Origin: Streptococcus sp.
Lineage (GTDB): Bacteria > Bacillota > Bacilli > Lactobacillales > Streptococcaceae
Direction of reading: 5' to 3'
NCBI GenBank assembly: GCA_030528055.1
Contig: JAUMZQ010000010.1
Location: forward strand, 33,442 to 97,441
Length of the DNA: 64,000 bases
In this document: one piece after another, positions 1 through 64,000 of the stretch
How positions within the stretch are numbered: position 1 is the stretch's first letter
Layout of the letters: the number at the start of each line of letters is the position of its first letter
Position numbers and translations under genes: made by a program
Notes under the pieces: generated by a model
Databases searched by the model: none
Told to the model about the DNA's origin: nothing
The model's input: the letters and a program-made list of their open reading frames with translations, nothing else

Positions 1-1709
1 CTATCTGGTTTTAAAGTATCTGCCACAGCAACCATTCCTGCTAGTTGCTGATTGAGAGCGATGAATACAACTGTTTTTCCCTCATTCATTAAGGAAAGTG
101 ATTGCATCTTAATCGAATCAATGGAAATGTGATTTTCACGCAGCAATGATTCATTTCCCACAAGGATCGTTGTCTCTTTATAACGACCTGACAAGCCTTT
201 TCCCACAATAACTTTAAAATCATCTATAGAATAAAAGGCACTCTTCTTTATCTGCACCGCCTCCATGATAGCTATTGCTAGAGGATGTTCTGAATACTGT
301 TCCATGCTAGCTAAAAAAACAAGAACTGCCTCCTTAGAAAACGAATCTAAAACTATCACATCCGTTAAACTAGGACGACCATTTGTAATTGTTCCGGTTT
401 TATCTAAAACCACCGTGTCTATCTTACGAAGTATTTCGAGTGCCTGACCTGATTTAATCAAGATTCCTTTTTCTGCAGCTTTACCAGTTCCTACCATGAT
501 GGCTGTTGGTGTTGCCAACCCAAGTGCACATGGACAAGCAATCACCAAGACCGAAATAAAGATTAAAAGAGAAAATTGAAAACTTTTTCCTGCTAAAAAA
601 TACCAAGACACACTGGACAAAATAGCTAGTAGCAAAACGAACGGCACAAAATAAAGGGAGATTCTATCAGCTAAGGTAGCAATAGGGACTTTTGTTCCTT
701 GAGCTTCTTCCACTAGATGAATAATTTGAGCAATTGTCGTATCTGCACCAATTTTAGTTACTTGATAATCAATTGTACCAGCTTGATTGACGGTTGCACT
801 GATTATCGGATCACCAATTGTTTTTTTAACTGGAAGATTTTCACCAGTCATCATTGACTCATCTATATAGCTTTCACCCTTAAGAACTACTCCATCAACT
901 GGAATAGACTCTCCCGGCTTGATGCGAACAATATCTCCTAATTGTATCTCTTTTGTCTTAACGAGAACAGCTTGCCCTTGTCGAATTACCGTTGCTTCGT
1001 CAGGCAATAACTGTAATAGTTTTTGAATAGCCTGTGACGTCCGTCTCTTTGCTGCATGTTCCAAGTATTTTCCCAATACAACCAAAGTAATAATGATTGC
1101 AACAGATTCAAAATAAAGTTGATGGATTGAGTGCCTTTCTCCACCAAAAACTTTGAACAGTGAATACATACTGTAAACAAAAGCCGCTCCACTTCCTAAA
1201 GTAATCAAGCTGTTCATATTTGGATGTTTGTTCCATAAATGTTGAAAACCAATCTTATAAAATTGCCAGTTTAAAATCATGACTGGCAATGTCAACAAGA
1301 GCTGAACAGTGGCAAATATAATCGGAAATTCTGTGGGTGTGAGAACAGTTGGTAGTGGAAAGCCAACCATACTTCCCATTGAAATATAAAGCAAAGGAAC
1401 AGTCAGCCAGATTAAAAACCATACTTTTCTTTTCTCTTTTGCTAACTCTTTCCCTTGTTCTTGACCATAACCTTCTCCAGACTCTTGAGTCTCTACCTTT
1501 TTTTCTTTGGCTTGATACCCTGCCTTAGCAACTGTATCAATCACTTGTTGGTTCTCAAAACCTTGTTTTGGAGTGAGCGTCAAGGTCTCTGTCACTAAAT
1601 TAACATGAACATCTTCGACAGTTCTTAGCTTACTTACAGCCAATTCTATCGTCTGAGCGCAAGAAGAACAACTCATTCCAGATAGTATAAATTCTTTGCT
1701 AGTTGCCAT
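1..1709 (-). CDS. copA: Copper-exporting P1B-type ATPase CopA (3' end cut off)
   Basis: Heavy-metal P-type ATPase that expels Cu(I) across the membrane using ATP. Translating the minus strand from the ATG at 1709 gives one open frame of about 569 codons that is still open at base 1. An N-terminal metal-binding domain carries GMSCSSCA near residue 11. Transmembrane segments follow, then the actuator motif MMTGEN, the membrane metal site CPC (VIACPCALGLATP), the phosphorylation motif DKTGT near residue 436 and the SEHP motif. The frame ends at DTLKPD, just before the expected GDG hinge. The start lies 3 bp after the copY stop, so the two form an operon under CopY. The small cupA gene found between copY and copA in pneumococcus is absent here. 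The missing part should hold the hinge and last two helices. Confidence 0.93.
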   Translation of the reverse strand, partial: MATSKEFILSGMSCSSCAQTIELAVSKLRTVEDVHVNLVTETLTLTPKQGFENQQVIDTVAKAGYQAKEKKVETQESGEGYGQEQGKELAKEKRKVWFLIWLTVPLLYISMGSMVGFPLPTVLTPTEFPIIFATVQLLLTLPVMILNWQFYKIGFQHLWNKHPNMNSLITLGSGAAFVYSMYSLFKVFGGERHSIHQLYFESVAIIITLVVLGKYLEHAAKRRTSQAIQKLLQLLPDEATVIRQGQAVLVKTKEIQLGDIVRIKPGESIPVDGVVLKGESYIDESMMTGENLPVKKTIGDPIISATVNQAGTIDYQVTKIGADTTIAQIIHLVEEAQGTKVPIATLADRISLYFVPFVLLLAILSSVSWYFLAGKSFQFSLLIFISVLVIACPCALGLATPTAIMVGTGKAAEKGILIKSGQALEILRKIDTVVLDKTGTITNGRPSLTDVIVLDSFSKEAVLVFLASMEQYSEHPLAIAIMEAVQIKKSAFYSIDDFKVIVGKGLSGRYKETTILVGNESLLRENHISIDSIKMQSLSLMNEGKTVVFIALNQQLAGMVAVADTLKPD

Positions 1710-1712
1710 ATA

Positions 1713-2162
1713 TTATTCCCTTCTGACCAGCCCATGTGAGTGGCAAGTACACTGACCCTTAACACAGGAACAAATAATTTCAGTTGGAGCTGTTCTCTTT
1801 TTTTGTTCTGCAACTTGTAAAATTCTCTCTAAATCACTTTGCGAAAACTGACTATTTTCAAGTATCGAAATCAGTAAATCACCATGTTTGGTATTGCACA
1901 TATTACCAAAAAGACTCTGCCATGTGTTGTCCAGATGCTCACTTTCTAAAATCAAAGCATCATAGTAAAATTTCCCTTCTATTTTCTCCATACGGATAAA
2001 ATTTTTTGTTTTCAAACGGTTTAAAAGGGTTTTTATAGTAGCTGGTTTCCAATCAAAATCTGTCGCCAAATACTCGATAATTTTAGTACTTCGGCTATGC
2101 GGATAAGCCCATAAAACACGCATTACTTGCCACTCTGCTTGGCTAATAGTTTGTCCTTCCAT
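1713..2162 (-). CDS. copY: CopY/TcrY-family copper-responsive repressor
   Basis: 149-residue transcriptional repressor of copper efflux. The N-terminal BlaI/MecI-type winged helix is clear (SQAEWQVMRVLWA, then a recognition-helix region with ATIKTLLNRL). The C-terminus carries the metal hook CSCVKGQCTC, the CxCx4CxC arrangement that binds Zn(II) in the DNA-bound form and Cu(I) in the released form of CopY proteins. The gene starts just downstream of a cop-box promoter and is followed by copA. The length matches the family. What metal is sensed is family knowledge, not seen directly, but the cysteine hook and the copA partner make copper very likely. Confidence 0.95.
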   Translation of the reverse strand: MEGQTISQAEWQVMRVLWAYPHSRSTKIIEYLATDFDWKPATIKTLLNRLKTKNFIRMEKIEGKFYYDALILESEHLDNTWQSLFGNMCNTKHGDLLISILENSQFSQSDLERILQVAEQKKRTAPTEIICSCVKGQCTCHSHGLVRRE

Positions 2163-2202
2163 CTTCCTGATTCCTATCTATTCTTATCGTTATTCATTTT
2201 AT

Positions 2203-2231
2203 AGTTTACAACTGTAATCGCACCTTGTCAA
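2203..2231 (-). promoter_or_regulatory. copYA promoter with cop-box operator
   Basis: On the minus strand a TTGACA -35 (2226-2231) and a TAAACT -10 (2203-2208) are separated by 17 bp. The palindrome TACAACTGTA at 2207-2216 overlaps the -10 and matches the CopY consensus TACAnnTGTA exactly. A weaker half-match, TACAAACGTT, lies upstream at 2251-2260. CopY bound here would block RNA polymerase, giving copper-inducible self-regulation. Confidence 0.85.
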
Positions 2232-2271
2232 GTTTTCAATTCCTATTCATTACAAACGTTCTGAAAACAAA

Positions 2272-2306
2272 AAAGATTGAAAAGGAAAATTTCCTTTTCA
2301 ATCTTT
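2272..2306 (-). terminator. Intrinsic terminator after adcA
   Basis: Perfect 17-bp inverted repeat centred on 2289, followed on the minus strand by a T-rich run. It sits 20 bp after the adcA stop and upstream of the copY promoter, so it separates the zinc and copper operons. Confidence 0.85.
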
Positions 2307-2325
2307 CGATCATTTAGTGATAATT

Positions 2326-3828
2326 TTAGTGTGATAGCATTTCTTGAGCAATTTCTTGACCTGTCAACTTAGTTGGATAGTAAGTTGGCCAGTTCTCTAA
2401 TTGATCAAAGAGTGCTTCTTGGCTTTCTCCTCCATAGAAAATATGGAAGTGTTCTGCTTTTGTTGGAGCAATGTTATGGTCACTAAATTGAACATATTTG
2501 TATTCTCCAGCATCTGCGTCTGTTGCTTCAAACATAAAGCGTACTCCACGATTTCCTTTTGAGTAAGTCAAGGTATGTTTCCCAACATATTTGTAAGTGA
2601 ATTTTTTCTTTTGTCCATTCACTACAAATTCCATTGTTTTATCCGTAATATTGATATTTGAGATATCTGTCTTGTAGCCTTTCGTATAATATTCTTTATA
2701 CTCAGCAGCTGTCATCTTACCAGTTAATTTTGCCTTATAATCAAATACTTGATCCAATGTTCCATCTTCTAGGTAAGGATAAACAGATTGCCATTCTCCC
2801 ACATAATCAGATAAAGAGCGGTCTTTGATATCACTGTCTTCAAAGTAGCCATTGTAAACAGTTTTAGTGTCTGCTTCTTTTTCTGCTGTAATTTCTCCAC
2901 CTTCTTGCTCTGTTGTCTTTTGTAGAGCTTTCAAATTAGATTTCATAACAGAAACGTAGTCTTCTCCGTCTTTTGTTTCTTTTTCAGTTAAACTTTCTAG
3001 AGGATTTAAGACATCTAATTCTACACCAGTTTCTTTTGCTAAAGTAGAAGCAAGGGCTTGTGAAGCATTTTCTTCAAAGTAAATATATTTAATATCGTTT
3101 TTCTTGATGTATTCTGCAAGTTCTGCCAAACGAGCTGGTGATGGTTCCTCATCTGGTGAAAGTCCTGAGATTGGCACTTGTTTCAAACCATAATCCAAAG
3201 CAAGATAGTTAAATGCAGCGTGCTGTGTTACAAAATTCTTTTGTTTTGCTCCTGCTAAGCCATCTGTATATTCCTTATCTAGAGCTTCTAACTTTTTAAT
3301 GTATGCAGCAGCATTTTTTGTAAAAGTAGATTTCTTATCAGGATAAGATTTGCTCAAGCTATCACGAATGTTTTCAACTAATTTAATAGCTCGTTTTGGT
3401 GACAGCCAAACATGAGGATCGTAATCATGGTGATGACCTTCCTCATCATGACCTTCTTCTTCCTCTTCTTCACCACCTGGTAAGAGCAACATATCTCCAG
3501 TTGCTTTGACGACATTTACTTTATCTTTTTTCAAAGTTCCTAGTAAATTTGGTACCCATGTTTCCATGTTTTCATTTTCATAAACAAAAACATCTGCATC
3601 TTGAATCGTTGCAATATTTTTAGCAGAAGGTTCATAATCATGAGGTTCTGTTCCAGCACCGATAAGTAAATCAACCGTCGCTTCATCACCTGTTACTTGT
3701 TTTGTAAATTCATAGACTGGATAAAAAGTTGTTACAACTTTCAATTTTCCGTCCGAATTTTTTTGATTTGAACAAGCCACCAAAAGGATACCAAGTAGGG
3801 CGACAATCAATAAATTAAATTTTTTCAT
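2326..3828 (-). CDS. adcA: Zinc-binding lipoprotein AdcA with fused ZinT domain
   Basis: Extracellular zinc receptor of the AdcABC importer. The 500-residue protein begins with a lipoprotein signal (lipobox LLVACSN near residue 20). The N-terminal two thirds is a cluster A-I solute-binding domain. Its acidic and histidine-rich loop at about residues 119-135 (EEEEEEGHDEEGHHHD) feeds metal to the site, and DYDPHVW follows. The C-terminal third, from about residue 320 (YNGYFEDSDIKDRSLSDY), is a ZinT-type domain with His-rich elements (KAEHFHIFYGG). The fused layout is typical of streptococcal AdcA. It is the last gene of adcRCBA and is followed by a strong terminator. AdcR controls it. Confidence 0.96.
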   Translation of the reverse strand: MKKFNLLIVALLGILLVACSNQKNSDGKLKVVTTFYPVYEFTKQVTGDEATVDLLIGAGTEPHDYEPSAKNIATIQDADVFVYENENMETWVPNLLGTLKKDKVNVVKATGDMLLLPGGEEEEEEGHDEEGHHHDYDPHVWLSPKRAIKLVENIRDSLSKSYPDKKSTFTKNAAAYIKKLEALDKEYTDGLAGAKQKNFVTQHAAFNYLALDYGLKQVPISGLSPDEEPSPARLAELAEYIKKNDIKYIYFEENASQALASTLAKETGVELDVLNPLESLTEKETKDGEDYVSVMKSNLKALQKTTEQEGGEITAEKEADTKTVYNGYFEDSDIKDRSLSDYVGEWQSVYPYLEDGTLDQVFDYKAKLTGKMTAAEYKEYYTKGYKTDISNINITDKTMEFVVNGQKKKFTYKYVGKHTLTYSKGNRGVRFMFEATDADAGEYKYVQFSDHNIAPTKAEHFHIFYGGESQEALFDQLENWPTYYPTKLTGQEIAQEMLSH

Positions 3829-3838
3829 TCCATGACTC

Positions 3839-4645
3839 CTATTTCATCATTTTCTTAAATAAATTAACTAGTAAAAATAGTCCAACAAAAATAATTGTGA
3901 CACTTGCACTTGCGGGGGTTTCTGCATAATAAGAAATATACAGCCCAGCAATCATACCTAAAAAACCAATCAAACTTGCTATTAAAATAACTGATTTGAA
4001 ATTTTTCCCAATTCTCAAAGCAATACCAGCTGGTAAAACCATAATCGTCGAAACTAGGAGAGCTCCAGCAGCAGGAATCATCAATGCAATGGCTACACCT
4101 GTTACAATGTTAAAGAGAATAGACATCGTTCGTACAGGTAAACCATCTACAAAGGCTGTATCCTCATCAAAAGTCAAGATATACATAGGCCGAATAAAGA
4201 GAAAAGTCAAAATCAGAACAATTGCTGCAATCACAAAAAGTGAAATCACTTGTTCGGTGCTAATCGTCACAATAGAACCGAATAAATATTGTTCCAAACT
4301 CATAGAGCTTGAACTTTTTCCCTTACTCATAACAATCAATGAAATAGCTAGACCCGTTGACATAAGAATGGCTGTTCCTATTTCCATGAAACTTTTGTAA
4401 ATCGTTCGTAGGTATTCCAAGAAAATAGCTGCAACAATAACCACAATAATCGTAGTAACGGTTGGAGATATTCCTAAGATCAGACCAAAAGCAACACCTG
4501 CTAGAGACACGTGACTAAGAGTATCACTCATCAAACTTTGTCTACGTAGAATTAAAAATGTTCCTAGAACTGGGGCAAACAAACTCATAGCAATCACTGC
4601 CCAGAAAGCTCTTTGCATAAAATCGTAAGCAAACAACTCAAACAT
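3839..4645 (-). CDS. adcB: Zinc ABC transporter permease AdcB
   Basis: 268-residue integral membrane permease of the ABC-3 (ZnuB/MntB) family that forms the Zn(II) channel for AdcA/AdcC. It has about seven to nine hydrophobic segments. The family signature near the start includes [17 protein letters not shown], the cytoplasmic coupling region that meets the ATPase. It overlaps the end of adcC by 8 bp, which indicates translational coupling, and lies 10 bp upstream of adcA. Length and motifs are normal for the family. Confidence 0.95.
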
Positions 4646-5345
4646 GGTCTACCTCCATGTCATCACTTTCATGGACATTAAAACAATGCCAAGGCGAGTC
4701 TTGATTTCGTACTAGATGGATATTTCTATCCGCATATTCTTTCACTTCTTCTGGATCGTGCGTAATCATCAAAACAGCTTTCCCATGTTTATGAGCACTA
4801 TGGTACATTAGACGGTAAAATTCATTTTTACTGCCCGCGTCCATCCCTGTTGTCGGCTCGTCTAGGATAAAGATGTCTGGATCGGAAGCAAACATTCTTG
4901 CAGTTACCGTACGTTGTTTTTGTCCTCCTGATAGAGAACCTATTCGTTTGTTTCGATAATCCCACATGCCAACAGATTCCAAACTAGTCTTTATATGTTC
5001 TTCATCATGTGCGTTTAGCCTACGAAACCAGCCTTTTCGTGGATAGCGTCCCGATTTTACAAATTCATAAACCGTACTTGGAAAACCTGCATTAAAACTT
5101 GCAATTTGCTGTGGTAGATAAGCAATCCGTAATTTTTTATCTTGAATATTTGTTTTTGAAATGGTTACTTTTCCATATTTAGGTTGTAAAATTCCCAAAC
5201 TAGCTTTAATGAGAGTTGTTTTTGCAGCTCCATTCTCACCTGTCAATGTTACAAATTCTCCACTATTTAAGTAGTAATTAATATGCTCCAAAACAGGTTC
5301 CTTATCATAATAGAAGGATAAATCTTCTACTGTAATGTATCTCAT
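4638..5345 (-). CDS. adcC: Zinc ABC transporter ATP-binding protein AdcC
   Basis: 235-residue ATPase that powers zinc import. Visible motifs are the Walker A region GENGAAKTT, the Q-loop YLPQQ, the ABC signature LSGGQKQR, Walker [14 protein letters not shown] and the switch histidine MITHD. The Walker A reads GxxGxAKT, with Ala where most ABC proteins have Gly. I recall the same in pneumococcal AdcC, so it is probably a lineage trait and not a defect. It overlaps adcR by 4 bp upstream and adcB by 8 bp downstream. Confidence 0.96.
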
Positions 5346-5785
5346 TTTCCGATTTCTCCTACTAGAGAATCTAAAAATGTTGCAATAACTTTTTGTTCAG
5401 ATTCTGAAAATTGTTGAATAAGATTTTCATAGGTTTCTAAAGTATGAACATGGTGCTGTTGGTGTTCTTCTGCTATCGGTTTTGCCAAATCTGTCAAACG
5501 ATAGAAGGTCACTCGTGCATCCTTTTCATCTTTAGAAGTTTCCAACATCTTTTTACTAATCATTGATTTAATAGCTTTAGTAACAGCTGCTTGACTGATG
5601 TTTAGCCTTTTAGCTAATTCAGAATTGGTTAATGTCTCTTCAGATAAAAGCATCAAAATATGTTCTTGAGTATTAGTCAATGCAACCTCACTCTTACAAG
5701 AACCAATCAGAATTTCATGTTGATTTTCTGATTTCAAAATGATTTCATTCAAAAACTGACCAATTTTCTGTGCCAATTGAGTCAT
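5342..5785 (-). CDS. adcR: MarR-family zinc-responsive repressor AdcR
   Basis: 147-residue MarR-type winged-helix repressor that binds Zn(II) and shuts down adc genes when zinc is plentiful. The helix-turn-helix is at about residues 50-85 ([19 protein letters not shown]). Histidine-rich segment [12 protein letters not shown] around residues 105-118 supplies known zinc-site residues of AdcR, along with N-terminal acidic residues and cysteine. It is first in the adcRCBA operon and overlaps adcC by 4 bp, so the repressor is made with its target. Its own operator is directly upstream. Confidence 0.95.
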
Positions 5786-5814
5786 TCTTTTCTCCTCTCA
5801 TTGCATGCAAATGA

Positions 5815-5853
5815 TTTACTGGTTAATTATATCATGAAATATAAAAAAGTCAA
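5815..5853 (-). promoter_or_regulatory. adcRCBA promoter and AdcR box
   Basis: Minus-strand promoter TTGACT (5848-5853), 16-bp spacer, TATAAT (5826-5831). Immediately downstream, 5815-5826 reads TTTACTGGTTAA, a single mismatch to the AdcR consensus TTAACYRGTTAA. The box overlaps the last base of the -10 and the start-site region, a classic repressor position. Confidence 0.88.
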
Positions 5854-5928
5854 GGGAAATAAAGTTTCTCATCAGTAAAGACAAACTATCTTCACTCAAC
5901 TTATCGCGTTGTCCTTATTATTCTCAAC

Positions 5929-5975
5929 AAAAAATACCTTTTCAGTTAAAGGTATTTTTTAAACTGAAAAGGTAT
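5929..5975 (-). terminator. Terminator after tsf with two alternative hairpins
   Basis: Two overlapping inverted repeats share one arm. A long pair joins 5934-5947 with 5962-5975. A shorter pair joins 5929-5941 with 5948-5960 and is followed on the minus strand by a T run. Both end the tsf transcript. The nested arrangement means two mutually exclusive folds, though termination alone explains it. Confidence 0.75.
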
Positions 5976-5995
5976 AAAATTCAAATTAATTGTTT

Positions 5996-7039
5996 TTAAT
6001 TTTTGCCAAGAGCAGCAGCCATTGTAGCAGCCACTTCATTTTCAAAGTCATTAGCTGCTTTTTCAATACCGTCTCCTACTTCAAAACGAGTAAAGCTAGC
6101 TACTTCAACTCCTTGACTTTCAAGGAAAGCTTCAACTGTTTTGCTGTCATCCATAATGTAAACTTGTGCTAAAAGAGTGTAGGCTTGGTCAACTTGTGTA
6201 TTATCAAGCAAGAAGCGGTCTAATTTCCCTGGAATAATCTTGTCCCAAATTTTTTCTGGTTTTCCTTCAGCAGTCAATTCTGCTTTGATATTTTCTTCTG
6301 CTTGAGCAAGAACTTCTTCTGATAATTGAAGTTTTGAACCATATTGAAGATGAGGAAGAGCTGGTTTTCCAACCATTGCGCGGCTTTCATTGTCTTGATC
6401 AATTTTGTGATTCAATTGAGCCAATTCATCATGGATAAATTCTTCACTTAATTCTTTATATGAAAGAACAGATGGTTTCATCGCTGCAACATGCATTGCC
6501 AATTGTTTTGCTAGCGCTTCATCACTACCTGAAAGAACTGTTACAACTCCGATACGTCCACCATTATGTTGGTAAGCACCAAATACTTGGTCATCATTTT
6601 TCTCAACAACTACAAAACGACGGAAAGAAATTTTTTCTCCGATAGTAGCGGTAGCATTAACATAAGCCGCTTCCAAAGTATCACCTGAAGCAACTTTTAA
6701 AGCCAATGCTTCTTCATTGTTAGCAGGTTTGTTTTCAGCAATTACTTTAGCTGTTTCATTTACCAAGTCAACAAATTGAGCGTTTTTAGCCACAAAGTCT
6801 GTTTCAGAGTTGATTTCTACGATAGCTGCGGTATTGCCATCCACATACACACCAGTTAAACCTTCTGCGGCAACACGATCTGCTTTTTTCGCAGCCTTAG
6901 CCATTCCTTTTTCACGAAGTAATTCAATCGCTTTTTCGATATCACCATCTACTTCTACAAGTGCTTTTTTCGCGTCCATAACACCTGCACCAGATTTTTC
7001 ACGCAATTCTTTTACAAGTTTAGCTGTAATTTCTGCCAT
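5996..7039 (-). CDS. tsf: Translation elongation factor Ts
   Basis: Guanine nucleotide exchange factor for EF-Tu. The 347-residue product has the N-terminal UBA-like module ([20 protein letters not shown]) and the EF-Ts signature SETDFVAKN near residue 80, which contacts EF-Tu. The ATG is preceded by AAGGAGAAATAAA. It follows rpsB, the usual partner, with about 170 bp between that contain a terminator-like stem-loop. The length is normal for streptococci. Essential housekeeping gene. Confidence 0.98.
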
Positions 7040-7147
7040 TTTATTTCTCCTTAAATAGTTTGTGGTAAGTCGTAATGTATAAGAAAAATAGAATTCTCAT
7101 AAATTATTTTATTATAAAGTACGACTTAAATGTTATATTTTATTTAA

Positions 7148-7175
7148 TAAAAAGGGAGGGCTAAGCCCGCCCCTT
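7148..7175 (-). terminator. Intercistronic stem-loop between rpsB and tsf
   Basis: On the minus strand a GC-rich hairpin (GGGGCGGGC, TTA loop, GCCCTCCC) is followed by TTTTTATT. It should terminate part of the rpsB transcript and let some continue to tsf, setting the S2:EF-Ts ratio. A second small stem (GGCTCTAAGCC region, 7188-7200) precedes it. Confidence 0.75.
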
Positions 7176-7210
7176 AGGTGTTTTATCAGGCTTAGAGCCT
7201 TGTCTTAAAA

Positions 7211-7993
7211 TTAAGCGTTGTCACCTTCTACAACTTCAACGATTTCTTCAATAGAATCTGCTTCTACTTCAGTTGCTGCAAATTCTGCCTCTACTGATTC
7301 AACACTGTCTTCACCTTGACGTCCTTCAATAACAGCATCAGCCATTTTTGCAGTAATCAATTTGACAGCACGAATTGCGTCATCGTTAGCTGGGATAATC
7401 ACATCAATATCATCTGGATCTGTATTTGTATCTACCATAGCAACTACTGGAATACCAAGTTTTTTAGCTTCTTTTACAGCGATTTGCTCTTTATGTGGAT
7501 CAACTACATACATCACATCAGGGATACGTGGCATTTCTTCAATACCACCCAAGAATTTTTCAAGACGTGCACGTTGTTTGTTTAAAAGTGCAACCTCTTT
7601 TTTAGGAAGGACTTCAAATACTCCGTCTTCTTCCATACGTTTGATTTCTTTCAAACGAGCAACACGTTTTTGGATGGTAGACCAGTTTGTAAGAGTTCCA
7701 CCTAACCAACGATGGTTAATGTAGTATTGACCAGCACGTTCTGCTTCGTCTTTCACTGCATCAGCAGCTTGTTTTTTAGTTCCTACGAATAAAATGACTG
7801 CATCATTTACAGAAGCTTCACGCATGAAATCATAAGCTTGATCAGCATATTTTACTGTCTGTTGCAAATCAATCACATGGATACCATTGCGTTCTGTGAA
7901 GATGTATTTCGCCATCTTAGGGTTCCAGCGACGAGTCTGATGACCAAAGTGTACACCAGCCTCAAGAAGTTGTTTCATTGAAATTACTGCCAT
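7211..7993 (-). CDS. rpsB: 30S ribosomal protein S2
   Basis: 260-residue ribosomal protein S2, starting [20 protein letters not shown] place the start at 7993, behind AAGGAG, although the frame stays open upstream to 8143; the extra 50 codons are leader RNA. Conserved S2 features include [17 protein letters not shown], the [10 protein letters not shown] segment and [19 protein letters not shown]. The acidic tail ending VVEGDNA is usual for streptococci. First gene of the rpsB-tsf pair. Confidence 0.98.
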
Positions 7994-8110
7994 GAGTAAG
8001 TTCTCCTTTTTTGTTTTTTCCTCTTTTAGAGTTCTCCTTGCAAGATAACCCTTAGGCAACCATCTCACAATCATTCTAAAATGAGTATTTGTCGAATACA
8101 CGACCTCACT

Positions 8111-8139
8111 ATAATAACAGATTTCATGCGATTTGACAA
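8111..8139 (-). promoter_or_regulatory. rpsB promoter
   Basis: Minus-strand TTGTCA (8134-8139), 17-bp spacer, TATTAT (8111-8116). About 110 nt of leader precede the rpsB start, room for an autoregulatory S2 leader structure, which I could not confirm by eye. Confidence 0.7.
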
Positions 8140-8177
8140 GCACTTTTGTCCAGAAAATTGGCCTACAGTTTCAGACA

Positions 8178-8204
8178 TTGAGTTCTTTTTAAATATGCTA
8201 TAAT
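8178..8204 (+). promoter_or_regulatory. Promoter of the LXG toxin operon
   Basis: TTGAGT (8178-8183) and an extended -10, TGCTATAAT (8196-8204), with a short 15-bp spacer that the TGn extension would offset. It is the only good plus-strand promoter before the four-kind gene array at 8239-13799. Confidence 0.65.
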
Positions 8205-8238
8205 AGATATTATCAATATGAAAGGATTGTTTAAGTTT

Positions 8239-8517
8239 ATGGGAGAAATTCAAAGCAATAAAGAAACAGCACAATCTTATGCTAATCAGATAACCACTGC
8301 TTGCCAAACATTATCAAATAGTGGAGATGTGACCCTAGACACAACAACTGAACTTGAGGGAAACACGCGCAACCATTCAGCTATCAATCAGTCAGCAACC
8401 TTTTTAGAACAAATTACCTCATCCATTGAAACAGCTTCTTCGCATCTTCAAACAATTGCTAGCAACTTTGAAGCTGTTGATACAGCTGGTGCGAAAGGTT
8501 TTGGGAACCAACAATGA
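8239..8517 (+). CDS. Small helical T7SS partner protein (TIGR04197/DUF3130-like)
   Basis: About 92 residues beginning MGEIQSNKETAQSYANQI. All-helical and Ser/Thr/Gln-rich with no signal peptide, matching small WXG100-like proteins encoded just upstream of LXG toxins. In studied systems these Lap-type partners bind the LXG domain and help deliver the toxin to the type VII secretion machine. The frame opens earlier at 8218, but the only Shine-Dalgarno (AAAGGA) sits before the ATG at 8239. Its stop overlaps the next start (ATGA), so the two are co-translated. Family call is by pattern; partner role is inferred from position. Confidence 0.75.
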   Translation: MGEIQSNKETAQSYANQITTACQTLSNSGDVTLDTTTELEGNTRNHSAINQSATFLEQITSSIETASSHLQTIASNFEAVDTAGAKGFGNQQ

Positions 8518-8852
8518 CTAAAGATTGGGATGAATTGAATCAAAAAGAACGGAAACTATCAGAACAACTAGAGGAAATGAGCCACCGACGCTTTCGAGTT
8601 GAACAGATTCTTCGTGACTTTGAAGATTACGATCGGAGTCTGTATTTTTCTGAAAATAATTTATGGGAAGCTAGCCTTGGCAGTCGATACGCTTATCAGT
8701 TAGAAGAAAGAAACCAAGAGTTACAGTATCATCGGAGGCAGATGTTTAATGATTTCTGCGACTGTATTGATAGCCTAAAGAAAGAAGAACGACGAATTGA
8801 AGATGATATCGAAACTATTTATTACAAAAAGAGAAAAGAAAATCTAAAATAG
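8514..8852 (+). CDS. LXG-associated coiled-coil protein (DUF3958-like)
   Basis: 112 residues, almost wholly charged helix (QKERKLSEQLEEMSHRRFR, later SLKKEERRIEDDIE). It resembles the DUF3958 family found between the small partner and the LXG gene in streptococcal toxin operons. It has no membrane segment. It overlaps the upstream gene by 4 bp and lies 16 bp before the toxin gene. The likely role is a chaperone or targeting factor for the LXG domain, inferred from operon position and from known Lap proteins. Confidence 0.75.
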   Translation: MTKDWDELNQKERKLSEQLEEMSHRRFRVEQILRDFEDYDRSLYFSENNLWEASLGSRYAYQLEERNQELQYHRRQMFNDFCDCIDSLKKEERRIEDDIETIYYKKRKENLK

Positions 8853-8868
8853 AGGAGGGAGAAATAAA

Positions 8869-10692
8869 ATGGGACTGAATATGACTTTAGACCAATCAGA
8901 AGCTCAAGCAGAGAGCGTTAAAAGTGTCGTCAAAGTACAATCTGAGGGATACCAAGCTTTACAAGAAGCCATTCAAAATTTCACAAACGATACAGAGAGC
9001 TTAAAAGGAGAAGCTTACGATAATGCTAGATCTTATTACTTAGAAGTGCTATTGCCTCTTGCAAAAGGTGGGAAACTATATGCAGAAGCACTAGGCGAAG
9101 CCAGTGCAAAACTTCCTACAAATTATCAATCAGAAGTGGATACTAAAAGCTGGAGCGAAGAACAACTCCAACAATTGATCCAGCAAGAAGAAAATGCCAT
9201 CTCTCAATTAAATCCTATTAGACAATCTCTTAGCCTTTTAGATCGTGTCACTCAACCTAATTATGGCACTCAACAAAATACTATCCTACAGCAAAATAAC
9301 ATTTTACGACAAAACACTGACTCTCTCATCAGCACTCATACTGCAGCCAGAGATTTTTATGCAACTATTCTAACAAAGCTACAAACTTACAACACTAGCT
9401 CTAAAAGTTTGTTTGATGACTTGGAAAATATTGAACTTCAAATGTCTACCGGACTGACTCAAAGTCAAAATAGTTGGAATGCTGAGTCGGGAACCTTTAC
9501 TATCCCAGAAGATTTGAAGTGGGCAAGCTACCTATCTGCTTATGAAGCGACTAAAGACCTCAAGGCTAATAAAGAAGATAAGCAATTCATTAACAACATG
9601 ATGGCAGAGTATGGCTTTGATGTCACAACAGCTCAACAACTACTAACCATTAAAAAAGGAATTGATGCAAAATTTCCTAATTCCAGTCAAAAAGAAAAAG
9701 ACTATTTCTTTTTAAGAGTTATAGGTGCTGCAAGTTATGAAGACGACGACTTTGACAGAAACATGTGGAATCTAACAGCTGGTAACTTTAGACTGTTTTT
9801 TTCTTTAAAATTTCACGATATGAACTACCAATCAAAATCACTCTTAGATGTCTTTCAAGATCTTGGTTTGAGTAAACAAGAAGCCAAAGAACTCAACTAT
9901 AATCTTAGACTACAACATGAAATGGCGGGAGGAGAATATAAAACTACCAAGCAAATGTTAGAAGATAGAGTTGAGTTATACAACAATGCGAGAAGTACCT
10001 ACCAATCAGTCTACGGGACAACAAAAAGTTTTGATGATTTTTGGGATAGTAAATTAAAGGCTTACTCCAATCATGGTAAGGGAAATCCTGACTTCACCCA
10101 CCAGTCCATCACTATGGCAACTCATCTAAATCCATCTCCAGCTCAATTATCTGATGTTTATGGTGGAAGAGAGCATGTGAAAGACTTAGCTGGTTGGGAA
10201 GGGGACACTACTCGCAATGCCAATGATAGAGATCCTAGTATCGGTGAAGATGATTACAAGGCGGACTTGGATTCTGTCAACATTATTGGGCGAATGAAAA
10301 AAGGACAGTCTTACACAGAAGCTATGAATGCCTACTACCATGATGTAAACCAAGGAGAGTCTGTACGTGAGAAAGAATTTCTGAAAAATAAAGACTGGAA
10401 ACAGGTGAAAAGTACAATTTACGATAGCCTCGTTCCGAATGAAACCTACAGAGAAATTATGACCCCCTACTACAAAGATCTATTCCAAAAGAATTCTATT
10501 CAGGATAGAGATTTTATAAAAAATGAAGAGTGGAAGTATACGAAAAACGCTGTTTATGATGACATCCTTCCTGAAGATATAAAAAGAAAAAGAGCAAAAG
10601 CTGCCAAAAGCTATATTTTAGAGAAAATTCCAGTACAAGGAAAAAATATTGTACAATTTTTAGAACGCCTAGAAGCTGTGGCAGAGAAGTAG
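8869..10692 (+). CDS. LXG-domain type VII secreted toxin, TelC-like C-terminus
   Basis: 607-residue polymorphic toxin without signal peptide. Residues 1 to about 200 are a helical LXG domain (LKGEAYDNARSYY near residue 47 gives the LxG signature). A helical middle runs to about residue 400. From about residue 405 a separate toxin tip begins, with an aspartate-rich segment near residues 425-460 (DLAGWEGD, NDRDPSIGEDD, ADLDSV). That region and the adjacent TipC-like genes resemble TelC of S. intermedius, which attacks lipid II outside the membrane. The tip contains an internal duplication: residues about 484-527 and 531-572 share YYxD..Q..S, F.KN..W, K...YD and a final P. AGGAGG precedes the start. 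No secretion-machine genes are in the window, so export must rely on a distant T7SS locus. Confidence 0.88.
   Translation: MGLNMTLDQSEAQAESVKSVVKVQSEGYQALQEAIQNFTNDTESLKGEAYDNARSYYLEVLLPLAKGGKLYAEALGEASAKLPTNYQSEVDTKSWSEEQLQQLIQQEENAISQLNPIRQSLSLLDRVTQPNYGTQQNTILQQNNILRQNTDSLISTHTAARDFYATILTKLQTYNTSSKSLFDDLENIELQMSTGLTQSQNSWNAESGTFTIPEDLKWASYLSAYEATKDLKANKEDKQFINNMMAEYGFDVTTAQQLLTIKKGIDAKFPNSSQKEKDYFFLRVIGAASYEDDDFDRNMWNLTAGNFRLFFSLKFHDMNYQSKSLLDVFQDLGLSKQEAKELNYNLRLQHEMAGGEYKTTKQMLEDRVELYNNARSTYQSVYGTTKSFDDFWDSKLKAYSNHGKGNPDFTHQSITMATHLNPSPAQLSDVYGGREHVKDLAGWEGDTTRNANDRDPSIGEDDYKADLDSVNIIGRMKKGQSYTEAMNAYYHDVNQGESVREKEFLKNKDWKQVKSTIYDSLVPNETYREIMTPYYKDLFQKNSIQDRDFIKNEEWKYTKNAVYDDILPEDIKRKRAKAAKSYILEKIPVQGKNIVQFLERLEAVAEK
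10080..10411 (+). repeat. Toxin-tip repeat, copy 1 (inside the LXG gene)
   Basis: About 330 bp almost identical to 11353-11685, with only a few scattered substitutions near both ends. It encodes the start of the toxin tip from the QSITMATH region through the Asp-rich segment to KNKDWKQVK. The match drops sharply after 10411. Confidence 0.92.
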
Positions 10693-10702
10693 GAGGAAAC
10701 CC

Positions 10703-11344
10703 ATGAAAAAAAAGATGACAATCATGATACTCATTGCTAGTGGCCTCCTGATGCTTGCTTTTGCACTACCAATCAGTATCTATTACATCAACCTGCGACC
10801 CGAACCACGAAATATTTTCGATGAAATCTACTTAGAAACTGAAAAAACCTATCGAAGTAACAATATTCTGGGAAATATTGATGGGTTTGATATTAAAGGT
10901 TCTTGGTCAAATGATAATGAATATTCGAGATATAGTCCATTTGGAAACTACGTTAAAAAAAGTATACCTAACGACTATTCAGAAGTTGGAATGAGCTTCT
11001 ATTTTGAATCAAAAGACAAAAACTCATCAATATATTTTGATAAAAAAATTAATTCAAATACAACATTATCTATATGGAGTAAATATAATTTCAGAGATAA
11101 AACTTTATCTAAAACTATTTGGCTCTCACTTAAAGAGAATGGAACAGAAAAACACACTAATGATGAATCCCAAGTCAAAGCATACTTACAAAAGTACGGT
11201 ATCACGGCAGATGACCTAGACCGTTATTATGATGAGATTGTGAATAAAAAGGTACTACCAGACTGGTGTTCCATTTATGATAGTAAATTCTCTCCAAGCA
11301 ACTATGGAGACATCACCATTAAAACTCAATGGAAAGATTGGTAG
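10703..11344 (+). CDS. TipC-like immunity protein, copy 1
   Basis: 213 residues with one N-terminal hydrophobic anchor (about residues 5-29, IMILIASGLLMLAFALPISI), then a soluble domain facing outside. Such anchoring suits immunity to a toxin acting on the outer membrane face. It starts 10 bp after the toxin stop behind AGGAGGAAACCC, so it is the likely cognate antidote. The N-terminal block (NIFDEIYLETEKTY) and C-terminal block (about residues 155-213, ending KTQWKDW) are nearly the same in all four paralogues, while the core (about 60-150) differs strongly. The family call rests on resemblance to TipC and on context. Confidence 0.82.
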   Translation: MKKKMTIMILIASGLLMLAFALPISIYYINLRPEPRNIFDEIYLETEKTYRSNNILGNIDGFDIKGSWSNDNEYSRYSPFGNYVKKSIPNDYSEVGMSFYFESKDKNSSIYFDKKINSNTTLSIWSKYNFRDKTLSKTIWLSLKENGTEKHTNDESQVKAYLQKYGITADDLDRYYDEIVNKKVLPDWCSIYDSKFSPSNYGDITIKTQWKDW

Positions 11345-11352
11345 ACATTTGA

Positions 11353-11685
11353 GGAAATCCAGACTTCACCCATCAATCCATCACTATGGCAACCCATCTA
11401 AATCCATCTCCAGCTCAATTATCTGATGTTTATGGTGGAAGAGAGCATGTGAAAGACTTAGCTGGTTGGGAAGGGGACACTACTCGCAATGCCAATGATA
11501 GAGATCCTAGTATCGGTGAAGATGATTACAAGGCGGACTTGGATTCTGTCAACATTATTGGGCGAATGAAAAAAGGACAGTCTTACACAGAAGCTATGAA
11601 TGCCTACTACCATGATGTAAACCAAGGAGAGTCTGTACGTGAGAAAGAATTTCTGAAAAATAAAGATTGGAAACAGGTGAAAAAC
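11353..11685 (+). repeat. Toxin-tip repeat, copy 2 (orphan cassette)
   Basis: Direct repeat of 10080-10411 in the same orientation. The pair of direct repeats, with the first immunity gene between them, could recombine to delete that gene and swap the toxin end. Confidence 0.92.
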
Positions 11686-11832
11686 ACAATCTATGCCAGT
11701 CTCGCTCCTGATATGGAAACATTTTTACAGGGGGATAAGGCTATGAAAGCATATATCATTAAAAAATATAAAGAACAAGGCAAAAATATTGTACAATTTT
11801 TAGAACGTTTAGAAGCTGCGGCAGAGAAGTAG
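11353..11832 (+). pseudogene. Orphan toxin-tip cassette (no LXG domain)
   Basis: Copy of the toxin C-terminus lying after the first immunity gene. Homology to the full gene begins at 11353, in frame through a point with no start codon. The first ATG (11386) has no Shine-Dalgarno, so it is probably silent or poorly translated. The first 330 bp are nearly identical to the tip of the full toxin. It then lacks the second internal repeat and ends with its own variant (DMETFLQGDKAMKAY) before rejoining the shared NIVQFLERLEA end. Open length from 11386 is 148 residues. Without LXG it cannot be exported alone. It looks like a recombination donor or displaced tip, as known for orphan tips of Rhs, CDI and LXG systems. 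Confidence 0.85.
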
Positions 11833-11842
11833 GAGGAAGCCC

Positions 11843-12484
11843 ATGAAAAAAAAGAGGACAATCATAATACTCATTGCTAGTAGCCTCCTAATACTTGCTT
11901 TTACGTTACCAATCAGTATCTATTACATCAACCTGCGTCCCGATCCACGAAATATTTTTGATGAAATCTACTTAGAAACTGAAAAAACCTATCGGAATAA
12001 TAATATTTTAAAAAACATTAAAGGTCTTGATATTAAAGGATATTGGCCAGATGATAGCGAATATTTAAAAAATATACCACATGGAAGTTACAAAGAACAT
12101 TATTACTCAGATGGGTATAATAATATTGCACTAGGTTTCGATTTTACTAATTCTGAACAAACTAGTTATATACGTTTTGATAAACATATAGATACGCTTA
12201 TAAGAATTAGAATACGAGCAAAATATAATTATTTGGAAAAAAAATTACAAAAATCTATTAAAATTATTCTAGAAAAGGGTGGTTCTGACGACTATATTGA
12301 GGAGGAATCCCAAGTCAAAGCCTATTTACAAAAGTATGATATCACAACAGATGACCTAGACCACTACTATGATGAAATTGTGAATAAAAAGGTACTACCA
12401 GACTGGTGTTCCATTTATGACAGTAAATTCTCACCAAACAACTATGGAGATATTATCATTAAAACTCAATGGAAAGATTGGTAA
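11843..12484 (+). CDS. TipC-like immunity protein, copy 2
   Basis: 213 residues, same plan as copy 1: N-terminal anchor, NIFDEIYLETEKTY block, variable core, and conserved end SQVKAYLQKYDITTDDLD to KTQWKDW. It begins 10 bp after the orphan tip stop behind AGGAGGAAGCCC, mirroring the toxin/copy 1 junction. This pairing suggests orphan tip plus copy 2 moved as one cassette. The core differs from copy 1 (for example YWPDDSEYLKNIPHG), which fits specificity for a different tip variant. Confidence 0.8.
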   Translation: MKKKRTIIILIASSLLILAFTLPISIYYINLRPDPRNIFDEIYLETEKTYRNNNILKNIKGLDIKGYWPDDSEYLKNIPHGSYKEHYYSDGYNNIALGFDFTNSEQTSYIRFDKHIDTLIRIRIRAKYNYLEKKLQKSIKIILEKGGSDDYIEEESQVKAYLQKYDITTDDLDHYYDEIVNKKVLPDWCSIYDSKFSPNNYGDIIIKTQWKDW

Positions 12485-12506
12485 ATGTTTGAGGAAATCA
12501 AAATTT

Positions 12507-13135
12507 ATGAAAAAAAAGATGACAATCATGATACTCATTGCTAGTAGTCTTCTGATACTTGCTTTTGCACTACCAATCAGTATCTATTACATCAACCTGC
12601 GTCCCGATCCACGAAATATTTTTGATGAAATCTACTTAGAGACCGAAAAAACCTATCGAAGTAACAATATTCTGGGAAATATTGATGGGTTCGATATTGA
12701 AGGTTCTTGGCCAAATGATAAGCCCGATATTGCAAAACACCACATGGAATCTATAATACCAAAAATATCTCTGATAATTATTCCAAAGTAAGAATTGGAT
12801 TTAACTTTGAACAAAATAGACAAATCGCTTCAATATCATTAGAAAAAACTCTTGATTCAAATACTATTTTGTCGGTATGGAGTATGTATCACTTCAAAGA
12901 TAAAACTTTGGAGAAAACTGTAGGAATTGTGTTGGGATCAGATCTTATTGAAGATGAAACCAAAGTCAAAGCCTATTTACAAAAATATGGTATCACGGCA
13001 GATGATTTAGACCGCTACTATGATGAGATTGTGAATAAAAAGGTACTACCAGACTGGTGTTCCATTTATGATAGTAAATTCTCTCCAAGCAACTATGGAG
13101 ACATCACCATTAAAACTCAATGGAAAGATTGGTAG
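12507..13135 (+). pseudogene. TipC-like immunity gene, copy 3, frameshifted
   Basis: Starts like the other copies (ATG at 12507, GAGGAAATC upstream), but the frame ends at 12791 after 94 codons. Comparison with copy 4 shows one A missing from an A run at 12734-12737: the reading GATATTGCAAAA is followed by CACC where ACACC is expected. Adding one base restores TPHGIYN and an open frame through to KTQWKDW at 13135. The rest is intact, so the lesion is recent, an error, or a slippage switch. As read, only the anchor and a short piece would be made. No toxin tip precedes it. Confidence 0.85.
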
Positions 13136-13157
13136 ACATTTGAGGAAATCAAAATTT

Positions 13158-13799
13158 ATGAAAAAAAAGAAGACAATCATAATACTCATTGCCAGTGGCC
13201 TCGTGATGCTTGCTTTTGCACTACCAATCAGTATCTATTACATCAACCTACGTCCCGAACCACGAAATATTTTTGATGAAATCTACTTAGAGACCGAAAA
13301 AACTTATCGGAATGATAATATTTTAAAAAACATTAAAGATCTTGATATTAAAGGATATTGGCCAGATGATGATCCCAATATCGCACAAACACCATTTGGA
13401 GTCTATAATGATAAAAAAATTCCTAATGATTATAATAATGTTTCTATTGATTTCAATTTCAAAAAAAAATATAGTACAATGTTAATTTCTTTTGAGAAAG
13501 GAATAGATTTAAATACAAAAATTTGGATTTTAATTAAATATAATTTAAAAATTAAAACAATTACAAAGACTGCTCAAATTATTTTAAAGAAAGATGATTC
13601 TACAACTTATATTGACAAAGAATCCCAAGTCAAAGCATACTTACAAAAGTATGATATCACAACAGATGACCTAGACCACTACTACAATGAAATTGTGAAT
13701 AAAAAGGTACTACCAGACTGGTGTTCCATTTATGATAGTAAATTCTCTCCAAGCAACTATGGAGACATCACCATTAAAACTCAATGGAAAGATTGGTAA
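13158..13799 (+). CDS. TipC-like immunity protein, copy 4
   Basis: 213 residues with N-terminal anchor (IIILIASGLVMLAFALPI) and the shared first and last blocks. The core differs again and is notably AT- and Lys-rich. The true start is 13158, behind GAGGAAATC; the frame is open 30 codons further upstream inside copy 3. It follows a conserved junction sequence (ACATTTGAGGAAATCAA) also seen before copy 3 and, altered, before the orphan tip. It has no adjacent toxin, so it may protect against toxins of other strains. It is the last gene before a terminator. Confidence 0.8.
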   Translation: MKKKKTIIILIASGLVMLAFALPISIYYINLRPEPRNIFDEIYLETEKTYRNDNILKNIKDLDIKGYWPDDDPNIAQTPFGVYNDKKIPNDYNNVSIDFNFKKKYSTMLISFEKGIDLNTKIWILIKYNLKIKTITKTAQIILKKDDSTTYIDKESQVKAYLQKYDITTDDLDHYYNEIVNKKVLPDWCSIYDSKFSPSNYGDITIKTQWKDW

Positions 13800-13854
13800 G
13801 AGTTGCTACTATCAAAAGTGGATAAGATATAGCTATAATTGAATGTATTATAAA

Positions 13855-13911
13855 TAAAAAACGACCATCAAGGCTAGATGAATCGTCTAACTTTGAGGGT
13901 TCGTTTTTTAT
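13855..13911. terminator. Bidirectional terminator between immunity array and pbp2a
   Basis: Long hairpin with A run on the left (AAAAAACGA) and T run on the right (TCGTTTTTT). It has an inner stem TCAAGGCTAGA/TCTAACTTTGA with two mismatches. It serves the convergent immunity array (+) and pbp2a (-). Confidence 0.8.
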
Positions 13912-13969
13912 AATGTATAAAGACCAACTCTTTATCTTACAACAAAGCTGTGTCTGTATCATTCAAATT

Positions 13970-16195
13970 TTACTGGAACCAGCCTGTAACAGTGTCCCAT
14001 AAATTTTTGGCTTTTTCACCAATCTTCGCATCATCGATTGCTTTCTTGGCTTCATCTACTAGATTTTGTGCCTTATCTTGAACATCTTTCAAGAAATCAT
14101 TATTTTCTTCGGTATCTGTCGTTTCTTCAGTTCCATAGGTATCAACTGGCGAAATACCATTTTGAGCATAAGTGTTTTTCTCTCCAGAAAACTTGGTACC
14201 CTCCGTATAAGGCAATACACTATTGGCAACATTTCGAAATACTGCCGAAGCTTCATTCGCACTGGTACCCGTCAAGTAGTGAGTTTCATCCGTTTTTGGA
14301 AATCCTAACCATTGACTAATCACAACATCTGGTGTATAACCAATTACCCACTGATCCCCTGATAAATCTGGGTTAAAAGAAGTTTCTGTTGTTCCTGTTT
14401 TACCAGCCATAGTATACCCATACGGTGCGGCGTATATTCCTGTACCATTAGAAAATGTTCCTAGCATCATACTAGTCATTTTTTCTGTTGCGGAGTGACT
14501 AAGGACACGAGTTGATGTTTGACGATGTGTCTTAACAACCTGACCACTAGCATTTTCGATTTTCGTGATAAGGTGAGCATCATTCATAACACCGTCATTG
14601 GCAAAAGTTGAGTAAGCTTGAGCCATTTGAAGTGGATTTGTGGTAACACCACTTCCTAGAGCAACTCCCAATGTTTTATCCACTTTATCCATATTAAGCC
14701 CAAATTTTTTACCATATTCAAAAGACTTATTAATTCCCAGTTCATTTACCGTTGAAACCGCAGGAATATTGAGCGATTCTGCCAGTGCTTGATACATAGG
14801 AACTGTAGGACTTGATTGGATATTTCCATAGTTATTTACAGTGTAGTCTCCGTAGACTGTGGTACTATTGTCCAACTCTTTTTCTGTGGACCAACCTCCC
14901 ACGATTGCAGGACTATATACTACCAATGGTTTAATCGTTGACCCTGGACTACGAGAAGACTGAGTTGCATAGTTAAAACTTCTAAATGCTGATTCTTCAT
15001 CACTATTGATACGTCCAACTAGCGCTCTGACGCCACCTGTTTTTGGATCTAGAGCGACGCTCCCAGACTCCGCTCTTGTGCCATCTTCTGCTAGAGGAAA
15101 GAGCTCATCATTATCATAAATCACTTGCATGCTTGCTTGGTAATTTTGATCCAGTTCTGTATAGATGTGATAACCATTGTTCACAATCTCTTCCTCGGTC
15201 AATCCATAATCTTTGATAGCTTCATTGATGACCGCGTCAAAGTAGGATGGATAACGATAGTCTCCTGTTTTCCCTTCGTAAGCATCCACTAGTTGCCCAC
15301 CAATACCAACCGTAGCAGACTGATCTGCTGTTTCTTGACTGATGTAGCCTGCAGCAACCATGTTTTGTAAGACCGTGTCTCGTCTAGCAGTTGCATTTTC
15401 AATAGAGTAAAGTGGATTATAGATTTCTGGTCCTTTCAACATCCCAGCTAATACTGCTGATTGGTCTAGGCTCAACTGACTTGCTGAAACACCAAAATAT
15501 TTTTTAGATGCGTCCTCAACTCCCCAAACACCATTCCCAAAGTAGGAATTGTTCAGATACATTGTCAGGATCTCTTTTTTACTATATTTTTTGTTAATTT
15601 CAAGAGCTAAAAAGAATTCCTTGGCTTTTCTTTCAATCGTTTGATCTTGAGATAGATAAGAATTTTTTGCTAATTGCTGGGTAATGGTTGACCCACCGCC
15701 TGAACGACCGGCTGTTATAATCGCTAAAATAAAGCGACCGTAGTTAATTCCTCCGTTTTTATAAAAAGTTCGGTCCTCTGTCGCAATCACAGCATTTTGC
15801 AAATCTTGACTAATTTCAGACAGTTCTACATAGGTTCCCTTTTGTCCTGTCAGACTACCCGCTTCTTTATTGTCTTTATCATAAATCAAGGTAGTAGCTT
15901 TCAAGGCATTTTGTAAATCTTTAACATTAGTCGTTTTGGCAACATAAAAGAGATAACCACCCGTAAACAGTCCAAAAGCCAAACCCAAAATTAAGATAAT
16001 TTTAGTGAGATGGAACTTTCTCCAAAAACGACGAATGGGATGTTGAGAAAGTGGTTTTTTCCGCTTTTTTTCGGAACGGCTAAAACTAGGCTCCACTTCT
16101 TTATCCAATTCCACTTTTTCTGCAACACCCTTTTTTACATTGTCTGTTTTAAAATAATTAATCAAGGTTTCAAATAAATCATTTAATTTCTTCAT
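13970..16195 (-). CDS. pbp2a: Bifunctional class A penicillin-binding protein PBP2a
   Basis: 741-residue peptidoglycan synthase anchored by one helix (about residues 65-87). The N-terminal glycosyltransferase has motif ATEDRTFYKNGGINYGR, the GGSTITQQLAKN box and the RKAKEFFLALE motif. The transpeptidase has the serine motif STIK (in SPGSTIKPL), SLN (AESLNIPA) and KTGT (MAGKTGTTE). The sequence follows pneumococcal PBP2a closely along its length, including the LTKIILILGL anchor and the C-terminal AKNLWDTVTGWF helix. Monocistronic by position. Gene symbol by similarity recalled from pneumococcus. Confidence 0.95.
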   Translation of the reverse strand: MKKLNDLFETLINYFKTDNVKKGVAEKVELDKEVEPSFSRSEKKRKKPLSQHPIRRFWRKFHLTKIILILGLAFGLFTGGYLFYVAKTTNVKDLQNALKATTLIYDKDNKEAGSLTGQKGTYVELSEISQDLQNAVIATEDRTFYKNGGINYGRFILAIITAGRSGGGSTITQQLAKNSYLSQDQTIERKAKEFFLALEINKKYSKKEILTMYLNNSYFGNGVWGVEDASKKYFGVSASQLSLDQSAVLAGMLKGPEIYNPLYSIENATARRDTVLQNMVAAGYISQETADQSATVGIGGQLVDAYEGKTGDYRYPSYFDAVINEAIKDYGLTEEEIVNNGYHIYTELDQNYQASMQVIYDNDELFPLAEDGTRAESGSVALDPKTGGVRALVGRINSDEESAFRSFNYATQSSRSPGSTIKPLVVYSPAIVGGWSTEKELDNSTTVYGDYTVNNYGNIQSSPTVPMYQALAESLNIPAVSTVNELGINKSFEYGKKFGLNMDKVDKTLGVALGSGVTTNPLQMAQAYSTFANDGVMNDAHLITKIENASGQVVKTHRQTSTRVLSHSATEKMTSMMLGTFSNGTGIYAAPYGYTMAGKTGTTETSFNPDLSGDQWVIGYTPDVVISQWLGFPKTDETHYLTGTSANEASAVFRNVANSVLPYTEGTKFSGEKNTYAQNGISPVDTYGTEETTDTEENNDFLKDVQDKAQNLVDEAKKAIDDAKIGEKAKNLWDTVTGWFQ

Positions 16196-16421
16196 AAGGT
16201 CATTTTATCACCTTCTTTATGACTAGACAAGAAACTACCTTCCTTATGCTCATATTTTTAGTTTTTTTTAAGAAAAAGACTTATTCATCCATCAGTCTTT
16301 GTGGAACTCATTACAATCATTCAATTATTCTTGAATAGCAAAAACCACAATACTTATTCAACTTGATAATAATCAAGATAGAGATGTGCTACGGTTTTTT
16401 AATCAATAAAATACTTCTTTG
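16196..16421. other. Spacer between pbp2a and hisS with hairpins
   Basis: No coding potential seen. It holds two weak minus-strand hairpins with T-rich tails that could end hisS transcription: AAAGACT paired with AGTCTTT (about 16274-16299), and AAAAACC paired with GGTTTTTT (about 16338-16400). The pbp2a promoter must also lie here but is not distinct. Confidence 0.5.
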
Positions 16422-17702
16422 TTAAAATCCTAATTTTTGGAATACTTCCTTAAAATGAACCTGTAAGTCATCTAAACTACTAGTTAATTCTGCGCGTGTT
16501 TGATTGTTCTTAATAGTAATTTGATTTTTCTCAATTTCATCTTCCCCAAGAGTCAGAAGTGTCTTCGCTCGAAAACTATCTGCCGACTTAAACTGAGCTT
16601 TTAACTTGCGATTGAGATAGTCTCTTTCAGCAGAAAATCCTTGAGCACGTAAAGATTGAACCAGTTCCAAAGCTTTGCTATTAGCATTTTCGCTCAAAAC
16701 AGCAATGTAAACATCTAAACTCTCTTCGACTGGAAGAGGCACTCCTTGTTTTTCTAAAACAAGTAACAGACGCTCTAGCCCCATACCAAAGCCAAAACCT
16801 GCCGTTTCAGGGCCGTCAAAGTAAGAAACCAAGCCATCATAACGTCCACCAGCACAAATAGTCAGCTCATTTTCTTCTACTTTTGTAACAAATTCAAAAA
16901 TAGTGTGATTGTAATAATCCAAACCACGGACCATATTGGTATCAATAATGTAAGGAATTTCCAATGTTTCCAGCATCTGACGAACCGAATCAAAGTGTGC
17001 TTGGCTTTCTTCATCTAGATAGTCCAAAATAGAGGGAGCCTGCTGAACAGCTAGTTTGTCCTCTGGCTCTTTACTATCCAAAACACGAAGAGGATTTTCG
17101 TCTAAACGACGTTGGCTATCCTTTGAAAGACTTTCTTTCATCGGTGTTAGATAATCAATCAGTGCTTGTCGGTAAGCTGCTCGACTTGCTGGGCTTCCTA
17201 AAGTATTCAGATGAAGTGTCACTTGAGTGATACCAATCTCTTTGAATAACTGATAAGCCATAGCAATGGTTTCTACATCGGTAGCAGGATTGCTTGAACC
17301 AAAACATTCTACTCCAATTTGATGAAACTCTCGCAAACGACCTGTTTGAGGACGTTCATAGCGAAACATCGGTCCCATATAGTATAATTTTACTGGTTTT
17401 TGAACTTCTGGTGCAAACAGTTTGTTTTCCACATAAGACCGTACCACAGGAGCAGTTCCTTCGGGTCTTAATGTAATATGCCGTTCACCCTTATCATAAA
17501 AATCATACATTTCCTTAGTCACAATATCCGTTGTATCGCCTACAGAACGACTGATAACCTCATAATGTTCAAAAATAGGCGTGCGAATTTCAGAATAATG
17601 GTACGTTTTAAAAATTTTACGAGCAAATTCTTCAACATATTGCCATTTCCCTGATTCTGAAGGGAGGATATCTTGTGTCCCTTTCGGTTTTTGTAATTTC
17701 AT
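16422..17702 (-). CDS. hisS: Histidyl-tRNA synthetase
   Basis: Class II aminoacyl-tRNA synthetase that charges tRNA-His. The start is 17702 ([14 protein letters not shown], behind AAGGAG), giving 426 residues; the frame opens seven codons earlier with no ribosome site. Motif 2 is [17 protein letters not shown]. The histidine-binding loop is [12 protein letters not shown], motif 3 lies in [13 protein letters not shown], and an anticodon-binding domain is at the C-terminus. Normal length. Confidence 0.97.
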
Positions 17703-17921
17703 GTGGTCTCCTTCATCGTTCAATATTTGACAAATAGAATAATAATTTACCCATTATTCTATCATAATTAAGGCTATTTTAACAGTAAAAGCAGAAAATT
17801 TCCCTGTTTGCCAAACTCTTTTTAGAACAGATAGAAAATAAATTTTTATTACATTAAAAATCTTGAAAAAAAGGCGAATTTGTGAGAAAATAAAGCGACT
17901 AATAAGATAGGAGGAAAGGGT

Positions 17922-18263
17922 ATGAGAGACGATATCAAAATCAATGAGCGTGCAGCTGCTATTCAAGACAAATTAGTTGAGAAATTAGAAGCCATTTATG
18001 ATCCAGATGTTGAACTTGATGTCTACAATCTAGGATTAATTTATGAAATTAACTTGGATGAAAATGGACATTGTAAAGTGGTTATGACTTTTACTGATAC
18101 GGCTTGTGATTGTGCCGAAAGTTTGCCTATCGCCATTGTCGAAACTCTCAAGAAAATTGATGAAATTAAGACAGCATCTGTTGAAGTAACTTGGTCTCCT
18201 GCTTGGAAAATCACCCGAATTAGTCGAATTGGTCGCATTACTTTGGGAATTAGCCCAAGATAA
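17922..18263 (+). CDS. MIP18/PaaD-family (DUF59) iron-sulfur assembly protein, SufT-like
   Basis: 113 residues behind AGGAGGAAAGGGT. The DUF59 fold is shown by YDPDVELDVYNLGLIYEI, the TFTDTACDC segment whose cysteines are typical of the family, and the C-terminal VTWSPAWKITRIS. Homologues help mature Fe-S proteins. Here it lies convergent with ilvD, whose product is an Fe-S enzyme, which may be coincidence. Transcribed alone, divergent from hisS. Confidence 0.88.
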   Translation: MRDDIKINERAAAIQDKLVEKLEAIYDPDVELDVYNLGLIYEINLDENGHCKVVMTFTDTACDCAESLPIAIVETLKKIDEIKTASVEVTWSPAWKITRISRIGRITLGISPR

Positions 18264-18365
18264 TAATAAAATATTGACTTATGTGTAATATATAAAAAGA
18301 AAATTTTTAAGAGCAACTAGTTTGAGTTGGCTTTCCAATTAGGATTATCACTATATTATAAAATA

Positions 18366-18398
18366 AAAAGTCGTTAGGAATTGACCCTAACGACTTTT
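18366..18398. terminator. Bidirectional terminator between DUF59 gene and ilvD
   Basis: Perfect 13-bp stem, AAAAGTCGTTAGG with CCTAACGACTTTT, and a 7-nt loop. A and T runs on both sides suit the two convergent genes. Confidence 0.9.
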
Positions 18399-18423
18399 AT
18401 ATCTGTCAAAAATTGAATATCAA

Positions 18424-20127
18424 TTATTTCTTCCCTGTTTTTTCTGGTTTCCAAAAGTCTGTAACCGCTCCTTTGGATGCAGAAGAAACGATATGGGCAT
18501 ACTTACCAAGCACTCCACGAGAGTACAATGGTGGCAGAACTGTTTCTGATTGGCGACGTTTCAGTTCTTCTTCTGAAACATCCATGGTGATTTCTTTTGT
18601 ATCTTGGTCAACCGTAACAGTATCACCCGTCCTTAGATAAGCGATTGGACCTCCATCTTGTGCTTCCGGTGCGATATGCCCTACAACAAGACCATAGGTT
18701 CCACCTGAAAAACGACCATCTGTTAAAAGTGCAACTTTATCCCCTTGACCTTTACCGACAATGATAGAAGAAAGCGAGAGCATCTCTGGCATTCCAGGTC
18801 CACCTTTTGGTCCTACAAAACGAACCACTACCACATCACCATCAACAATTTCATCTGCTAACACTGCATCAATGGCTTCTTCTTCCGAGTCAAAGACTTT
18901 AGCAGGTCCAACATGGCGACGAACTTTTACACCTGATACTTTGGCAACGGCTCCATCTGGAGCTAGATTCCCATGAAGGATAATCAATGGTCCATCTGCA
19001 CGTTTTGGACTTTCTAGTGGCATAATGACTTTTTGACCCGGAGTTAAGTCTGCAAAACTAGAAAGATTTTCAGCTACAGTTTTTCCTGTACAAGTGATAC
19101 GATCCCCATGTAAGAAACCATTGGCTAGTAAATACTTCATGACAGCAGGCACTCCACCTACGTTATAAAGATCTTGGAAAACGTATTGACCAGAAGGTTT
19201 CAAGTCTGCCAAGTGAGGTACTCGCTCTTGAATCTCATTGAAGTCATCCAATGTCAATTCTACATTAGCGGCATGGGCAATAGCTAGCAAGTGAAGAGTC
19301 GCATTGGTCGATCCACCTAGAGCCATGGTGACAGTAATAGCATCTTCAAATGCTTCTCTTGTTAAAATGTCAGAAGGTTTCAAACCTAACTCAAGCATAT
19401 TAACAACCGCTGCTCCCGCCGCTTCGATATCTTCTGTTTTATCTTTCGATTCTGCAGGGTGAGAAGAAGACCCCGGAAGGCTCATCCCCAACACTTCAAT
19501 AGCGGTCGCCATTGTGTTAGCCGTGTACATTCCGCCACATCCACCAGGTCCAGGACAAGCATTACACTCAATGCGTCGTACTTCCTCGGCTGTCAAGTCT
19601 CCATGGTTCCACTTTCCAATCCCTTCAAAAACAGAAACTAGATCAATATCTTTTCCATCAAGATTCCCCGGAGCAATCGTTCCACCATAAGCAAAAATAG
19701 CAGGAATATCCATATTGGCAATCGCAATCATGGAACCTGGCATGTTTTTATCGCAGCCCCCAATAGCAACAAAAGCATCCACATTGTGACCACTCATAGC
19801 TGCTTCAATTGAATCGGCAATAATATCACGAGAAGTTAGAGAAAAACGCATTCCCGGCGTTCCCATAGCAATTCCGTCTGCTACAGTAATGGTTCCGAAC
19901 TGTACAGGCCAAGCACCTTGTTTCTTAATTCCTTCTTTGGCTAATTTTCCTAAATCATGTAAATGGATATTACAAGGTGTGTTTTCCGCCCAAGTCGAAA
20001 TGACCCCAACGATGGAAGATTCAAAATCTTTATCTGTCATTCCCGTAGCACGTAACATGGCACGATTGGGTGATTTGACCATGCTATCGTAAATTTTACT
20101 CCTATGACGTCTTTCTAAGTCTGTCAT
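18424..20127 (-). CDS. ilvD: Dihydroxy-acid dehydratase
   Basis: 567-residue Fe-S dehydratase for the third step of isoleucine/valine synthesis (dihydroxyacid to 2-oxoacid). Conserved cluster cysteines appear in [10 protein letters not shown] and [14 protein letters not shown]. The family block [11 protein letters not shown] and the C-terminal [11 protein letters not shown] are intact. Length is standard. It stands alone, away from other ilv genes, which is usual in streptococci, with an extended -10 promoter upstream. Confidence 0.97.
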
Positions 20128-20166
20128 TTATGTTCCTTCTTTCAAACATGTTTATCTTATCTTTCC

Positions 20167-20175
20167 ATTATAACA
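20167..20175 (-). promoter_or_regulatory. ilvD extended -10 promoter
   Basis: Minus strand reads TGTTATAAT, a consensus -10 with TGn extension about 40 bp before the start; no good -35 is visible. No T-box or CodY-like box was clear to me. Confidence 0.6.
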
Positions 20176-20293
20176 CACTTTATAGTTGTTTTATAGGGGA
20201 AAATTTTTAAATTTTCAGAAAATTCTTCTTAATGAGCTATAATGTAAAAATTTATAGCATTTTGTATCATCAATAGGAAAACCAATTCGAAAG

Positions 20294-20302
20294 TGGTATA
20301 AT
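20294..20302 (+). promoter_or_regulatory. Promoter of the lipoprotein gene
   Basis: Extended -10 TGGTATAAT, 34 bp before the ATG, no strong -35. Confidence 0.6.
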
Positions 20303-20335
20303 AAATGTAGAATAAAAAAATTAAAGGAGTATACC

Positions 20336-21133
20336 ATGAAAGCGAAAAAATTATCACTTGCGATAACCTTACTCTCTCTCATCTGTTTATCTGCTTGTTC
20401 AATGACCTCCACAAATAACAAATCGAACAACACTTCTACAACAAGTTCTTCAAAAAAAGCAAAGTCCTCTATAAAAACAGTGGAGGAGCTTCTAGATAAA
20501 GCAGATACTGCCAATGATAAAGTTTCTTCTGTACAGATAGACATGGAACTGACAACCTATATTAATTCTAATAAAGCGACTAAGAATCAAAAGATGCATG
20601 GTCTTTGTTTCTACGATGGCTACGAATTAGCTAAAGGAAAAGTTTCACTTGAAGAAAAACAAGATAATGAAATAACCTATGAAGGGATTTTGATGACCGG
20701 CGATAAAGATCACTCTGTTTATGGTGAAGATGGGGAAAATGGAAAGTGGATTCAAACGGGTTCAGGAGGGGAGTACTATATTGAGCCAGATTATTTCAAA
20801 TTGCTAAATGCCATACAAGAAATGTCAGATGATTTAAAATTAACCGAAGAAGGAGATGACTATGTTCTCACCCTAAAAAATCAAGATATAGATGTAATGG
20901 GATTAATTGGTGAACAATACAATCTATCCTTAACTGGTATCACTCAAGATCAGTTAAAGAAGAAATTTGAAATTCATTTTGATAAAGAAAATTACTTTTT
21001 AAAAGATTTTTCATTTTCACTAAAACATCAAAGCACTAAAGGAAAACTTAACATAGAAGTTGATACCAAATATTCTAAATGGAACAAATTGGATGAAAAA
21101 GAAGTGGACAGCGCCTTAACAGAGGCGGGTTAA
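20336..21133 (+). CDS. Cell-surface lipoprotein of unknown function (DUF6612/LppX-like)
   Basis: 265 residues. A lipoprotein signal ends in the lipobox LSAC (residue 21 Cys), then comes a Ser/Thr/Asn/Lys linker. The mature part has alternating beta strands and starts with KTVEELLDKADTANDKVSS, a pattern of the LppX/LolA-like DUF6612 proteins. AAAGGAG precedes the ATG. It has its own promoter and terminator. Ligand unknown; family assignment is tentative. Confidence 0.75.
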   Translation: MKAKKLSLAITLLSLICLSACSMTSTNNKSNNTSTTSSSKKAKSSIKTVEELLDKADTANDKVSSVQIDMELTTYINSNKATKNQKMHGLCFYDGYELAKGKVSLEEKQDNEITYEGILMTGDKDHSVYGEDGENGKWIQTGSGGEYYIEPDYFKLLNAIQEMSDDLKLTEEGDDYVLTLKNQDIDVMGLIGEQYNLSLTGITQDQLKKKFEIHFDKENYFLKDFSFSLKHQSTKGKLNIEVDTKYSKWNKLDEKEVDSALTEAG

Positions 21134-21182
21134 TGGTTCTTATTACTTTGCTTAAAAAATCGTTCATTCCAATTTTAATGAC

Positions 21183-21218
21183 AAAAACGATTAGGTTTTT
21201 TGAACTCTAGTCGTTTTT
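21183..21218 (+). terminator. Terminator after the lipoprotein gene
   Basis: AAAAACGA pairs with TCGTTTTT, followed by ATTATTTT. Confidence 0.7.
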
Positions 21219-21273
21219 ATTATTTTATTTATAATCATAATGAACAATTAGTGAATAAAATTTGTCAAGTAAC

Positions 21274-21302
21274 TTTACTTTACAGAAATCTTTTGATATA
21301 CT
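21274..21302 (+). promoter_or_regulatory. rpmF-rpmG promoter
   Basis: TTTACT (21274-21279), 17 bp, TATACT (21297-21302); about 70 nt of leader precede rpmF. Confidence 0.6.
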
Positions 21303-21380
21303 ACTAGAGTTGATGAAAATCAAACAGAAATGAATATAAGTTGAGTCCAATGCTCAGTAACCTAATGGAGGAAAGAAAAA

Positions 21381-21563
21381 ATGGCAGTACCTGCACGTCG
21401 CACCTCAAAAGCGAAGAAAAACAAACGTCGTACTCACTACAAAGTAACAGCTCCAACTGTAACTTTTGATGAAACTACTGGAGATTACTCACGCTCTCAC
21501 CGTGTATCACTAAAAGGATACTACAAGGGACGTAAAATCGCCAAAGCTGCAGCAGCAGAATAG
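21381..21563 (+). CDS. rpmF: 50S ribosomal protein L32 (zinc-independent form)
   Basis: 60 residues starting [17 protein letters not shown], behind GGAGGAAAG. The protein has no cysteine, so it is the C-minus form without a zinc ribbon. It lies 15 bp before rpmG in a two-gene unit. Confidence 0.97.
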
Positions 21564-21578
21564 TAGAAGGGAGATACC

Positions 21579-21728
21579 ATGCGCGTAAATATTACACTTG
21601 AACACAAAGAATCTGGTGAACGCTTGTACCTTACTTCAAAAAACAAACGCAACACTCCAGACCGTATCCAATTGAAAAAATATTCACCAAAATTACGTAA
21701 ACACGTTATTTTTACTGAAGTGAAATAA
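21579..21728 (+). CDS. rpmG: 50S ribosomal protein L33 (zinc-independent form)
   Basis: 49-residue protein found by direct translation ([17 protein letters not shown]; end VIFTEVK). The CxxC pairs of the zinc form are replaced ([10 protein letters not shown]), so this is a C-minus L33. GAAGGGAGA precedes the ATG. Followed by a terminator. Confidence 0.97.
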
Positions 21729-21739
21729 TTTATATTAGA

Positions 21740-21773
21740 AAAGCCTATGAAATTAATATCTCTAGGCTTTTTA
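21740..21773 (+). terminator. Terminator after rpmG
   Basis: AAAGCCTA (21740-21747) pairs with TAGGCTTT (21763-21770), then TTATGTTTT. Confidence 0.8.
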
Positions 21774-21824
21774 TGTTTTATAAGTCGTATTTTGTATGAA
21801 CAGGATACAGAAATTTCTCTTTTT

Positions 21825-22088
21825 CTATAAATCTTTCAACCGAGACCACTCTTCTTCGGTCATACGTTTGCGATTAAAGTATTTTTTTTCAATCAAGCAG
21901 AGTGCAGAAGTGAATACGACAAATATAATTGGATAGGCAACTAAATGTAATCCATAAAACAAACCGACTGGTAAACCAATTAAAAAGGTTATCAAAATTG
22001 GAATATAGAATTTAACACTTGTATAGCGTATCACATACCATTCTAGTAAAAACAGGGATAAGGATAGGAGTAAAACAATCATTTTCAT
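21825..22088 (-). CDS. Small membrane protein paired with a DUF2089 regulator
   Basis: 87 residues from the ATG at 22088 (MKMIVLLLSL), preceded by AGAGGTAG. The frame is open 18 codons further inside the upstream gene, which I reject. Two to three hydrophobic segments (LLSLSLFLLEWYVI; FYIPILITFLIGLPVG; VAYPIIFVVFTSAL) and a charged tail. It starts 4 bp after the DUF2089 stop, so the two are an operon. Function unknown. Confidence 0.75.
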   Translation of the reverse strand: MKMIVLLLSLSLFLLEWYVIRYTSVKFYIPILITFLIGLPVGLFYGLHLVAYPIIFVVFTSALCLIEKKYFNRKRMTEEEWSRLKDL

Positions 22089-22092
22089 GGTA

Positions 22093-22383
22093 CTACCTCT
22101 TTTCTTCTTTATAAGTATTAATAAGCGTTTTCGCAACTTCATAACTCATTTCGTCATCTAAGGCTAGTCGCTTAATCAGGTTAATAAACTTATCACTTTC
22201 TTTCGGGTTACTAACAACCTTCTGGATTAGTTTATCAAGACGTGAACGAATAGTGGGATAGGAAATATTATAGTATTTTGCCATATCTTTTAACGACCCT
22301 GAATTCAGAATAAACTGCCTAATAAATTCAAAGTCTTCTTGACTTAATAAAGTCACCCATTGTGGCAAATTGTCTTCGTTCAT
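22093..22383 (-). CDS. DUF2089-family DNA-binding regulator
   Basis: 96 residues (start MNEDNLPQW at 22383, behind AGAAGGTG). The N-terminal half has a helix-turn-helix, LKDMAKYYNISYPTIRSRLD, of the DUF2089 type. The helical C-terminus (KFINLIKRLALDDEMSYEVA) may bind a partner. The promoter is wrapped by a 16-bp inverted repeat, so self-regulation is likely. Paired with a small membrane protein as in many Firmicutes. Signal unknown. Confidence 0.8.
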   Translation of the reverse strand: MNEDNLPQWVTLLSQEDFEFIRQFILNSGSLKDMAKYYNISYPTIRSRLDKLIQKVVSNPKESDKFINLIKRLALDDEMSYEVAKTLINTYKEEKR

Positions 22384-22407
22384 CGCTATCACCTTCTCTC
22401 AATTATC

Positions 22408-22456
22408 ATTATAAACCTAAATAATATTAAAGTCAATATTAATATTATTTAGGTTT
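22408..22456 (-). promoter_or_regulatory. Promoter of the DUF2089 operon inside a large palindrome
   Basis: Minus-strand consensus TTGACT (22431-22436), 17-bp spacer, TATAAT (22408-22413). Two perfect 16-bp inverted arms, AAACCTAAATAATATT (22413-22428) and its complement (22441-22456), flank the -35 and touch the -10. This is a strong operator candidate for the DUF2089 protein. Confidence 0.85.
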
Positions 22457-22469
22457 GCTAAATTTATGA

Positions 22470-22770
22470 GTGAGTAATTATAGATTAAGCAAGACAGGAA
22501 AACTTAAGGAAGTTTTCGCTTATAATGCTCAGGTGGCTTGTGATAAACATGGTTGAGCACTAGCTTTTCTGAGAATATTTATGATAGTCAAGCTTCACCA
22601 GATGTCTTTGCTTTGCTAATTTAGAACGATTTAACCCTAAATATCTTGTCGTCGACTCTGGCTACGAGGAACCAAGTATTGCTAAGTTTTTACTAGAGAA
22701 AGAGAAAAGTCCAAAATGAAGGATGAGGTTGTGCTTACTTGGGCGTGTCTAAATCTCAAAAAGACTGGAT
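22470..22770 (+). pseudogene. Decayed IS1182-type transposase fragment
   Basis: From a GTG at 22470 the plus strand reads VSNYRLSKTGKLKEVFAYN then AQVACDKHG and a stop. After frame changes the pieces VVDSGYEEPSIAKFL and LEKEKSP appear. These match the middle of IS1182-family transposases as I remember them. Both ends are missing, with several stops and frameshifts, so it is an old remnant marking past insertion at this junction. Confidence 0.75.
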
Positions 22771-22888
22771 AACATCTTTATTTGTCACTTTTATCTTGTT
22801 CCAAATAAAAAACAAACCTCAAATCAAAAGTTTGTTTTCGAACTGAGATCTAATACAAATACTATATCTTTTATACCAAAGTCATCTA

Positions 22889-22917
22889 TTGTATTTTTGA
22901 ACAATATATGCTATCAT
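22889..22917 (+). promoter_or_regulatory. Promoter of the toxin-antitoxin pair
   Basis: TTGTAT (22889-22894), 17 bp, TATCAT (22912-22917). The ATG at 22927 lies only 9 bp after the -10, so the mRNA would have nearly no leader. Confidence 0.5.
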
Positions 22918-22926
22918 ATAACTATA

Positions 22927-23292
22927 ATGGAACAACCAAAATTTGAATTTTATACACGTCTAAACGGACATACTGAATTTATTGAGTTTTTACAAACTTT
23001 GCCACAAAAAGACAAGCAAAAATTACTTGCAACCATTAGTGTCATTCAGGAGCAAGGATTGTTGGTCGCTCAACGTATGAAATGGGTTAAGAAACTTGAC
23101 AATGATATTTTTGAAATCCGCTCAAAAGTATCTTCCAATATTCAACGTGCTCTCTATTTTCATGTAGTAGATAATCGCTATGTTATAACACATGGTTTCA
23201 CAAAGAAAACACAAACAACACCAGCTAGCGAAATTCGACATGCTAAAGAATTAAAGAAAGAATTTGAGGAAAATAATCATGGTAACCATTAA
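22927..23292 (+). CDS. RelE/HigB-family toxin of a type II toxin-antitoxin pair
   Basis: 121 residues from the ATG at 22927 (MEQPKFEFYTRLNGH); the frame also opens at 22897. It matches the phage Gp49/HigB-like RelE group: KWVKKLDNDIFEIRSK, IQRALYFHVVDNRYVITHGF, and the tail KKTQTTPASEI followed by a helix. This group cuts mRNA at the ribosome. Toxin-first order with the antitoxin overlapping by 14 bp is the HigBA layout. No ribosome site precedes the ATG. Confidence 0.88.
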   Translation: MEQPKFEFYTRLNGHTEFIEFLQTLPQKDKQKLLATISVIQEQGLLVAQRMKWVKKLDNDIFEIRSKVSSNIQRALYFHVVDNRYVITHGFTKKTQTTPASEIRHAKELKKEFEENNHGNH

Positions 23293-23554
23293 ATTTGACG
23301 ACTTTTTACAAGATGAACTAAAAAATGATGACTTTAAGGCTGGTTATTTAGGAGAAAAAGCTATTCTAGAAAGTGCGATTGCAGTTTCTAACGCTAGACA
23401 AAAGGCTGGATTATCCCAACGAGAACTTGCTATCTTGTCACATGTCCCCCAATCAACTATTGCACGAATTGAACGTGGTAACAATACTAGCATTGAAACC
23501 ATGAGTAAAATTGCTTTCGCACTTAATCAAAAACTTACCATTAATATTGGTTGA
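23279..23554 (+). CDS. HigA-type XRE antitoxin
   Basis: 91 residues (MVTIKFDDFLQDEL; GAGG about 8 bp upstream). C-terminal helix-turn-helix: KAGLSQRELAILSHVPQSTIARIERG. It overlaps the toxin end by 14 bp. It should neutralise the toxin and repress the promoter upstream of the pair. The stop codon lies within the terminator hairpin. Confidence 0.88.
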   Translation: MVTIKFDDFLQDELKNDDFKAGYLGEKAILESAIAVSNARQKAGLSQRELAILSHVPQSTIARIERGNNTSIETMSKIAFALNQKLTINIG

Positions 23555-23577
23555 CTCCAATGCTAATGGTTTTTTAT
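23537..23577 (+). terminator. Terminator overlapping the antitoxin stop codon
   Basis: ACCATTAATATTGG pairs with CCAATGCTAATGGT (two mismatches), followed by TTTTTTATTTTT. The stem includes the last codons of the antitoxin. Confidence 0.8.
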
Positions 23578-23580
23578 TTT

Positions 23581-24123
23581 TACATAGTTAATCATCTAAC
23601 TAGAGCAGATAATTTTTCTATGATTTCTAAAAAAAGTTGAGTTCCCATTGAAAACCTGGTTTCTCTTCCAAATTAGATACTGTTCTGATACTAAATTTAT
23701 CGTTAAATGTCTGAAAATAAAAATTTTACTAACTAATTTATCAAAAATAATTATATTAGACTAAGAAAGAACTTACTCAAAACTTAAATAATAATAGGTA
23801 AGTTATAAAAAGGGAAAAATACTTTTCCTAAATTGGTGAAACAAGCCCGTTAACATAATAAAGTAAATTCATTATTTGAAATTTTTACCTATTGTTGAAT
23901 CTACTTAATTCTAAAATTTCCAATCTTTGAGCTCAGTTTCAATAACATCAAGATAAAGTCCTTTAATCAGATTATCATTTTCATATCCATACTTGATCTC
24001 TAAATTATTAAACTCTATCTAGCTTAAATAGAACCTACAATCCTTCCGATACACAATCACAAATCAAAAACTAGCATCAAAAAACTGATATTTTTTTAAA
24101 AACAGGGGAAGATTTTTGGTGTG
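23581..24123. other. AT-rich stretch without an intact gene
   Basis: No functional ORF or RNA recognised. On the minus strand 23911-24018 reads as a protein end without a start (fragment YGYENDNLIKGLYLDVIETE, then LKDWKF and stop). This suggests a decayed gene of unknown family. The rest is low-complexity AT-rich DNA. Confidence 0.5.
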
Positions 24124-24309
24124 TCACCAATCATAAATTTCTTTTTCCAAAACAATTTCATAAATATTATAAAGTTGTTGATGAAAATTAGCCAAACAAA
24201 GTAATGATCTATTGAAATCCATGAACAGTTCAAAGGAATCTAAAATTTTAGATTCTTTTTTTGATAACAGTTTTTGAGTGCTTAGTTTATCTTGTATTTC
24301 TATACCTAC

Positions 24310-25053
24310 CTAAAGATTGCAATTCTTCTCATAATGATAATATGGAATTAATATTTTTTCTTGATTGTATTGTTTTAAACTAGATCGTTTTTTCATCCAT
24401 TCGGGTAGAAGTGCTATCCCTTTTCCATCTTCAACTAAGCTAATGATATTTTCAAAAGAATCAATTTCAATAGCTCCTTGGATATTTGGGAAATCGATTA
24501 AAGTTTGATTCCGTAGCGGACAAGCTTTATCTTTGTTAACCAATACTGGAAGGTTTTCAAATTCAGCAATTGTTTTGGAACAAAAATATATGACTTCTAG
24601 ATTTTCCGATGACATATTATAATTTTTTAGATTCTCAATCTTTTTAAAACAAAAAATCTCATCAAAATCACCTTCACGAGCTAAAATTGGAATATCTGAG
24701 GTTTTTTGTATAGTAATCTCACTAGTTAAAAAATCAATTTTATTGGAATTATTAATATCATTATTTAACAATAATTCTGATATCAATATGGATGTCTTTG
24801 ATAATGAGATACTCTTTTTTAGTTTTTCCAAATTACTAGAAGTTTCTTTACAAAATTTATAAAATTGCTTTCCACTATCTGTTGGGATCAATCCACTATA
24901 ATTTCTGATAAATAATTTTTTATTCAATTCATCTTCCATTACTTTTAACCTAGAACTAAGGTTAGATTGTGCGTATTGTAAAATTTTTGCACTCTTATTC
25001 AAAGATTTAGTTTCATAAATAACCATAAAAATGTTTATATCGTTAAAATTCAT
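24310..25053 (-). CDS. LysR-family regulator, probably truncated by an in-frame TAG
   Basis: 247 residues with the LysR N-terminal helix-turn-helix (IFMVIYETKSLNKSAKILQY, SNLSSRLKVMEDEL) and a substrate domain ending early. Full LysR proteins are about 290-310 residues. After the TAG at 24310-24312 the same frame runs on without a stop to TGA at 24124-24126, adding 61 codons (EIQDKLSTQKLLSKKES and following). The ancestral gene was therefore probably 309 residues. The helix-turn-helix and most of the ligand domain remain, so partial function is possible. It is divergent from the DUF4865 gene, a known neighbour type. Confidence 0.8.
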   Translation of the reverse strand: MNFNDINIFMVIYETKSLNKSAKILQYAQSNLSSRLKVMEDELNKKLFIRNYSGLIPTDSGKQFYKFCKETSSNLEKLKKSISLSKTSILISELLLNNDINNSNKIDFLTSEITIQKTSDIPILAREGDFDEIFCFKKIENLKNYNMSSENLEVIYFCSKTIAEFENLPVLVNKDKACPLRNQTLIDFPNIQGAIEIDSFENIISLVEDGKGIALLPEWMKKRSSLKQYNQEKILIPYYHYEKNCNL

Positions 25054-25160
25054 ATCATAGCCCTATCACTTTTTATGATAAGTATATCATATTTTAGTAC
25101 TATTCAATATGAAATAAATCTTATACTATGATATTAGTAAATTAGAAAAGAGGTATCGCT

Positions 25161-25679
25161 ATGCAAGCTATGCAGTATAATATTAAATTACCAACAGATT
25201 ATGATATGAATATCATCAGAGAACGAGTTAAAAAAACTGGCGGTTTGATGGATGGATTTGAGGATTTGTTTTTCAAAGCCTATCTAATCTCTGAAAGATC
25301 TAACAAACAACTATATAATAGTTATTGTCCTTTATATGTGTGGAAAAATACTAGTGGAATGACTAAATTTATTTTTGATGGCTATTTTGATAATATCTTA
25401 AATTCCTTTGGGTGGCAAAACATCGAGATAGGAGTTACTTCATCTGTAGAACTATCTGATAATTTTGATACTAGTAAATTCGTCACATTAGAAGTTTTGG
25501 ATATAGAACCATCAAGAAGTTTAAAAGAATTTACAATTCACGAAGCGTTACAAGATGGTGAAAACGGAAAAGTAGTGATCTATAATCCTGACAAATGGAA
25601 AAAAAATATTTTTACATTTTATTCCAATAAGCCCGATAACCAGCTAGCAACTTTTGAAATTTTACATATCTCAAAATAG
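25161..25679 (+). CDS. DUF4865 family protein
   Basis: 172 residues; AAGAGG precedes the ATG. The start MQAMQYNIKLPTDYDM is typical of DUF4865, which resembles small monooxygenase-like or ABM-fold proteins. It is often next to a LysR gene, as here (divergent, 107 bp apart), so the LysR protein probably controls it. Biochemical role unknown. Confidence 0.82.
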   Translation: MQAMQYNIKLPTDYDMNIIRERVKKTGGLMDGFEDLFFKAYLISERSNKQLYNSYCPLYVWKNTSGMTKFIFDGYFDNILNSFGWQNIEIGVTSSVELSDNFDTSKFVTLEVLDIEPSRSLKEFTIHEALQDGENGKVVIYNPDKWKKNIFTFYSNKPDNQLATFEILHISK

Positions 25680-25735
25680 CTACTTTAGAAGTATCGCTTA
25701 TAGTTTACCTAAATACTTACAAAAATGAGATAAGG

Positions 25736-25771
25736 AAAACCTATGAAACAAATATTTCACAGGTTTTTTAA
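25736..25771 (+). terminator. Terminator after the DUF4865 gene
   Basis: AAAACCTATGAAA (25736-25748) pairs with TTTCACAGGTTTT (25755-25767) with one mismatch, then TTAATTT. Confidence 0.85.
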
Positions 25772-25997
25772 TTTCTCAAAACAGGATATAAATTAACGGA
25801 TTTATCAAATGTATTCGTTAAACGATTTTCTGCCTTTCAATCGTATATCATACAACTATTCGAGGTTAAGTAATTCTTTACTAAAATCAGAATTAGTTTC
25901 AAAAGAATCAACTAAACTAAAACAGTCTCCAATTTTTAATCTAAGAAAATCAAACCTTTCTAAAATTCCATTATCACTTAGTATATCTTTTGTTATT

Positions 25998-27170
25998 TTA
26001 TACTCCTTCTTTGATAATATTTTGTGAAATAAGGATTGCAATAGCTGTTGATGCAACTGCATTAATGCAAATAGCAGTAAATGATAGATTTTCTAATAAT
26101 ACGCCACCTAAAGCTGACCCCAGAGTTAATCCTAAGTATAGAAATGAATTGTTTAATGATGTCATAGTTGCTCTACTTGCTGGAAGAACCGTCGCATTAA
26201 ATGTTATTAATTGTGGTACTCCAACACCTTGAGCAAAGGCTGATACAGATAAAGCAACAATAAAAAGAATTAAGCCACTACCCTTGACACCTAAAGCAAA
26301 ATAAGCAAGGCAAACAATAATTCCAGAGAAAAGAATAACCTTTTTCATTCCAAAGTTACTACCAATCCAACCACCACTAAAACTGCTAATAAAATTACTG
26401 AGACCATAAACCATAAAAACTAATCCAGTATCCCTTACTGATAAATGAAAATTTTGACCGATATAAGTTCCTAAATAGGTATAAATAGCATAGAAACCAT
26501 ACATCCAAAATAGTATTGTTAGTAACCCTAAAAAAGCTCTCGGATTTTTGATGACGTTAACATAATGGCTTAAAGGATTAGTTGTAACAACATTTTGATT
26601 TTTCACATCTTTTTCAACAGATAAAATAATTAAAAACCATGAAATTACGGCAAAAATTGATGATCCAAAGAAAGTCCAATTCCAGTTCCATAAATTTGTA
26701 ATAAAAGAACCTATTGGAACACCAACTGCAATTGAAAGAGACAAGGCTGACATCACTATTCCCATGATTTTACCAATATCTTCTTTATTAAAATTATTCC
26801 CAATATAAGCAAACACATTGGGGGTAAACATAGCAGCTCCAAGTCCAGCCAATGCCCTAAAAATATAAAAAGAAGTTAAATTAGTAGCAGTTCCACAAAG
26901 GAAAGTTGCAATTGTAAACAAAAGGAGTCCTGTCACAATCATCATCTTTCGGGGTAATATTTCTGAAAAAGGGGCAATAATAGGGGCACCAACAGCATAA
27001 AAGATAGCATACACAGTGACTCCAAGACCAACATTAACCACCTTAGTAGAAAAAGCAGTCGCAATTGTAGGCAGAAGGGAAGAAATAATAAATGAGTCTA
27101 GCCCTACAATGAATACTGCAATAAAAAAACCAACAACTGTCAATTTTTTTGACAATTTAAAATTAGACAT
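25998..27170 (-). CDS. MFS efflux transporter (DHA1-type)
   Basis: 390 residues with about 12 transmembrane segments, the size of DHA1 drug/sugar:proton antiporters. Helix 1 has an acidic residue (FIVGLDSFIISSLLP). The loop 2-3 motif region reads APFSEILPRKMMI, and motif C-like Gly/Pro-rich text follows in helix 5 (AVGVPIGSF). It is transcribed toward DUF4865 and preceded by inverted operator repeats shared with the ArsR gene upstream. Substrate unknown. Confidence 0.88.
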   Translation of the reverse strand: MSNFKLSKKLTVVGFFIAVFIVGLDSFIISSLLPTIATAFSTKVVNVGLGVTVYAIFYAVGAPIIAPFSEILPRKMMIVTGLLLFTIATFLCGTATNLTSFYIFRALAGLGAAMFTPNVFAYIGNNFNKEDIGKIMGIVMSALSLSIAVGVPIGSFITNLWNWNWTFFGSSIFAVISWFLIILSVEKDVKNQNVVTTNPLSHYVNVIKNPRAFLGLLTILFWMYGFYAIYTYLGTYIGQNFHLSVRDTGLVFMVYGLSNFISSFSGGWIGSNFGMKKVILFSGIIVCLAYFALGVKGSGLILFIVALSVSAFAQGVGVPQLITFNATVLPASRATMTSLNNSFLYLGLTLGSALGGVLLENLSFTAICINAVASTAIAILISQNIIKEGV

Positions 27171-27197
27171 TACTTTTACCTCACAATATATAATAAT

Positions 27198-27237
27198 ATA
27201 TTTCGATATTTTTATATTAAAAGAAATATCGAAATAT
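27198..27237. promoter_or_regulatory. Inverted operator repeats before the MFS gene
   Basis: ATATTTCGATATTT (27198-27211) and its exact complement AAATATCGAAATAT (27224-27237) are 12 bp apart in the MFS promoter region, which has TATTAT-like -10 text on the minus strand. The same core occurs at 27646-27658 before the ArsR gene. Confidence 0.8.
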
Positions 27238-27285
27238 CTTTGTTGAATTTTAGCATTAAAATCATGCTTTTAATGCTTTTTATCA

Positions 27286-27570
27286 CTATTCTTTTACAAG
27301 AGTCTCCAAAAAACCAGGTAGATACTTTTCAAAAGTTTCTTTTCTTAGAGTGATATATCTATTTTGTCCTTCTCGCCTCGTGTATGTTAATCCAGCTTCT
27401 CTTAATGTTTTTAAGTGATATGAAATAGTTGAGTTCCCAATTTCCATGCCTTCACTTATCTGTCCGCAACCCATTTCTTCGTTTTTCAAGTACAATGTAC
27501 GAATAATTTCTAATCGTACTTGGTCTGCTAGAGCTTTTAAAATTTTTACCCTTATTTCATCGTCAAACAT
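27286..27570 (-). CDS. ArsR-family winged-helix repressor
   Basis: 94 residues from the ATG at 27570 (MFDDEIRVKILKALAD, preceded by GTGAGGTG); the frame opens four codons earlier at a GTG inside that site. The HTH reads QISEGMEIGNSTISYHLKTL, and the wing is TYTRREGQNRYITL. No classic metal-binding ELCVC motif is present; CGQ is the only central cysteine. So it probably senses something other than metal. It very likely represses the downstream MFS pump through the shared repeats. Confidence 0.88.
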   Translation of the reverse strand: MFDDEIRVKILKALADQVRLEIIRTLYLKNEEMGCGQISEGMEIGNSTISYHLKTLREAGLTYTRREGQNRYITLRKETFEKYLPGFLETLVKE

Positions 27571-27645
27571 AATACACCTCACTTTCTTAGACTAGATTAT
27601 ATCACTATTGAATAAATTTTACCAGAATTATTTTGATTTTTATTG

Positions 27646-27658
27646 AAATATCGAAATA
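27646..27658. promoter_or_regulatory. Third copy of the ArsR operator core
   Basis: AAATATCGAAATA, identical to the repeats at 27198-27237, about 75 bp before the ArsR start. A TATAAT -10 lies between (about 27595-27600 on the minus strand). Confidence 0.65.
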
Positions 27659-27705
27659 GCTAAAAACACCTATACTAGAAAGTTTTGGAATCTCCTCACC
27701 AACAT

Positions 27706-28125
27706 TTAATGACCTTTTTTCTTTTGTAGTCGTTTTTTCTGTTTGAGTTGAAATTTTTGTTCCTTCTCTTGTTCATGTCTTCGTTTTATCTGTTTTTTTC
27801 GCTCTTTCTTCATTGCTTCAGTCAGTTGCTGGATAGATTGTTGAGCTTTTGTTGATAAGACTTTCTTCTTTTTTTCTCGACTCAACTCTCTCTGTATTCG
27901 CTTGGGATTTCTGTGAGATAATGAAGTTTTCTTATCCATCATATCTGTCTTTAGATTGGAATATTTCTTTATTAAGTCTTCTAAAGAATAATCAATAAAC
28001 TTGAAAATCTCATCATTCGTTGGACTACTACCAAAAACATGCCGAAAAGCTTTGTAATTTCCATTTTCAGAATACTCTATTAGAGCACACCAAAAAACAC
28101 CATCAAAATAGACTGTCATTTTCAT
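27706..28125 (-). CDS. yjdF: YjdF family protein
   Basis: 139 residues from 28125 (MKMTVYFDGVFWCALIEY, behind AAAGGAGGGG). The N-terminal strand pattern and the region KAFRHVFGSSPTNDEI are diagnostic of YjdF (DUF2992). The second half is an extreme Lys/Arg/Gln/Glu helix (EKKKKVLSTKAQQ to KKRLQKKKGH), also usual. Function unknown; in Bacillus the gene is controlled by a riboswitch binding azaaromatic compounds. A candidate of the same riboswitch precedes it here. Confidence 0.9.
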   Translation of the reverse strand: MKMTVYFDGVFWCALIEYSENGNYKAFRHVFGSSPTNDEIFKFIDYSLEDLIKKYSNLKTDMMDKKTSLSHRNPKRIQRELSREKKKKVLSTKAQQSIQQLTEAMKKERKKQIKRRHEQEKEQKFQLKQKKRLQKKKGH

Positions 28126-28139
28126 ACGGCCCCTCCTTT

Positions 28140-28229
28140 TTATCATACTAGCAAGGGACAACCCGGAGGAAGGTTACTTACATCAGATAGATGCCTACAG
28201 ACTACCAACTGTAATGTGTTTTTATGCCT
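28140..28229 (-). promoter_or_regulatory. Probable yjdF-motif (azaaromatic) riboswitch
   Basis: Leader between a TGTTATAAT extended -10 (28236-28244) and the yjdF start. On the minus strand it carries conserved-looking text GATGTAAGTAACC followed by CCGGGTTGTCCC, which I associate with the yjdF RNA motif. Stems include CATC/GATG and AACC/GGTT. The CCTTCCTCC stretch (28165-28173) can pair with the ribosome site AAAGGAGGGG (28130-28138), a direct way to switch translation off. Confidence 0.75.
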
Positions 28230-28277
28230 AAAAACATTATAACATTTTTCCTTATTAAAAAGAACTGAACTATTTGA

Positions 28278-28320
28278 ACCGTACCCCAAAAGTTAGATAC
28301 AAAATCTAATGATTAGGTGG
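28278..28320. repeat. Solo IS3-family-like terminal fragment
   Basis: GTACCCCAAAAGTTAGATAC followed by an AAATCTAATGATTAGGTGG stretch. This resembles the terminal inverted repeat and subterminal sequence of IS150/IS861-type elements in streptococci. No transposase is attached, so it is an IS scar of about 40 bp. Confidence 0.55.
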
Positions 28321-28352
28321 ATCTATTATACCAAAAAAGTGAGTATTTCCAC

Positions 28353-29045
28353 TCACTTCAATCCTTTAAAACTTTCTATTTTTATATTTTTCAATGAAAT
28401 CTTCTGTTCTTGTAATAGTCGCTTGATTTCTTTGATCTCACTTGGTATTCCAGCTAAGATGTATGTGGCTTCATTTTTGTACTGAGAAATTACTTTAGTG
28501 AAGTTTTCCTGACAATCCCTTAGTTGTTCAAATCGCTCATAAGTCAGGTTTGTAACTGCCTGACTTGTTTGGCTAAGTTCTTCATCAAATAAGTCCACAT
28601 CCCCTTTTTGGTCTAAGTGACTTAAATAAATCTCTCGCTTCCCTGCCCACTTTTTAATTACTGGTCGAAGTGCTGCAATACCTAGATCTGATGCAAAACA
28701 AATTAGAGCTTGTTCATTTTTTAAAGTGATAGGAGAGACCAACCACTTCATCTGGATAGTTTCCCCACTAGCTAGAGAAGTTAATGTCTGTTTAAAACGG
28801 CTAGAACTTTGATTGCTATGAACCAATACAACAAATTCTTTTTCTTCTGGAAGTGAGGCTAGATTCAGATACCTAGCATGTTGGCTCTTTTCTTTTATCT
28901 GAGGCAATAAAAAGTAGGCATAGGCTCCAGCTTGCCAATCTAAATCATCGGGCTTATTGAAATAAATGGCGTAACAATCACCACTAGGATTTTCAACCCT
29001 AGCCACTGTTAACTGATGCATTTTTATCATCGAAAATAAACTCAT
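28353..29045 (-). CDS. Ferredoxin-reductase-like flavoprotein domain protein
   Basis: 230 residues. The N-terminal part fits an FAD-binding FR-type barrel (DDLDWQAGAYAYFLLP, ARYLNLASLP as RxYS-like text). The C-terminal part fits an NAD-binding module (ALICFASDLGIAALRPVIKK, ATYILAGIPSEIKEIKRLL). There is no iron-sulfur domain and no heme partner nearby, so the electron acceptor is unknown. Start uncertain: MIKMHQL six codons downstream is possible. Confidence 0.65.
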   Translation of the reverse strand: MSLFSMIKMHQLTVARVENPSGDCYAIYFNKPDDLDWQAGAYAYFLLPQIKEKSQHARYLNLASLPEEKEFVVLVHSNQSSSRFKQTLTSLASGETIQMKWLVSPITLKNEQALICFASDLGIAALRPVIKKWAGKREIYLSHLDQKGDVDLFDEELSQTSQAVTNLTYERFEQLRDCQENFTKVISQYKNEATYILAGIPSEIKEIKRLLQEQKISLKNIKIESFKGLK

Positions 29046-29105
29046 ATCCTAGATCCCTTTCTTTAGCATATGACAAGCTTTAGTCTTGATTTTAATACAT
29101 GACTG

Positions 29106-29618
29106 CTACAAAACTTTTTTCTTCCATTTTCTAATTTTAGTTCTAAAAGTTCCAAATGGTGCCACTGTATTGATATGTATAAATTTATAGACTTCCCAGA
29201 CAGCTTTTTTTGTTGCTTCATCAGCCCATTTTCGTTGATGTGGGGTAAACAGTTCTTCTTCTGTCATGTTTTCAATCATGTGACAGATTAATACTACATT
29301 ATCCTCTAACATAGCTGTCAATTTACTTAATGGGTAATGAGCATAGTTTTCTGTGAACCATGTATAAAGTTGTCCAAGTTGATTCCACTTGAAATTCTCT
29401 GATGGCGTCTGAACTTTTAAGCCAGCTTGCTCATCCGATTCCCATTTTAGTAATAAACTTGTCCATCCAACTTGATAAGCGAGACTTTCAGCTGGAGTTC
29501 GATCAACATCGTCGCAGACTTTATCCTTTAATGACTCTGGAATCGCATCAAACTCATGGATGTATTTCCGATAACTCTCTTGGATGGTTTCAATGAGTTC
29601 TGTTTTAGACTCACTTAC
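29106..29618 (-). pseudogene. ClbS/DfsB family gene without a recognisable start codon
   Basis: The minus-strand frame is open from a stop before 29618 to 29106 and gives about 170 residues of a full ClbS/DfsB protein: SKTELIETIQESYRKYI, DRTPAESLAYQVGWTSLLL, PSENFKWNQLGQLY, HQRKWADEATK and the end RTKIRKWKKKVL. No ATG, GTG or TTG lies in frame before a TTG at 29321, which would remove half the domain. The first codons read GTA AGT GAG. Either the start was lost or a rare start codon is used. Family members protect DNA from colibactin-like compounds or have DinB-like folds. Confidence 0.75.
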
Positions 29619-29688
29619 CTTTTCTTACAGTAATTAATCTTTATCACAGTTATTATAACAAATTTCCTACGTGAATTCTACCGAACGT

Positions 29689-29901
29689 TTAGTCTTTGAG
29701 TTTAAACAACTCTTCAACCGTCTTATCAAAAATAGCTGAAATCTTTAAAGCTAATTCTAGTGACGGGTTATAGCGATTGTTTTCTAAGTGAAGAATGGTT
29801 TCGCGACGTACTCCCACCAAATCAGCTAACTCTTGCTGAGTCATCCCTCTAGCTTCTCTAATCACTTTTAAATTAGTTTGAATATTACTTTCTTTTGGCA
29901 T
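29689..29901 (-). CDS. Small XRE-family regulator
   Basis: 70 residues. The Cro/CI helix-turn-helix spans nearly all of it (LKVIREARGMTQQELADLVG, RRETILHLENNRYNPSLELA) and ends VEELFKLKD, the common compact regulator paired with a membrane protein. It starts 3 bp after the stop of the membrane gene. It probably represses the pair through the direct repeats at 30324-30361. Confidence 0.88.
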   Translation of the reverse strand: MPKESNIQTNLKVIREARGMTQQELADLVGVRRETILHLENNRYNPSLELALKISAIFDKTVEELFKLKD

Positions 29902-29904
29902 GTC

Positions 29905-30315
29905 TCACCCCTTTTTTTCAAACAAGAAATAAAGAATACCAAACATTAAAATCAGTGCTCCTGTACCTATCAAGAAGGTCCCTGGACGAAGAACATTGGA
30001 ACCAAATTTTATCATAAGCAAATCAACTACAACAAAAAGTACAAGACAGACAAAAAACATGATTGAAGCTGCTTTTGCTAAATTTGTATAAAAACGTTCA
30101 TCAGGTTTTTCCTTCGTTTTTTTAAATAAATAGTAAGCCAGTATAAAAAGCTGAACTAAAACCATAATACCCAGAGCCAGATTTTTCGCTATAGCTGGAT
30201 GAGTTGGGGGCGTAAAGACCCAAATTCCGATAGAATAAATCGTAGTAGCCAGTAGACTTAACAAAATATAAAATTTTTGAGTTAAGCCAAATACTTGTTT
30301 TTTATTTTTCATCAT
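29905..30315 (-). CDS. Four-helix membrane protein paired with XRE regulator (DUF2178/DUF3796-like)
   Basis: 136 residues; ATGATG behind AGGAGA leaves the start ambiguous by one codon (30315 or 30312). Four hydrophobic segments (FYILLSLLATTIYSIGIWVF; LALGIMVLVQLFILAYYLF; AASIMFFVCLVLFVVVDLLM; LIGTGALILMFGILYFLF) with KEKPDERF in the cytoplasmic loop, as in DUF2178-type proteins. First gene of the operon. Function unknown. Confidence 0.75.
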   Translation of the reverse strand: MMKNKKQVFGLTQKFYILLSLLATTIYSIGIWVFTPPTHPAIAKNLALGIMVLVQLFILAYYLFKKTKEKPDERFYTNLAKAASIMFFVCLVLFVVVDLLMIKFGSNVLRPGTFLIGTGALILMFGILYFLFEKKG

Positions 30316-30323
30316 GTTCTCCT

Positions 30324-30380
30324 TTGTTATAAATATATCACTTTTGTTATAAAAATATCACTCTAGTAAGAGAATGTCAA
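30324..30380 (-). promoter_or_regulatory. Promoter and tandem operator of the XRE/membrane pair
   Basis: Minus strand TTGACA (30375-30380), 17 bp, TATTTT (30352-30357). Two 18-bp direct repeats, TTGTTATAAATATATCAC (30324-30341) and TTGTTATAAAAATATCAC (30344-30361), differ at one base and cover the -10 and start site. Confidence 0.8.
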
Positions 30381-30408
30381 TAGAAAAATAATAATTTTTC
30401 TAAAATAA

Positions 30409-30432
30409 AAAACCTTAGCTAAGGTTTTCTAT
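30409..30432 (-). terminator. Terminator after nrdI
   Basis: Perfect palindrome AAAACCTTAG/CTAAGGTTTT directly after the nrdI stop, with a T run on the minus strand. Confidence 0.8.
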
Positions 30433-30437
30433 CATCT

Positions 30438-30899
30438 TCAATTTTCTATTCCGTATAACGTTTCAATCTTTTTCCCGATACGCTCAATATCGTTATTTAA
30501 ACCTCGTAATTCAAAATCATCTAGTAGTGCAAAATCGAATCGTTTGGCATACTGTTTGGCAGTTAAACAATATTGGTGGTTGAAATTTCGATTACCACTG
30601 CCCACAATCCCAAAACATTTTTGAGAATTGCCTTCAAATGCTAAGAAATTTCCCAAATCCGAGGTCAGAATTTCAACATCACCGTTATCTAAACCGTTTC
30701 CTCCTTCCAAATAAGTCGGTAGAAAAGCTACAAATTGATTTGTCATAGCATAAAAAGGTTGATTTTCTTTTACCATATTCTTAATATTAATCTGTTCAAC
30801 CTCTACTTCTGGGTGTCGGTCTTGAAAGAAAGCAGTCAAACGCTTGACAAAACTCTCTGTATTGCCGCTTAAGCTGATATATACCAAAGAAATTTTCAT
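30438..30899 (-). CDS. nrdI: NrdI-like flavodoxin for class Ib ribonucleotide reductase
   Basis: 153 residues, flavodoxin fold. FMN phosphate loop [13 protein letters not shown]; glycine-rich loops TYLEGGNG and [15 protein letters not shown], the latter characteristic of NrdI. NrdI supplies oxidant to assemble the dimanganese-tyrosyl cofactor of NrdF. No nrdE, nrdF or nrdH is adjacent, which is normal for pneumococcus-like genomes. Length as in streptococcal NrdI. Confidence 0.9.
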
Positions 30900-30917
30900 T
30901 CTAGCTCCTGTCTAATT

Positions 30918-30964
30918 AAAAAACATCTAGGCTTATTAATATTATCGGCTCGTAGATGTTTTTT
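30918..30964 (-). terminator. Terminator after the membrane protein gene
   Basis: AAAAAACATCTA (30918-30929) pairs with TAGATGTTTTTT (30953-30964). Confidence 0.85.
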
Positions 30965-30976
30965 GTCACATTTATT

Positions 30977-31501
30977 TTATTCAGAGATTTCTTCTGTAGT
31001 TGCTGACTGTTGCTTCCAAAGTTTGAACAGCAAAATAGACAAGCAAATGACAGTGTAAACAATAGCAATGATGAGAGAGTAATTATTTGTTGATTCAATA
31101 AAAGTAACATCTACCTTTTTCTCAGAAAGTTCCATGAGTAAGGGACGACCAGATACGAAGTAGAAAATAATGGAAATAAAATAAAGCAATACGTTTACAA
31201 TATAGGTGATATTAGCTTTCAATAGATCTTTCTTTACCAAAAAGAAGATACAGGCTATGATCGTTAGTATATTTAAGTAAAAAAATAAATTGGCCGGTAG
31301 TCCATGTGATAAATCGAATAACTTATCCAAATAAGTTTGGTAGGCTGTCTTTGCCTGCTCTGTTTGAAGTTTTAAAGCTTCCGCTAATGGTTCTGTCAGA
31401 GTAGTCGGTTTAGTAGATAGAAACTTGGTAACAGTAGCAAATACAGTACTGATAACAGACAAGGTCAACAAAACATATAAATAAATTGGTTTTTTCTTCA
31501 T
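30977..31501 (-). CDS. Membrane protein of unknown function next to malP
   Basis: 174 residues: N-terminal helix (IYLYVLLTLSVISTVFATV), an external loop of about 60 residues (TEPLAEALKLQTEQAKTAY), then three helices (LFFYLNILTIIACIFFLV; YIVNVLLYFISIIFYFV; YSLIIAIVYTVICLSILLF) and a charged tail. No family recognised. AGGAG lies before the ATG. Transcribed toward nrdI; own terminator. Confidence 0.75.
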   Translation of the reverse strand: MKKKPIYLYVLLTLSVISTVFATVTKFLSTKPTTLTEPLAEALKLQTEQAKTAYQTYLDKLFDLSHGLPANLFFYLNILTIIACIFFLVKKDLLKANITYIVNVLLYFISIIFYFVSGRPLLMELSEKKVDVTFIESTNNYSLIIAIVYTVICLSILLFKLWKQQSATTEEISE

Positions 31502-31638
31502 AGCTTCTCCTCTTTAAAAACATTCTTTCTGCTATTATACTCCGAACACATGAAGTTTGCAAGAGGAGGTTGGTAATAGAGGTATTGTTTAGAAGCTTTT
31601 TGCTCGCTAGTTTTATTGATGAAAAGGCAAAATAAAAC

Positions 31639-33906
31639 TTATTCCTTTTTCTCTAAATTCCATATTTCATCGTTGTATTGTTCAATGGTTCTATCTGCTG
31701 AAAAGAAGCCTGCTTTAGCGATATTAACAATCACTTTATCCAACCACTCACTACGATTTTCATAGTCTGCTAGCATTTTTTCCTTTGTTTGAATGTAGTC
31801 TTCTAAATCCAATAAAGTCATAAACCAGTCTTTGTTAATCAGTTCTTGGTATAGACGGGTTAAACGTTCTTCTTTTCCTACTGACATCACTTCATCACTC
31901 ACAATAAAGTCAACTAGGGGTTGAATGGTTCCCCGTTCATAATACTCTTTGGCACAATAGTCACTATTCTCATAGTGGTCAATGACAGTTTGCGAATCTT
32001 CACCAAAAATGTAAATATTGTCATCGCCAACTAATTCGTGAATTTCCACATTTGCCCCATCTGAAGTTCCAAGAGTTAGAGCTCCATTGAGCATGAACTT
32101 CATATTTCCAGTTCCAGAGGCTTCTTTAGAAGCCAAGGAGATTTGTTCTGAGATATCTCCAGCTGCAATTAAGAAACTAGAGGCTGTTACATTATAGTTT
32201 TCTACCATGACAACTTGTAGGTGAGGAGCAACCGCTGGATCATTAGCAATAACTTCTGACAAGCATAGAATCAAATGGATGATATCTTGCGCAATGGTAT
32301 AAGCAGGGGCTGCCTTACCACCAAAAAAGACAGTAATTGGACGAGTAGGGATATTCCCTGCCTTAATATCCAAGTATTTATAAATGACATAAAGTGCATT
32401 CATTTGTTGGCGTTTGTACTCATGGAACCGTTTAATTTGGATATCAAATATAGAATTTGGATTGATACTAACTCCTTGAGTATCTTTGATATGGCGGGCT
32501 AATTTTCGTTTATTGTGTCCTTTAATGTCTTCCAAGTTAGCTTTTACAGCATCGTTCCCTACAAAATCCAATAAACCTTCTAACAGAGTCGCATCATGGT
32601 GCCAGTAACGACCGATTAATTCATCAATGTAATGAGATAATCTTGGATTGGCATGTATCAACCACCGGCGGAAAGTAATTCCGTTTGTTTTATTATTGAA
32701 TTTTTCTGGATAAAGGTCATAAAATGCCTTTAATTCTAAATGTTTCAAAATATCTGTATGAAGTGCTGCAACCCCATTCACACTATAGCCATAGTGAATA
32801 TCCATATGAGCCATATGCACTCGATTCTGTTGATCAATAATTTGAACAGCTTCATCTGTGTTACTTGTCTTGATTCGACTATCTAGCTCTTTAATAATTG
32901 GCACTAGATGAGGCACAACTTCTTCTAAAAATTCCAATGGCCATTTTTCAAGTGCTTCTGCTAGAATGGTGTGATTCGTATAAGCCACCATATTCTTGAC
33001 AATATGAATAGACTCATCCATATCTAGACCACGTTCTAGCAATAAACGTATCAGCTCTGGAATAACAAGCGACGGATGGGTGTCATTGATTTGAATCACG
33101 GCGTAATCCGCTAGGTCATGTAAATTACTTCCTTTTTCGATTGCTTCATCAATAATTAGCTGAGCACTGTTTGATACCATAAAATACTGTTGGAAAATTC
33201 TAAGCAATTCCCCTTGTCTATCACTATCATCTGGATAAAGGAAAAGTGTTAGATTGCGTGCAATATCTGTTTTATCAAAGTCAATACCTTCTTTGATAAT
33301 GCTAGCGTCTACGGATTCTAGATCAAAAAGACGAAGACGATTCTTAGTTGGCATCTTATAGCCCGGAACATCTATATCATAGAGAATTGAAGTCAGGGTA
33401 AAGTGAGCAAAGGGAATCTGGTAACTACGACTAGAACGATTCAACCAACTTAGTTCAGTCAACCAAACATTCGGAATGGTTTGTTGCTCATTATTTTCTA
33501 AAACCTGTTGGAACAGACCAAAATGATAGTTCAAACCTAAACCATCACCATTTAAACCAAGGGTTGCAATAGAATCTAAAAAGCAGGCTGCCAATCTACC
33601 CAGACCGCCATTCCCAAGAGAAGGCTCTAACTCTACTTCTTCTATCTCAATTAAATCTTTTCCAGCGTCAGTTAGTTCTTTTTTCACTGTGTCGTAAAGA
33701 CCAAGGTTGATAAGATTATTAGACAAAAGTTTTCCAATCAAAAACTCCGCTGATATATAGTAAAGCTTTTTTTTACTGGTATTTAATGGTTTTTGAGCAC
33801 TGGCTAATTTTGTATAACTCAACAATGCTTGGTATAGTTCTTCATTGCTACAATTCTCTAATTCTTTTTGAAGAGATTGTTCCACATAATTTTTTAAATC
33901 TGACAT
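31639..33906 (-). CDS. malP: Maltodextrin (glycogen) phosphorylase
   Basis: 755-residue PLP enzyme that releases glucose-1-phosphate from maltodextrins in the cytoplasm. It begins like pneumococcal MalP ([16 protein letters not shown]). Substrate region [22 protein letters not shown] lysine in [19 protein letters not shown]. It follows malM by 30 bp, forming the malMP operon divergent from malXCD. MalM lengthens and shuffles chains so that MalP can degrade them. Confidence 0.96.
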
Positions 33907-33936
33907 ATTTACTCCTATAAATTACTATTCTATTTT

Positions 33937-35439
33937 TTAATAAAATTGATTGAAACGACGATACGTTTTCGTTAACTGATAGAGGTTATCTTCTACGGCT
34001 GGTTGCAATTCATCCGCAGTCATTCTCCATATCCAGTTACCTCCTACCGTAGATGGATAATTCATACGCGCCGAACTATCTAATTCTAGTAAATCCTGCA
34101 TGGTGGCAACCGCTAAAAAGCTGACTGAAGAAAAGATTGTTCGCAACATGGCGTGTGGAACTGTTTCTTTCTCTCCGCGATTGGTGTACAAGCTCATGTA
34201 TTCTCGCGTTTCAGAATCAATCTCCTCATTATACCATCCTAGGATAGTATTGTTGTCATGAGTTCCAGTATACATGACAGAATTATTAGTTGCTAAATGA
34301 GGACTGTCGATACTTTCATAATAGGGATTAAAGGCAAATTGTAGTACTTTCATCCCTGGAAAGCCTGTACGATTACGTAGTTCAATAACCTCATCTGTCA
34401 TAAATCCTAAATCTTCTGCAATAATATTTAAATCCCCAAGATTTTCCTTTATAGCGGAAAAAAGTTTGTATCCTGGGCCTTTTACCCATTGACCAGTGGC
34501 AGCCGTTTCAGAACCGAAAGGTATTTCCCAGTAAGATTCAAAACCACGAAAATGGTCAATTCGAACAACATCATAGATGACAAAACTCTCACGAAGTCTA
34601 TCAATCCACCAAGCATAACCATCTCTATCCATCTCTTCCCAATCATAGATTGGATTCCCCCAGAGTTGCCCTGCTTCTGAAAAATCATCAGGTGGGCAAC
34701 CAGCTACACAGGTGGGTTGTCCCAAAGCATCTGTCTTAAAAAGATGAGGTTGAGACCAAACATCTGCACTATCTGCAGCAACATAAATCGGCATATCACC
34801 AATAATTTCAATATGATTTTTGTTAGCGTACTCTTTCAAATAATACCATTGCTTGAAAAATAAATACTGACTGACACGGTGAAAGGTCAGCTGTTCCGAC
34901 AATTTTTCACGATAAATAGCTAAACTGTCAGCATCACGACGACGAATTGCTTCGTCTGGCCATTCTGTCCAAGCTTTCAAATCAAAATATTCTTTGATTG
35001 CCATATATTCAGCAAAAACTTCTAACCATGCTGCATTACGAGTCACAAATTCTTCATAATCTCTCAAGTCTCCAATTTCTAAAAAACGAGTAGTTGCCTT
35101 TTCTAAAATCGGACGCCGAGCATTAAAAATCTTCTTGTAATCTACAGCTTTTGGATTGTCCCCAAAATCAACATCCAAAACATCAGACTCTTCAAGCAAT
35201 CCCTCATCTATTAGAAAGTCAATATCAATAAAATGAGTATTTCCAGCAAATGCCGAAAAAGATTGGTAAGGAGAATCACCATAGCTAGTTGTTCCTAATG
35301 GTAAAATTTGCCAATAGCGTTGTCCTGTTCTGACCAAAAAATCAATAAAGTCATAGGCCGATTGACCAAAAGAACCAATCCCATACTTTCCTGGTAGAGA
35401 AGAGATATGCATGAGAACTCCACTTTGTCTCACTTTCAT
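33937..35439 (-). CDS. malM: 4-alpha-glucanotransferase (amylomaltase)
   Basis: 500 residues from 35439 (MKVRQSGVLMHISSLPG, behind AAGGTGG); the frame opens three codons earlier at a GTG within that site. GH77 enzyme that transfers glucan segments between maltodextrins. Motifs: SPYQSFSAFAGN; nucleophile Asp in VRIDHFRGFESYWEIP; acid/base Glu in IAEDLGFMTDEV; GTHDNNT. First gene of malMP, with MalR-like operators upstream. Also called malQ in other genera. Confidence 0.96.
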   Translation of the reverse strand: MKVRQSGVLMHISSLPGKYGIGSFGQSAYDFIDFLVRTGQRYWQILPLGTTSYGDSPYQSFSAFAGNTHFIDIDFLIDEGLLEESDVLDVDFGDNPKAVDYKKIFNARRPILEKATTRFLEIGDLRDYEEFVTRNAAWLEVFAEYMAIKEYFDLKAWTEWPDEAIRRRDADSLAIYREKLSEQLTFHRVSQYLFFKQWYYLKEYANKNHIEIIGDMPIYVAADSADVWSQPHLFKTDALGQPTCVAGCPPDDFSEAGQLWGNPIYDWEEMDRDGYAWWIDRLRESFVIYDVVRIDHFRGFESYWEIPFGSETAATGQWVKGPGYKLFSAIKENLGDLNIIAEDLGFMTDEVIELRNRTGFPGMKVLQFAFNPYYESIDSPHLATNNSVMYTGTHDNNTILGWYNEEIDSETREYMSLYTNRGEKETVPHAMLRTIFSSVSFLAVATMQDLLELDSSARMNYPSTVGGNWIWRMTADELQPAVEDNLYQLTKTYRRFNQFY

Positions 35440-35477
35440 ATATACCACCTTAAATTTTTATATTTTTATGTTTAATG

Positions 35478-35534
35478 AAAACGTTTGCGTTGTTCTGATT
35501 ATATCTTTTTTTATTTTTAAGTGCAAGCGTTTTT
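35478..35534 (-). promoter_or_regulatory. malMP promoter with two MalR/cre-like sites
   Basis: Minus strand TTGCAC (35521-35526), 17 bp, TATAAT (35498-35503). AAACGTTTGCGT (35478-35490) lies just downstream of the start site and TGCAAGCGTTTTT (35522-35534) overlaps the -35. Both fit the LacI-family half-palindrome CGCAAACGTTTGCG recognised by MalR and, in part, CcpA. Confidence 0.85.
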
Positions 35535-35721
35535 ACAAATTTTATATTAGAAGCTAAGAACCAATCTAATAAGTGTACTATTTTGAGAACAATGTCCTAC
35601 TTCTAGAATCCATTTTCCTATAAACAAGTAAAAACAACCTAAAAGTTCTTTGCTCCAGCAACTTATTTTATCATTTTTCTTCTAATTTGATTAAAAAAAA
35701 TTTAATTTTTTAAAAAAAGAC

Positions 35722-35778
35722 TTGCAAGCGTTTACTTTTTGTGTTAAAATTTTTTTAGTTAGAGAAAACGTTTGCGTT
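35722..35778 (+). promoter_or_regulatory. malXCD promoter with two MalR/cre-like sites
   Basis: TTGCAA (35722-35727), 17 bp, TAAAAT (35745-35750). TTGCAAGCGTTTAC (35722-35735) overlaps the -35 and AAAACGTTTGCGTT (35765-35778) follows the start site, mirroring the malMP arm. The DNA between the two promoters (35535-35721) is AT-rich and holds no gene. Confidence 0.85.
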
Positions 35779-35832
35779 GAGCGGACGGATTTCCAGAAGA
35801 TTCTTAATTTTTTATTCTTAGGAGGAATAAAT

Positions 35833-37092
35833 ATGAAAAACAAAGTGTTAAAAAGTGTTGCAGTTCTTGGAACAATTACCTTTGCAAGTCTACTTTTAGT
35901 AGCTTGTGGAAATAAAAATTCTTCTAGTAAAGATGCTGGCAAAGACGGCCTTACTGTATATGTCGAAGAGCAATACAAACCTTATATGGAAAAAGCTGCC
36001 AAAGCTTTTGAAAAAGAAAATGGCACAAAAATCACCATCAAGACAGGTGATCAATTAAAAGGTTTGGATAACCTCTCATTAGACAACCAATCTGGTAAAG
36101 CACCAGACGTTATGATGGCACCATACGACCGTGTAGGAAGCCTTGGTACTGATGGACAACTTGCAGAAGTTACTTTAAGTAAAGATAGTAAAACTGATAA
36201 AACGACTGAAGCCTTAGTTACAACAGGTGGAAAAACTTATGGTGCTCCTGCAGTTATTGAGAGCCTTGTCATGTACTACAATAAAGACTTGATTGATAAA
36301 GCTCCTACAACTTTTTCTGAACTAGAAGATTTAGCGAAAGATAGCAAATACAATTTTGAAGGAGAAAATGGTAAAACTACAGCTTTCCTTGCTGATTGGA
36401 CCAATTTCTACTACACTTATGGACTCCTAGCTGGTAATGGTGGTTATGTCTTTGGTAAAGACGGAACAGATCCAAAAGATATCGGTCTTGCAAATGAAGG
36501 TTCTATCAAAGGAATCGAATACGCTAAAACATGGTATGACAGATGGCCTAAAGGTATGCAAGACACCGAAGGAGCTTCTAACCTCATCAAAACTCAATTC
36601 CAAAGCGGTAAAACTGCTGCCATCATTGATGGACCTTGGCAAGCCTCTTCACTAAAAGAAGCTAAAGTAAACTACGGTGTAGCCACTATCCCTACACTTG
36701 TTGATGGAAAAGAATATAAAACTTTTGGTGGCGGAAAAGCGTGGGTTATCCCAGTTGGTTCTAAAAATCCTGAAATTGCTCAAAAATTAGTTGATTTCTT
36801 AACTTCAACTGAGCAAGAAAAAGCATTTTACGATACAACAAATGAAGTTCCTGCTAACACGGAAGCACGTGAGTATGCTAAAGGCAAAAATGATGAATTG
36901 ACAACAGCTGTTATCAAACAGTTTGAAACTTCTGAACCACTACCAAATATCTCTGAAATGAGTACCGTTTGGGATCCAGCTAAGAGCATGTTGTTTGATG
37001 CTGTAAGTGGTAAAAAAGATGCTAAAACTGCTGCAAATGATGCTGTGAAATTAATCAAAGATACTATTAGCCAAAAATTCGGTGATAAATAA
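35833..37092 (+). CDS. malX: Maltodextrin-binding lipoprotein MalX
   Basis: 419 residues from 35833 (MKNKVLKSVAVLGTITF, behind AGGAGGAATAA); the open frame before it is promoter DNA. Lipobox LLVACGN. The mature domain is a type 1 extracellular solute-binding protein (GLTVYVEEQYKPYMEKAAKA, KAPDVMMAPYDRVG, FGGGKAWVIPVGS). It captures maltodextrins for MalC/MalD. A stem-loop after the gene should keep its expression above that of the permeases. Confidence 0.96.
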   Translation: MKNKVLKSVAVLGTITFASLLLVACGNKNSSSKDAGKDGLTVYVEEQYKPYMEKAAKAFEKENGTKITIKTGDQLKGLDNLSLDNQSGKAPDVMMAPYDRVGSLGTDGQLAEVTLSKDSKTDKTTEALVTTGGKTYGAPAVIESLVMYYNKDLIDKAPTTFSELEDLAKDSKYNFEGENGKTTAFLADWTNFYYTYGLLAGNGGYVFGKDGTDPKDIGLANEGSIKGIEYAKTWYDRWPKGMQDTEGASNLIKTQFQSGKTAAIIDGPWQASSLKEAKVNYGVATIPTLVDGKEYKTFGGGKAWVIPVGSKNPEIAQKLVDFLTSTEQEKAFYDTTNEVPANTEAREYAKGKNDELTTAVIKQFETSEPLPNISEMSTVWDPAKSMLFDAVSGKKDAKTAANDAVKLIKDTISQKFGDK

Positions 37093-37111
37093 GAACTAGT
37101 ATGTTACAGAT

Positions 37112-37135
37112 GGGGGTGGGAATTTTCCCTTCCCC
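37112..37135 (+). terminator. malX-malC intercistronic stem-loop
   Basis: GGGG and GGG pair with CCC and CCCC across a small internal loop, followed by T-rich DNA. Probably a partial terminator or mRNA end stabiliser for malX. Confidence 0.65.
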
Positions 37136-37176
37136 TTTCACTTTATCTCTTTGTAAAGAAAGGATCTTGGTTTTTT

Positions 37177-38469
37177 ATGTCTACTTATAACCCTAAAAAG
37201 GCAGCATTGCTCTCGCTTATACCAGGATTGGGGCAGATTTATAATAAGCAAAAGGGAAAAGGAGCCATTTTCTTTACCATAACGCTAGCTTTTATTATCT
37301 ACTTCCTCTCTATTGCAATGCCAATGCTCACTAGTTTGACAACACTGGGTGAATTACGTGGTCGCGACAATTCTTTGTTTATTCTGATTCAAGGAGCATT
37401 TCATCTAATCGTCGTTGCCATTTATCTAGTTTTCTACATTTTCAACATAAAAGATGCTTATCAAACAGCTAAACATTGGAATAATGGATTCCCAGTTCCA
37501 GTAAGTTTAAAAGATTTATTTAAAGGAATCTACGAAAATGGGTTCCCTTATCTTCTGATTGTTCCTGCCTATATCGCTATGGCTTTTGCTATTATCTTTC
37601 CAGTGCTGGTTACTTTGCTTATAGCCTTTACCAACTATGATTTCAAACATTTGCCTCCTGCTAAACTATTAGACTGGATTGGTTTTAATAATTTTGCTAA
37701 TATTTGGCAGTTGAGTACCTTCCGCTCGGCTTTTGTCTCTGTTCTTTCTTGGACTATTATTTGGGCGGTAGTGGCTTCTACGCTACAAATTATTATTGGT
37801 ATTTTCACAGCTATCATTGCTAATCAACCATTTGTCAAAGGAAAACGGATTTTTGGAATTATTTTTCTCCTACCTTGGGCAGTGCCTGCTTTTATCACCG
37901 TTCTAACTTTTTCAAATATGTTTAACGATAGTATCGGTGCTATTAATACACAGGTTCTTCCTTTACTAAGCAAGATTATTCCTTTCCTTGATGGTCACTT
38001 AATCCCTTGGAAAACAGATGCCACTTGGACTAAGATTGCTTTGATTATGATTCAAGGTTGGTTGGGATTCCCTTATATCTATGTTTTGACTTTAGGTATT
38101 CTGCAATCCATTCCAAAGGACTTGTACGAAGCAGCTTATATAGATGGTGCTAATGCTTGGCAAAAATTCCGCAACATCACTTTCCCAATGATTTTAGCTG
38201 TTGCAGCGCCAACCCTAATTAGCCAATATACATTTAATTTCAATAATTTTTCTATTATCTATCTATTCAATGCTGGTGGTCCAGGAAATGTCGGTGGAGG
38301 GGCTGGTTCGACAGATATTCTTATCTCATGGATTTATCGCCTCACAACTGGTAACTCGCCTCAATATTCTATGGCGGCGGCTGTTACTCTCATCATTTCC
38401 ATCATTGTAATGTCAATTTCAATGCTTGCCTTTAAGAAACTACATGTATTTGAGATGGAGGATGCTTGA
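37177..38469 (+). CDS. malC: Maltodextrin ABC permease MalC
   Basis: 430-residue MalF-type permease. The N-terminal segment [20 protein letters not shown] is the streptococcal MalC extension. About eight helices follow. The EAA coupling loop reads [20 protein letters not shown]. It pairs with MalD, which starts 1 bp after its stop. The ATPase MsmK is encoded elsewhere in streptococci, and none is in this window. Confidence 0.95.
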
Positions 38470-38470
38470 T

Positions 38471-39313
38471 ATGATAAAATCTCTTAAATTAAAGCGCTTT
38501 TTAACACAAAGTCTAACCTATCTTTATCTTGGTCTATTAGCAATTATAATCCTCTACCCTCTTCTGATTACTGTCTTATCTGCTTTTAAATCAGGAAATG
38601 TAGTAGCCTTTAAACTAGAGAGTGATATCAATTTTAGTTTTGATAATTTCACAAGACTATTTTCTGAAACACTTTATGGTACTTGGTATTTAAATACTTT
38701 GATTATTGCCGTTGTAACAATGATTGTGCAAACCAGTATAGTCGTCCTGACAGGTTATGCTTATAGTCGTTATAACTTTTTCGCCCGAAAACAAAGTTTA
38801 CTATTCTTTCTTATCATTCAAATGATTCCAAACATTGCTGCTTTGACCGCTTTCTTTGTTATGGCCCTCATGCTCAATGCACTCAATCAAGGTTGGTTTC
38901 TTATCTTCCTCTATGTAGGGGCTGGTATTCCAATGAACGCTTGGTTGATGAAAGGCTATTTTGATACAGTTCCTATCTCTCTTGACGAATCTGCCAAGCT
39001 AGATGGTGCCGGTCACTTTAGAAGATTTTGGCAAATCATTTTACCACTCGTTCGTCCAATGGTCGCCGTTCAAGCTCTCTGGGCTTTTATCGGTCCGTTT
39101 GGTGATTATATTTTATCAAGCTTTTTACTTCGAGAAAAAGAATACTATACTATTTCTGTTGGTTTGAGGACTTTTGTCAGTGATTTTAAAAACTTAAAAG
39201 TTTCTTTCTTTGCTGCAGGTGCTATTCTTAGTGCACTACCAATCTGTATTCTCTTTTTCTTCCTACAAAAGAATTTTGTGTCTGGTTTAACAAGTGGTGG
39301 TGACAAGGGATAA
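38471..39313 (+). CDS. malD: Maltodextrin ABC permease MalD
   Basis: 280 residues from 38471 ([20 protein letters not shown]); the frame is open 15 codons earlier inside malC. MalG-type permease with six helices and the EAA loop [21 protein letters not shown]. Last of malXCD. A small stem (GACAAG/CTTGTC, 39302-39320) and a T run follow. Confidence 0.95.
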
Positions 39314-39420
39314 ACTTGTCCCTCCTCTTGTTTTTTTATGATAGATATTATTGACGATAGACACCGTTTTTCATAAAATGATTATATAGCAATCCTTCAC
39401 TGACTTAGAAAGGTTGGTTC

Positions 39421-40233
39421 ATGTTTCCTTATCCTTTAAATTATTTTGCAAGTTTGTTTGGTTCCAAAAGAGTATTTGCCAACCGACATTTATTGACTTG
39501 GTTTCAACTGGTATTTACCAGCATCTTTTTAATTTCTATCTCTCTTATTCCTATGAGCATACAAACCATCTCCTTATCTACTTATCCTTTGGAAATCTTG
39601 ATTGATAAAGTATTCGAACCTATTGATAAAGAAGTAATGGAGGATTTTTCAAATCATGTAACAATCAAAGATTCTCAACTAGTGAATAAGGCAGATACTA
39701 AAATTCACCACAATACTGCTGGAGATGTAATTATTGGACATCAAGACCAAGCGAAACTAGGTAAAAATTTAACTCTTTATTTTGACAAATATGAACTTGT
39801 TATTAGTAAAGAAAAAAAGGAATTGGCAGCCATCAACTATCGGTTTTTGACCGAAGATTCTCTAACAAGCAAGGAACAGCTGACCCTAGATATTTCAACA
39901 AGTTGGTTTCAACAAAACCGTTTTATCATTAGTCTTTTCCTCATTTTATCATCAGCCATTCTTCTTGGTATTAATTTTATTTTTCTATCTTTAGGAGCTT
40001 CTCTACTTCTCTACTTTACAAAAAAATCCAAACTCTTTTCTTTTAAAACATTTAAAGAGTGTTATAATTTTATACTAAATTGTCTTGGAATTCCTATCTT
40101 GGCTGGACTTATTATAGGACTTCTTGGTCAACCTTTACCCACTGTTATTACAACTCAAAACATCTTATTTGTACTTTATTTAGTTATCATTTTTTATAAA
40201 ACACACTTCCGTGACGCTGATTACGGAAAATAG
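39421..40233 (+). CDS. malA: Maltodextrin utilisation membrane protein MalA (DUF1189)
   Basis: 270 residues, DUF1189 membrane family. The first helix follows RHLLTWFQLVFTS. An external loop runs from about residue 55 to 165, followed by three helices (FIISLFLILSSAILLG; FIFLSLGASLLLYF; FILNCLGIPILAGLIIGLL). It precedes malR by 9 bp, as in pneumococcus, where the pair is malA-malR. Its exact role is not established. Confidence 0.88.
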   Translation: MFPYPLNYFASLFGSKRVFANRHLLTWFQLVFTSIFLISISLIPMSIQTISLSTYPLEILIDKVFEPIDKEVMEDFSNHVTIKDSQLVNKADTKIHHNTAGDVIIGHQDQAKLGKNLTLYFDKYELVISKEKKELAAINYRFLTEDSLTSKEQLTLDISTSWFQQNRFIISLFLILSSAILLGINFIFLSLGASLLLYFTKKSKLFSFKTFKECYNFILNCLGIPILAGLIIGLLGQPLPTVITTQNILFVLYLVIIFYKTHFRDADYGK

Positions 40234-40242
40234 GAGGTTTTT

Positions 40243-41226
40243 ATGCGTATCACTATTAAAGAAGTGGCTAAATTAGCTGGTGTTTCTCCTTCGACAGTAA
40301 CGCGTGTTGTTCAAAACAAACCCACGATTAGCGAAGAGACAAAGAAACGAGTTCGGGCGGCCATGAAAGAATTGGACTATCACCCCAATCTAAATGCCAG
40401 AAGTCTAGTAAGCCGTTCTACACAAGTGATTGGACTTGTTCTTCCAGATGATTCGGATGTTTTCTATCAAAATCCTTTCTTCCCAACCGTTTTACGTGGT
40501 ATTTCTCAAGTTGCTGCTGATTACGACTATGCCATTCAAATCAGCACAGGACAGGATGAAAATCACCGTTTAGAAAACATCAAGCAAATGGTCTTTGGTA
40601 GACGTGTAGATGGTATTATTTTTCTTTATTCCAAACCAAATGATCCTTTAGTAGATTTTGTTGCAAAAAACAGATTTCCTTTCTTGATTTTAGGAAAAGC
40701 TGTATCACCTTTCATCTCGCTTGTTGATAATGATAATATCAAAGCAGGCTATGATGCAACAAAGTATTTCATTGACAAAGGGTACAAAAAAATCGCCTTT
40801 CTAGCAGGAAATAAAGAATTGATTGTTTCTCAAGATCGTTATAGTGGTTACAAGCAAGCTCTCAAAGAGCAAAACATAACCTACAATGAAGCTATCGTTA
40901 AATTCTCTTTTGGTTTTCTCTTAGAAAAAAATAGTTACAAAATCATGGAAAAATTGCCCATCAATCAAATCGAGGCGATTGTAACCTCCGACAGTTTGGT
41001 AGCAGAAGGAGTCGTACACTATCTCAAAGAGCAAAACCTGCACATTCCTGTTATCACTTTTGACTCTGTTACTCCACGGATTGATATTGATGCTTACATT
41101 GATATTAATACCATTGAATTAGGACGAGAGTCATTCCGAACACTTTATCAGATTATCAAAGACAACAAAGAAGAAAAATATATCTGCTATCGTCAGTTAA
41201 TCCCACACACTATCGTTACTCATTAA
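40243..41226 (+). CDS. malR: Maltose operon repressor MalR (LacI family)
   Basis: 327 residues. N-terminal LacI HTH: TIKEVAKLAGVSPSTVTRVV, hinge KELDYHPNLNARSLVSR. The rest is a periplasmic-binding-like sensor (GIIFLYSKPNDPLVDF, ISLVDNDNIKAGYDA). It represses malXCD and malMP until maltodextrin is present. Targets are the four sites at 35478-35778. AGGAGG precedes the start; the pulA gene follows by 10 bp. Confidence 0.95.
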   Translation: MRITIKEVAKLAGVSPSTVTRVVQNKPTISEETKKRVRAAMKELDYHPNLNARSLVSRSTQVIGLVLPDDSDVFYQNPFFPTVLRGISQVAADYDYAIQISTGQDENHRLENIKQMVFGRRVDGIIFLYSKPNDPLVDFVAKNRFPFLILGKAVSPFISLVDNDNIKAGYDATKYFIDKGYKKIAFLAGNKELIVSQDRYSGYKQALKEQNITYNEAIVKFSFGFLLEKNSYKIMEKLPINQIEAIVTSDSLVAEGVVHYLKEQNLHIPVITFDSVTPRIDIDAYIDINTIELGRESFRTLYQIIKDNKEEKYICYRQLIPHTIVTH

Positions 41227-41236
41227 GGAGAAAAGC

Positions 41237-43315
41237 ATGCCATTTCGTATTTTTCAAGCTTACTTAGATGATGAGAATATTATTACAGTTGACTTAGAAA
41301 AAAAACTGGACTCTTATACCATTCATTTTACTCTAGAAGATGGTCATAGCTCTAGTTCACTGATTATCAAAAATATTGATAATCAAGATGAACGAATTGT
41401 CTACACTCTATCTACGAATGAACCCATTGATTTCAGTAAATCCTACCAAATATATGATCAAGATCGCAATCACACTCCGCTGCAATTTCGTCGTATTGTA
41501 CAAAAGCCGATTTTTGATGAACTATTTAATTATGACGAGGAAGATCTTGGTGCTCATTACGAAAAACAAGCAACTGAATTCAAATTTTGGGCACCTATTT
41601 CTGAAACAGTTCAGCTTCATTTAGAAGATCAAGTCTATCCACTTGAACGGCTAGATAAAGGTATTTGGTATACCAAAGTCTCTGGTGATTTAGAAGGACA
41701 AAGTTATTATTACCTACATAAGGTCAATGACAAATGGCTGGAAGTTCATGATCCTTATGCCCTTTCATCGGATGTCAACTCAGGAAAGAGTTTCATTGTT
41801 GATTTGGAAAAGATACAAAAATCAATTACAAGAGCAAAGCACCAACTTTCTCCTACACAAGCTATTATTTATGAAATGAGCGTGCGTGATTTCTCCATGC
41901 AAAAAGAAGCAGAATTTTCTCAACCTGGAAAATTCCGCTCACTAACTGAATCCCCACAAGTTCAGGGACATCATTTTGGATTAGATTATCTAAAAGACCT
42001 CGGTATCACCCATGTCCAGCTGATGCCAGTATACGACTTCGGAAGTGTTGACGAAAACAATCCCGAACTTGTTTATAATTGGGGCTATGACCCAGTTCAG
42101 TACAACATTCCAGAAGGTAGCTTTGCTAGCAATCCTCACGATCCCTACAACAGAATATTTGAGTTGCAACAAGCAATCGCAAACTATCACCAAGCAGATA
42201 TCAGTGTCATTATGGATGTTGTTTACAATCATGTTTACGATGCAGATTCATTTGCTTTTGAAAAGATAGTTCCTGGATATTTTTACAGATTAGATGCCTT
42301 TGGTTTCCGAACAAATGGTACTTTCTGCGGAAATGATGTTGCAAGCGAGAGAGCTATGGTTCGTAATTACATCCTACATTCTGTCAAACAATGGGTTCAA
42401 TTATATGGATTCGACGGTTTCCGTTTTGATTTGATGGGGATTTTAGATACAAAAACAATGAATCAGATAGCTCATGAATTAAAAGCTATCTACCCTAATA
42501 TCTATCTCTACGGTGAAGGATGGCAAATGAATACTGGTTTAGATAACCAATTACTTGCCCACCAATACAACGCAGAGCAACTAACAGACTACGGATTTTT
42601 TAGTGATAATTTTCGTGATACCATTAAACAGACCATTGCGCAAGCTAATCGTATCGAAAATCAATACACCCCCAATCTACTGGAAAATATCTTAACAGCA
42701 AATATCGGTCTCATTGGAAGCCCGCATTTCCTAAAACCACAGCAAGCAATTAATTACGTTGAATGCCACGACAATGCCACCGCTTTTGATTACTTTGATA
42801 TCATCAATCCAGAGATTACATTGAAAGAACGAATAGCCAATTCGCGATTAGCTCTACACCTCGTTTTATTGGCACAAGGAGTCCCTTTTATCCATAGTGG
42901 ACAAGAGTTCTATCGTACAAAAGGCCTCGTGGACAATAGTTACAACCTTCCTGATAAAATCAATAAATTAGATTGGATGCGTTCACTTCATTATCAAGAA
43001 GATATTGACTTTTTAAAACAGTTGATTCACTTCCGAAAAGAACATCCTCTTCTCAGTTTAGAAAATAGCACAGATATTCGACAGGCTTGTCACATCAAAT
43101 GGCTCAGCTCGTCCTTCGTAGAATATTCCATTCAAAAAGATCAACAAGAGTTGACAATCGTCATCAACTTTTCAAATGAAGAAGCCACCTATAATAACGA
43201 CAGAAATCAAAAACTATATGTTCAGTATCCTTGTATCAATTTAGAGAAACCACTCGATCCAATTTCTGAACACCACACACTAGCTGCTAAACAGTTTATC
43301 ATTTTAAAATCATGA
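41237..43315 (+). CDS. pulA: Cytoplasmic type I pullulanase
   Basis: 692 residues, no signal peptide and no LPxTG, so unlike the surface pullulanase SpuA. Signature YNWGYDPVQYNIPEGSF. GH13 catalytic Asp in GFRFDLMG, Glu in LYGEGWQM, transition-state Asp in ECHDNATAFDY. An N-terminal CBM48-like domain precedes (EFKFWAPISETVQLHLED). It debranches alpha-1,6 links of imported dextrins for MalM and MalP. It follows malR by 10 bp, which joins it to the mal regulon. Confidence 0.92.
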   Translation: MPFRIFQAYLDDENIITVDLEKKLDSYTIHFTLEDGHSSSSLIIKNIDNQDERIVYTLSTNEPIDFSKSYQIYDQDRNHTPLQFRRIVQKPIFDELFNYDEEDLGAHYEKQATEFKFWAPISETVQLHLEDQVYPLERLDKGIWYTKVSGDLEGQSYYYLHKVNDKWLEVHDPYALSSDVNSGKSFIVDLEKIQKSITRAKHQLSPTQAIIYEMSVRDFSMQKEAEFSQPGKFRSLTESPQVQGHHFGLDYLKDLGITHVQLMPVYDFGSVDENNPELVYNWGYDPVQYNIPEGSFASNPHDPYNRIFELQQAIANYHQADISVIMDVVYNHVYDADSFAFEKIVPGYFYRLDAFGFRTNGTFCGNDVASERAMVRNYILHSVKQWVQLYGFDGFRFDLMGILDTKTMNQIAHELKAIYPNIYLYGEGWQMNTGLDNQLLAHQYNAEQLTDYGFFSDNFRDTIKQTIAQANRIENQYTPNLLENILTANIGLIGSPHFLKPQQAINYVECHDNATAFDYFDIINPEITLKERIANSRLALHLVLLAQGVPFIHSGQEFYRTKGLVDNSYNLPDKINKLDWMRSLHYQEDIDFLKQLIHFRKEHPLLSLENSTDIRQACHIKWLSSSFVEYSIQKDQQELTIVINFSNEEATYNNDRNQKLYVQYPCINLEKPLDPISEHHTLAAKQFIILKS

Positions 43316-43349
43316 CCAACTGCGGAACAAAGCAGGCAAAAAAATACAT

Positions 43350-43384
43350 AAAAGTTTGAGAAAATGTATTCTCAAACTTTTTTA
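43350..43384. terminator. Bidirectional terminator between pulA and yitT
   Basis: AAAAGTTTGAGAA (43350-43362) pairs with TTCTCAAACTTTT (43369-43381), with a 6-nt loop and A/T runs on both sides. Confidence 0.9.
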
Positions 43385-43427
43385 CATATAGTAATAAATC
43401 ACTTCATTAAATCAGCCAATCAGCTCA

Positions 43428-44369
43428 TCATTCCAATTCTTCTACAAAGCGTCCTAAAATATAAACATTGTCTGAGACAGAGACAAAAGCATCTGGATCA
43501 ACACGCTTCATGATGTGTTTAAATTCATTAAACTCTGCACGAGTAATAACTGTAATCAATACAGACTTTGCCTCATGGTTGTAAGTCCCTTCCGCCCCAT
43601 TCACGATGGTAGCCCCTCTATGCAAACGATGATGAATCTTCTTAATCACTTTTTCAGGATAGCTAGTAATAATCATTGCTTGCATCCGCTTTTGCTTAGT
43701 AAAAATAGCGTCCGTTACTCTACTAGATACAAAAATAGTAATCATTGAATAAAAGGCGTATTCCCAACCAAAAGTTAGACCAGCAATCAACATGATAACC
43801 CCATTAACCGCTAAAGAAATACTACCAACATTTCGACCCGTTCTTTTACGAACGGTTAAACTAACAATATCCGTCCCTCCACTAGAAATACTTGATCGAA
43901 GGGCATATCCGATACCCGCCCCCATGACTACTCCACCAAATAAAGCATTAATGATAGGATTTGTAGTTAGAGTAATTTCCGGAACAAAATGGATAAAAAG
44001 GGAGCTCATTGATACCGTTATAAAAGTAAAAATGGTAAATTTATGACCAATCTTGTACCAAGCCAAAATCATCAATGGAATATTGATAGCATAAAAAGTC
44101 GCTGAGACAGGTATTGTGAAACCTAAAAATTGACCGCTCAAAGCCGTTATAATCTGTGCTAAACCTGTTGCTCCACTAGAATATACATGTCCTGGCTGAA
44201 AGAAGAAATTCACTGCAACGGCAGATAAAAAACCATAAACAATCGAAGCCGATATTTTTTCATCGTATTTTTCTCGTGAAATACTTTTTAGCGCTCGAAG
44301 GAGCTTGAAATTATAGGCAAATTTCCGCAAATAATAGTACAATAATTTAGTAAACTTAGTCCGCTTCAT
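43428..44369 (-). CDS. YitT family membrane protein (DUF161/DUF2179)
   Basis: 313 residues: about five helices ([32 protein letters not shown]) with the YitT signature [16 protein letters not shown]-terminal DUF2179 domain ([37 protein letters not shown]) follows. Its ATG lies 14 bp inside the end of aspS, so it is translationally coupled. Function unknown; a transport role has been suggested for relatives. Confidence 0.9.
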
Positions 44370-46110
44370 AATTCTCTATTTGTAAATTCAATTCCTCTAA
44401 TTGATTATTGGCAACCAAGCTAGGAGCTTGAGTCATTGGATCACTTGCTTTATTATTTTTAGGAAAGGCAATGACTTCACGTATGTTTTCTTCTCCTGCA
44501 AGCAACATAACAAATCGGTCTAAGCCAAGTGCTAAACCTCCATGTGGAGGGAAGCCATAGTCCATCGCTTCAAGCAAGAAGCCAAACTGCTCCTCTGCAC
44601 TTTCTTTAGAAAAACCAAGTGCCTTAAACATGCTTTCTTGTAGCTCTCTTTGATTAATACGAAGACTACCACCGCCTAATTCATAACCATTCAAGACAAT
44701 ATCATAAGCAACTGCACGAACCTTACTAATATCTCCCTCTAATTCGCTCACTGTATCATCTTGTGGTAGAGTAAAGGGATGATGGGCACTTGTGTATCGT
44801 TGCTCTTCTTCAGACCATTCAAACATAGGCCAATCAGTTATCCACAGATAATTGAATTTTGTCTCATCAATTAAATTTAATTCTTTAGCGATTCGTACGC
44901 GCAAAGCACCCAATGTTGCATGAACAACATCCAGTTTATCTGCAACAAATAACACCAAATCATTCTCTTGAAGTTGTAAAGTATCTGTCAACTTACTTGA
45001 CAAGTCTGTCAAAAATTTAGCGATTGGACCAGTTAGTTCTCCTGACAAATACTTAACCCAAGCCAACCCTTTTGCTCCATATTGTTTAGCTTGTTCTGTC
45101 AACTTGTCAATGTCTTTACGAGAATATTGATCAGCAGCATTTTTAACAACTAATGCTTTAACTGCTTGTGCTTCTGAAAAAACTTTAAAATCTATATGCT
45201 TGACAGTATCTGTCAAGTCTTGTAAAAGCATCTCAAATCGAGTGTCTGGTTTATCACTGCCATAAAGAGCCATTGCATCATCATACTTCATACGTGGAAA
45301 TGGTAAAGATACTTCAATTCCTTTCGTTTCTTGCATAACTTTTGCAATCAATCCCTCTGTAATATCTTGAATTTCTTGTTCTGTTAAGAAAGAAGTTTCC
45401 AAATCTACTTGAGTGAATTCTGGTTGACGATCTCCTCGTAAATCTTCATCTCGGAAGCACTTGACAATTTGATAGTAGCGATCAAAACCTGCATTCATCA
45501 ATAACTGTTTTGTAATTTGTGGACTTTGAGGAAGAGCGTAAAAATGACCTTTATTCATTCGACTTGGAACAAGATAATCTCTTGCTCCTTCTGGTGTAGA
45601 TTTTGTTAAAAAAGGAGTTTCTACATCAATAAATTCTAAATCATCTAAATAATTTCGAATAGCATGGGTTACTTTTGCCCGTAATTTTAAATTGGCAAGC
45701 ATCTGAGGTCGGCGCAAATCTAGATAACGATAACGCAAGCGTGTATCATCATTAGCCTCTATCTCATTTTTAATTTCAAAAGGAGGAGTTTTTGCAACAT
45801 TTAAAATAGTTAAACTTTCTACATGAAGCTCCACTTTCCCAGTTTCAATTTTATCGTTAGCTTGCTGGCGTGCTTCTACCTTTCCTGTTACTTCAATCAC
45901 ATACTCATTTCGTAGACTTTCAGCTTTTTCCATGACTTCTTTGGTTACATTTTCAGGGTTAATTACCAATTGCATAATCCCTTCACGATCACGCAAATCA
46001 ATAAAAATTAAGCCTCCTAAGTCACGTCGACGAGATACCCAACCTTTTAAAGTAACTTCTTGACCAATGTGCTCTATCCGAACACGCCCAGCGTACATTG
46101 AACGTTTCAT
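44356..46110 (-). CDS. aspS: Aspartyl-tRNA synthetase
   Basis: 584 residues, class II bacterial-type AspRS. N-terminal OB fold ([20 protein letters not shown]). Motif 2 reads [18 protein letters not shown]. The bacterial GAD insertion lies in the middle, and motif 3 is [15 protein letters not shown]. Length standard. The yitT start overlaps its end. Confidence 0.97.
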
Positions 46111-46199
46111 TCTTATTCTCCAAATTTTTAATTCTTCTACTATTTTACCACAAAGATACTAGGAAAGTAGCCCTAATCAACTTTTTTTTGAGAAACTAA

Positions 46200-46228
46200 A
46201 AACCTGCTAAAAAAGATTTTAGTAGGTT
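46200..46228 (-). terminator. Terminator after the small membrane gene (dlt side)
   Basis: AAACCTGCTAAAA pairs with TTTTAGTAGGTTT (one wobble), loop AGA, directly abutting the stop at 46229; T run follows on the minus strand. Confidence 0.8.
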
Positions 46229-46435
46229 TCATTTTTTTGATTTACTATCATAAAAATTAGGAATAACAATTTTGATAATCATAGAACTGATAAAACGAAA
46301 GAATCCTGCCAATACAGCAAAAATGATAGAAAGGTAACGATAGAAAAAATCACCTTTTATAAAATAAGTTAACGTACCCAATATACAAAATAAAACAAAG
46401 GCTTGAATGATGGATAATAATATAATTTTTTTCAT
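46229..46435 (-). CDS. Small two-helix membrane protein
   Basis: 68 residues (MKKIILLSIIQAFVLFCILG; FAVLAGFFRFISSMIIKIVI; tail DSKSKK). AGTAGGAAAA precedes the ATG. It follows the GNAT gene and ends at a terminator, possibly the last gene of a dlt-GNAT transcript. No family recognised. Confidence 0.6.
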   Translation of the reverse strand: MKKIILLSIIQAFVLFCILGTLTYFIKGDFFYRYLSIIFAVLAGFFRFISSMIIKIVIPNFYDSKSKK

Positions 46436-46457
46436 TTTTCCTACTTTCTAATGCGTT

Positions 46458-46946
46458 TCAAGCTTGTTTTTTGAAATCAAATGCAATTCTTGGACTACCA
46501 TCCGCAACATGAATGGTTCCACATTCTCTAAAACCATAATTGCGAATTACTTTTAGCATAGGAGCATTCTTTTCATGCGTATCAATACGTAAATAAGGAT
46601 TTCTTTGAAGACAATAGTCAAAACAATATCGTGCAATCCCTTTAATTCGTCCATTTGAAGCTATTCGGTGAATAGTTCCGTAGATTTCCTCAAAATTCCA
46701 AGAGCCTTCAATTACTTGATAGCTCTCATCGACTCCAATGATAAATGCAAAGGTAGCAAGAATCCCCTGTGAATCTTCCACCACATAGCAATTGCCCTGT
46801 TTAATGTCCGATTCAACAAGAGCTTTATTTGGATAATTGTTATCCCATTGATTTGGGTTACCATTCGTAGCCATAAAAACTCTAGCATTATCAAAAATTC
46901 TTAAAATTTCTGCTACATCTTCTAAATGTGCTAACCTAATCTTCAT
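46458..46946 (-). CDS. GNAT-family N-acetyltransferase
   Basis: 162 residues from 46946 (MKIRLAHLEDVAEILRIFDN, behind TGAGGTG); the longer frame overlaps dltD and is rejected. GNAT features: an N-terminal strand-helix, an acetyl-CoA region IHRIASNGRIKGIARYC (R/QxxGx-like), and the C-terminal strand RNYGFRECGTIHV. Acceptor substrate unknown. Lies 40 bp after dltD. Confidence 0.82.
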   Translation of the reverse strand: MKIRLAHLEDVAEILRIFDNARVFMATNGNPNQWDNNYPNKALVESDIKQGNCYVVEDSQGILATFAFIIGVDESYQVIEGSWNFEEIYGTIHRIASNGRIKGIARYCFDYCLQRNPYLRIDTHEKNAPMLKVIRNYGFRECGTIHVADGSPRIAFDFKKQA

Positions 46947-46986
46947 TTTCACCTCAACATCAAAATATTCAATAAAGGATTCTTTT

Positions 46987-48258
46987 TTACTGGGCAAAAT
47001 CTGCTGGATTTCCAGTATAATTAGCCCATTTTTTAGTAAAAAATGCATCGTTCAATTGATAATTCGGAGCTGGCTTTGGATTGGATACAAAAGGATTCAC
47101 CTCTTTATCAAATGCCAACCAACCATTCCAACCCATGTGAATGGTATCTTGCATAAAGTAAGGCTTGGAACCATCTTTAGAAAAATCAGCAATATTTGTA
47201 AATCCTTGACTAGTCAGTTGATACTTAATTTTATCAACAGTCCGTTGATACATTTCAGAATTCAACCCAGTATACTTCATCCACTTGGTATTTACTGGTG
47301 GAATGATAAAGATAACATTTGTTTTAGACTTTGCGAATTGATCCAAAACTAGTTGTAAATCATTGTATTCTGGAGATTTTTCATAAGACAGTTTTCTCTG
47401 TGCACCCTTAAGTTTTTTCACTTTTTTAATGAGGCGTTTATTATAAAACTGATTGTCAATTCCAAAACGATTATTGGTTGTATGTTTTTGGGCATCCGTA
47501 GTCGCAATCTGTTCTAGCTCATCATAAGAAAATTCATCTGGCAATCGACTCACTTCTGGCAATACTAATCTTTCGTAATTGTCATTATTAGCTGCAGCAA
47601 AAGTGCTGAAAAATGCATCTTCTCGTTGAGTAAACTGGCTAAACGAATGAATATAAAATTGATCTGAATCTGTTAATTTCTGCTTGTTAGCCACTTTTTT
47701 AACAATATTGGCTACTGCTATATTTGGGAAAAGATGCAACAAGCGTTTCGCTGCATACTGACTAGCTGCGTCATCTTCTTGTTGACTAAGAAAACTAGTT
47801 AACTGGTCACTATTAAAATACTGTTGAAAAGCTGCGGCGTCATATCCTGTCTTGGTAAACCACTGAGGCGAAACAACATAAACTGCTGTGTTATTCTCCA
47901 ATTGAGCAGTCATTTGCTGCATTCCAAAATATTGATTTAGTGACGCAGCACCTCTTTGCCCTAGAAAATAAGGTCGGTAATTACGATTGTATTTTTCCGC
48001 TAAGACTGCAGGGTGCATACTATCAAAACGCAACCACTCACTTGAGCCAAAATAAGGTACAAAACGAATATCGCTGTCTGTCAACGCGGTCACTTTTTTA
48101 GTCTTACTTTTAAAATTTTCTGCAGTTAGGGTTACTGCTGAGCGTTTTTCTTTCTCAACATTGTGTCCTTTGTCAACTGGATATAAGAAGAAAAAGAGGG
48201 CAAGCAAAAGAACTGCACAAAAGACAGGTCCTAAGATTAGCCATAATCTCTTAAGCAT
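46987..48258 (-). CDS. dltD: D-alanyl-lipoteichoic acid transfer protein DltD
   Basis: 423 residues with one N-terminal membrane anchor ([20 protein letters not shown]) and an external SGNH-like domain. Catalytic Ser in [14 protein letters not shown]; the Asp/His pair in [13 protein letters not shown]. It moves D-alanine onto lipoteichoic acid outside the cell. It overlaps dltC by 8 bp. Last core gene of dltXABCD. Confidence 0.96.
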
Positions 48259-48490
48259 TACGAAGCTCCGTCACACCCTCAACAATTTTGTTGGCTGTGT
48301 TCCAGTCATCACGACCAAATTCTGATACTGGTACACGAATGTCAAAACGATTTTCCAATTCCACAATTAATTCAACCGTTCCCATACTATCCAATATCCC
48401 TGCATCAAATAAATCTTCATCCATGATATCTGACACATCCTCCATAAACAATTCATCAATAATTTCAATAATTTCTGATTTTACATCCAT
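48251..48490 (-). CDS. dltC: D-alanine carrier protein DltC
   Basis: 79-residue acyl-carrier-like protein. The phosphopantetheine serine is in [14 protein letters not shown]. Loaded by DltA and read by DltB. Placed between dltB (about 86 bp gap) and dltD (8-bp overlap). Confidence 0.97.
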
Positions 48491-48576
48491 TGTACTACTC
48501 CTTTAACTAAATACTCCAAACAAGTTAAGTTTATCGCTTGTCTTGTTTTATTTCCATTTATTTTCTATATATTATC

Positions 48577-49821
48577 TCATTTTTTAAACCAAAATTCATT
48601 TAAAAATCCTGAAAAAATTAAAAATGAGAACATTACCACATGAAAAGTAATCAAAATTCCCAATCCCTGTGTCCATTTATTATCCGGCAAAGGAGGTAAA
48701 CCTTTTTGTTTACGTTCTTTATTAATTGTCTTTTTCTTACGAATCCAAGCATCGTTAAGAGCGAGACAAACCCCATGAAATAGTCCGTATGCGATATAGT
48801 ACCAAGTCACTCCATGCCAAAATCCCATCAGTAACATATTGATAATGTAAGCCACATTTGAAGTCGTATTTCGATTTTTAAATACTTTGTTACGCATGAG
48901 AACCATTACTAAACGCATAAACACAAAATCACGAAACCAAAATGACAGACTCATGTGCCAACGATTCCAAAATTCTTTTAGATCTCGGGACAAGAAAGGT
49001 TTATTAAAGTTAATCGGACTCTTAATTCCCATAAGGTTTGAAATAGCTAGTGCAAACATAGAATAGCCCGCAAAATCAAAGAACAACTCCAAACCAAAGG
49101 CGTACATTACTCCCAGTACTCCTAGATTAAATAAACCGCCTTGGTAAAACGCATAAGTTTTCAAATGACCTAGTAATAAGTGACCGAAAATATGCGCCAA
49201 AACAAATTTGTAAAGAAAACCTAGCATCACATATTTGACTGTTTGCTCAAGCATGTTTAGTAGCTCATCACGGTCAGGAATATTGACATAGTCTTCATTA
49301 AAACGTTTAAATCGATCAATCGGCCCACTTGAGAATGTTGGCATAAACAACAAGAAACGTAAAAATTCCCAAAGAGTGAAATCTTTTAATACACCATCAC
49401 GAAGCTCAATCATCATTCCTGCAGTTTTAAAAGTTAGGTAGGAAATTCCTAAAAATCCAAGCAATGATTGGTGATGGCGAATAGCTGGTTCAATTTTCAC
49501 TACTAGTAGCGGTAACAGCAACAATACCATATGAAGATAGAAAACCCACTTATTGTCATAACGTTTTCGGTACCACTTGTAAGAATAGATCCAGAGAAGT
49601 TGCCAAAAAATATAGAAAAGTAAGGCATATATCTGAATCAAGCTAGGGCCAACCAACATAAATAAAATAAATAATAGACTAACTATGATTTCATATATGG
49701 GGAAACGTTTTTTAAAAAAGAGACCGACATAAATTGGTAATACCGACAAAATAATATAGACAAAATATTGGGGATTCCCATAAGGTTCTAAATGGGGAAG
49801 CTGTTTTAAAAAGTCTATCAT
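48577..49821 (-). CDS. dltB: MBOAT D-alanyl transferase DltB
   Basis: 414 residues, membrane-bound O-acyltransferase with about 11 helices. The catalytic His lies in [13 protein letters not shown]; the MBOAT motif [20 protein letters not shown] precedes it. It passes D-alanine from DltC across the membrane toward DltD or DltX. Overlaps dltA by 4 bp. Confidence 0.97.
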
Positions 49822-51368
49822 CGTCGATTGACCTCGCTAATCAAGCCCTTGATATCAATCTTTCCATTTGGAGTCAATGGAAGCGAATCACGATACAAGA
49901 ATTTTGAAGGCATCATGTAAGACATCATCGTATCTTGTAAATCTTCTTTTATTGCTTTCGTAATATCCAATTCTCGCTCAAACTGTTCCGATACTCCACT
50001 TTTCAAAATGACATAAGCCAATAAATTTTGAACTTTATGATCTTTATTGTAACGAGGAACTGCAACGGCTGATTCAATGTATTTTGATTTATTCAAATTT
50101 TGTGAAACATCTTCTAGTTCAATTCGAAAACCATTAAACTTAATTTGAAAATCCATCCGTCCGCCATAGTGAAGAAGCCCTTCATCTGTCATACTTCCCA
50201 CATCACCTGTGTGATAGGCAGGCATTCCGTTAAACTCAAAGAAAGCTTCTGCCGTTTTTTCTGGATTATTAAGATAACCTTTGGAAACAGCGGGTCCTGC
50301 AATAATAATCTCCCCTTGCTCTCCGTTTGGCAAAGAATTTCCAGATTCATCAATAATAAAGGTAGATGAATCGGCCTTAGTATAACCAATCGGTAGGCGT
50401 TTTAAATTCTTTATCATGTCCTCTGTAATCGCTAAAGCTGATAAAGCTACTGTTGCCTCCGTTGGCCCATAAGCATTGATAATTCTAGCTTTCGGAAAGC
50501 GTTCTCGTAGTTTTTGAGCTGTTTTTACAGTCAACTCCTCACCATCAAAATAAAAATGTGTGATAGCAGGCATTTTTTCAGCATTAAAATCTTCAGACAA
50601 CATAGCCATATCCACAAAGGAAGGTGTAGATGTCCAGATAGCAATCGGTAGATTAAGAATTGTATCAAAAAGTTGCTTGAAATCTTGAGCTAACTCCGAT
50701 GGCAAAGCAAACAATGTCCCACCCAAAGCCAGTGTTGGTGCCCAATACATAACAGATAAATCAAATGAATAAGGCGGTTGAGCCAACATCTGCGGTCGTT
50801 TCGGCGTTGCAAATTCTTGACTTGTAATCATCCAATTTGTAAAACTCAGTAAATTGTCGTGTGAAATTTGCACCCCTTTAGGTTTCCCAGTTGTTCCCGA
50901 TGTAAAGATAATATAATAGTTATCATCTCCTTTTACCGCATGGGTGATTTCATAAGAATCCCTTGCTTCAAAGGCTTGATGAACCTCTGAAACATCAACT
51001 ATAGGAATCGTTAAATCTTTAACTGGAAATTCCTGAATCGCAATAATCAGACTAGGTTCAGCAACTTCGACAATGGACAAGACACGCTCTAAAGCTGAAT
51101 GACTGTCAATAGGGATATAAGCATGCCCCGATTTAGTTAAGGCCACAAAAGTTGCCAGCATATCGTATTCCTGCCCACCAAAAACAACAACAGGAGACTT
51201 CGGAGGAAGTCCTAGCCCATCTATCTTTTTAGCCAGCGAATCAGAATCTGCTTTTAGATCTCCATAAGTATGTTCTTCTCCAAGAACATTGTACACGGGA
51301 TAATCTGGCTGTGTTTGAGCAAAATACTCAATTGTTTCAATCATATCATTAATTACAGAATTGGTCAT
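49818..51368 (-). CDS. dltA: D-alanine--D-alanyl carrier protein ligase DltA
   Basis: 516 residues from 51368 ([18 protein letters not shown], behind GAGGAG); the longer frame runs into dltX. Adenylation enzyme: P-loop [35 protein letters not shown], and the catalytic Lys in [10 protein letters not shown]. It activates D-alanine and loads DltC. Key step in charge modification of teichoic acids, which affects resistance to cationic peptides. Confidence 0.97.
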
Positions 51369-51393
51369 TTTCGACTCCTCAAATAGTATCACA

Positions 51394-51525
51394 TCAAAAT
51401 TCATTATAGATGAAACCACCTTGACCCTGACCAAGATAGCTAAAGAAATATAACAGGGCTAATAAGATGACAAAATAGAGTAATGTCTGCCCTATAAATT
51501 TATAAATTGTTTTGTACTTATTCAT
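51394..51525 (-). CDS. dltX: DltX, small membrane protein of the dlt operon
   Basis: 43 residues found by direct translation ([18 protein letters not shown]; end GGFIYNEF). One membrane helix and the conserved C-terminal F-Y-N-E-F-type motif of DltX. That C-terminus has been reported to take part in D-alanine transfer to DltD. Starts behind GTGAGAAAA; stop lies 25 bp before dltA. First gene of the operon. Confidence 0.94.
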
Positions 51526-51562
51526 TTTTCTCACTTTTATCTTTCATAGAAAGGTATAGTCT

Positions 51563-51592
51563 ATTTTACCATTTTATAGAGAACTATTTCAA
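51563..51592 (-). promoter_or_regulatory. Candidate dlt promoter
   Basis: Minus strand TTGAAA (51587-51592), 18 bp, TAAAAT (51563-51568), about 40 bp before dltX. Moderate match; no regulator site recognised. Confidence 0.4.
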
Positions 51593-51773
51593 TATAAAAC
51601 TGCTTTGTCCCATAAAGTTCGTGTAAATTCAAATTTTTATAGGAACAAAACCATAAAACAACCGCATAGATAGGCTTTATTTTGCTATTGTAAAAGAAGT
51701 GAACTCACCTTTACAAACTACTCTGATTATGATAACATACTATTCAAAAATTAGTATCTACGAGGTTTTAAAT

Positions 51774-52724
51774 ATGAAAAAAATTACCAACCAACATATT
51801 CGTGTGTTAAGCCCTTCCTCCTCCATTGAGCATATTGGAGGTTTCGATGCTAATATCTCAGCAAAACAGTACTTAGAAAACTTAGGGTTCACTCTTTCTT
51901 TTTCTAAACATTACTTTGAAAATGATTTATTAGGTTCAGCTTCTATTCAAAGCAGAGTCTCAGATTTACATGATGCTTTTTCTGATAATACTGTAGATAT
52001 CATCTTAGCTACCATTGGCGGCTTCAATTGTAATGAACTACTTCCTTATCTAAACTTCGAACTGATTGCTCAAAACCCTAAAATATTCTGTGGCTATTCC
52101 GATACAACTGCCCTTTTAAACGCCATTTATTCACAGACAAAATTGCAAACCTATATGGGACCATCATATTCTAGTTTCAAAATGGAAAAATTACAAGATT
52201 ACCAAACTGAAAGTTGGTTGACAGCTCTTGAGCAAGATAGTTATAGTTTGAAAGAAAGTAAAGAATGGGGAGATAATCCATGGTATCTACCAGATGCACC
52301 CCTGACTTTTTCAGAAACTAAATGGAAAGTTTATCATCACGGTACTGCACGCGCTACTCTAATTGGTGGCAATCTATCTACTTTTTCTCTCCTTAGAGGA
52401 ACTCCCTATGCACCACAAGAAAAAGACTACATCCTTTTTGTTGAAGAGGCTGAAGAAGATGATTACATCGAATTTGATCGCAATTTAGCGGCTTTGCTAC
52501 AAGCTTATCCAAACCCTCAAGCCCTTCTCATTGGTCGCTTCCCTAAAGAATGTCATATGACAGAAGAACTACTCCTCTACATTTTAGATAAACATCCCGT
52601 TTTAAAAACAATTCCTGTGATGTATGACCTTGATTTTGCTCATACTCAACCTTTATTTACTATTACAATTGGAGCTCAAGTCTATGTAAATAGTCAAAAT
52701 ATGAAAATTACCATTACAAAATAA
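51774..52724 (+). CDS. S66-family LD-carboxypeptidase / MccF-like peptidase
   Basis: 316 residues from 51774 (MKKITNQHIRVLSPSSSIE); the 25 codons before lack a ribosome site, but the true start has only a weak one too. S66 Ser in FCGYSDTTALLNA, Glu in ILFVEEAEEDDY, His in DLDFAHTQPLFTI. Relatives cut LD-bonds in recycled muropeptides or inactivate microcin C-type compounds; which applies is unknown. Length fits MccF-like members. Divergent from dlt. Confidence 0.88.
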   Translation: MKKITNQHIRVLSPSSSIEHIGGFDANISAKQYLENLGFTLSFSKHYFENDLLGSASIQSRVSDLHDAFSDNTVDIILATIGGFNCNELLPYLNFELIAQNPKIFCGYSDTTALLNAIYSQTKLQTYMGPSYSSFKMEKLQDYQTESWLTALEQDSYSLKESKEWGDNPWYLPDAPLTFSETKWKVYHHGTARATLIGGNLSTFSLLRGTPYAPQEKDYILFVEEAEEDDYIEFDRNLAALLQAYPNPQALLIGRFPKECHMTEELLLYILDKHPVLKTIPVMYDLDFAHTQPLFTITIGAQVYVNSQNMKITITK

Positions 52725-52756
52725 GGAATTTTACCTACTCTTAAAATTAAGATAAA

Positions 52757-52796
52757 TAAAAAAAGACAAACTAAGAATTTTAGCTTGTCTTTTTTG
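52757..52796. terminator. Bidirectional terminator after the LD-carboxypeptidase gene
   Basis: AAAAAGACAAACTAA pairs with TTTAGCTTGTCTTTTT (one bulge), serving the convergent genes on each side. Confidence 0.8.
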
Positions 52797-52807
52797 TTGA
52801 AGAATAA

Positions 52808-54319
52808 TTATTGTCTTCCAGGTCCTTGTCCATTACCACCGGGTGCTCCTCCACCAGGGCCTCCACCTTGAGCATTTCCATTTTGAGTTGCCAAACTAGC
52901 TGTCGCAGTAGTTGATTTCCCGTTAACCGTGATAGTATAGCTTTCACCATCTTTCATATCTGATGAACTTGCAAGAATTGATTGGAAATCTTTTGCAGCC
53001 GTATAACTGAGAATTTCTTTACCCGATGAATCGGTGATAGTAATTTTATCTCCGGCACTACCAGAAACAGTTGTTAAGATGGATGCCTGAGTTGAATTAG
53101 AGCCAAATCCCATTGCCATACCATTGCTACCTACAATAATGACTTTACCACCTGTAACACTACCGTTTCCATCATAGTCAAGGGCCCCATTGCCACCATC
53201 TGTTGGACCATCTACATAGACTTCTCCGCCTGTGATTGTCAAATCACCATTAGAATCTAGACCGTCACCATCGGCATTAACTTTTACTGTTCCACCTGTA
53301 ATTGTTAGGCTAACACCTAAAGTGGCTTGACCAGGGGCTCCTTCTCCACCGCTACCGTCTGAAGCGTTGATACCATCATCGCTAGATGTCAAATCAAGTG
53401 CCCCATCATTTATTGTGACTGTCTTTCCTTCCAATGCCTCTACACTGGACTCGACATTTATAGTCCCACCATCAATTAAAGCATCATTACTGGCGTGAAT
53501 TCCATCGTCTCCTGCATTGATAGTGATGCTACCAGATTGGATGTAAACATTCCCTAAAGAAGTATCATCATCGTTATCAGAATGAATAGCATCTTCTGTC
53601 GCTGTTATGTTCACAGTTGCCTCTTTGATGTTAATAGCATCATTTGCTGCTAAACCATGCTTAGTCGCTTTTACTGTGTAATTACCATCTGTAACACGAA
53701 GTGTTCCTTTTGATTTTATTGCATTTTCATATTGCCCATCTACAGTCAAACTTCCTGATCCATTGAGGGTCAAATCACTTTTACTGTAAATTGCAGCATC
53801 AACATCTGTATCACTGTGGTTAGAAGAATCAGTAATGCTATTTTTGCTTCCTTCAGCCAAAGTAATTGTTGTTTTACTAGATTGTTCAACCAATAAAGCA
53901 GCATCTGTATTTGTCATCGTTACACCATTGAGAACAATTTTCACTTCATCTTGTTCGCTAGCATTTACAACAACTTGTACATTTTCACTTTTTCCTGATA
54001 AAACATAAGTTCCAGCCTTTGAAATGGTTACAGTTGAGCCAGATACACTGACCCCATCTCCTGATGACTCTGCACTAGAACCGTTGAGTGTAATTTTTGT
54101 AGCACTCGATTCATCATAAGACGCATCCGAATCACTGTCTGAAAAATAGTTTGATGTATCTGTTTTCGTAGATGTTCCGGTAGCTGTTTGACTACTGCTA
54201 TTACCAGTACTGGTTGTGCTGTTTGAACTAGTGGAGCTACAAGCTCCTAACACAACTGTCATTAGGGCAAGTGGAACGAGTAATTTTATTTTCTTAAATT
54301 TTGAACTAGATGTTTTCAT
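52808..54319 (-). CDS. DUF4353 (carbohydrate-binding-domain) surface lipoprotein
   Basis: 503 residues from 54319 (MKTSSSKFKKIKLLVPLAL, behind AGAGG). Lipobox VLGACSS, Ser/Thr/Asp linker, then a long right-handed beta-helix-like body of repeated turns (ITINAGDDGIHASND, LTSSDDGINASDGS, VNADGDGLDSNGD). The C-terminus is Gly/Pro-rich (GGGPGGGAPGGNGQGPGRQ). The repeated D-D/G-I-H/N-A/S motifs are typical of DUF4353. Its operon partner is a VTC-domain gene. Ligand unknown; the repeats suggest Ca2+ or sugar binding. Confidence 0.87.
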   Translation of the reverse strand: MKTSSSKFKKIKLLVPLALMTVVLGACSSTSSNSTTSTGNSSSQTATGTSTKTDTSNYFSDSDSDASYDESSATKITLNGSSAESSGDGVSVSGSTVTISKAGTYVLSGKSENVQVVVNASEQDEVKIVLNGVTMTNTDAALLVEQSSKTTITLAEGSKNSITDSSNHSDTDVDAAIYSKSDLTLNGSGSLTVDGQYENAIKSKGTLRVTDGNYTVKATKHGLAANDAINIKEATVNITATEDAIHSDNDDDTSLGNVYIQSGSITINAGDDGIHASNDALIDGGTINVESSVEALEGKTVTINDGALDLTSSDDGINASDGSGGEGAPGQATLGVSLTITGGTVKVNADGDGLDSNGDLTITGGEVYVDGPTDGGNGALDYDGNGSVTGGKVIIVGSNGMAMGFGSNSTQASILTTVSGSAGDKITITDSSGKEILSYTAAKDFQSILASSSDMKDGESYTITVNGKSTTATASLATQNGNAQGGGPGGGAPGGNGQGPGRQ

Positions 54320-54425
54320 AGTCAACCTCTTTTATTTTTTCTATTTGGTATTTTGATTGTATTTATGATGTAAATAATCAATATTTCTGAGTCTATCTTT
54401 GAGATAAACGGAAAATCAGCTCTTT

Positions 54426-55148
54426 TTATCTATGGGAAGAACCCTTGCATTCAGCCGTCTTTTGATAAGCTACTCCATATTTAGAAAAGGAGTTGGATTC
54501 TACTTGGTATTTGTCTAAAATTTGGCTTAACCACTGGGGACAGGTATCTGGAACTTTGATTTCCATAATGGCTTGATCATTAGGCAAGAGATAATCGTTA
54601 TGGTATTCATTTGATAACATAAGATGGTTATGACGATAAACTAAATCATGGTCAATCGTAACACGAATATCTGGATTTTCAATCCCTTTCATCGAATAGC
54701 GATTATAATAGATGTACATCATTGGTTGAATACTACCATAATGCTCATCAATCCAAGCCAATTCATCTTGAAGTCCTGCATCCATCTTTTTAGTGAATTC
54801 TCCTTCAATTTGAGCTTCTGCTTCTGACAAACTGGTAGCTACTCTTCGCTTGTAGACTTGACCATGATTTTTCTTTTTAATTTCTAGAAAAACTTGGCTT
54901 TCTTCTGTCGGATATTCATCATAGGTTCGGATGCGTACCTTTTCATCAAAATGTGGTTGCTCTAACGTATCGCGGATAATCTGAAAAGTTGGCGTATCAT
55001 AATAGAGATTATGAATAGTTGAATAGGCATGCTCATCTTCAACTAGATAGCTATCAAACTCTGCCAATAAATCAGTCAAAACATCCTTGGATACAATATA
55101 TTTTGTCTCAAATCGTTGAAAAGTATTTTTTAAATTTTGTTTATTCAT
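54426..55148 (-). CDS. VTC-domain (polyphosphate-polymerase-like) protein
   Basis: 240 residues: a single tunnel-fold VTC domain with no membrane segment. Basic and acidic strand motifs line the tunnel: FETKYIVSKD, YYDTPTF, KVRIRTYDEY, EIKKKNHGQVYKRRV, RYSMKG, IRVTIDHDL, IMEIKVP. In yeast this domain makes polyphosphate; in bacteria it usually sits with DUF4956 and CotH or DUF4353 genes. Here only the DUF4353 partner is present. Activity unproven. Confidence 0.88.
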   Translation of the reverse strand: MNKQNLKNTFQRFETKYIVSKDVLTDLLAEFDSYLVEDEHAYSTIHNLYYDTPTFQIIRDTLEQPHFDEKVRIRTYDEYPTEESQVFLEIKKKNHGQVYKRRVATSLSEAEAQIEGEFTKKMDAGLQDELAWIDEHYGSIQPMMYIYYNRYSMKGIENPDIRVTIDHDLVYRHNHLMLSNEYHNDYLLPNDQAIMEIKVPDTCPQWLSQILDKYQVESNSFSKYGVAYQKTAECKGSSHR

Positions 55149-55388
55149 TGAATTTTCCTCTTCTATATCTTTCTGATGTTACTTGGATATTTTAAAGATG
55201 AAACCTTAAAGGAAGGCTAAAAAAAACTTAAAGAAAACAAAACCTATAATTCCTTATGGATTCAACAATCCAAAAAAGAATCTTTGTTACGTTAATCACA
55301 TTGCCTATTTTTATGCGTATTTTCTGAAAATTTGATATAATAAAGTATAAAGAAAGAGGTTTCAATATAAAAAATGAGGGGAGTTTTC

Positions 55389-55925
55389 ATGATGGAAAGC
55401 AAGAAAAGACAACGAACAAAAGATATCATTGAGCAGGCTATGGTTGAATTGCTACAACAAGAATCTTTTGATCGTATTACTACAGTAGAATTAGCTAAAG
55501 CTTCTGGTATTAGCCGTAGTAGTTTTTATACCCATTACAAAGATAAATACGATATGATTGAACGCTACCAACAGGGTCTCTTTCATCAATTAGAACAAAT
55601 CTTTGAAGTCAATAAAGATGATCTCAAAGTGGCTATCATTGAAGTATTTTCATTTTTAAAAACGGAACCTTTATTTGCAATGTTACTGACGGAAAATGGT
55701 ACAAAAGAAATTCAGAATTTCCTCCGTCATAAATTACAAATTATGTTGGCCAGTGATTTACAAGATCAATTTGGCAACCGAAGTTATAGTCAAGTGGAAA
55801 AAGAGTACAGCACAACCTACTTAGCCCATGCCTTTTTTGGTGTCTGCCAAATGTGGATTGCCAGAGGAAAAAAAGAAAGCCCTGAACAAATTGCAGGACT
55901 TCTCTTGAAGATGTTGTATTCTTAA
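55389..55925 (+). CDS. TetR-family regulator
   Basis: 178 residues (MMESKKRQRTKDII, behind GAGGGGAG). HTH: ITTVELAKASGISRSSFYTHYKDKYDMIERY in two pieces. The C-terminus is a TetR_C_11-like ligand domain (LKTEPLFAMLLTENGTK). It is divergent from the VTC gene and convergent with the KAS III operon, ending 4 bp before its stop. Its target could be either set; no palindrome was obvious in 55149-55388. Confidence 0.85.
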   Translation: MMESKKRQRTKDIIEQAMVELLQQESFDRITTVELAKASGISRSSFYTHYKDKYDMIERYQQGLFHQLEQIFEVNKDDLKVAIIEVFSFLKTEPLFAMLLTENGTKEIQNFLRHKLQIMLASDLQDQFGNRSYSQVEKEYSTTYLAHAFFGVCQMWIARGKKESPEQIAGLLLKMLYS

Positions 55926-55929
55926 AACA

Positions 55930-56877
55930 TTAAATTTTCATAGCGAGCATATTTACAGTCATTCCCGCAGCCGTTCCCATAAGGGCGATAGTATCACCTT
56001 CTTTAATCAAACCATTGTCCAAGGCGTAACAAAGTGAGAACGGAACTGCGACAGAAACCATATTCCCATAATCTTTCACCAAGTTCAGATACTTATCGCT
56101 AGGGATTCCCAAATTATTCATAATCATTGGAAGAGCACGACTGGCTTGATGAGGAATGATATAATCCAATTCTGCAACTGTCAAACCGCTTTTTTCTTGA
56201 AATTCTTTCAACATTTCTGGAATTTTGCGTGCAGACAAAAGCAGGATTTTTTTACCTTTCATATCAAACAGGAATTGCTCTTTTGTATTTTCAGAGTAAT
56301 TCTTTGGTTGAAAAGAAGTCAACCCCCCACGAATCTCAGTATCATGAGCTCCCTCAGACCAAGTGTGTTGCAAACTAGAGATAACTCCCCTATTTTCATC
56401 TGTTGCTTCAAAAATAATCGCAGCAGCTCCATCACTAAATAGTTCAAAACTTTCTTTCTGTTTTGAATTCAAGCCGAGGCTTCCCACTTCACTGGATACA
56501 ATGAGAATACGATGATACTCTTTCGTCTCTAGCAAGTGTGACATCAAACTCAAAGCCGATATAAAGCTAGTGCAAGTTGTATTAATGTCCATAGCTGGAA
56601 TAGATAATCCCTTGGCTACTCGCTCATGAATCAAAGCAGCTGTACAAGGAATCGGCTGTACTCCCACTGCACTTGCGGATACAAGGCAATCAATATCTTT
56701 TATTTCTAAGCCCGCATGTTCCAGAGCTTTTTCTATAGCTTTGGTTGCCAAATACAACTGAGTTTCTTCGCTTTCTTCTTGTACACGATAGCGAGTTTGG
56801 TCTTTAAAAGTCACGGTGTTCTTCGGCAAATATGTTCCATATCCTGCAATTTTTAAATGATTTTTCACTATTGTCAT
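55930..56877 (-). CDS. Beta-ketoacyl-ACP synthase III-like condensing enzyme
   Basis: 315 residues, behind AAGGGGAAG. Thiolase-fold KAS III with Cys in DINTTCTSFISALS, His in DYIIPHQASRALP and Asn in KDYGNMVSVAVPF, so the Cys-His-Asn triad is intact. It is not the housekeeping FabH, which lies in the fab cluster; here it closes a four-gene operon after a ligase, an MBL hydrolase and an SDR. That suggests it condenses a special acyl group for a small product, like OleA or DarB types. Confidence 0.88.
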   Translation of the reverse strand: MTIVKNHLKIAGYGTYLPKNTVTFKDQTRYRVQEESEETQLYLATKAIEKALEHAGLEIKDIDCLVSASAVGVQPIPCTAALIHERVAKGLSIPAMDINTTCTSFISALSLMSHLLETKEYHRILIVSSEVGSLGLNSKQKESFELFSDGAAAIIFEATDENRGVISSLQHTWSEGAHDTEIRGGLTSFQPKNYSENTKEQFLFDMKGKKILLLSARKIPEMLKEFQEKSGLTVAELDYIIPHQASRALPMIMNNLGIPSDKYLNLVKDYGNMVSVAVPFSLCYALDNGLIKEGDTIALMGTAAGMTVNMLAMKI

Positions 56878-56926
56878 AATGCTTCCCCTTTTTATGTAAA
56901 TATTATTTATTTTTTCGGTATCAATG

Positions 56927-58195
56927 TTAAACTGGTTGTTCTCGGTACACCCGTTTTAATTTTCGAGTTTTATCTGGTTGATAATCCTCAAACAAAATAC
57001 GAGGCATCAAAAAATTCTTTTGCTCTGCTAATAATTGAAATTGTTGAAGGATTGCATCCTCTATAGTCGCATTTCGATTATTTAGAAAAATTTTCAATAA
57101 TGTTTCATTAATCTGTGCGACTTGGTACTCTCCAACTTTGTCAACCAATAGCAGACATCGTCGGATAAAATCAGGAAACACCTCAACAACCTTTCCATCT
57201 TCATTTTTAAATACAAAAATATCATCTGAACGTCCCTCAATTTTTTCAATTCTTGTAAAAATTGAGCCGCAAGGACAGGGCTCTGTATTTTCAACAAGGA
57301 TATCATTTAACTCATAACGAAAAATTGGTTGAGAGCGACGTTTGAAATCAGTAATAACAGGGTAAAATCGTTTTTCTCCTATATAGTGTTTCTCCACATG
57401 AACAATATCCTCATTAAGATGAAGATGACCACAAGGACAAGTACAGGCTAAAAATCCCTCTGTTGCTTGATAAACTTGGTCTAAGATGTCTATCCCAAAA
57501 ACTTCTCGAATAAACTCGGCATCTCTAGCCTCTAAAATTTCCGCTACGGATACAATTTTTATGGGATGAATTTTCAGGTTCCCTTGTTGCAACTCTTTTG
57601 CCAAGTCTAAAAGCATAGACGCAGGAGCGACTAAAATCGTAGGTTGATAGCAATTCAGTCGTTCAATATGTTCTGTAACAGATTTAAAGGTATCAAAGTA
57701 CTCCAAGCGAATCAAGGGAGAATTGACAGTTTGATACAATTCATTATCAGCTCGTAGAAAAAAGGCAATCCGATGTCCAAAACATCTCCCTTTGGGCAGC
57801 ATTTTAGCTAAAACCGCCGCCGCCCACATACTACGCTCTTCCTCAGTAGTGATAAACAACCCACGATGTCCCGACGTACCCGATGATAAACCGACCGCTA
57901 TTTGTCCCTGTAATTGAGTGAAATCACGTGTCTTTTCGCTATTCATTGCTATGCTTAAACATTCATCTCGATCCACTCCTTGAGTATTGAGTTCATTAAA
58001 ATGGGACATCATAAAGGCTTTGTTCATCCGAAAATCTGATGGGATACCCTCTTTAAAGTACGGAGATTCTTTCATTAAGAATCTTCTATAATGTTCCAAT
58101 TCTATTTTTTGATATTCCTCAAGTTCCCGACGGTTTTTGAAACGGTGTCGCCACCGTATATCACTAAATGTCTTTAAAAAAGTTCCTATTTTCAT
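56927..58195 (-). CDS. PaaK/F390-synthetase-like AMP-forming ligase
   Basis: 422 residues from 58195 (MKIGTFLKTFSDIRWRHRF, behind AAGGAG). Adenylate-forming family of phenylacetate-CoA ligase and coenzyme F390 synthetase. Phosphate loop VGLSSGTSGHRGLF; YQATEGFLACTCPCGHLH and later PCPCGS form Cys pairs typical of a zinc knuckle in this family; KIEGRSDDIFVF is the hinge motif. It overlaps the MBL gene by 32 bp. It should activate a carboxylate as an acyl-AMP; substrate unknown. Streptococci do not make F420, so literal F390 synthesis is unlikely. Confidence 0.85.
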   Translation of the reverse strand: MKIGTFLKTFSDIRWRHRFKNRRELEEYQKIELEHYRRFLMKESPYFKEGIPSDFRMNKAFMMSHFNELNTQGVDRDECLSIAMNSEKTRDFTQLQGQIAVGLSSGTSGHRGLFITTEEERSMWAAAVLAKMLPKGRCFGHRIAFFLRADNELYQTVNSPLIRLEYFDTFKSVTEHIERLNCYQPTILVAPASMLLDLAKELQQGNLKIHPIKIVSVAEILEARDAEFIREVFGIDILDQVYQATEGFLACTCPCGHLHLNEDIVHVEKHYIGEKRFYPVITDFKRRSQPIFRYELNDILVENTEPCPCGSIFTRIEKIEGRSDDIFVFKNEDGKVVEVFPDFIRRCLLLVDKVGEYQVAQINETLLKIFLNNRNATIEDAILQQFQLLAEQKNFLMPRILFEDYQPDKTRKLKRVYREQPV

Positions 58196-58991
58196 ATATA
58201 AGCTCCTTAACTCTCTTTTCAGGATCATGACTAACAAGAACTCTATACTGATCACTTAAAAGCTGACGCAATAGCTGAATACCTTCAAGATACTGATCTT
58301 TATTTTCTTGTACCAAAGAAGGAAAAAAACGCATCTGTTCAGTGTAGGGTAGTAGATCAATCCCCCAAGATAAATCTGCACCTATAAATAAATGATAATC
58401 CGGCAAAAACAGACAGGCTTGACCGACAGCATGACCATCTACGGAAGCAACATAAATACTACCATCTCCAAATAAATCAACCGTTTCTCTATAAGGAAAA
58501 ATCGAATGAATCTGATTAGGTTTAATAATTTCTAGCCTTTGCTCAAAATCATTGGGCAACAATTCTTTAAAAATCAAACTACGTAAATGTCCCTGTTTAT
58601 AAGCAGTAAAAACATCCTCAGTAATGATGAATTGAGCCCTCGGAAAAAAACTGGCGCCACCAATATGATCTGGATGAAGATGAGACAGAATAACATAAGA
58701 AATATCATTCGGTTCAATTCCTTTATTCTTCAATAAACAGTCAATGCGGTCACTTTCTTTCATTGAAACAGGGGTCGCCAAACCATAAATTATATATTTT
58801 ATGGAAAAATTTTTCATAGTTGGTGAATACCCTGTATCGTATAAAATATAACCTTTTTCCTGATGTTTAAATAAATAGACACCAGCTGGAAAGATTATTT
58901 TTTCTCTTGGCAATCCTTTAAATAAGGAATTTAAAGAGCTACTACAAAAACCAGCTGGAAAGTAATCAATGCTTTCGATAATTTTGGACAT
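58164..58991 (-). CDS. Metallo-beta-lactamase-fold hydrolase
   Basis: 275 residues from 58991 (MSKIIESIDYFPAGFCSSS); the frame opens six codons earlier. Metal motif HLHPDHIGG (HxHxDH), then ASVDGHAVGQACLFLPD and LFIGADLSWG supply further ligands. Its layout resembles the AHL-lactonase/quorum-quenching subgroup. It overlaps the SDR gene by 26 bp and the ligase gene by 32 bp, so it is tightly bound into the operon. Substrate unknown; a lactone or thioester made by its neighbours is possible. Confidence 0.86.
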   Translation of the reverse strand: MSKIIESIDYFPAGFCSSSLNSLFKGLPREKIIFPAGVYLFKHQEKGYILYDTGYSPTMKNFSIKYIIYGLATPVSMKESDRIDCLLKNKGIEPNDISYVILSHLHPDHIGGASFFPRAQFIITEDVFTAYKQGHLRSLIFKELLPNDFEQRLEIIKPNQIHSIFPYRETVDLFGDGSIYVASVDGHAVGQACLFLPDYHLFIGADLSWGIDLLPYTEQMRFFPSLVQENKDQYLEGIQLLRQLLSDQYRVLVSHDPEKRVKELIYENRNFFKDI

Positions 58992-59943
58992 ATTTCTCAA
59001 TCCCCTCACTAATACTTAAATATGGATGATAACCCAACTCTGTCTCCGCCTTTGATATATCTAAAGTCTGACTGTAACGAAGTAAGTAATAAGTATAAAC
59101 TGTCAAAGGAGGCTCTTTTTGAATTTTAAAAAAACGGTAAAATGCTTCACAACTATGAGCTAGACAGGATAACAGACCTGATGGTAAATGACGGTAGTGC
59201 TTCTCAAACTCCAAGCAATCAAAAACTTCATCCAACATACTCTTAAATGTTCTTGGCTCTCCATTACTAATATTATAAGTCTGTCCCCCCGCTATTGAAG
59301 ATTCCAATGCCAAACGGACTGCTAAGGCTACATTTTCCACACAGGTCATATCCATCAACTGATTTCCACCACGAATAAGCGGAATGCCAATTTTTTGACT
59401 TAAATGCAACACACGCGGAAAAATGCTCGTGTCTCCAATACCAAATAAACCACGAGGTCTTAAAGTAACTGTTTCTACTTGAGGAGTCTGGTGAATCAAT
59501 TCTTCTGCCATCAATTTACTTTTAATATAATAGTTTAAAGTATTTTCTTTTGGGGCATCGGATTCCTTGATATTTAACTGATCACATGCCTTTGCATAAA
59601 TGCTAGGAGAGGATATATAAACTAAACGTTGGACATTATGATACTTGCAAGCATCCAAAACAAGCTGAGTTCCTACTACATTTGTACGATAGAAGTCTTC
59701 CCATGAACCCCAAATCGTCGAAAGAGCTCCAGCATGGACAACTAAATCTACTCCTTTACAAGCATCTAAAACATCTTCTTTTTTTGTCAAATCTCCCTGA
59801 AAAAATTCTACATGAGAACTCTGTAACTGTTGCCCAATCTTTTGATTGCGTCCAAAGGCTCTAACTGTATAACCATGTGCAACTAATTCTTCAACAACAT
59901 ACTTACCTAAAAAACCAGTTGCTCCTGTCACTAATACTTTCAT
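58966..59943 (-). CDS. NAD(P)-dependent extended SDR (3-beta-HSD/OleD-like)
   Basis: 325 residues. Rossmann motif VTGATGFLGKYVVEEL, DLVVHAGALSTIWG, and the catalytic YIKSK (YxxxK) with an upstream Ser (YISSPSIYA). The closest pattern is the 3-beta-hydroxysteroid dehydrogenase/OleD type that reduces or epimerises keto groups. First gene of the SDR-MBL-ligase-KAS III operon. A TATAAT (about 59990) lies upstream on the minus strand; the -35 is weak. Confidence 0.87.
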   Translation of the reverse strand: MKVLVTGATGFLGKYVVEELVAHGYTVRAFGRNQKIGQQLQSSHVEFFQGDLTKKEDVLDACKGVDLVVHAGALSTIWGSWEDFYRTNVVGTQLVLDACKYHNVQRLVYISSPSIYAKACDQLNIKESDAPKENTLNYYIKSKLMAEELIHQTPQVETVTLRPRGLFGIGDTSIFPRVLHLSQKIGIPLIRGGNQLMDMTCVENVALAVRLALESSIAGGQTYNISNGEPRTFKSMLDEVFDCLEFEKHYRHLPSGLLSCLAHSCEAFYRFFKIQKEPPLTVYTYYLLRYSQTLDISKAETELGYHPYLSISEGIEKYVQNYRKH

Positions 59944-60188
59944 AATCTTTTCTTTCTAAGTAGTTATAATAAAAGCGCTATCTTACCTCTTTTTTCCATT
60001 ATACACTATTTTGTTTGAGTAGTATTAAAAATTCTGTCAACCTGTCTAATAAAGTGTTTCATCTGAATAAAGCTATTTCTTATCTAAACAAACACCCTAT
60101 AAAATTTGAAAATTCCCTCATCATTCAGACAAAACTTTTAAATTTGTTCATTTTTTTATGCTAAAATTCTGTTTTTTTAACTCATTTT

Positions 60189-62348
60189 CTAACGATGACA
60201 TTCTATCATCTCATGATAGAAACTTCTATTATTCACTAAATCCTTATGAGTTCCTCTTTCTACAATTCTTCCTCTATCAAAAACTACTACTTGTTCAGAA
60301 CGCTCAGCTACCACCAGACGGTGCGTGATAAAAATAACTGTTTTATCCAAGGTTAATAAATTTTGGATAATCTTCTTCTCTGTTATACTATCTAAGCCAC
60401 TTGTCGTCTCATCTAAAATGAGTATCTTTGCATTGGTTAGTAAAGCACGCGCAATAGCTATTTTTTGTTTTTGTCCTCCAGAAAGATTTACACTATCTGT
60501 TGATAATTTTGTACGATATCCTTCAGGTAGGCGTTTAATATCATCTTCTAATTCTGCCATCTTGATAGCCCAGAAAATCTGCTCTTGCTGAATAGAACCA
60601 GAACTTCCTAAAAGTAAATTTTCTAAAATACTTCCTTCAAAAAAATAAGATTGTTGTGGTACATAGTGAATAGAAGACCGCAATAGTTGCTTATCAATCT
60701 GCTGTATATTTTTTTGACCTAATGAAATGTTCCCTTGATAATCTTGATAAAAACCAACTAATAGCTTGGCTAAAGTCGTTTTCCCTGACCCTGAACTTCC
60801 TACAAAACTAATCTTACTTTTGGCTTTTATATTTAAGTGAATATTTTCTAAAACAGGATACCCATAACCATATTGATAGGTTACATTTTGAATAGATAAA
60901 TCACCTGTCAATGATTCTGTATCTTGAGAAATTTGGCTTGTTTCAAACTCTGAGTTCACTAGATACACTTCACTCAAACGATTTGTAGCCACTTGAGCAG
61001 CCTGCAATTTTGTTTGAAGTTGAATGATATTCTCCAAAGGTTTTGTAAAATAAGATATCAAACTGGTATAAGTAATTAGTTCCCCTAAACTGAGTTCTTG
61101 CCGTATCACTAGATGTGCTCCAAACCAGAGGATAAGGACATTTAAAAGTAACTGACTCAGTTCCTTTAAACCTTTTTGTAAAATAGATAACTGTGAATAA
61201 CGGAAAAATTTCTGAAGATAAATAGTGAATTTTTTATGAATCTCTTGGTAATTTCTTTTTTCACTGGTTAAAGTTTTTAGAGTTTCTATTCCCTTAATGC
61301 TCTCAATAATAGAAGAAGTCACTAATCCACTTGTCTCCATCACTTCATTATTTACTTTATCAAAAGGTTTCAAAAAAAGAAAAGCGATTAACACATAGAT
61401 TGGAAACAACAAAAGAGTAAGCAAAAATAAAGAACCATTTTTAAAAAATAATATAAATGAAACTATCAGGCAAATAGAACAATCTAAGAAAAGAGAGACT
61501 GTACAACTTGTCAAGGCTTCAATAATGTGATTCGCATCTGTAAAGCGAGAAAGAATTTCACCTGTGCGCCTAGTCGCAAAAAAACGCAGAGGCAGTTTAA
61601 AAATATGACGAATATACGGTAGGACAATATCATAAGAAAGTTCACGATTTAAAATCAAAATAAGATAGTCTTGAACATAGGACAACATTTGCTGTATCCC
61701 ATAAGAAAAAATTAAACCAATGGAAAACAAGCTCAAAACAACCTGAGAACCCTGTGGTATATAAACATCAACCATTTTTTGTAAGTAATAAGCAGCTAAA
61801 ATATGAATAAAATCGACACAAAGACCTACAACAAAGATAGTCATTATCAGTCGTTTTTTCATTACTAACAAAGAAAAATAATCTAAAAGTCTATGTTGTT
61901 TCTCGTGCTTCTGTTTGTAGAAAATAGTCGGTTTTAAAAAGATGGTCACTCCCGTCCATTCTTCCTCAAACTCTTTTCGTTTCAATTTCGTTAATTGCAC
62001 CATTGGATCTGGATCAGCTATATGAACAAAATCATTATCCACACCTGTTACTAGATAATAGTGAGACAAGCCATCTTTTTTTAAAACATGTACAACAAAT
62101 GGATAAGCTAAGTCATTCATATCAAATAGAGACATATCTGCTTGAAGTGCCTGAGTTGCAAATCCCATTGTCTCAGCAAGACGAACCAAGCCCAAAGCGG
62201 TAGTTCCCTCTAATGTTGTACCTGCCTTCTCTCGCAAAGTAGCTAGAGATAAAAAAGAACCATAATAGTTAAAAATCATAGCAAAAACTGCGACTCCACA
62301 ATCACGCATATCTACTTGTGGTCGGTAATGTTTCCTACTAAATTTCAT
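60189..62348 (-). CDS. ComA/BlpA-type peptidase-containing ABC exporter
   Basis: 719 residues. The N-terminal C39 protease has Cys in RPQVDMRDCGVAVFAM, His in LSHYYLVTGV and Asp in HIADPDP. It cuts Gly-Gly leaders. A six-helix membrane domain follows, then the ATPase: Walker A GSSGSGKTT, signature LSGGQKQK, ILILDETTSGLD, FITHR. Close to ComA in layout but clearly divergent. No HlyD-type accessory (ComB/BlpB) and no Gly-Gly peptide gene was found on either side. AGGAG precedes the start. Confidence 0.9.
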   Translation of the reverse strand: MKFSRKHYRPQVDMRDCGVAVFAMIFNYYGSFLSLATLREKAGTTLEGTTALGLVRLAETMGFATQALQADMSLFDMNDLAYPFVVHVLKKDGLSHYYLVTGVDNDFVHIADPDPMVQLTKLKRKEFEEEWTGVTIFLKPTIFYKQKHEKQHRLLDYFSLLVMKKRLIMTIFVVGLCVDFIHILAAYYLQKMVDVYIPQGSQVVLSLFSIGLIFSYGIQQMLSYVQDYLILILNRELSYDIVLPYIRHIFKLPLRFFATRRTGEILSRFTDANHIIEALTSCTVSLFLDCSICLIVSFILFFKNGSLFLLTLLLFPIYVLIAFLFLKPFDKVNNEVMETSGLVTSSIIESIKGIETLKTLTSEKRNYQEIHKKFTIYLQKFFRYSQLSILQKGLKELSQLLLNVLILWFGAHLVIRQELSLGELITYTSLISYFTKPLENIIQLQTKLQAAQVATNRLSEVYLVNSEFETSQISQDTESLTGDLSIQNVTYQYGYGYPVLENIHLNIKAKSKISFVGSSGSGKTTLAKLLVGFYQDYQGNISLGQKNIQQIDKQLLRSSIHYVPQQSYFFEGSILENLLLGSSGSIQQEQIFWAIKMAELEDDIKRLPEGYRTKLSTDSVNLSGGQKQKIAIARALLTNAKILILDETTSGLDSITEKKIIQNLLTLDKTVIFITHRLVVAERSEQVVVFDRGRIVERGTHKDLVNNRSFYHEMIECHR

Positions 62349-62518
62349 TATATTTCTCCTAAACTTTTACAATTATTTTAATATTTTTATATGTATTTCA
62401 TTCCCCCTGTTTTTTAAATGTCAATTTTTCACCCTACATGGTGTCATTGTAATAAAAATCTATAATATTGTCCCTACTGCTCTCTTAGATATGCCAAATA
62501 CCATTCTCCGAATACAAA

Positions 62519-62552
62519 AAAACTAGCTGATAAATATCAGCTAGTTTTATAT
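62519..62552 (-). terminator. Terminator after the cold-shock gene
   Basis: AAAACTAGCTGATA pairs with TATCAGCTAGTTTT, 2-nt loop, T run on the minus strand. Confidence 0.9.
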
Positions 62553-62566
62553 GCTAAAATATTTTA

Positions 62567-62770
62567 TTAAACAATTTTAGTGATGTTAATTGCTTGAGGT
62601 CCACGTTGACCTTCTTCAATATCGAAGGTTACTTTTTGACCTTCATCTAATGATTTAAATCCGTCAGATTGGATAGCTGAAAAATGTGCAAATACATCTG
62701 GTCCATCTTCTTGAGAAATGAAACCAAAACCTTTTTCTGCGTTAAACCATTTAACTGTACCTTGTAACAT
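62567..62770 (-). CDS. Cold-shock protein (CspA family)
   Basis: 67 residues from 62770 ([18 protein letters not shown], behind GAGGTATACTC); the frame opens six codons earlier in the leader. RNA-binding motifs GFGFI and DVFAHFSAI, and the usual end [10 protein letters not shown]. Acts as an RNA chaperone. A long leader of about 95 nt precedes it, usual for cold-shock mRNAs. Confidence 0.95.
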
Positions 62771-62870
62771 ATGAGTATACCTCTTCATTAATTATTATTT
62801 GTAAAAAACTTAAAGAGATAGAACATAGATAAAACTGATACTTCGACTCAAAAACTTATTTACTCTTACT

Positions 62871-62899
62871 ACCTTAACAAAATATTAAGGGTATGTCAA
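62871..62899 (-). promoter_or_regulatory. Cold-shock gene promoter
   Basis: Minus strand TTGACA (62894-62899), 17 bp, TAAGGT (62871-62876). The start site would be near 62864. Confidence 0.6.
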
Positions 62900-62996
62900 C
62901 AGCAAATGATGATTTTCACTAATATTTCTATCTATAAATATATTATGATAAGTTATCAAAGAAAAAAACTAAGGTAAACAATTTTTTAACCAATCA

Positions 62997-63293
62997 TCAT
63001 GAGTTTTTGTACATCTTAGCAGACAATTCCAAAAATTCTGTTAACAAATCATTGTGTTCTCTAATAAAATTATACAGCAAATCTTCTCCCAAAATAGGAG
63101 TTCTATTTTCTACTATTGGTTGGTCTGTAAACCGAAACCATTCTTCACCTCCATAGAATGCTCTTAACTCTGTATAGTCATCATAATGTTTTTTAAAGTC
63201 TTCCAAACTTTCAGCAAGTTGATCTAATTTCGGTTTAAAAGTATTGTATTTTTCTTCTAACTCTGCAAGTCTTAATTGATCTTTAGAATTCAT
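62997..63293 (-). CDS. DUF4298 family protein
   Basis: 98 residues (MNSKDQLRLAELEEKYNTF; AFYGGEEWFRFTDQ; GILGEDLLYNFI-like ILGEDLLYNFIREHNDL). Helical, soluble; the YGGEEW block is the family hallmark. AGGAGAAAA precedes the start. Function unknown. Confidence 0.85.
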   Translation of the reverse strand: MNSKDQLRLAELEEKYNTFKPKLDQLAESLEDFKKHYDDYTELRAFYGGEEWFRFTDQPIVENRTPILGEDLLYNFIREHNDLLTEFLELSAKMYKNS

Positions 63294-63420
63294 TTTTTCT
63301 CCTAGTTTCTATAAATAATAGTCTTTTCTAAGCACGAATGAATGGTACCTAGCACTAGATTCATTATATACTAATTCGATTATTTTGCAAGAAAAGAACG
63401 TAAATTTTGATATTACATGC

Positions 63421-63466
63421 CTCTATACTTTCTGTAGTGGGTAAACCCATTATAGAAAGTATAGAG
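63421..63466. repeat. 22-bp hairpin at the left side of the IS element
   Basis: Arms 63421-63442 and 63445-63466 match over 22 bp with two differences, both G.T pairs on the plus strand, and a 2-nt loop. The plus strand then continues CTTTTTGAG. It abuts or overlaps the left end of the ISL3-type element. Confidence 0.8.
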
Positions 63467-64000
63467 CTTTTTGAGTACACAAAAAGTCCCATAAGACTTA
63501 TAATGAAAAGCGCCAAACCATCATTAGAAAGAATCTTATGGAACATATTCATCATACCACACTACTCATCGGAATGAAAGACAAAAATATCACACTAAAT
63601 GATGCTTTGAAATACAAAACTCACATTGAACTAATAGCTACACTAGACTACCAGCCTCCTATGTGTAAACACTGCACAGGAAAACAAATCAAATATGATT
63701 TCCAAAAACCTTCTAAAATCCCTTTTATTGAAATTGCTGGTCTACCTAGTCTCATTCGATTGAAAAAGAGACGGTTTCAGTGCAAATCCTGTCATAAAGT
63801 TACTGTTTCAAAAACTAACCTCGTTAAAAAAAATTGTCAAATCTCTGAACTTGTTAGACAAAAGATTGCTCACCTCTTGCTTGGCAGGGAGTCTCTGACC
63901 CATATCGCCTCTAAACTCGCTATCTCAACCTCTACAGTCTATCGAAAACTAAAAGAGTTTCAAGCTAAAGAGCTTTATAATACTCTTCCTGAAGTCCTTT
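63464..64000 (+). mobile_element. ISL3-family insertion sequence (IS1167-like), left part
   Basis: Begins near GAGCTTTTTGAGTACAC, which resembles the IS1167 terminal repeat, and continues past the window end. The exact left end and target duplication cannot be fixed without the right end. Confidence 0.75.
63538..64000 (+). CDS. ISL3-family transposase, N-terminal part
   Basis: Frame open from ATG 63538 (MEHIHHTTLLIGMKDKNI) to the window end, 154 codons. Zinc ribbon pairs PMCKHCTGK and FQCKSCHKV, then a helix-turn-helix SLTHIASKLAISTSTVYRK, as in IS1167 transposases. Only a weak ribosome site. The catalytic DDE region would lie beyond base 64000. Looks intact so far. Confidence 0.9.
   Translation, partial: MEHIHHTTLLIGMKDKNITLNDALKYKTHIELIATLDYQPPMCKHCTGKQIKYDFQKPSKIPFIEIAGLPSLIRLKKRRFQCKSCHKVTVSKTNLVKKNCQISELVRQKIAHLLLGRESLTHIASKLAISTSTVYRKLKEFQAKELYNTLPEVL

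What the first reader, a model, noticed from the sequence alone, without database searches (positions are those of the whole stretch)
8178..13799. LXG/TelC-TipC locus built as a toxin-immunity cassette array
Seen: one promoter, two small helical partner genes, one LXG toxin, then immunity / orphan tip / immunity / immunity (frameshifted) / immunity, all on one strand. Known: LXG proteins are type VII secreted antibacterial toxins; TelC attacks lipid II and TipC protects at the membrane. Inferred: the locus is a diversifying interbacterial weapon with stored tips and extra antidotes, inserted between rpsB and pbp2a. The Asp-rich tip and the anchored antidotes support TelC-like chemistry, but this is by eye.
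Basis: partly seen in the sequence, partly recalled or inferred. Interest (0 to 1): 0.78.

Follow-up and report, generated by a model that had tools for sequence, protein, structure and literature searches.

The report
Streptococcal TelC-TipC toxin and antidote array
This is a streptococcal weapon locus of a known kind, one secreted cell-wall-poisoning toxin followed by a row of antidote genes, and comparing it with relatives suggests which short piece of the toxin the antidote recognises and that the spare toxin fragment in the row lacks that piece.

Summary
Window 8218-13799 encodes a LapC1/LapC2-TelC-TipC locus: an LXG toxin matching TelC (PDB 5UKH, E 1.2e-122), three intact TipC genes (NF033863), one broken tipC, and a toxin fragment between tipC1 and tipC2. 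The genome has a T7SSb elsewhere. The layout is published: S. intermedius B196 has telC-tipC1-orphan-tipC2 (PMC9600955), and tipC arrays recombine (PMC9484751). It is a new member of a known kind.

Comparison adds something my literature searches did not show. Among S. oralis-type toxins (my label), similarity of the neighbouring TipC1 follows best one segment, window-TelC residues ~341-404 (peak r 0.86-0.91, familywise p 0.0003, the floor of 3000 shuffles). A second group peaks there too (n=7, p 0.03); the second TipC gives no peak. The TipC side peaks at residues 81-100, holding three of five published binding mutants. The segment ends just before the catalytic Asp. The 14 orphan fragments whose start I printed begin at that Asp, so they lack it; one LXG-less piece (L038) keeps part. 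"Extra antidotes" fits; "stored tips" is not supported. The tail shares part of the signal. This TelC also has an unusual 44-residue repeat.

The parts
8218..8517 (+). lapC1-like targeting factor (DUF3130/TIGR04197), 99 aa as listed (start may be 8239); carries FEAVD (FxxxD) and DTTTELEGN (DxxTxxxGN)
   Evidence: TIGR04197 2.2e-21; motifs read by eye in the translation against those given in PMC9600955
8514..8852 (+). lapC2-like targeting factor (DUF3958), 112 aa
   Evidence: DUF3958 2.8e-5, 24.8 bits, cut-off 26.3; 7.8e-31 to its counterpart in the S. intermedius locus L013
8869..10692 (+). telC: LXG toxin, 607 aa
9889..10080 (+). putative TipC-specificity segment, TelC residues 341-404; hypervariable part about 353-392
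   Evidence: covariation with TipC1 in relatives
10090..10092 (+). codon of D408, equivalent of S. intermedius D401 (D401A is the inactive control of PMC6193138)
   Evidence: alignment A2; invariant in 8 of 8 aligned toxins
10306..10437 (+). first copy of a 44-residue internal tandem repeat (residues 480-523)
   Evidence: local score 120 against best of 1000 shuffles 45
10441..10572 (+). second, diverged copy of that repeat (residues 525-568)
   Evidence: of 52 tip sequences scanned only this toxin has a second copy
10703..11344 (+). tipC1, 213 aa, N-terminal hydrophobic segment by eye
   Evidence: NF033863 7.1e-61; 6DHX 5.6e-51
11353..11832 (+). orphan C-lobe fragment of telC; homology starts at 11353; first ATG 11386 lies after the D408-equivalent codon, and no Shine-Dalgarno-like site precedes it by eye
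11843..12484 (+). tipC2, 213 aa
   Evidence: NF033863 2.4e-55
12510..13135 (+). tipC3, broken: the open frame ends at 12791 and the 3' part lies in another frame
13158..13799 (+). tipC4, 213 aa
   Evidence: NF033863 1.5e-60

Best explanation
A TelC-type lipid II phosphatase toxin (catalysis inferred by homology) is handed to the T7SSb by LapC1/LapC2-like partners and delivered to neighbouring cells; TipC1 on the outer membrane face protects kin. TipC recognises its toxin mainly through a ~60-residue, partly hypervariable segment of the toxin's N-lobe just before the catalytic Asp, with a possible contribution of the C-terminal tail (inferred from natural covariation). New toxin types arise when that segment and its tipC change together. 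Older tipC genes stay downstream as extra antidotes. The orphan fragment is the conserved C-lobe left over from, or serving as a homology arm in, these exchanges; it is not a stored warhead. Shown here: gene content, conservation, covariation, fragment boundaries. Inferred: specificity role, displacement history, toxicity.
For: Family and structure matches. T7SSb EsxA-EsaA-EssB-EssC in the own genome. Sliding windows over 14 S. oralis-type toxins: peak at 333-372, r 0.87, familywise p 0.0003; 11 after removing near-duplicates: 345-384, r 0.86; 12 and 9 after dropping two loci with unread bases: r 0.91 and 0.905, same p. Second group, n=7 including the window: peak 345-384, r 0.70, p 0.032; second TipC of the same loci (n=8): no peak, p 0.27. 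LXG domain r 0.07 (n=11). Grouping by the segment equals grouping by TipC1 in 14 of 14 toxins (ARI 1.0; tail 0.755; C-lobe 0.37; upstream N-lobe 0.09; cut-offs tuned for best agreement, shuffles treated alike). TipC side (n=14) peaks at S. intermedius residues 81-100, r 0.97; the five residues whose mutants bound TelC less (56, 71, 87, 93, 96; PMC6193138) lie in windows 51-110, r 0.75-0.97, three of them in the peak. The 14 orphan fragments whose start is printed start at the D401 codon, after the segment. 23 of 40 non-first TipCs are at least 80% identical to a first TipC at another locus.
Against: Covariation is not binding. The toxin tail also follows TipC1: r up to 0.51 (n=14), but 0.92 against 0.93 for the segment in the 8 loci that have a second TipC, and up to 0.77 after the two gapped loci were dropped (n=12); its ARI of 0.755 is also significant. 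Samples are small and related. In the distant group (n=9) all windows correlate, 0.53-0.95. A direct test of displacement was not significant: 3 of 10 orphan-TipC pairs match a main pair elsewhere, 1.36 expected, p 0.12. One LXG-less telC piece (L038) starts at about residue 373 and so keeps part of the segment. In the window, fragment and main C-lobe are 96% identical over 356 nt, which fits recent duplication or conversion as well as displacement.
Confidence: 0.63

Rival explanations
1. Classic cassette array: the orphan tip plus the following tipC is a matched spare warhead that recombines into the main toxin and switches its immunity type, through the C-terminal tail.
For: Fragment and main toxin share 300 nt at 99%; fragments alternate with tipC in several genomes, five of them in one S. 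oralis locus (L017); orphan modules are described so for E. faecalis LXG loci (PMC7790226 passages). The tail, which the fragment does carry, follows TipC1 too, in one subset of 8 as well as the segment does.
Against: The fragment lacks the segment that follows TipC1 best in the larger sets. Orphan fragments do not follow their neighbouring TipC (n=10, r -0.01; 15 mixed pairs, tail r 0.09).
Confidence: 0.22
2. The covariation is linkage or strain relatedness only: neighbouring DNA travels together and the segment has no special role.
For: Samples are small; several loci are near-identical; the far group correlates in every window.
Against: The tail lies nearer to tipC1 and is also variable, yet correlates less in the full and de-duplicated sets; LXG does not correlate; the second TipC does not; removing near-duplicates keeps the peak within 333-384; the TipC-side peak falls on published binding mutants.
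Confidence: 0.15
3. The locus is decaying and inactive in this strain: broken tipC3, altered toxin C-terminus.
For: tipC3 is broken; the toxin has a 44-residue repeat in its C-lobe not found in 51 other tip sequences.
Against: The toxin and both partner genes are open; the Asp motif is intact; tipC1 is intact; a T7SSb is present.
Confidence: 0.12

Closest known systems
TelC-TipC locus of Streptococcus intermedius B196 (SIR_1491-1486)
   Same: Same gene order lapC1-lapC2-telC-tipC1-orphan toxin domain-tipC2 (PMC9600955 Fig. 1 legend, passage); toxin 57% identical to that of S. intermedius SK54 (L053); Asp motif conserved.
   Different: Two more tipC copies, one broken; a 44-residue repeat in the toxin; lies between rpsB and pbp2a, whereas the S. 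intermedius SK54 locus has neither gene in the stretch fetched (L013).
tipC arrays of S. mitis BCC08 (15 copies) and S. gallolyticus ATCC 43143 (4 copies)
   Same: Tandem tipC paralogues with conserved ends and variable middle; recombination between paralogues (PMC9484751 section 18 and passages; PMC6193138 passages).
   Different: PMC9484751 notes that TipC diverges most on its TelC-binding face; the passages I read treat the immunity side and do not discuss the toxin-side segment or where orphan fragments start.
Orphan toxin/immunity modules of LXG loci (E. faecalis OG1RF) and CDI/Rhs systems
   Same: Truncated toxin copy plus immunity gene downstream of a full-length toxin (PMC7790226 passages).
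   Different: In two of the three OG1RF orphans a shared 5' part is joined to an unrelated 3' end; here the orphan repeats the conserved 3' part of the toxin and lacks the segment that varies with immunity.

Membership tests
TelC (LXG lipid II phosphatase) | N-terminal LXG domain | tested here: met
TelC (LXG lipid II phosphatase) | TelC toxin domain | tested here: met
TelC (LXG lipid II phosphatase) | Catalytic/calcium Asp motif, D401 included | tested here: met
   D408, D461, D462, D466, D468 invariant in 8 of 8
TelC (LXG lipid II phosphatase) | Hydrolysis of lipid II outside the membrane | not testable with these tools
   needs an assay
TelC (LXG lipid II phosphatase) | Lap1 and Lap2 partners and a T7SSb in the genome | tested here: met
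   TIGR04197; second partner below the DUF3958 cut-off but 7.8e-31 to the S. intermedius counterpart; EssC 1748 bits, EssB, EsaA, EsxA on contig C8
TipC immunity family (NF033863) | Profile match over the full length | tested here: met
   three intact copies at 188-206 bits, cut-off 30
TipC immunity family (NF033863) | N-terminal membrane anchor, outward domain | tested here: inconclusive
   hydrophobic N-terminus by eye; topology not tested
TipC immunity family (NF033863) | Neutralises the cognate TelC | not testable with these tools
   needs binding or protection assay; in two species only TipC1 bound (PMC6193138 passages)
Orphan toxin/immunity module (CDI/LXG sense) | Toxin fragment without secretion domain, homologous to the full-length toxin | tested here: met
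Orphan toxin/immunity module (CDI/LXG sense) | Fragment carries a whole toxin domain | tested here: not met
   homology begins a few codons before the D408 codon; the rest of residues 213-407 is absent
Orphan toxin/immunity module (CDI/LXG sense) | Fragment and neighbouring immunity gene form a matched pair | tested here: inconclusive
   n=10, r -0.01, p 0.50

The most novel reading that the evidence does not exclude
Polymorphic TelC toxins diversify mainly through one exchangeable ~40-60-residue immunity-recognition segment inside the enzyme domain, just upstream of the catalytic Asp. The 'orphan tips' of streptococcal telC arrays are C-lobe remnants or homology arms that mostly begin where that segment ends, so the arrays store antidotes, not warheads.
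Probability: 0.55. Interest if true: 0.62.

Novelty: new member of a known kind. Interest (0 to 1): 0.5.

Why it matters
The locus is of a known kind. The comparison names a toxin segment that can be tested directly as the TipC recognition site; in the passages I read, PMC6193138 mapped only the TipC side. It also gives a different answer to what the orphan fragments in T7SS toxin arrays are. If true, immunity types of TelC could be predicted from a short stretch of sequence.

Tried and rejected
Tail as sole specificity determinant: first tested on 35 tip-TipC pairs. In the 23 S. oralis-type pairs it looked positive (r 0.43), but that vanished after removing near-duplicates (15 pairs, r 0.09, p 0.17), and tail classes did not predict TipC type. 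In the whole de-duplicated set (27 pairs) tail and core both correlate (r 0.61, 0.71), which relatedness can explain. Those sets mixed main toxins and orphans. With main toxins alone the tail keeps a secondary signal.

Direct displacement test: 3 of 10 matched pairs, p 0.12, not significant.

Mobile origin: no TelC match in plasmids or phages; in viral contigs 67 pattern stretches, none a relative.

Source of the second repeat copy: no other TelC sequence scores higher than the toxin's own first copy; one S. intermedius fragment ties (score 120), at most 17 of 44 residues identical.

Rows dropped: 22 tip-like ORFs without the core motif or with unread bases, among them four orphan fragments or pieces (one in L020, two in L023, one in L026) that start further downstream than the Asp. 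From 52 tips to 35 pairs, 17 were dropped for tail length or lack of an adjacent full-length TipC, the window's main toxin among them. L028's main toxin (unread bases) and toxins without an adjacent TipC were left out. L012 and L014 have unread bases near or in their TipC; they were kept (L014 also) and removed. L038 was counted as a main toxin in the far group.

Structure: one prediction of the toxin, mean pLDDT 67, N-lobe good, C-lobe poor. No coordinates were available to place the segment relative to the active site. Foldseek 'pdb' was not run.

Full report
What is there. On the plus strand, 8218-13799 holds eight units: two small helical partner genes, an LXG toxin, tipC1, a toxin fragment, tipC2, a broken tipC3 and tipC4. 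Profiles and structures name them: TIGR04197 (LapC1-like), DUF3958 just under cut-off (LapC2-like; 7.8e-31 to the S. intermedius counterpart), LXG, TelC 5UKH, and TipC family NF033863 for three intact copies and both pieces of the broken one. At E 0.001 the own genome holds no other LXG match and no other TipC match. A T7SSb (EsxA, EsaA, EssB, EssC) lies on another contig. The toxin's Asp motif is intact, D408 being the equivalent of S. intermedius D401.

Known context. [quoted passage not shown] TipC2 of S. intermedius and TipC2-4 of S. gallolyticus did not bind the local TelC. A term search of PMC6193138 for active site, coevolution and TelC surface found nothing. The mBio 2022 paper (PMC9600955, passages) labels SIR_1487, between tipC1 and tipC2, an orphan toxin domain. 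Garrett et al. 2022 (PMC9484751: abstract, section 18 and passages) describe 15 tipC copies in S. mitis BCC08, recombination among them, and greatest divergence on the TelC-binding face of TipC. The layout here is therefore published in kind.

Relatives. 46 of 284 genomes of the genus have a TelC-like match at E 1e-5. I fetched 40 stretches chosen from that list, and a named scan gave 15 loci, among them S. intermedius, S. oralis, S. infantis, S. equinus, S. orisratti, S. caballi and S. ferus. Orphan fragments and tipC copies alternate in several; the S. oralis DD15 locus (L017) has five fragments. The layout varies.

Place in the genome. Of 15 relatives looked at (with rpsB places), 10 have rpsB and pbp2a within 5 kb on one contig. 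In 10 of these 10 the interval is 1.8-4.8 kb, holds a nusG frame, and shows no TelC among the frames listed. In the TelC stretches fetched from other genomes rpsB was not found, and the one pbp2a match (L047) is distant. In this genome nusG lies on contig C7. The array sits at a break in gene order; whether it caused the break cannot be said.

Where TipC specificity may lie. I compared, across main toxins, the pairwise identity of 40-residue toxin windows with the pairwise identity of the adjacent TipC1. In 14 S. oralis-type loci r is at most 0.20 up to window 309-348, 0.85-0.87 for windows starting at 333-369, about zero over the catalytic core (429-492), and 0.37-0.51 in the tail. The familywise p of the peak is 0.0003, the floor of 3000 shuffles. 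The peak survives removal of near-duplicates (n=11), removal of two loci with unread bases (n=12 and 9), and leaving out any one locus (it stays within 333-408). A second group of seven toxins, with the window and S. intermedius, peaks at 345-384 (r 0.70, p 0.032). In the eight loci that have a second TipC, that TipC gives no peak (p 0.27), while TipC1 does (r 0.93); but in this subset the tail is nearly as high (0.92). A distant group (n=9) correlates in every window, highest at 369-408. LXG domains do not follow TipC1 (n=11, r 0.07). On the TipC side the best window is S. intermedius residues 81-100 (r 0.97); of the five residues whose mutants bound TelC less (56, 71, 87, 93, 96), three lie in it. 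The alignment shows the pattern by eye: conserved LRLQHE, a hypervariable stretch of about 35 residues, FWDxKLKAYSN, then the catalytic DFTHQSITM. L029 and L031 share the upstream type but differ in the segment and in TipC1; L015 and L031 share a tail class but differ in the segment and in TipC1.

What the orphan fragments are. The 14 orphan fragments whose start is printed begin within a few codons of the catalytic Asp. Four more fragments or pieces (one in L020, two in L023, one in L026) begin further downstream. Thus 18 of the 18 I counted carry C-lobe and tail sequence, or pieces of it, but not the segment above. An exception of another kind is L038, a 236-residue frame without an LXG part, which starts at about residue 373. 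Twelve S. oralis-type fragments follow a tipC stop codon directly; the window and S. intermedius have other junctions. In the window the junction lies in GGAAATC, shared by the tipC spacer and telC, which suggests separate origins at the same place. The first ATG of the window's fragment lies after the Asp codon, and no ribosome-binding site is seen before it. Fragments do not follow their neighbouring TipC (n=10, r -0.01). I conclude that they are unlikely to be stored warheads. A remnant of displaced toxins, or a homology arm of array expansion, fits better, but the direct displacement test was not significant (3 of 10, p 0.12). Extra tipC genes do fit an antidote store: 23 of 40 non-first TipCs are at least 80% identical to a first TipC at another locus.

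A local oddity. The window's toxin carries a 44-residue tandem repeat in its C-lobe (residues 480-523 and 525-568, score 120 against at most 45 in 1000 shuffles). Of 52 tip sequences scanned it alone has two copies. Its effect is unknown.

Limits. Covariation is indirect, samples are small and related, and the tail shares part of the signal. No activity was tested. Absence from print rests on searches in one open-access library.

Noticed in passing
window 10306-10572: A 44-residue tandem repeat in the toxin's C-lobe; no other TelC sequence scores higher against the second copy than the first copy does (one ties).
   Followed up: partly
window 8143-13970 and G000 contig C7:12759-13289: nusG, which lies between rpsB and pbp2a in 10 of 10 relatives with the two genes within 5 kb, is elsewhere in this genome, so the array marks a break in gene order.
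   Followed up: partly
L124:5821-8034 (minus strand), G000 contig C8: A 738-aa protein next to essC, with a small partner weakly like YwqH, matches no Pfam or NCBIfam family at E 0.01; a possible further T7SS substrate.
   Followed up: partly
L016, L017, L018, L028, L032 orphan fragments: In S. oralis-type arrays the fragment's frame holds a GTG that overlaps the preceding tipC stop (GTGA), which could allow coupled translation.
   Followed up: no
L017 and L029: The main telC lies in two open frames in these S. oralis loci although their tipC arrays are long.
   Followed up: no
L038:8899-9606 (minus strand): A telC piece without LXG part that starts at about residue 373, followed by three tipC genes.
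   Followed up: no
window 60189-62348: ABC transporter with a C39 peptidase domain (bacteriocin/pheromone exporter type) near the end of the contig.
   Followed up: no
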